18,856 bases of DNA from Burkholderiales bacterium UBA6064 (GTDB lineage Bacteria; Pseudomonadota; Gammaproteobacteria; Burkholderiales; Burkholderiaceae_B): contig DIYC01000128.1 of assembly GCA_002428895.1 (NCBI GenBank), positions 21,352-40,207 of the forward strand, written 5' to 3'. Each line of letters begins with the position of its first letter. Position 1 is the stretch's first letter. A program made the translations under genes and the position numbers. Of this stretch, positions 1 through 18,856 are shown piece by piece. The notes beneath the pieces were generated by a model, which was given only the letters and a program-made list of their open reading frames with translations, searched no databases and was not told where the DNA came from.

Positions 1-152
1 GGTGTAATGTTCAGCAAGGAAGCTTGATCGAATTGAAGAACAGTACTTTGCCAATCGTACTCATAAAAATCGGAAATGAAACCATTTTAGAGGGTGAGCT
101 TGTTCGTCTCAAAGATCAGCTGATGGTGCAGGTCATTCGAAAGGTAGAGTAA
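1..152 (+). CDS. sctQ: SctQ C-terminus (cytoplasmic C-ring/sorting platform), 5'-truncated by window
   Basis: An open frame enters at the window edge (codons from position 3) and ends at TAA 150-152, giving about 49 residues. The pattern of hydrophobic residues, the 'IKIGNETILEGELVRL' segment and a terminal valine-rich strand fit the SpoA (surface presentation of antigens) domain that ends SctQ/FliN proteins. SctQ forms the cytoplasmic pods of the sorting platform, which bring substrates and the ATPase to the export gate. The direct neighbour is sctR, only 2 bp downstream, and sctQ-R-S-T-U is the usual order in many systems. Only the last SpoA domain is visible. An internal translation start producing a short SctQ-C form cannot be judged here. 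Confidence 0.8.
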   Translation, partial: CNVQQGSLIELKNSTLPIVLIKIGNETILEGELVRLKDQLMVQVIRKVE

Positions 153-154
153 CG

Positions 155-808
155 ATGTTTGATACAATTAATCCAGTTTCACTGATTATCACTATTGCTT
201 CGTTGGCAGTTATCCCTTTAATTGCAGTAACAGCCACCTCCTTTCTTAAAATTTCAGCGGTTTTAATGATTCTTCGGAATGCCATCGGTGTTCAGCAAGT
301 ACCTTCCAATATGGTGCTTTATGGCGTTGCCATGGTGATGACCTTTATCGTGATGGGTGGCGTATTCAAAGAAGCGGGTGAGCGTTTTGCCCCAAACGGC
401 GCAATTCCTGATGGGGGTACACAAATCATCGAAGCAATTGATAGAGCATTGCCACCTTTTAAATCATTTATGCTGAAGCATACTCGACCAGATTATCACG
501 ATAGTTTTTATGAAACAGCAGTTAAGTTTCAAGAAGCGAATGCTTCTGTACCGGTTAACAAAAATGATCTTTTTGTTTTATTGCCTTCTTTTGTCGCATC
601 TGAGCTCGCAGAAGCCTTTTTGTTGGGTGTTTTAATCTATTTACCGTTTGTGATTATCGATCTTGCTACATCAAGTATTTTGATGGCTCTGGGGATGATG
701 ATGGTCTCTCCGATGTCGATTACAGTTCCGATTAAAATTATGTTGTTTGTTGCAATCGAAGGTTGGGCCAAGATATTTAACGGGCTGATTGGGTCTTATT
801 TGGGGTAG
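155..808 (+). CDS. sctR: SctR, export-gate membrane protein
   Basis: This 217-residue integral membrane protein has the length of YscR/SpaP/FliP family members. SctR forms the pentameric core of the SctR5S4T1 export gate in the inner membrane, through which unfolded substrates pass. The signature segment at residues 30-57 includes LKIS, LRNAIGVQQVP and NMVLYG. Hydrophobic helices lie near residues 8-28, 55-70, 147-172 and 174-205. A polar periplasmic stretch, about residues 70-145, separates the two hydrophobic halves, as in the family. The start ATG follows the sctQ stop by 2 bp, and sctS starts 3 bp downstream, so the genes are surely cotranscribed. Nothing is missing. Confidence 0.97.
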   Translation: MFDTINPVSLIITIASLAVIPLIAVTATSFLKISAVLMILRNAIGVQQVPSNMVLYGVAMVMTFIVMGGVFKEAGERFAPNGAIPDGGTQIIEAIDRALPPFKSFMLKHTRPDYHDSFYETAVKFQEANASVPVNKNDLFVLLPSFVASELAEAFLLGVLIYLPFVIIDLATSSILMALGMMMVSPMSITVPIKIMLFVAIEGWAKIFNGLIGSYLG

Positions 809-811
809 CTC

Positions 812-1063
812 ATGTTAATGTATTACGTAAAACAGTCACTTTGGCTAATCTTGGTTGTGGGTGGGCCGCTCGTTTTGTTTACCATGTTTGTGGGATTGCT
901 TTTGGGTTTTTGTCAGGCCATATTTCAATTGCAAGATCAAGCTTTTCCGTTTGGCGTCAAGTTGGTTGGTAGCGTGATGATTCTAATTTTATTAGGGCCG
1001 TGGATGTCGGAGCAAGTCATGGTTTTTACTAACAATATTCTTGATGTGATGGCTAGCATCTAA
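812..1063 (+). CDS. sctS: SctS, export-gate membrane protein
   Basis: This 83-residue protein has two hydrophobic hairpin helices, matching the size of the SctS/FliQ family (about 85-90 residues). SctS wraps the SctR ring and helps gate the export channel. The diagnostic loop reads 'AIFQLQDQAFPFGVKLVG' (about residues 35-52), the conserved Q-x-Q-E/D-Q-x-x-x-F-x-x-K segment of the family, and 'GPWM' sits near residue 63. Either ATG 812 or ATG 818 could be the start; the first is kept. The gene sits 3 bp after sctR and abuts sctT with no gap. Confidence 0.96.
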   Translation: MLMYYVKQSLWLILVVGGPLVLFTMFVGLLLGFCQAIFQLQDQAFPFGVKLVGSVMILILLGPWMSEQVMVFTNNILDVMASI

Positions 1064-1873
1064 ATGGTTGATTATTTTGCTTCAAATGTAGATTCATTAA
1101 GGCATTTTATCTATTTGATGGCTTTTCATCTTCCTCGAAGTTTGATTTTTATTTTTTTCTTTCCCTTGTTTGGTAAAGGTTTTGGACAAGGCGGTTTTAT
1201 AAAAATAGCAGTGTGTGGTGCCATTTTATTAGCGCCTGTAAGCACATTTATGGGGGTTTATGAAAGAACGCCAGTGGTGCCTGCTTTAACTGTAATTACC
1301 TCAATTAGTGAGGTGTTTATTGGCACATTACTGGGCTTAACCATGGCAATTCCTTATTACGTTTTTAAAGCGTATGGTGCGCTAATTGATGTGTATAGGG
1401 GAGCAACATTTGCAGCGCAAGCTTCTGGTGGTACAGATACTGGTAGCGAAGAGCTACCTCTAGAAAGTTTGTTTGGTTTAATTTTTGGAGCAATTATACT
1501 GGCAGGGCCAGGATTACCCGCGATTACTAAGCATTTATTAAATAGTTATTTAATACTGCCCCCAGGTAGCCTAGAAATTATTGCCTTTAAGGCATGGGGC
1601 GAGACGCTCATTCACTTGCTTGCAGATCATGTGGTTTTAGCATTTATTTTATCAGGCCCAATCTTGGTTATTATTTTGCTCGTTGAAGTGTGTATGCAAA
1701 TTGTCTCTGCTTTTACCCCGCAAATGCAAGTCTACTCGATTCAATTTGGGTTTAGATCAATTGCAGCGATTGGTGCATTGTTGCTTTTTTTAAATTTTAC
1801 AGAAGACGAAGTGTTTTTTCTTCTCGAAACACATAGCATTGCACTTTCGACGCTGATGGAGAATGTTAAATGA
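1064..1873 (+). CDS. sctT: SctT, export-gate membrane protein
   Basis: This 269-residue polytopic membrane protein is close to the usual size of SctT/YscT/SpaR/FliR (about 260). One copy caps the SctR/S helical export gate. It has about six hydrophobic segments. The 'GALIDVYRGATFA' stretch around residue 107 corresponds to the family's conserved G-x-x-x-D-x-x-R-G motif. The start ATG comes directly after the sctS TAA with no spacer. The gene ends in an ATGA overlap with sctU, implying translational coupling. Position and topology make the call secure. Confidence 0.95.
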   Translation: MVDYFASNVDSLRHFIYLMAFHLPRSLIFIFFFPLFGKGFGQGGFIKIAVCGAILLAPVSTFMGVYERTPVVPALTVITSISEVFIGTLLGLTMAIPYYVFKAYGALIDVYRGATFAAQASGGTDTGSEELPLESLFGLIFGAIILAGPGLPAITKHLLNSYLILPPGSLEIIAFKAWGETLIHLLADHVVLAFILSGPILVIILLVEVCMQIVSAFTPQMQVYSIQFGFRSIAAIGALLLFLNFTEDEVFFLLETHSIALSTLMENVK

Positions 1874-2934
1874 GTGGAGAAAAAACCGAAGAAGCTACCG
1901 ATAAAAAGAAAGAGGACTCGCGAAAAAAAGGTCAGGTAGCCATGAGCAAAGACATGCAGACTTTGCTGAAAATTATCTTTTTTTATCTGGTTTTCTTTTC
2001 AATGGCAGAAGGTATCGGTAGTCGATTTCAAAAAGATTTTTCACTACTCGTCAATAATACATTTAGTGGCAATATTAATTATTCCGAAGTAATCGACCTC
2101 ATGCTAAGTCTGAGTTTATATCTTCTTCTTCCACTTGTAGGCGTGTGCTTGTTAGTGGGATTGCTTTCAACATGGATGCAAACTGGGTTTGTCATTGCCC
2201 CAGAAGCAGTTATGCCTTCGTTTAAAAAAATGAATTTTATTTCTAACATTAAAAACATGTTTTCAAAGAAGTCGATGATACAGCTGAATTTGTCTGTCGT
2301 TAAAATTGTAGTCTTAGCGATTGTTGCTTTCTTATTGATCGTTGAATTTTCTACTGAAATTGTATTGAGTTATCGAGTAAGCATCTCTGACTTTTTTTCA
2401 ATTTTAGCGTACTTACTCAAAGTCATGATTTTTGGTGCGCTGGCAGTGTTTATTGTTTTGGCAGTCATCGATTGGTTTACCGTCATTCTTGATCATAAGA
2501 AAAATATGATGATGAGTAAAAATGAAGTTAAAGATGAAAGAAAGCAGCAAAACGGTGATCCCATGCTCAAAGGAAAGCGTAAAAGTATGCACCAAAGTTT
2601 GATTAATTCAACTTTGTCTAGTGCGTCAAGCGCCAAAGCAGTGGTGGCTAATCCAACACATATTTCTGTAGCCTTAGACTATGAACCAGGAAAGCACGAT
2701 ATTCCTTTTATTGTGTGCATGGGCGAGGGTCAAGACGCATTGGTTATTCGAAAAAAAGCACTTGAAAATGGTATTCCTATCATCAGAAGCGTATCTTTTG
2801 CTAGGCAGCTTTATGCGGAATGTGAAGAAAATCAATATATACAAGAACAGCATTTGAAAATGGCTGCCGAAGTTTTTAAATTGGTATTTTCGATTAATCC
2901 AAAATTGGCACTCAAATCGTCGGATAAAAAATAA
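1870..2934 (+). CDS. sctU: SctU, export-gate autoprotease / substrate-specificity switch
   Basis: This 354-residue protein has exactly the typical length of YscU/SpaS family members. SctU sits beside the export gate and self-cleaves, which changes the substrate class from early (rod/needle) to late (translocators/effectors). The N-terminus begins with 'SGEKTEEAT..KKEDSRKKGQ', the usual E-K-T-E-x-A-T and K-K-x-x-D-x-R-K-K-G-Q motif. About four hydrophobic helices follow (near residues 30-50, 76-102, 133-160 and 177-205). The cytoplasmic cleavage motif N261-P262-T263-H264 is intact, so cleavage between N261 and P262 is expected. It overlaps sctT by 4 bp. It is the last gene of the tightly packed block; a 144 bp spacer follows. 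Confidence 0.97.
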   Translation: MSGEKTEEATDKKKEDSRKKGQVAMSKDMQTLLKIIFFYLVFFSMAEGIGSRFQKDFSLLVNNTFSGNINYSEVIDLMLSLSLYLLLPLVGVCLLVGLLSTWMQTGFVIAPEAVMPSFKKMNFISNIKNMFSKKSMIQLNLSVVKIVVLAIVAFLLIVEFSTEIVLSYRVSISDFFSILAYLLKVMIFGALAVFIVLAVIDWFTVILDHKKNMMMSKNEVKDERKQQNGDPMLKGKRKSMHQSLINSTLSSASSAKAVVANPTHISVALDYEPGKHDIPFIVCMGEGQDALVIRKKALENGIPIIRSVSFARQLYAECEENQYIQEQHLKMAAEVFKLVFSINPKLALKSSDKK

Positions 2935-3078
2935 AGAGGTATTAATTCATTTAATAATCAGATGAGTAATCAACAAAAACAGGTAAAAAGAGAGAGTAAG
3001 TTCGCATAAAACTACAATAAAAAATTGTATAGAGCAAAAAATTAAATTACTTTAAATACAGCGATTGTTAGGAGTCAA
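2935..3078 (+). promoter_or_regulatory. AT-rich spacer before the ZorA-like gene; possible weak promoter
   Basis: This 144 bp spacer is the longest gap in the window and breaks the packed sct genes from the ZorAB-like pair. TTGTAT (3025-3030) and TACTTT (3048-3053), 17 bp apart, are a weak -35/-10 candidate, and TTAAAT (3052-3057) is an alternative -10. No hairpin with a U-tract was seen, so read-through from sctU is equally possible. A good ribosome binding site, AGGAG (3070-3074), precedes the ATG at 3079. Confidence 0.2.
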
Positions 3079-4155
3079 ATGGATATTAGTTATTTGGGGT
3101 TAATACTAAGATTTGTTCCGCATATTTTGGTGATAACTCTTCTGGGATTGGCTATTTATTATTTTTATACTTTGTATGTGGCTAAAGCCAGAGAGTTGTC
3201 TAAAACACTTATTTGGATTACAGACATTGTTCGTACCATGCGTTCAGGTGCTCCCGATACTCGGCAGGCAGGTCTTGCCAAAATTTTTAAAAACACAATT
3301 CTTGAGAATAATTGGGTTGAGTTCTCTCGAACCTTGCATGAGCAGTATGAAGTACTAGAGGGGCGATCTCGTTTGAAAAAGCATCGCTTAACTGTTCCTT
3401 CTAATTATTTTTTTACTCCCGCAAGTATTATTGATAAACAATTACGAGTGAATTACTTTAAGCACTTACCGGGTCTTTTAACTAGTATTGGTATTATTGG
3501 TACTTTTTCGGGATTGCTTTATGGTCTTTCAACTTTTGATGCAACAAGCCCTGAGCGAATTAATTTAAGCGTTGGTTCTTTGTTGTCTGGAGTACGTGAT
3601 GCTTTTTATGCTTCGGCGTTTGCAATTACTCTGGCCATGGTAGTGACACACGTTGAAAAATTATTTTATCAGCGTTGTTTAAGTAGACTTGAAGATTTGA
3701 ATGACGCCATTAATGCTATGTTTGACGGTGGCGTCTATGAGGAATACATGGCTATTATCGCTTCCTCGGCTTCTTCTTCGGCTCGTAATCGCTCTCTTCC
3801 TGAGCCTATCCGAGCCCCATCTGTGTCAACCTCAAATATTAATCTTGGAGATCAACTGGATCAGCTCTTAAAGCCTCTGTTTGAGCATCTTGAAGATGCT
3901 CAACGTCAAATGGCTATTAATACAACAAAATCAATTGAAAAAGCTTTTGATGCTGCTAATGCAAAGCTGGCTTCACAAATTGAATCTGCTCTGCAAAGGC
4001 ACGTGCGAGTTCCTATAGACGGATTGGGAGCTAAAATATCTAGAAGCGCTTCCACTCAGGCCACAGAGGGTACTAAAGAGCGATTAAAAAAAATTATTCA
4101 AGAGCAAGGACAATCAGTAGATGGTACCGATGACGGTTCATCAAGGGTAGCATAA
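3079..4155 (+). CDS. ZorA-like MotA/TolQ/ExbB family channel protein
   Basis: This 358-residue inner-membrane protein is likely the ring-forming half of an ion-driven motor. Visible order: an N-terminal transmembrane helix (about residues 8-30), a cytoplasmic segment (30-126), then a helix pair at about 130-153 ('HLPGLLTSIGIIGTFSGLLY') and 167-190 ('SLLSGVRDAFYASAFAITLA'), then a helical, Ala/Gln-rich cytoplasmic tail (195-358). The three-helix layout and the P-x-L-x-x-x-G-x-x-G-T-F-x-G-L motif are typical of TolQ/ExbB/ZorA proteins. The 'FF....I' segment just before that helix pair is most like ZorA. The tail is far shorter than that of the canonical type I ZorA (over 700 residues). The partner gene starts 2 bp downstream. 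A flagellar MotA (four helices, about 290 residues) fits less well. Family membership is secure; the ZorA assignment is by motif memory, not by search. Confidence 0.75.
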   Translation: MDISYLGLILRFVPHILVITLLGLAIYYFYTLYVAKARELSKTLIWITDIVRTMRSGAPDTRQAGLAKIFKNTILENNWVEFSRTLHEQYEVLEGRSRLKKHRLTVPSNYFFTPASIIDKQLRVNYFKHLPGLLTSIGIIGTFSGLLYGLSTFDATSPERINLSVGSLLSGVRDAFYASAFAITLAMVVTHVEKLFYQRCLSRLEDLNDAINAMFDGGVYEEYMAIIASSASSSARNRSLPEPIRAPSVSTSNINLGDQLDQLLKPLFEHLEDAQRQMAINTTKSIEKAFDAANAKLASQIESALQRHVRVPIDGLGAKISRSASTQATEGTKERLKKIIQEQGQSVDGTDDGSSRVA

Positions 4156-4157
4156 AG

Positions 4158-4985
4158 ATGCTAAGATACCCTGTAGAGAGTGGTGCTTCCGAAGATGAAA
4201 TGGATAAACCTCATTGGATTTCTTATTCGGACTTAATGACTTCACTGATGATCTTGTTTTTGGTTGTTATGGTGGTTTCACTGACCAGAGTTTCGCAACA
4301 AACAATTCTTTTAAAAAATAGTATTCAAAAAGACGAGCAAATTGAAGACAACAAAGTAGAAAGCCCGCTTGAAAAGCAAATCAAGACTGAGCCAGAAGAG
4401 TTGGTCGTTTCAACTTCACAAGTGCAACGTCAAATTGACATCATAACTTTTTGCGAAGATTTAAAAACTGAAATTTCTCTTCAGGGTTTGCAAGCGAATG
4501 TCAATTGTGATAAGCAGGTCATCGATTTTGGGGTTGCGGGTCGTTTTGCTTCTGGTAGTTACGTGTTGCCCCCAGAGGGTCAAGAGGCAATTAAAAAACT
4601 GGTGCCTTTGGTCTTAAATAATGCCCAGTCTGAGTTAGGTCAAAAATGGTTTAAACGTGTTCAAATAAAGGGTTATACCGATATTGACGGGTCGTATCTT
4701 TACAATCTTCATTTAAGTTTAAAGCGTTCCGAATGGGTGATGTGCGAAATTCTTAAAACAGATTCTACTGGAGCGGTTCAATTAACATCTGATGAACGAA
4801 TTTTAGCTCGGCAAATTTTTCTTGCAGGGGGAGTTTCCTTTAATGATCAATTGTCTAGCAAAGAAGAAAGTCGTCGGGTTGAATTGAAGCTTGAATACTA
4901 TGAAGTCGATGAATTTTTAGATCGTGAGCCGAAAGTTGATAAATTGTTGTTTTCAGATAATACCGAAGAGGTTTGTCAAATTTAG
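4158..4985 (+). CDS. ZorB-like OmpA/MotB-domain stator partner
   Basis: This 275-residue protein is likely the peptidoglycan-anchored half of the motor. A short cytoplasmic N-terminus leads to 'WISYSDLMTSLMILFLVVMV' (20-39). It holds a single transmembrane helix starting with D25, equivalent to the proton-binding Asp of MotB/ZorB. W-x-S-x-S-D-L-M-x-x-L is very close to ZorB. A polar periplasmic linker follows (45-110), then an OmpA-like domain (about 118-245). Peptidoglycan-binding features are visible: G-Y-T-D-I-D-G (172-178), N183-x-x-L-S-x-x-R190 and the terminal R239-R240-V-E. The start is 2 bp after the ZorA-like stop, so the two are translated together. No helicase, nuclease or other Zorya effector gene adjoins. 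A role in secretion rather than defence is inferred only from location. Confidence 0.75.
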   Translation: MLRYPVESGASEDEMDKPHWISYSDLMTSLMILFLVVMVVSLTRVSQQTILLKNSIQKDEQIEDNKVESPLEKQIKTEPEELVVSTSQVQRQIDIITFCEDLKTEISLQGLQANVNCDKQVIDFGVAGRFASGSYVLPPEGQEAIKKLVPLVLNNAQSELGQKWFKRVQIKGYTDIDGSYLYNLHLSLKRSEWVMCEILKTDSTGAVQLTSDERILARQIFLAGGVSFNDQLSSKEESRRVELKLEYYEVDEFLDREPKVDKLLFSDNTEEVCQI

Positions 4986-4992
4986 TTCTATT

Positions 4993-5021
4993 TTCAAGAA
5001 AAAGTGTGGAACTTTTATAGT
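4993..5021 (+). promoter_or_regulatory. Candidate sigma70-type promoter before the rod-like gene
   Basis: TATAGT (5016-5021) matches the -10 consensus at five of six positions. TTCAAG (4993-4998), 17 bp upstream, is a poor -35. It lies in the spacer between the ZorB-like gene and the sctJ-side genes. If real, it would let the sctJ-K-L-C block be transcribed independently of the motor module. Called from pattern alone. Confidence 0.25.
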
Positions 5022-5070
5022 AAAAATTAACACCTAAACATAGGGTTGGTTTATTTTAAAGGTGCAAATT

Positions 5071-5511
5071 ATGTCCGATTGGTTATCCGTTAACAATGCA
5101 GAAGCGTCTAGTATCAGTGGCAAGTTAGGTGCACAGCGTTTAGAGCCCGATGCTGTCACTAAAGAGAGATTTTCTGATCTCCTAAAAGGGTTTGATGTGG
5201 GTTTAAAATCGAGTAAAACAGTACTTGAGCCACTATCCCCTGAAAAAAGAGAGATTCCTAAATCTCTGGATCAGCGGATTATTAAAGACATTACTGGTTT
5301 GGAGGCTGGATTCGAAAAAATCTTGAATATACAAGATCATAACGCAACTTACCATTCCGAGCTCTCTAAAACTGAGGAGCTTGCGCCAACCGCTCAAATT
5401 TTGTTTGACTACAGTACTTTTAGTACCCGCTATTATTTGGCAACTAATTATGCCCATGAAGCGGGTGTTAAAACTTCTGAAGAAATGCAGATTTTTACAA
5501 AAAGCCGTTAG
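5071..5511 (+). CDS. Rod-like small T3SS protein (SctI candidate) upstream of sctJ
   Basis: 146 residues with ATG 5071, chosen because AAAGG (5058-5062) lies 8 bp upstream; the in-frame GTG at 5062 overlaps that site. The N-terminus is polar and unstructured-looking, as in secreted T3SS subunits. The C-terminal 35 residues (about 111-146, ending 'EEMQIFTKSR') can be laid without gaps on the C-terminal helix of inner-rod proteins such as MxiI as I recall it, including a Y, the K-T pair and a final K-S. It lies directly upstream of sctJ, the place of yscI in Ysc systems. SctI forms the inner rod/needle adapter. A second rod-like protein (12053-12427) competes for the role, so this is a candidate only. 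Confidence 0.4.
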   Translation: MSDWLSVNNAEASSISGKLGAQRLEPDAVTKERFSDLLKGFDVGLKSSKTVLEPLSPEKREIPKSLDQRIIKDITGLEAGFEKILNIQDHNATYHSELSKTEELAPTAQILFDYSTFSTRYYLATNYAHEAGVKTSEEMQIFTKSR

Positions 5512-5534
5512 TCAATTTTAAGGTGAATAAAGCA

Positions 5535-6410
5535 ATGATTCAACGAATAAGGTATTTGATTTTCGTCGTTTTGTTAGCGATGGTTGCTGCTTGTTCACCT
5601 AAAGTTACATTATTTAATCAACTCAGCGAGGCTGAGGCTAACGAAGTTTATTCTGTGCTTTTAAGGTCTGGTTTTGACGTTGAAAAGTCTCAGTTAGAAG
5701 AGGGTTTTATTGTTCAGGTGCCTAAAAGTATGGCGGGTGAGGCTTTGGATTTGTTGTCTGCTCAGGGCTTGCCAAGAGATAGAAAAAAGTCCATGAATGA
5801 TATTTTCCCTGAAAATTCTATGATTTCTTCGCCCTTGCAAGAAAGGGCTAGATACCTGTTTGCGCTTTCGCAAGAACTAGAGCGTACTTTAATGACAATT
5901 GATGGTGTGATAGAAGCTCGTGTTCATATTGTTTTACCAGAGCGCTCTGTGGTGAACGAGAAAATCTCTCCTTCTTCGGTTTCTGTTTTTGTGAAGCACA
6001 ATGAAACTTCGCCGTTTCCTGCGTATCTGAGTCAAATTCGAGAACTGATTGTTAGTAGTATCCCCACCATGAGTAAGGAAAACATTAAAGATGTCGTTTC
6101 TATCGTTGCTATTCCGGTTCCTAGTCGTTTAGAACAGCCATTGTCTTTGATTTGGTTTGGGCCTTTTGCAATTAAAACCGAAGATCGGGTATATTTCCTT
6201 ACTTTGATTTATGGCTTAATTGGGTTATGGTCTTTATCAATCGGGGCTATTTACCTTGCAGTCGTTGAACCCGCAAGAAGACCTGCTTTTCTACAAAAAT
6301 TATTTAAATCCAAGGGACAAGAGGAAGATGAGCTGCAATCTGAAGAAACCGCTGAAGATTCTAATCTCACCGATCGTGATGATACCAAAAAATCGGAAGG
6401 AGGTAGATAA
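5535..6410 (+). CDS. sctJ: SctJ, inner-membrane ring lipoprotein
   Basis: 291 residues from ATG 5535. The in-frame GTG at 5523 overlaps the AAGG (5520-5523) that serves as the ribosome binding site, so the ATG is preferred. SctJ builds the inner of the two concentric inner-membrane rings. A lipoprotein signal ends in 'LLAMVAAC', giving a lipidated C20 as in YscJ/PrgK. Two ring-building domains follow: the first with 'LFNQLSEAEANEVYSVL' and the second with 'MTIDGVIEARVHIVLPE', both family signatures. A C-terminal transmembrane helix spans about residues 219-245, followed by a charged cytoplasmic tail rich in E/D/K. Its stop overlaps the sctK start (TAATG). Confidence 0.95.
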   Translation: MIQRIRYLIFVVLLAMVAACSPKVTLFNQLSEAEANEVYSVLLRSGFDVEKSQLEEGFIVQVPKSMAGEALDLLSAQGLPRDRKKSMNDIFPENSMISSPLQERARYLFALSQELERTLMTIDGVIEARVHIVLPERSVVNEKISPSSVSVFVKHNETSPFPAYLSQIRELIVSSIPTMSKENIKDVVSIVAIPVPSRLEQPLSLIWFGPFAIKTEDRVYFLTLIYGLIGLWSLSIGAIYLAVVEPARRPAFLQKLFKSKGQEEDELQSEETAEDSNLTDRDDTKKSEGGR

Positions 6411-7120
6411 TGGATTCTGCTTTAAAGAGTACTTGGTGGATGTGGTGGACTAATCCTCTTATTGAAATGCATCCTGATCAAAAAAAGCGTTTAATCGAAA
6501 ATTCGTCCGATATTGACAATATAACTTATGAAGAGATCGAGGCATTGAGGTTAACGTTAAGATTAGAAATTATTCCTGAACAAGGGATTATTTCAGATCC
6601 AATAATTGGTTTGCTTTCAATTATGGAAGACAAAGATCTTTATGAGTCCCAGCAAAAATTATCGGCTATTACTTTTGATAACACCATTTTAAAACTTACC
6701 CCAATTGAGTGGGGCGAAAAATTTGATGTTGTTGATAAAGATCATATTAGAGGGCTGATTACATTTAAAAGAGACGTTTTAAATAAAAATTTACAGTCAA
6801 TTGTTAGGGCGATTGAAACTGCTTGTGAAGTTTGGGAGAGAGAGGAGGGTTATTTATCGTTTTCCGATCGATTTAAAATCGTGGTGGCGTTATATCTTTC
6901 TTATCATTACCCTTGTTTTGCAAGGCGATGGTTTTTGACTTTGTCCGATTCTGTGTTGTTTGTGATGGATCGGATTATCGATGTAAGTGAAAGTGTTTTG
7001 CAAGAGTTTTTCAAAATAGTAGAACCTGAATTACTGGAATTAATTCAGTTTGTAAAGAATAAATATTCAGCAAACCGTAATATTGGTTTTGAAACGCTAG
7101 AGAATTCTGGTGCAAATTAG
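6410..7120 (+). CDS. sctK: SctK, sorting-platform adaptor
   Basis: 236 residues, near the length of YscK/PscK. SctK links the inner-membrane ring (SctD) to the SctQ pods of the sorting platform. Support is mainly positional: it lies exactly between sctJ and sctL, with TAATG coupling to sctJ. No transmembrane helix or signal is seen. The protein is soluble and helix-rich, with 'SYHYPCFARRWFLT' near residues 166-179. The extreme N-terminus is odd, with 'STWWMWWTNPL' holding four Trp in a short span. SctK proteins diverge strongly, so weak recognisable similarity is expected. Confidence 0.65.
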   Translation: MDSALKSTWWMWWTNPLIEMHPDQKKRLIENSSDIDNITYEEIEALRLTLRLEIIPEQGIISDPIIGLLSIMEDKDLYESQQKLSAITFDNTILKLTPIEWGEKFDVVDKDHIRGLITFKRDVLNKNLQSIVRAIETACEVWEREEGYLSFSDRFKIVVALYLSYHYPCFARRWFLTLSDSVLFVMDRIIDVSESVLQEFFKIVEPELLELIQFVKNKYSANRNIGFETLENSGAN

Positions 7121-7146
7121 AGTGAAGATGTTGTAGTGGAAGGAAA

Positions 7147-7911
7147 ATGCTAAGTAGATTGCGAAAAATTGATTGGCCACAAGAGGTAGATCCAGTTGGT
7201 GGGATTATCAGTGCGAAATTAATCGGTCAAGTTGCTGATTATGAGCAATTAATTTGGCAGGCAGAGCAAAAAGCAGAATTGATTACTAAAGAAGCTCAGA
7301 AGCGAGTCTCTAAAGAGATTGAGCAGGTTCGTCAAGACGCCTCTAAAAAGCTGACCTCTGATTTCACAAAATTTAAACAAGTCCTTGTTAAGCATCGAGA
7401 TCAATTTGTGAAGAATTCCTCTACTTTATGTTTTGAAGTGACTAAAGCTGCTGTCAATAATTACTTAGTGTCGCTTGAGGAAGAAAAAAAGCTCAAAGAA
7501 ATGGTTGGTATTTTAATTGAAAAGTTGCATACGAATAAAAATTTAATTTTTGAGGCACATCCGAATCAAGTTAGTCTGGTTGGTTTGGTGATTGAGGGCT
7601 ATTTTTCAAACCTAATTAAGAAAGGTGACTACGAAGTTAGAGAAAATAACACACTGGTTTTGGATCAGTTACGAGTGAGTGGTGTGGAAGATGCATTTAT
7701 TGATGTCTCAATTAATAATTTGCTTTTAATTATTAATAACGAGTTGGAGTTGGTGAAAGAGCAGTTTGGCGCAGAACTTGAAAAAACACTTCCTTTTAAA
7801 CAAGGTGAAGTGAATGTGAATGAGGCTGTGGAGGATAAAAATTTGACTGGTTTAGTAGCTCAGAAGAGCTTAAAAAATACACTTGCAGTAAACCCATCAA
7901 GCAATACCTAA
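7147..7911 (+). CDS. sctL: SctL, ATPase stator of the T3SS
   Basis: 254 residues; AAGGA sits just upstream of the ATG. SctL links the ATPase SctN to SctQ and is related to F/V-ATPase peripheral stalks and FliH. The start 'RKIDWPQEVDPVGGIISA' resembles the N-terminal segment of YscL-type proteins. A long charged, heptad-like helix (about residues 33-95, rich in K/E/A/Q) gives the stalk, and a globular C-terminal half follows. It holds 'VSGVEDAFIDVSINNLL', which parallels the G-x-I-D-A-S-L segment of the family. The last 40 residues are a polar extension somewhat longer than usual. It follows sctK by 26 bp. Confidence 0.85.
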   Translation: MLSRLRKIDWPQEVDPVGGIISAKLIGQVADYEQLIWQAEQKAELITKEAQKRVSKEIEQVRQDASKKLTSDFTKFKQVLVKHRDQFVKNSSTLCFEVTKAAVNNYLVSLEEEKKLKEMVGILIEKLHTNKNLIFEAHPNQVSLVGLVIEGYFSNLIKKGDYEVRENNTLVLDQLRVSGVEDAFIDVSINNLLLIINNELELVKEQFGAELEKTLPFKQGEVNVNEAVEDKNLTGLVAQKSLKNTLAVNPSSNT

Positions 7912-7983
7912 GTCAACCCAGAAGTTACTTGAGTTAACAATGTGCTGGCTGGAAGTAATGAATTCAATGCTTAAAGGTAAATT

Positions 7984-9855
7984 ATGAAGTCTAGAAGTAA
8001 ATTATTAAATTTTATTGTGGTTATGATCCTGTGGAGCGGTTTTCCAGCCTTTGTTTGTGCAGAGCCAACCCAAGAGTTGCAGGTGTACATTGCACGTGAT
8101 GAGAGTCCCAGCCAAGTACTTTCTTATCTGCTAAGTTTATATGGTAGGGAAGTAGGTGGCACCACGCTTCCATCGAGGCCAGTCAGTGGTCGTTTTGAGG
8201 TTCGTTCTGTTGCTGATGTGATGGCGTACTTTGAACGGGCTTATAAAATCAGTTGGTACGAATACGGTTCAACCGTTTTTATTTATCGTCCTTCAAATTG
8301 GGCAACTGAGCGGTTTTATGTGGGCGAATATGATGCTTCAGCCGATTGGCAAGAAATGCTTGCTAATGCGGGTCTTAATCAACCTAAGTTTAATGTATTT
8401 TACTCTAGGCAACAAAAAGAATTGCTTGTTTCAGGGCCCAAAACTTATATCGATCAAGTCAAACGAACATTTCTCACCGATAAACCTGTTGAGGTTGTTA
8501 CAGAGCCTGAGCCTAAAAAGGAAGAAGAAAAGCAAAAGGAATTAATGATGTTCCCCCTTAGGTATGCCTCTGTTGAAGATAGAACGATTCAACTTCGCGA
8601 AGCTTCTTATACTACTCCTGGCATTTTAACTGTTTTAAAAGAAGTTTTATTGGGTTTAAATGAACAATCAGATTCTGAACCTAACGGTGATCCGTATGGC
8701 TTCCTTGCTAACGAAAATTTATCATCGTTGGCTCATCCGGCAACCACTGTTTCAACAGCAAGGGAATTGGTAACAAGCAGTGTACGTGGCGAAAATGCTG
8801 AGCCTTCCTCAGCATTTGGCGGACATGCTCCTAAATTGGGTCAAAATAGAGATCTTCAAAAAGAATCGATTCACACACCAGCAAAAAAATATGGAACTTT
8901 AGGGGCTAGTGGTCAAGGGGGGGTGTTTGTTGGGGCGGATTATCGAACCAATGCGATTTTAATTCGCGACTTCCCAGAGAAATACAACTATTATAAAGAA
9001 ATTATTGATCGACTAGATAAGCCAATTTCTATGATTGAAGTAGAGGCTATGTTGGTCGAGATTGATACGACAACTTTAAATCAGTTGGGTTTAGAGTTTG
9101 GTATTGGTGGTACGATGAATTTTGAGTTTCCTGCTCGAGACTCCCTTGCTAACCCCTCCCCTTTAATCAACGAAAGTCTTGTTGGCGCGAGTTCAATTGT
9201 GGATCCCAATACGTTTGTCGCTCGATTAAGGGCGCTTGCCTCAGACAAGCAGGCACGTGTTTTATCTCGTCCAACGATTGTGACGCAAGACAATGTGCCT
9301 GCATTCATCGATTTGTCTGAAACCTTATACCTTCAAGTACAAGGTGAGCGAGTTGCTCAAGTTGAGCGTGTTACTGCGGGTAGTTTGTTGCAAGTTACGC
9401 CTCGTTTAGTCGAGGATGGTAACCAAAGTCAAATTTTTATTAGTGTTGAAATTCAAGATGGTGTTTTGCAGCCAGGGTCTCAAGCAGCCTCTAATCCTAC
9501 GGTTCGAAATACTAAATTAAACACACAAGCACTCATAGATCGTGATAAAGCCATTTTGATTGGTGGTTATAACCGTGAAAAAAATTCTGAGATTGAGCAT
9601 AAAGTGCCTGTATTAGGTAGCCTACCTTTTGTGGGTGCTGCATTTAGATCAACAGAAAATGCAACACAAAGCTTTGTTCGTTTATTTTTGATTACTCCCA
9701 GAGTTTTGGCGCAACCTGCTTATTTTGCAAAGTCAACCAGAGATGCTGCCAAGCTCGTTCAAGAGAATTTCAAAAATTTTGACGAGGGCTCTGTTCAAGC
9801 GCCGCCTTCGCTTAGTCTCTATAAATTAGACTCGTCACTTAGCATACAGGAGTAA
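7984..9855 (+). CDS. sctC: SctC, outer-membrane secretin
   Basis: 623 residues, within the range of SctC secretins. It forms the outer-membrane ring through which the needle passes. A signal peptide (1-26, cleavage after F-V-C-A26) is followed by N0/N1 domains (about 30-165), containing 'SGRFEVRSVADVMAYFERAY'. An N3 domain is split by a polar, low-complexity linker (about 226-305). The secretin core carries 'MIEVEAMLVEIDTTTLNQLG', 'VLSRPTIVTQDNVPAFID' and 'PTVRNTKLNTQALI'. It ends with V541-P-V-L-G-S-L-P-F-V-G551, the hallmark of GspD/YscC proteins. A 72 bp spacer with AAAGG precedes the ATG. No pilotin gene is seen in the window. Confidence 0.97.
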   Translation: MKSRSKLLNFIVVMILWSGFPAFVCAEPTQELQVYIARDESPSQVLSYLLSLYGREVGGTTLPSRPVSGRFEVRSVADVMAYFERAYKISWYEYGSTVFIYRPSNWATERFYVGEYDASADWQEMLANAGLNQPKFNVFYSRQQKELLVSGPKTYIDQVKRTFLTDKPVEVVTEPEPKKEEEKQKELMMFPLRYASVEDRTIQLREASYTTPGILTVLKEVLLGLNEQSDSEPNGDPYGFLANENLSSLAHPATTVSTARELVTSSVRGENAEPSSAFGGHAPKLGQNRDLQKESIHTPAKKYGTLGASGQGGVFVGADYRTNAILIRDFPEKYNYYKEIIDRLDKPISMIEVEAMLVEIDTTTLNQLGLEFGIGGTMNFEFPARDSLANPSPLINESLVGASSIVDPNTFVARLRALASDKQARVLSRPTIVTQDNVPAFIDLSETLYLQVQGERVAQVERVTAGSLLQVTPRLVEDGNQSQIFISVEIQDGVLQPGSQAASNPTVRNTKLNTQALIDRDKAILIGGYNREKNSEIEHKVPVLGSLPFVGAAFRSTENATQSFVRLFLITPRVLAQPAYFAKSTRDAAKLVQENFKNFDEGSVQAPPSLSLYKLDSSLSIQE

Positions 9856-9859
9856 CGAA

Positions 9860-11197
9860 ATGTCGGTTGCCGCCTCTACTCGTCATGGTCATTTAGCATC
9901 ACCTTCTGTTCAAGATGCCCGAGAAGCCCAGCAAGGTGGTTCGTTAGCACGCAGACCAGAACAAATTAAAAAGGCCGCACATGCGGTTTTAGGTAATAAA
10001 ACTCCCGTGTCATCGGCTAACGTGCCACCACCTAACTTGGCAGCGCAACAGGCGGTAGTAGCGGCTAACGCGGATGCGAATCAAGCTACAGTTGCTGCCG
10101 AAAGAGCCGTGGCCCCCCCCCCGGTTCGCCAAACAGATAAGAAAAGTCCCTTAGTTGAGGGTAAAAAGCGTGTTGTTACCAATAATCCATATGATCTTGA
10201 AACATCTTATGACGCGATCGCTAAATGCTTAGGAATGGTTGGGCAGAAGGCTTTAGTCAGCACGATTATTGATGATGCTGTTGCCGCAATCACAGGGAAA
10301 GATTTCAAAAACCCATCGAATACGTCGGCTAAAAACTTAAAACCAATGATTGATAAGTTTGATCGAAGTGCTACCGAAAAAAAAGTAATTTTGTTTTTTG
10401 CTTTAAATGCGGCGCTTCAGCAAAATGTGACTATGGATAGCCTTGACGCTTCGTCCACTGGGGCAATTCAGAGTAAGCGAGACGAATTGCTTAAAAATAA
10501 CGGTTCAGCAATTCAAGAGTTATTACAACGGTCTAATTTGGCGCATGAAATTGCACTAGCGTCGCCTGGCGTTTCTCAGCGTGTCGTGTCGAAGTTGCTC
10601 AGCAGCATGGACCCTTCCGAGGAACCCAAAAATTCATTAAACCTACTGACGGATTATGCGATAAAACTGAACCCAAAAAATTCTGATTCAGTTTTGTTAA
10701 GCCTTCAAACCAAAATATCTACTTTGTTAGAGCGTGAGCGGCAGTCTCCGAGTGGGGCCAATTTTCCAAGGGTTGAAAAAATGGCCTCTGATCTTAATTT
10801 AATTAAAACGGCAAGAATTACAATTGCAAATTTTAATAAAATTTCAGATACTTGTGGTACCTTTTTAGATAAATTGGCCTCTAAACATTCTTCTAAAACG
10901 AAGAGTGGTAAACCTAATTTTACGACTGCAAAATCGACGATCCCAACGGAAAAATTTGTGGTTGTCTTTTTAGAATCTTATTGTACCAATAGCCCGGTTG
11001 CACTTCGTAAAATAAAAACGGAATTGTCTAATATTGATCCGAGCATTCGAAATTTATATTTACATCATTTAGGTGAGCTTATGCGTTTGTCACCACTCAT
11101 CAATTTCCGTTTTAATGACAACGTGTATGGGCAAGTTTCAAAACTTCTTAAGGGCTTGCAGGGACAGTCTTATCAAGAACAGGAAGGTGGTGGTTAA
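9860..11197 (+). CDS. sctW: Probable SctW gatekeeper (YopN/CopN/MxiC-like)
   Basis: 445 residues; AGGAG precedes ATG 9860, 4 bp after sctC. SctW proteins hold back effectors until translocators are exported or contact is made. The first 100 residues are polar and Ala/Gln/Pro-rich with few hydrophobic clusters, as expected for an export signal and chaperone-binding region. From about 115 on it is all-helical. 'LNLIKTARI' (312-320) and the last 80 residues, with paired helices and 'SPVALRKIKTELSNID', resemble the X-bundle repeats of CopN/MxiC. A separate TyeA-like gene was not recognised, so the C-terminus may include that domain. A run of ten C (10113-10122) encodes A85-P-P-P. The family assignment rests on helix pattern and position, so it is moderately sure. 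Confidence 0.6.
   Translation: MSVAASTRHGHLASPSVQDAREAQQGGSLARRPEQIKKAAHAVLGNKTPVSSANVPPPNLAAQQAVVAANADANQATVAAERAVAPPPVRQTDKKSPLVEGKKRVVTNNPYDLETSYDAIAKCLGMVGQKALVSTIIDDAVAAITGKDFKNPSNTSAKNLKPMIDKFDRSATEKKVILFFALNAALQQNVTMDSLDASSTGAIQSKRDELLKNNGSAIQELLQRSNLAHEIALASPGVSQRVVSKLLSSMDPSEEPKNSLNLLTDYAIKLNPKNSDSVLLSLQTKISTLLERERQSPSGANFPRVEKMASDLNLIKTARITIANFNKISDTCGTFLDKLASKHSSKTKSGKPNFTTAKSTIPTEKFVVVFLESYCTNSPVALRKIKTELSNIDPSIRNLYLHHLGELMRLSPLINFRFNDNVYGQVSKLLKGLQGQSYQEQEGGG
10113..10122 (+). repeat. C10 homopolymer inside sctW
   Basis: Ten consecutive C bases lie in an AT-rich coding region and encode Pro86-88. The current length keeps the 445-codon frame open. A change by one base would shift the frame about one-fifth of the way into the protein. 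Tracts of this kind are classic slipped-strand phase-variation sites and also common sequencing-error sites. Confidence 0.95.
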
Positions 11198-11535
11198 TGA
11201 GCGAGATTATTGATAACACCAAAGAGGCCTATAAGAAGGATCAGATTGAATTGATGGCTTCTTCAGAGCACTGGGATATGCTGACATGGTTGGATCAAGG
11301 TATTGCGGTTAGGCACGAATTCTTTTTTGTTTACATGAGTGATGAACCTATCGTGGATCAAGTTAAAGAGGTTATACAAAAAGTTAATCATTCTCAGTTG
11401 CTTGGCAAGGGTTACGAAATAGAGGTGATTGAAAGCCCCCAATTAACCTGTAAAGTCAAGGTTAAACCAGGTTGGCATGTTACATCTAGCCTTCAATGTA
11501 AGGCCACTTTAAAAAAATTTATTTCCTTCTTGTAA
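11197..11535 (+). CDS. Small acidic/basic mixed protein coupled to sctW, function unknown
   Basis: 112 residues, not recognised. Its start overlaps the sctW stop (TAATG), so it is translated together with the gatekeeper. It is soluble, with no signal or membrane helix. The first half is helical with two Trp ('SSEHWDMLTWLDQG', about 23-36). The second half is richer in beta-forming residues ('GYEIEVIESPQLTCKVKVK'), ending with a helix. Size and alpha/beta pattern would suit a class I-type T3SS chaperone (CesT/SycE family are 110-150 residues) or a TyeA-like partner of SctW. Neither signature is clear, so no function is given. Confidence 0.8.
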   Translation: MSEIIDNTKEAYKKDQIELMASSEHWDMLTWLDQGIAVRHEFFFVYMSDEPIVDQVKEVIQKVNHSQLLGKGYEIEVIESPQLTCKVKVKPGWHVTSSLQCKATLKKFISFL

Positions 11536-11550
11536 TTAAGGTTAATGATC

Positions 11551-12048
11551 ATGAAAACAGTAAATAGTCAATTGAACCAATCGGTTACAACGGTTGAATA
11601 CGAAAAAAAATTACAAGGTTTGCTTGAAACTAGTGAAAATTGGATGGATAAAACTAAAAAATCAAGTCACTCTAAGTTACGTTCTAGTTTAAATAAAAAC
11701 GAAAGCTTGGAATACAACGAAAATATAGCCGCTGAAGCAAAATTTTTAGCGATGTTACAGACAGATACTCCACAAGAAGTAGCAATCAATATGAAAAATC
11801 CTGGAACTATTCAGCGGGGAAAATCACTAAAGGGAGAGAGGGAGAAATCTGTTTCCACTTTCAAGATTGAATTCAAAGATATAGGCGAAGCAGAAATAAT
11901 GGTTTCTCAAATTGGTGAAAGTTACAGCGTGGTTATCGATGTTCAAGATAAATCAAAAATACCAGCTAACCCGCTGTTATTTAAAAAGATTGTTGAGGAT
12001 CAATTAAGTTCAAATCTTGGCGTAAGTTTTAAGTTACAAGTAAGGTGA
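11551..12048 (+). CDS. Possible short SctP-like needle-length regulator (FliK/T3S4-type C-terminus)
   Basis: 165 residues from ATG 11551, chosen over ATG 11545 because TAAGG (11537-11541) is then 9 bp away instead of 3. The N-terminal 100 residues are polar and Lys/Ser/Asn-rich. The C-terminal 60 residues are compact: 'EFKDIGEAEIMVSQIGESYS', then 'VVIDV', then a helix and 'LGVSFKLQVR'. This strand-strand-helix-strand run with a central I-G resembles the end domain of FliK/YscP proteins, which contacts SctU to stop needle growth. SctP is often encoded near rod and needle genes, as here. It is short for a molecular ruler. This is inference from pattern only. Confidence 0.35.
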   Translation: MKTVNSQLNQSVTTVEYEKKLQGLLETSENWMDKTKKSSHSKLRSSLNKNESLEYNENIAAEAKFLAMLQTDTPQEVAINMKNPGTIQRGKSLKGEREKSVSTFKIEFKDIGEAEIMVSQIGESYSVVIDVQDKSKIPANPLLFKKIVEDQLSSNLGVSFKLQVR

Positions 12049-12052
12049 TTGT

Positions 12053-12427
12053 ATGCAGAGTTCTGGAATTGAAATGATGGAAATGTTAGCCGCTAGTAAC
12101 TCAAGTGGCGGGGCTGTCGGTAACTTTGGAAATACTGTTTCCTTTGAGCAAAAATCTGAGTTTGAAAAAATGCTTAATACAACTGTAGACAAAACGAGCG
12201 TAATTTCTGACAAGATGACAAAATTAATTAATTATGTTGAAGGAAAGTTCAACGAATCAAGCTTAGAGGTGGCTCGAAGTATTAAAAATTTTGAAGAAAC
12301 GGGCGCAGCGGTTGCGTTAATGTCTGCTAGCCACGAAGGAGCTAATAAATCCGTTATGGTGCAGTTGTGTGGTACGGTCGGCAAGAAATGCTCAGATCAT
12401 GCTGAACAGCTTTATAAACAACAGTAA
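12053..12427 (+). CDS. sctI: SctI-like inner rod protein
   Basis: 124 residues, small and polar, without a signal peptide. 'SFEQKSEFEKMLN' near residues 30-42 resembles the F-E-x-x-L segment that begins the folded part of YscI/HrpB-type rods. The C-terminal helix, 'NKSVMVQLCGTVGKK' followed by 'EQLYKQQ', lies without gaps on the rod C-terminus (about ten identical residues of 26 to MxiI as I recall it). SctI connects the export gate to the needle. The needle gene follows 19 bp downstream, and rod and needle genes are neighbours in several systems. The protein at 5071-5511 is a second rod-like candidate; this one is the stronger of the two. Confidence 0.5.
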   Translation: MQSSGIEMMEMLAASNSSGGAVGNFGNTVSFEQKSEFEKMLNTTVDKTSVISDKMTKLINYVEGKFNESSLEVARSIKNFEETGAAVALMSASHEGANKSVMVQLCGTVGKKCSDHAEQLYKQQ

Positions 12428-12446
12428 TTAATAAGCGAGATGTGTT

Positions 12447-12689
12447 ATGGAAAATGCGAGCGCAGCTAAAAACTTAGAGTTTAGTAATCCTGTTACCAAG
12501 ATTGTTGATATTGCAGCAAAACGTTGGCATAACCTCATGGAGGCCTACGAGGATCCTGAGATTATGAATCACCCAGCGGTAATTGGTCAGTTGCAGTGGG
12601 AGTCTCAGATTGTAAACTCAATTACTCAGGCTGCTAATAATGTGGTTAAAGATTTAACTGAGCCACTGAAGGCTATTGTAAATAAATAA
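12447..12689 (+). CDS. sctF: SctF, needle subunit
   Basis: 80 residues, the usual size of needle proteins (about 80-88), which polymerise into the extracellular needle. After a polar start there are two helices separated by a turn. The second half, 'NHPAVIGQLQWESQIVNS' then 'ANNVVKDLTEPLKAIV', follows the YscF pattern: N-P-A-x-x-x-x-L-Q, then x-x-V-x-x-x-K-D-L-x-x-x-I. The pair-of-helices hairpin with the NHPA turn replacing the usual P-S-D-P turn is visible. The ribosome binding site (AAGCGAG) is weak for a highly expressed subunit. The rod-like gene lies just upstream. Confidence 0.65.
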   Translation: MENASAAKNLEFSNPVTKIVDIAAKRWHNLMEAYEDPEIMNHPAVIGQLQWESQIVNSITQAANNVVKDLTEPLKAIVNK

Positions 12690-12702
12690 TTTGGAGTGCC
12701 TA

Positions 12703-13071
12703 ATGGTTAATTCAGTTCATAATTCTATTTCAAGCGGTTCTGCTGGTGAAATTCTTCATGGGTCTACCCGTTATAAGTTCGGAGACATTTTTATGTTTCG
12801 TGACTTGTGTGAAAGAGTTTATCAAGATCCCAATCAATCGGAATTACAAAAATGGTACAAAATTTTTGTTTTCGAAGATATTGGGTCGGATGAGTTTAAG
12901 GAGTCTATGCAAGAAATTTATCAGGTTGTTTCGCGTACTGAAAGTTTTAAGAATCGAGAATTAATTGTTGAGACAAATTTAGATGAGTTGGCTATTTCAG
13001 CCAGTATGCCACAAATGGCGACTGGTTGCGAAAACAGAAAAAATGCCGATGCAGTTGATTTAATTTTATGA
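12703..13071 (+). CDS. Unknown small T3SS-locus protein
   Basis: 122 residues from ATG 12703, preceded by GGAG (12693-12696) 6 bp upstream. The in-frame TTG at 12691 overlaps that site and is not preferred. It is soluble, with an aromatic-rich middle ('YKFGDIFMFRDLCERVY', about residues 24-40; 'WYKIFVFEDIG', about 51-61) and a polar C-terminal third. Not recognised. Its place just after the needle gene and its size recall the needle chaperone YscG/CdsG (about 115 residues). I see no clear TPR repeats, so that is only a suggestion. Confidence 0.75.
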   Translation: MVNSVHNSISSGSAGEILHGSTRYKFGDIFMFRDLCERVYQDPNQSELQKWYKIFVFEDIGSDEFKESMQEIYQVVSRTESFKNRELIVETNLDELAISASMPQMATGCENRKNADAVDLIL

Positions 13072-13099
13072 TTATTAATTGGTTTTGTAAGGAGGTTTT

Positions 13100-13261
13100 A
13101 TGGTAACTGATTTTAAAGACGTTGTAGAAGGCGCTTTAAATTCTCAGATGAAAGAGATTATGGCTGACACTTCACCTTTTCGTGTCGCAGAAGCAACAAA
13201 CTTTAAGAAAAGAGTAGATTCGTTAAAACAAACATTTGATAGTTTATTAAAGGGAGGTTAG
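13100..13261 (+). CDS. 53-residue helical protein, unknown
   Basis: This short frame (ATG 13100, TAG 13259-13261) has the strongest ribosome binding site in the window, AAGGAGG at 13089-13095, 4 bp before the ATG. The protein starts MVTDFKDVVEGAL and ends TFDSLLKGG. It is almost wholly amphipathic helix, with K and D/E spaced as in small coiled-coil partners. It is shorter than, but in the class of, YscE/CdsE needle co-chaperones (about 65 residues). The location downstream of the needle gene fits such a job, but sequence evidence is lacking. Confidence 0.7.
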   Translation: MVTDFKDVVEGALNSQMKEIMADTSPFRVAEATNFKKRVDSLKQTFDSLLKGG

Positions 13262-13266
13262 TTACT

Positions 13267-13449
13267 ATGTCCGCAACTTCGTTACTTTTCACATCTGCTG
13301 CAGTAGGTGGTTCTATTGTGGAGATCACCACAGCCATTGAGCTTCAGAACTCGTCGCCAATTAAAATTGCAGAGATGAGTGCAGCGAAAAAGATTTTAGA
13401 AGCTAAGCACACCATTTTGCAGATGGCGTATGGTGCTGCTACGGGTTAA
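13267..13449 (+). CDS. 60-residue small protein, unknown, last gene before the terminator
   Basis: 60 residues with AGGGAGG (13251-13257) 9 bp before the ATG; that site lies inside the end of the preceding gene, so the two are probably coupled. The N-terminal third is weakly hydrophobic (residues 4-22, small residues and Val/Ile). The rest is Ala-rich and helical ('AEMSAAKKILEAKHTILQMA', 35-54). Its size and helix content would suit a secreted structural peptide or a co-chaperone. Not recognised. It ends 14 bp before the terminator stem. Confidence 0.7.
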   Translation: MSATSLLFTSAAVGGSIVEITTAIELQNSSPIKIAEMSAAKKILEAKHTILQMAYGAATG

Positions 13450-13463
13450 TTAAGGGCACGTTT

Positions 13464-13490
13464 AAAAAGCACCTTCGGGTGCTTTTTTTT
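13464..13490 (+). terminator. Rho-independent terminator ending the apparatus operon
   Basis: The perfect 10-bp stem AAAAAGCACC (13464-13473) / GGTGCTTTTT (13478-13487) with a TTCG tetraloop (13474-13477) runs into a T-tract of eight T (13483-13490), followed by AA and another T8. It separates the structural genes from the large protein and translocator genes. Confidence 0.92.
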
Positions 13491-13526
13491 AATTTTTTTT
13501 AAAATTTAAATTGAGTTGGTGTAAAA

Positions 13527-16500
13527 ATGACTACCTCTTCTGTTAATACCAATGTACCTACTGACTCTACTGGGTCTACTGAATCTGCTGTAGCTGACGA
13601 TGTCCAGATTAGTAATGGCCCGGAGTTGAAAGAGCATGAGGATGAGATTCTCACCCATCTTTTGTCTTTGCCGGAAGACAAATTGTCAGAGGAAGATAAA
13701 GCGTTGCTAGAGCAGATACAGAGCGGTAAGCTGGATGGTGAAGAAGGCAGCCCGAATGCTGAGATGAAATATATGTTGCTCTATACGATGATTTTGAAGT
13801 ATGGCGAGCCGAGTGGGCAGAATGGTAGTTCGGTCAAATTAGGGGATTTTACTTTTCATGAAGATTATGTTGGTCGAATGTCTGATATGATCACCAACCT
13901 GTTAACTCTTATGAAAGAGGGCGAGAAGTCAGAGTTTACAGCGGTTTTCTCTCAGTTTTTTGCAGATTTTGAGAAAACTGATGATCAGGGTGATACAGTT
14001 GTTAGCTCCCTTGAAGCTTTGTCCTCTTTCTTTTTGAGTTTGCCACAAGCTGCGCAAGACTTATTTTTTGATAACGACACTCCGATTGCAGATTTAAAGT
14101 TGCATTTCGAGAGTCTCGACGAGTTGTTAAGTGACGAAGATGATAGTCCACCAGAGTGGGTGACTGCTCGGCAGCAAGAAATTGCCACTCTTCTTTTTGA
14201 GGCATTATATCCAGAGGGTAAGCCACTGTCTGCTGATCAGGATCCGTTGTTTAATAAAATCGATAGCCTTGCTGTTGAAAGAACCCTTATTAATAATGGT
14301 GAGGATTTAAGTAAATCTATTGCTGGAGTTTTAGATGTTCTTAAAGGGGAAGAGGCTGACGCACTGTTGCCCTCAGCGCTTGAAAAATTGGTAGATGGTC
14401 TAACCATGCCACTTGATGAGGCAGAAAAAACTTTACTTCACATGGTGATTTTGCAGGTTGGTTTTGAAACTGCTGATGGTTGTGTCATTTTTCGCGATTT
14501 CGAGTTTAGTTCTGCAATGGTTGAGGGTATGAAACAAGGAGTCGCTGAAAGCTTCAAAGACCCAGATTTTTTAGCAGCACTTTTACCAATAATCAATCAA
14601 GCTGCGACATTGCATGCCGGTTCAGACAGCGATCTTTTGTTGAGCCAGATTGAGATTTTAGGGAGTTTAATTTCGGGTTTGCCACCAGACGTGCAGTCTA
14701 ATTTAGGTTTAACTGCGTCTGATGGTGTGAATTTAGAGTTAGCCGTGCTTGAGTTGGTAGAAGGCGGAAAGCATTCATCTGATCGATTTGATGCGGCGGC
14801 AACTGTTTCTAGTTTGCTTTTTAAGGTTCTGAATGGTGGTACGGCTTTAGTAGAACCGACTCTGGATGCAAATGGAAACTACATCAACGGGGGTATCCCA
14901 GGCAACAACCAAAGTGCTACTTGGTTTGATATGTTGAAGACTGGTGAGGTTGCTTATGCGTTTCAAATGGCTTCTGATTTTTACAGCACACTCGAAGCAG
15001 GAGAGTATTCGAATACTGCCTATAAGAACGCTCTTACCTTTTCATTCGTTTTAAATCCAGTGTTAGCCCGTGGCGAGTCTGGTCTGATTACTCAAGACCC
15101 AGCGGAAAATAGTTCTGATTTTTTGACGGAGGGTAGCAAAGCCAAATTGTCACCAGAAGATAGCGCTGCCTATGAGGGCATCATGTTTTTGCTTCAAATG
15201 GCACACGGAGGTAATTTTGAACCTCTTAAGCTTGACGCAGCGCAGCTAGAACTAATTAATCAAGCACGCTTAATGTTCGAAAACGGTCATGTTAAGCAGG
15301 GCATGATTTTATTGCTTCATGTCGTTAAGCCATTTTTTGATGCGTTTGAGCAACGGGTATCGACTGATGAGACTTTGAACAGAGTGATTGACTGTATTAA
15401 GACGTATGCTCAGAATAATATGCCCCAATCGGCTTCCCCAACTTCGCTTAGTTCACAACAAGAAGATGCTTTTGCAAACATGATTTACGCGCTTTATGGT
15501 GCAGACAAAGACCCTAAAGACTATGATCCCTATTCTGTAATGATAACCACAGATTTTAGTCTAGAATATACTGACGAACAAAAGGTAGCGATTAATAATT
15601 TTTTTGTGAGCATGGGCGGCAGTATCATGTTTCCTGAGGTGGCTGATGATCCAACTACCGCGGAATTAACTGCTACTGACTCAACTGCTACTGACTCAAC
15701 TGCTACTGACTCAACTACTACTGAGGAGACTACTACTGAGGAGACTACTACTGAGGAGACTACTCCTGCAGCACCAGTGGCTCAGCCTACCGTAGGTGTT
15801 TTGGAGACTTTGCCTGGGGTAATTGAAGGAGATCCAAATCTCAGTAATTATCCACCTCCAAGTGATGCTGGAGAGAATATGCCGATTTACGACACGATAA
15901 ATGAAGGCTTGAGCGGAAACTTAAAAGCAGAAGATGGCAGTGGTATGACTGAAGAACAAATGAAAGAACATAAGCAAGCACTTGCGTATGCTCAAAAACT
16001 TCGTGAGAAAGGTTTCACCGATGCAGCGCTTTTGATTGAGGCTAATGTTGCATTAAGTATGCTTCAACAAACTGGTCAAACCAGTGATTATTTTCCAGAC
16101 CTGACTCTTCCTGCGTCTATTAAGGAAAATGGGACTCTGCAGCTTCTGAAAATGGCTTCGGAAGATCCAGCTAACTTAGCTATTATCAGTCAAATCATGC
16201 TTCTGATGGGTGGCACAATGGGTTTTGACGAAGCTGATATAGAAGACATTCAGGGGAAAATGCAAGCGTATGAGTATTTTAAAAACATTGGTGACGAAAC
16301 TGCTGCCGAGATAATGCTGATAGAAATTGATATGAGAGCTCTCGATGCATTAGGAGCTGTTTCTAGTGACATTGGTGGCTTGCATAAGGCGATGTTTGAT
16401 GGGATATACAGTGGGATTTTCCAAGACCGCGTGCGCGAATTTGTGATGGATAATGGGATTTATGCTGGGTTGCGACTTAAAGCTAGAATGGTGGAAAACA

Positions 16501-16622
16501 TGCTAGCTATACAGATGGGTGCGGGCGACACCAGCATACATAAATATAGTGCAAACATGAAGCTCTTAGATGAAATTCTGAATAATTACAGACAATCTCT
16601 CCAAGTTGCGATTGGAGGATAG
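13527..16622 (+). CDS. Large acidic duplicated protein in the needle-tip/translocator position
   Basis: 1031 residues, not recognised as a named family. The start MTTSSVNTNVPTDSTGST is Ser/Thr-rich with no signal peptide, like T3SS export signals; the downstream translocator gene at 18000 starts similarly. It is strongly acidic and helical. Two stretches, about 79-230 and 298-440, share an ordered set of motifs: 'LLYTMIL'/'LLHMVIL', 'DFTF'/'DFEF', 'LSLPQAAQ'/'SGLPPDVQ' and 'IATLLFEAL'/'VSSLLFKVL'. A third, weaker copy may lie at about 549-640. The linker (TATDS)3(TTTEE)3 spans 715-744. The C-terminus is a helix pair ending 'KLLDEILNNYRQSLQVAIGG', recalling tip-protein C-termini. In lcrV-yopB-yopD order the tip gene lies here, so a giant tip or secreted protein is inferred. 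The ribosome binding site is poor (GGTG only). Confidence 0.8.
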   Translation: MTTSSVNTNVPTDSTGSTESAVADDVQISNGPELKEHEDEILTHLLSLPEDKLSEEDKALLEQIQSGKLDGEEGSPNAEMKYMLLYTMILKYGEPSGQNGSSVKLGDFTFHEDYVGRMSDMITNLLTLMKEGEKSEFTAVFSQFFADFEKTDDQGDTVVSSLEALSSFFLSLPQAAQDLFFDNDTPIADLKLHFESLDELLSDEDDSPPEWVTARQQEIATLLFEALYPEGKPLSADQDPLFNKIDSLAVERTLINNGEDLSKSIAGVLDVLKGEEADALLPSALEKLVDGLTMPLDEAEKTLLHMVILQVGFETADGCVIFRDFEFSSAMVEGMKQGVAESFKDPDFLAALLPIINQAATLHAGSDSDLLLSQIEILGSLISGLPPDVQSNLGLTASDGVNLELAVLELVEGGKHSSDRFDAAATVSSLLFKVLNGGTALVEPTLDANGNYINGGIPGNNQSATWFDMLKTGEVAYAFQMASDFYSTLEAGEYSNTAYKNALTFSFVLNPVLARGESGLITQDPAENSSDFLTEGSKAKLSPEDSAAYEGIMFLLQMAHGGNFEPLKLDAAQLELINQARLMFENGHVKQGMILLLHVVKPFFDAFEQRVSTDETLNRVIDCIKTYAQNNMPQSASPTSLSSQQEDAFANMIYALYGADKDPKDYDPYSVMITTDFSLEYTDEQKVAINNFFVSMGGSIMFPEVADDPTTAELTATDSTATDSTATDSTTTEETTTEETTTEETTPAAPVAQPTVGVLETLPGVIEGDPNLSNYPPPSDAGENMPIYDTINEGLSGNLKAEDGSGMTEEQMKEHKQALAYAQKLREKGFTDAALLIEANVALSMLQQTGQTSDYFPDLTLPASIKENGTLQLLKMASEDPANLAIISQIMLLMGGTMGFDEADIEDIQGKMQAYEYFKNIGDETAAEIMLIEIDMRALDALGAVSSDIGGLHKAMFDGIYSGIFQDRVREFVMDNGIYAGLRLKARMVENMLAIQMGAGDTSIHKYSANMKLLDEILNNYRQSLQVAIGG
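15669..15758 (+). repeat. Coding minisatellite, six 15-bp units
   Basis: Three units ACTGCTACTGACTCA (15669-15713) are followed by three units ACTACTACTGAGGAG (15714-15758). They encode TATDS x3 then TTTEE x3. The units are identical within each set, so copy number can change by slippage or recombination without breaking the frame. The stretch is a flexible linker between helical domains. Confidence 0.97.
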
Positions 16623-16632
16623 TGAGGATTTT

Positions 16633-17961
16633 GTGGAAAAAGTTAATTCTTCGTTGCCAGTAGATACAACCATTAATAGCTCTAATGAGGTTAAGGGCGC
16701 ACAGGCTTTGTTATCTGAGCATGTCTTGTCGCCAGAACAAAGATCTGAGATTGATGCTGCAGCTGGTCAAATGACGGGCGCATTTGAATATCAGGCAGCT
16801 GCTGAATTTTACGCAGCATTCGAATATTATCATAGTCCCAATCCAGACTCGGAGTTTGCTCAGTTGTATGATATGAGTACAAGCGAAGGAAGGGCTCAGT
16901 TTAAGAATGAGGTGTTGATTCCTTTGCAAAAGTCTAATCCTCAGTGGGCTGAGTATGACTTGTTGACCCAAGAGGGTATGTCCGCATTTAAAACGGAGGT
17001 ACTTGAACCCTTACAGACTAGCCCTTTGATGGCTGAATATGATTTGACTCAATACGATTTTAAAACAGTAAAGGGGCAGGAAAGTTTTGAGAGAGAAGTT
17101 GTGTATTTGTCGGTTGCTTTATTTATTTCTAAAGCAAGAGAAGCAGTGAGTCGTTTGATGGATTGTGCGTTTTCGCTACAGGAAGCGGCTGAACTAAAAA
17201 AAGCAGACCAAGCTCTTGAGCAAATGGAGCTTAAGATTAAAGAAAGCGAGGCTCAGAAAAAAGCGGGGTTTTTTGCAAAGCTAATTGGTGGCTTAGAGGT
17301 GGTCAGCTTAATTGTCAGTGTTGTTACGGTGGTTTTATTTCCATCGCCATTGACTATTGCTGCTTTAGGGTTTTCTCTTACTACGTTTGTTGATAGTAAA
17401 GTCGCACAGTTAACAGAAGAGGGTAAGTCACTAATGGATCGGCTTTCTGGGGCAATTGCGGATTTGATGAAAGATTGTTTAGGTGAGAGTGCAGCAGGAA
17501 TAATTGCTACGGTTATTGTTTTTACGGTATTGGCCGTTTGTATGTTTGTGGCAGCTAAGTCTGCTTCTAGTTTTTTGGGTTTGTCTAAAGCGGGTGTTCA
17601 AGCAGGTGCTACTAATGCGTCGGATGATATTGCGGAGGAAGCAGCGGCTAGTCTTTTAAAGCGATTAGAAGGTCAAGTGAAGACATTACTGCGTCCGATT
17701 GATACTGTCACCCCAGAAGGGGAACAAAAAATTGAGGCTCTTATGAGCGTGGTTGCTAAGGTTGGTGTACTCGGCGAGCTTATTGAGGTGATTCTAAATA
17801 ATATTAAATCTTATTTTTCTTATCAATCGGCTAAGCTTAAAACAAAAGTAACTGAAATTCAGGCTGATGTAACTGTGATTGATCAGATTATGACTCAGTT
17901 AATGAAAGACGGCTTTGCAGTAGCGGACTCAGTTAATTCTCTGCAACAGAATTTATCTTAA
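16633..17961 (+). CDS. sctE: SctE, hydrophobic translocator (YopB/IpaB/CopB-like)
   Basis: 442 residues from GTG 16633, with GAGG (16624-16627) 5 bp upstream. An in-frame TTG at 16606 would overlap the preceding gene and lacks a site. SctE inserts into the host membrane as part of the translocation pore. Features: a polar N-terminus; a threefold repeat (79-158); a predicted coiled coil (about 189-215, K/E/Q/A-rich); a first membrane hairpin helix (about 221-250, 'EVVSLIVSVVTVVLFPSPLT'); a second (about 288-309, 'AGIIATVIVFTVLAVCMFVA'); and a C-terminal helical region. This layout, with an amphipathic coil before two hydrophobic helices, is the family's. No dedicated chaperone gene precedes it. 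Confidence 0.8.
   Translation: MEKVNSSLPVDTTINSSNEVKGAQALLSEHVLSPEQRSEIDAAAGQMTGAFEYQAAAEFYAAFEYYHSPNPDSEFAQLYDMSTSEGRAQFKNEVLIPLQKSNPQWAEYDLLTQEGMSAFKTEVLEPLQTSPLMAEYDLTQYDFKTVKGQESFEREVVYLSVALFISKAREAVSRLMDCAFSLQEAAELKKADQALEQMELKIKESEAQKKAGFFAKLIGGLEVVSLIVSVVTVVLFPSPLTIAALGFSLTTFVDSKVAQLTEEGKSLMDRLSGAIADLMKDCLGESAAGIIATVIVFTVLAVCMFVAAKSASSFLGLSKAGVQAGATNASDDIAEEAAASLLKRLEGQVKTLLRPIDTVTPEGEQKIEALMSVVAKVGVLGELIEVILNNIKSYFSYQSAKLKTKVTEIQADVTVIDQIMTQLMKDGFAVADSVNSLQQNLS
16867..17106 (+). repeat. Threefold ~28-residue repeat in the SctE N-terminal domain
   Basis: Tandem coding repeats start at 16867, 16954 and 17038 (29, 28 and about 23 residues). Copies 1 and 2 share Y-D-x-x-T-x-E-G-x-x-x-F-K-x-E-V-L-x-P-L-Q-x-S. 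Copy 3 keeps Y-D-L, the spacing to G-x-E-x-F and E-x-E-V but has drifted. Confidence 0.85.
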
Positions 17962-17999
17962 AGTTTTTAGAATTTGTAATTTTTAAGAGGTTTAACACT

Positions 18000-18856
18000 A
18001 TGACAACTTCTACCAGTAATGCAACAGAAGGCACTACCTATAATGGGCCTACTGAGTTTAATGAACAACAACCCATGTTTACTAATCATGAACAAGCGAT
18101 TCAACAATACAACAATGAGCTTCAGAGGTATATTGATCAAGGCTTGTTGACTCAAAAACAAGCTGATGGTGGTGATTTTAGTGAGTTAGACCCTGCTAGT
18201 CAAGTCACGCTGTACTCACTTCAAGTAAATGTTGTTGTGGCGGAATATAACGCTGCGCTTCAGGGATATATTGATCAAGGTTTATTGACCCAAGAGCAGG
18301 CTGATGGTGGTGATTTTACCAGTTTATCACCTCGAGATAAAGCGTATATGGACACCCTTCTAGGAAATATTATTCAGATTCGAGCGAAGCTTGCAGTTGC
18401 TGAAGGGAAAGTTGTTACTGCGCAGTTGGTTGATGGTGGAAAAATAAGCCAAGGGGAATCTGATCAGGCTAATGCAATTATCGAGTCCATGTTCTCTGAA
18501 ATTGAAACTAGTAGTGATCCTACACAGCAACGCTGTATTTCAGGTTTATTGTTGATGTTTATTGAAATCTTGAAATTGGCTCAAGAAAATGAGGCTTTCT
18601 TGACCGAGCTTAAAGATTTTTTGCGTCAAGATGCTGCTAAAAGCCTTGTGGATGCTGCAAAAGATGAACAAAAAGCTGCACTAATCAATTTCGGGTGTTC
18701 ATTAGCAACTACAGTCGTTTCTGGCGCTTTTGCTAGATATGCGTCCTGTAATATGTACGTAAAAGGTCCACTTTTACAGACATTCAGCCAACTGGGTGGG
18801 TCTGCGGGTAGCGTAGGTTCTTCGTCTCTGCAAGTTGACGGGGCGGTTGATACAGC
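18000..18856 (+). CDS. Probable SctB-type translocator, 3'-truncated by window
   Basis: The frame opens at ATG 18000 (AGAGG upstream) and stays open to the window end: 285 residues plus two bases. It starts MTTSTSNATEGTTYNG, Ser/Thr-rich like a T3SS signal. Two 46-residue repeats (37-82 and 83-128) and a degenerate third (near 138-150) come first. A helical section follows, then 'LVDAAKDEQKAALINFGCSL' and a weakly hydrophobic Ala/Val/Gly stretch (about 225-245), which resembles the single membrane segment and its flanks in YopD/CopD proteins. It follows sctE by 38 bp, the usual order. The C-terminal coiled coil expected of SctB would lie outside. A second SctE-like paralogue or an effector remains possible. 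Confidence 0.6.
   Translation, partial: MTTSTSNATEGTTYNGPTEFNEQQPMFTNHEQAIQQYNNELQRYIDQGLLTQKQADGGDFSELDPASQVTLYSLQVNVVVAEYNAALQGYIDQGLLTQEQADGGDFTSLSPRDKAYMDTLLGNIIQIRAKLAVAEGKVVTAQLVDGGKISQGESDQANAIIESMFSEIETSSDPTQQRCISGLLLMFIEILKLAQENEAFLTELKDFLRQDAAKSLVDAAKDEQKAALINFGCSLATTVVSGAFARYASCNMYVKGPLLQTFSQLGGSAGSVGSSSLQVDGAVDT
18108..18383 (+). repeat. Tandem 46-residue repeat in the SctB-like protein
   Basis: Two coding copies, 18108-18245 and 18246-18383. Within their first 29 residues 22 are identical: Y-N-x-x-L-Q-x-Y-I-D-Q-G-L-L-T-Q-x-Q-A-D-G-G-D-F-x-x-L-x-P. A third, degenerate copy ('VVTAQLVDGG', about 18411-18440) follows at a similar interval. Confidence 0.92.

Follow-up and report, generated by a model that had tools for sequence, protein, structure and literature searches.

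A tail-less ZorAB-type gene pair associated with one type III secretion lineage of Limnobacter, and its possible role as an injectisome motor

Introduction

Ion-driven 5:2 motors are known from flagella, from gliding and type 9 secretion, from nutrient uptake and from phage defence. The locus described here raises the question of whether a type III secretion system (T3SS) may also have acquired such a motor, as it carries, between injectisome genes, two coupled genes (here ZA and ZB) that the initial annotation likened to the ZorA-ZorB motor of Zorya and took to be either recruited to the injectisome or a passenger remnant of defence. The structure of Zorya was reportedly described by Hu et al. 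in Nature in 2025. In the available text of the literature on Zorya, ExbB/ExbD, MotA stators and Limnobacter with a T3SS, no report appears of a ZorAB-like pair as an injectisome part; the available part of a table in PMC2702493 gives Limnobacter sp. MED105 a 1 in what is presumably its T3SS column.

We analyzed a window of 18,856 nucleotides, comprising positions 21,352-40,207 of a 40.6-kb contig from a draft genome (2.3 Mb, 85% complete) whose genus contains Limnobacter, together with a survey of 16 genomes of that genus (G000 to G015, the source draft among them) and T3SS and Zorya loci from elsewhere.

Results

The pair lies within a genuine T3SS locus

The T3SS locus around the pair is real (Table 1). 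SctR, SctJ and SctC score above the NCBIfam T3SS cut-offs; SctU, SctL, SctV, SctN and SctD are recognized, each below its NCBIfam cut-off; and SctS and SctT are recognized by Pfam. ZA and ZB are placed between sctU and a block of sctJ, a presumed sctK, sctL and sctC, such that injectisome genes flank the pair on both sides, as first described. Further upstream, the same contig carries sctV, sctD and sctN along with two genes taken as sctO and sctQ, and the sctQ orthologue in G006 carries a FliMN_C domain (Pfam). SctN, present here, is 69% alike in G002; a role for the pair as a replacement of the T3SS ATPase, which we also considered, is not supported given the presence of SctN.

Table 1. Features of the pair and of the surrounding T3SS locus, in window positions.
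Feature	Position	Strand	Basis
ZA, tail-less ZorA1-type motor subunit, 358 aa	3079..4155	+	PADLOC, NCBIfam, PDB chains, alignments, model, Foldseek
ZB, ZorB1-type partner of 275 aa; a single membrane helix (with D25) followed by an OmpA-like peptidoglycan-binding domain	4158..4985	+	Pfam, PADLOC, NCBIfam, PDB chains, model, Foldseek
SctR	155..808	+	above NCBIfam cut-off
SctS	812..1063	+	Pfam Bac_export_3
SctT	1064..1873	+	Pfam Bac_export_1
SctU	1870..2934	+	Pfam; NCBIfam (below cut-off)
Small ORF between ZB and sctJ	5062..5511	+	matches no family
SctJ	5523..6410	+	above NCBIfam cut-off
SctK, by position only	6410..7120	+	no family match; orthologues at same place in relatives
SctL	7147..7911	+	HrpE_YscL 2.1e-7, below cut-off
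SctC secretin	7984..9855	+	above NCBIfam cut-off
Likely SctI/YscI-like inner-rod protein	12053..12427	+	G006 orthologue (L026:1620-1982) matches Pfam T3SS_basalb_I at 1.3e-5, below cut-off

The gene labels downstream of the pair required some revision. While sctJ and sctL rest on family matches, the latter below its cut-off, sctK does so on position only, and the sctI label given to the ORF between ZB and sctJ is not supported there, since that ORF matches no family. An ORF of similar size occupies the same place in several relatives, including the pairless G014. The likely YscI-like gene lies instead some way downstream, assigned through its G006 orthologue; the window's own copy had no Pfam match.

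ZA and ZB are homologues of ZorA1 and ZorB1

Both ORFs were confirmed, separated by a 2 bp gap; in 6 of the 10 intact pairs of the genus genomes, the two genes overlap by 4 nt. ZA matches PADLOC ZorA1 at E=7.9e-68, over profile positions 12-316 of 663 only, and the PDB ZorA chains 8qyy, 8qyk and 8qyd at E values of about 2e-45 to 5e-45, and reaches Pfam MotA_ExbB at just 0.036, under the cut-off. ZB matches PADLOC ZorB1 (4.4e-74), NCBIfam ZorB1 (2e-77) and the solved E. coli ZorB chains in the PDB (about 1e-58), as well as Pfam MotB_plug (8.5e-6) and OmpA (2e-5, below cut-off). The NCBIfam equivalog cut-offs are unreached in both cases (206 of 750 bits for ZorA1, 260 of 400 for ZorB1). Structure models of the single chains, with mean pLDDT values of 71.6 (moderate) for ZA and 74 for ZB, have as their top Foldseek matches 8qyd_A (E=3.9e-16) and 8qyd_F (E=1.3e-19), respectively.

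ZA and ZB are thus homologues of ZorA1 and ZorB1 of type I Zorya. A flagellar, Tol or Exb origin, which the initial annotation had named as a finding that would speak against its reading, is rejected because ZorA and ZorB are far better matches than MotAB, TolQR or ExbBD by both sequence and fold. The source genome holds four other genes of the MotA/TolQ/ExbB family and one ZB, and the pair therefore need not do the work of those four.

The features expected of a motor are retained. The ZA model has three predicted membrane-length helices, the number first proposed for the channel protein, and one predicted cytoplasmic helix. D25 in the membrane helix of ZB has its counterpart at residue 26 in 8qyd_F, a solved ZorB chain, and D25, T174, L186, R190, R239 and R240 are invariant across 11 ZB/ZorB rows. 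In ZA, T142 and S179 fall in columns conserved across short and long ZorA proteins alike (at least 95% of 70 and at least 90% of 63, respectively); by homology, these two residues and D25 of ZB would line the pore. The mutual spacing of T174, L186 and R190 equals that of T187, L199 and R203 of ZorB I in the available text of PMC11890865, the mapping being our own.

ZA lacks the ZorA tail, and the genus mostly lacks the Zorya effectors

ZA stops at 358 aa, while ZorA1 models run to 631-727, and the long cytoplasmic tail is not present. Ten proteins of the genus share this short length, as do 70 proteins (325-360 aa) taken from the database. A database search returned 292 proteins over threshold, and the first 82 of the 120 matches listed have at most 403 aa; as the search was confined to lengths between 0.55 and 1.75 times that of the query, the rarity of long ZorA among the matches is partly by design. 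Among the matches listed, proteins of 325-345 aa score 414-610 bits and long ZorA at most 253, with one exception, the short P0106 (236 bits for 338 aa, encoded on a contig of 2.1 kb), which ranks amid the long ZorA. All six short entries with an organism in their name among those listed are from Limnobacter.

Comparing the 70 short with the 63 long proteins, we found 11 columns that are fixed solely in the short family, with the motor core (e.g. T142, S179 and GIIGTF) common to both. E302, R307 and K338 are short-family-specific columns in the remaining cytoplasmic helix, where the alignment is less sure, and a C-terminal K-V/I-I-R-A motif is conserved at 57-90% by column in the short family, of which the window's ZA keeps K338-I-I340, without R341 and A342. 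In the model, this helix (257-345) would extend for an estimated 13 nm or so (89 x 0.15 nm; local confidence low).

ZorC and ZorD, whose absence beside the pair had been pointed out from the start, were found in 1 of the 16 genus genomes (G009) and in none of the 15 others, in searches that used the G009 proteins as queries at E 1e-5 and E 1e-30, which very distant effectors could escape, and in genomes that include the source genome at 85% completeness and G010 at 65%. G009 carries them in a separate, complete Zorya, with a full-length ZorA (833 aa) and a ZorB. According to the available text of PMC11890865, the equivalent of the ZorB Asp, the wall-binding residues and the cytoplasmic extension of ZorA are all required for defence.

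The pair accompanies one T3SS lineage of the genus

The survey of related genomes that the initial annotation had proposed shows the same neighbours in 9 of the 16: an intact pair and, behind it, the small ORF and sctJ (G000, G002, G005, G006, G007, G009, G010, G012 and G013). In four of these (G005, G007, G009 and G012) the sctV-U block lies on the opposite strand, about 20 kb off, and the pair heads the sctJ-K-L-C block. G007 has, upstream of the pair, a 560-aa gene with weak MCE/LapA-type matches among acyl-CoA metabolism genes. A link between the pair and some special upstream gene in the rearranged loci was rejected, since a near copy (96% alike) of the G007 upstream genes also lies by the T3SS of the pairless G011.

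The remaining genomes depart from this arrangement in several ways. G008 has an intact but unlinked pair, on a contig of 4.4 kb that lacks sct genes (the genome has 6% contamination), where it forms a separate two-gene unit with a terminator-like hairpin, judged by eye, 3' of it; its T3SS locus, on another contig, has no pair between sctU and sctJ, and that T3SS belongs to the same SctV clade as those of the pair-bearing genomes. In G001 the pair is broken: an IS21 transposase adjoins the truncated ZA, and a ZB piece with an in-frame stop lies on another contig. In G003, which has no SctJ over the cut-off, ZA and ZB fragments adjoin a 478-aa sctV fragment, and the T3SS and the pair have decayed together at one site. 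We detected no pair match in G011 and G014, both of which have a T3SS of other SctV lineages, nor in G004 and G015, neither of which has SctJ over the cut-off. Thus, among the 13 genomes with SctJ over the cut-off, the pair is intact in 10, broken in one and absent in two.

In phylogenies, the tail-less ZA and this T3SS lineage each trace to one origin. The SctV tree (23 rows) was built without G010, whose sctV is fragmented, and without 10 of the 17 outside loci, in which no SctV ORF was long enough. In it, the genomes that carry the pair or what is left of it, 11 in all, form one clade (support 100/99), with the G014 SctV as its sister (100/99), at a point where long branches meet (tool warning). 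For congruence of ZA and ZB with SctV, concerning the placement of the G008 pair, p-AU was 0.103. In the ZA tree, for which 26 of the 71 non-Limnobacter loci described below and 16 of the short proteins listed were used, the tail-less ZA (26 of 53 rows) form one clade (100/99) with a long stem of 0.8, adjoining type I ZorA of Neisseriales, Oxalobacter and G009. The FlhA tree of 15 genomes (G010 left out) shows a patchy T3SS lineage with four changes, and the pair tracks the T3SS in 3.8 of 4 independent contrasts and is opposed to it in none (p 0.125-0.25; four contrasts cannot reach significance).

These results bear on the explanation that linkage reflects descent only, with the pair serving a function unrelated to secretion, fixed near the T3SS by chance and co-inherited thereafter. 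The single origin of both the pair and this T3SS, which leaves just four independent contrasts, agrees with it, as does the separate two-gene unit in G008 with its terminator-like hairpin. However, the pair stays with the sctJ block through rearrangement of the locus, decays jointly with the T3SS in G003, and matches the patchy T3SS distribution on the FlhA tree, and we consider an explanation by descent only improbable.

Most relatives examined beyond the genus lie with Zorya effectors

We sought relatives in a scan of 84,980 species with only two peptide patterns, which yielded 176, and examined the best 80. Among these 80, the pair lies beside sct genes in Limnobacter only. They comprise nine Limnobacter loci, with sctJ after the pair in seven; L090, on the G001 contig, has the cut ZA after sctU, and L096, on the G008 contig, has no sct gene. 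The other 71 of the best 80 have an sct match in none and ZorC and/or ZorD in 57. At a single locus outside Limnobacter, L128, the ZorA-like ORF is tail-less and ZorC/D are missing. In 17 T3SS loci from 15 other Burkholderiales genera, found by SctJ in 399 genomes (5.8-20 kb each, some with few sct genes recognized), neither the ZA nor the ZB profile matched at E 1 or better.

The pair is under strong purifying selection

ZA and ZB are under strong purifying selection, with dN/dS values for ZA of 0.063 (G005/G012), 0.00 (G007/G013) and 0.028 (G007/G009, dS about 2), and for ZB of 0.017 and 0.023, the third genome pair being saturated. Given values of 0.016 and 0.051 for sctJ, 0.014 for sctC and 0.15-0.20 for sctK or sctL, the constraint on the pair is close to that on core T3SS genes and exceeds that on sctK or sctL.

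This constraint bears on the other possibility raised at the outset, that the pair is a cryptic anti-phage module, a Zorya leftover sitting in the T3SS locus by chance. The ZA tree does place the origin of the pair within type I Zorya, and defence genes often hop between loci. Against a passenger stand the purifying selection, the one conserved clade with a T3SS in nine linked genomes, and the finding of ZorC and ZorD in only one of 16 genomes, itself equipped with its own complete Zorya (again, distant effectors could escape); moreover, ZA lacks the tail that the available text of PMC11890865 describes as required for defence. An active or relic Zorya is accordingly disfavoured, and we regard the passenger explanation as highly improbable.

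The pair is an accessory module

The initial annotation had reasoned that related genomes with the same T3SS but without the pair, secreting normally, would count against a role in secretion. At the level of genes this is partly so: G014, with a sister T3SS of similar local gene order, lacks the pair, and G001 has it broken beside intact-looking T3SS genes. Between G001 and G002, sctJ, K, L, C, T, N and V have dN/dS values of 0.009-0.075 (dS near saturation), implying either that the pair is no strict requirement or that its loss is recent. The pair is therefore an accessory module, not a core part of the T3SS.

An accessory regulator would fit this pattern of loss in G001 and absence in G014, and the pair may, by analogy with the sensing of envelope disturbance proposed for Zorya, be an envelope or contact sensor, perceiving wall strain as the needle touches or penetrates a target, with ion flow or movement of ZA switching secretion on. 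The available text of PMC11890865 proposes that ZorB binds peptidoglycan when pushed down or damaged, opening the ZorA channel, and the peptidoglycan-binding residues are kept in ZB. However, no known downstream signalling partner appears in the locus (eight downstream ORFs scanned with Pfam gave no match), and the tail that ZorA needs in Zorya is gone from ZA, making a sensor somewhat unlikely.

The OmpA-like fold kept in ZB is equally what would be expected if the pair acted on the wall, with ZB binding peptidoglycan and the motor straining or opening the wall for the basal body in place of a lytic enzyme, or simply anchoring the machine. Consistently, Pfam matched no lytic-enzyme family among the T3SS-locus proteins scanned (10 and 8, plus 10 from relatives), a scan that covered part of the ORFs of the locus and that distant enzymes could escape. 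Yet T3SS relatives without the pair (G014 and the 17 outside loci) manage without it, and the conserved pore would be unnecessary for a pure anchor; wall remodelling or anchoring is, in our judgment, unlikely.

Discussion

Our results indicate that one T3SS lineage of Limnobacter very probably has a dedicated ZorAB-derived motor. The evidence for this dedication is genetic: the best matches of both proteins, the linkage in 9 of 16 genomes and the single clade favour the recruitment that had been proposed from the window alone.

We propose the following model. The ancestor of one Limnobacter T3SS lineage would have captured ZA and ZB once from type I Zorya. The two proteins would form a ZorA5ZorB2-type ion-driven motor, with ZB anchored to peptidoglycan, and ion flow past D25 would turn the ZA ring relative to the wall-held ZB; by analogy with the solved homologues, the 5:2 assembly and the ion flow are most likely. 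Less certain is the mechanism that follows. Since the long tail and ZorC/D are missing, the motor must pass its output to something else, and linkage points to no partner but the T3SS. The short ZA helical bundle (E302, R307, K338) might thus contact the cytoplasmic side of the injectisome, at SctQ/SctL and the presumed SctK, and deliver torque or force to the cytoplasmic platform, as flagellar stators act on the C-ring.

A mechanical or energetic action of this kind, as against sensing, wall remodelling or another role, is plausible while falling short of probable. Our tentative first choice is torque or force acting on this platform; contact sensing and wall remodelling are its main rivals. 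An injectisome with its own stator, in which ion-driven torque or force turns or energizes the T3SS independently of the ATPase and the export gate, is a more doubtful proposition. The reading as a whole, in which a single capture gave one injectisome lineage a Zorya motor of its own that acts mechanically or energetically, seems to us evenly balanced between right and wrong.

If true, a dedicated injectisome motor would add a new client to the ion-driven 5:2 motors, and would open two questions to testing in a non-pathogen: whether type III secretion benefits from mechanical energy, and in what way a defence motor is re-used without its effectors and tail. The pairless sister locus of G014, the unlinked pair of G008 and the broken pair of G001 offer natural comparisons.

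Set against known systems, the locus shares with the canonical injectisome T3SS the components Sct R, S, T, U, J, L, C, V, N and D, with Q by its G006 orthologue, and differs in its motor pair, a kind absent from the 17 T3SS loci of other genera. Flagellar stators (MotAB/PomAB) are of the same ion-driven, wall-anchored family, but Foldseek ranks PomA and the periplasmic domains of MotS, PomB and MotB lower, ZA and ZB being much closer to ZorA and ZorB by sequence and fold. FliG, the partner of the flagellar stator, is to our knowledge lacking in T3SS.

The motor of type 9 secretion is GldLM. The available text of PMC11890865 describes TolQR/ExbBD and the type 9 secretion motor as 5:2 ion-driven motors serving envelope machines. 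The pair would resemble them in belonging to such a family, one member of which already serves a secretion system; it differs from them in that ZA reaches ExbB only at a Foldseek E of 0.01 and ZB has an OmpA-like wall-binding domain. With the type I Zorya motor (PDB 8qyd, 8vvn), finally, the pair shares sequence, fold, the pore Asp and Thr/Ser, the peptidoglycan-binding domain and the adjacency of the two genes, whereas its 358-aa ZA (against 833 aa for the G009 ZorA), its lack of ZorC/ZorD and its T3SS location set it apart.

Possible exchange of the T3SS locus and broken motor pairs

Comparison of the FlhA and SctV trees showed that T3SS lineages are patchily distributed in Limnobacter and discordant with the FlhA tree, which suggests that the locus has been exchanged or replaced within the genus. 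The ZA/ZB motor pair itself is broken in one genome and reduced to remnants in another. In G001, an IS21 transposase adjoins a cut ZA and ZB is broken, while the remaining T3SS genes look intact. The T3SS of G003 has decayed, with remnants of ZA and ZB adjoining a 478-aa sctV fragment, near a homologue of the 1338-aa gene found upstream of sctV in the window's genome.

Genes around the pair and after the T3SS genes

No family was matched by the gene that occupies the place where sctI usually lies, and its product did not match that of a second window gene, which is YscI-like as judged through its G006 orthologue. Separately, a 66-aa hydrophobic ORF, conserved in G002 and G001, sits between ZB and the small ORF preceding sctJ. 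Two proteins of 1031 and 451 aa encoded after the window's T3SS genes, the smaller with two hydrophobic stretches (judged by eye), had no family match in Pfam or NCBIfam; this T3SS may secrete them or use them as translocators.

Positions of the features discussed
Feature	Locus	Coordinates	Genome
Gene at usual sctI position	window	5062-5511	UBA6064
YscI-like gene	window	12053-12427	UBA6064
1031-aa protein	window	13527-16622	UBA6064
451-aa protein	window	16606-17961	UBA6064
66-aa hydrophobic ORF	L088	11983-12183	G002
66-aa hydrophobic ORF	L087	720-920	G001
Broken pair	L023	7840-10439	G001
Broken pair	L087	1-600	G001
Decayed T3SS with pair remnants	L031	7746-10303	G003
Complete type I Zorya	L030	2093-10339	G009
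Tail-less ZorA-like ORF with ZorB	L128	9938-11783	Gammaproteobacteria MAG

Tail-less ZorAB and complete Zorya elsewhere

A tail-less ZorA-like ORF of 378 aa, accompanied by a ZorB, occurs in a gammaproteobacterial MAG without ZorC or ZorD and with no adjoining T3SS genes. It falls on a different ZorA branch from ZA: tail-less ZorAB may have arisen more than once. The Limnobacter genome G009 carries both the T3SS-linked pair and a complete type I Zorya system, comprising ZorA (833 aa), ZorB, ZorC and ZorD, and thus provides a natural control.
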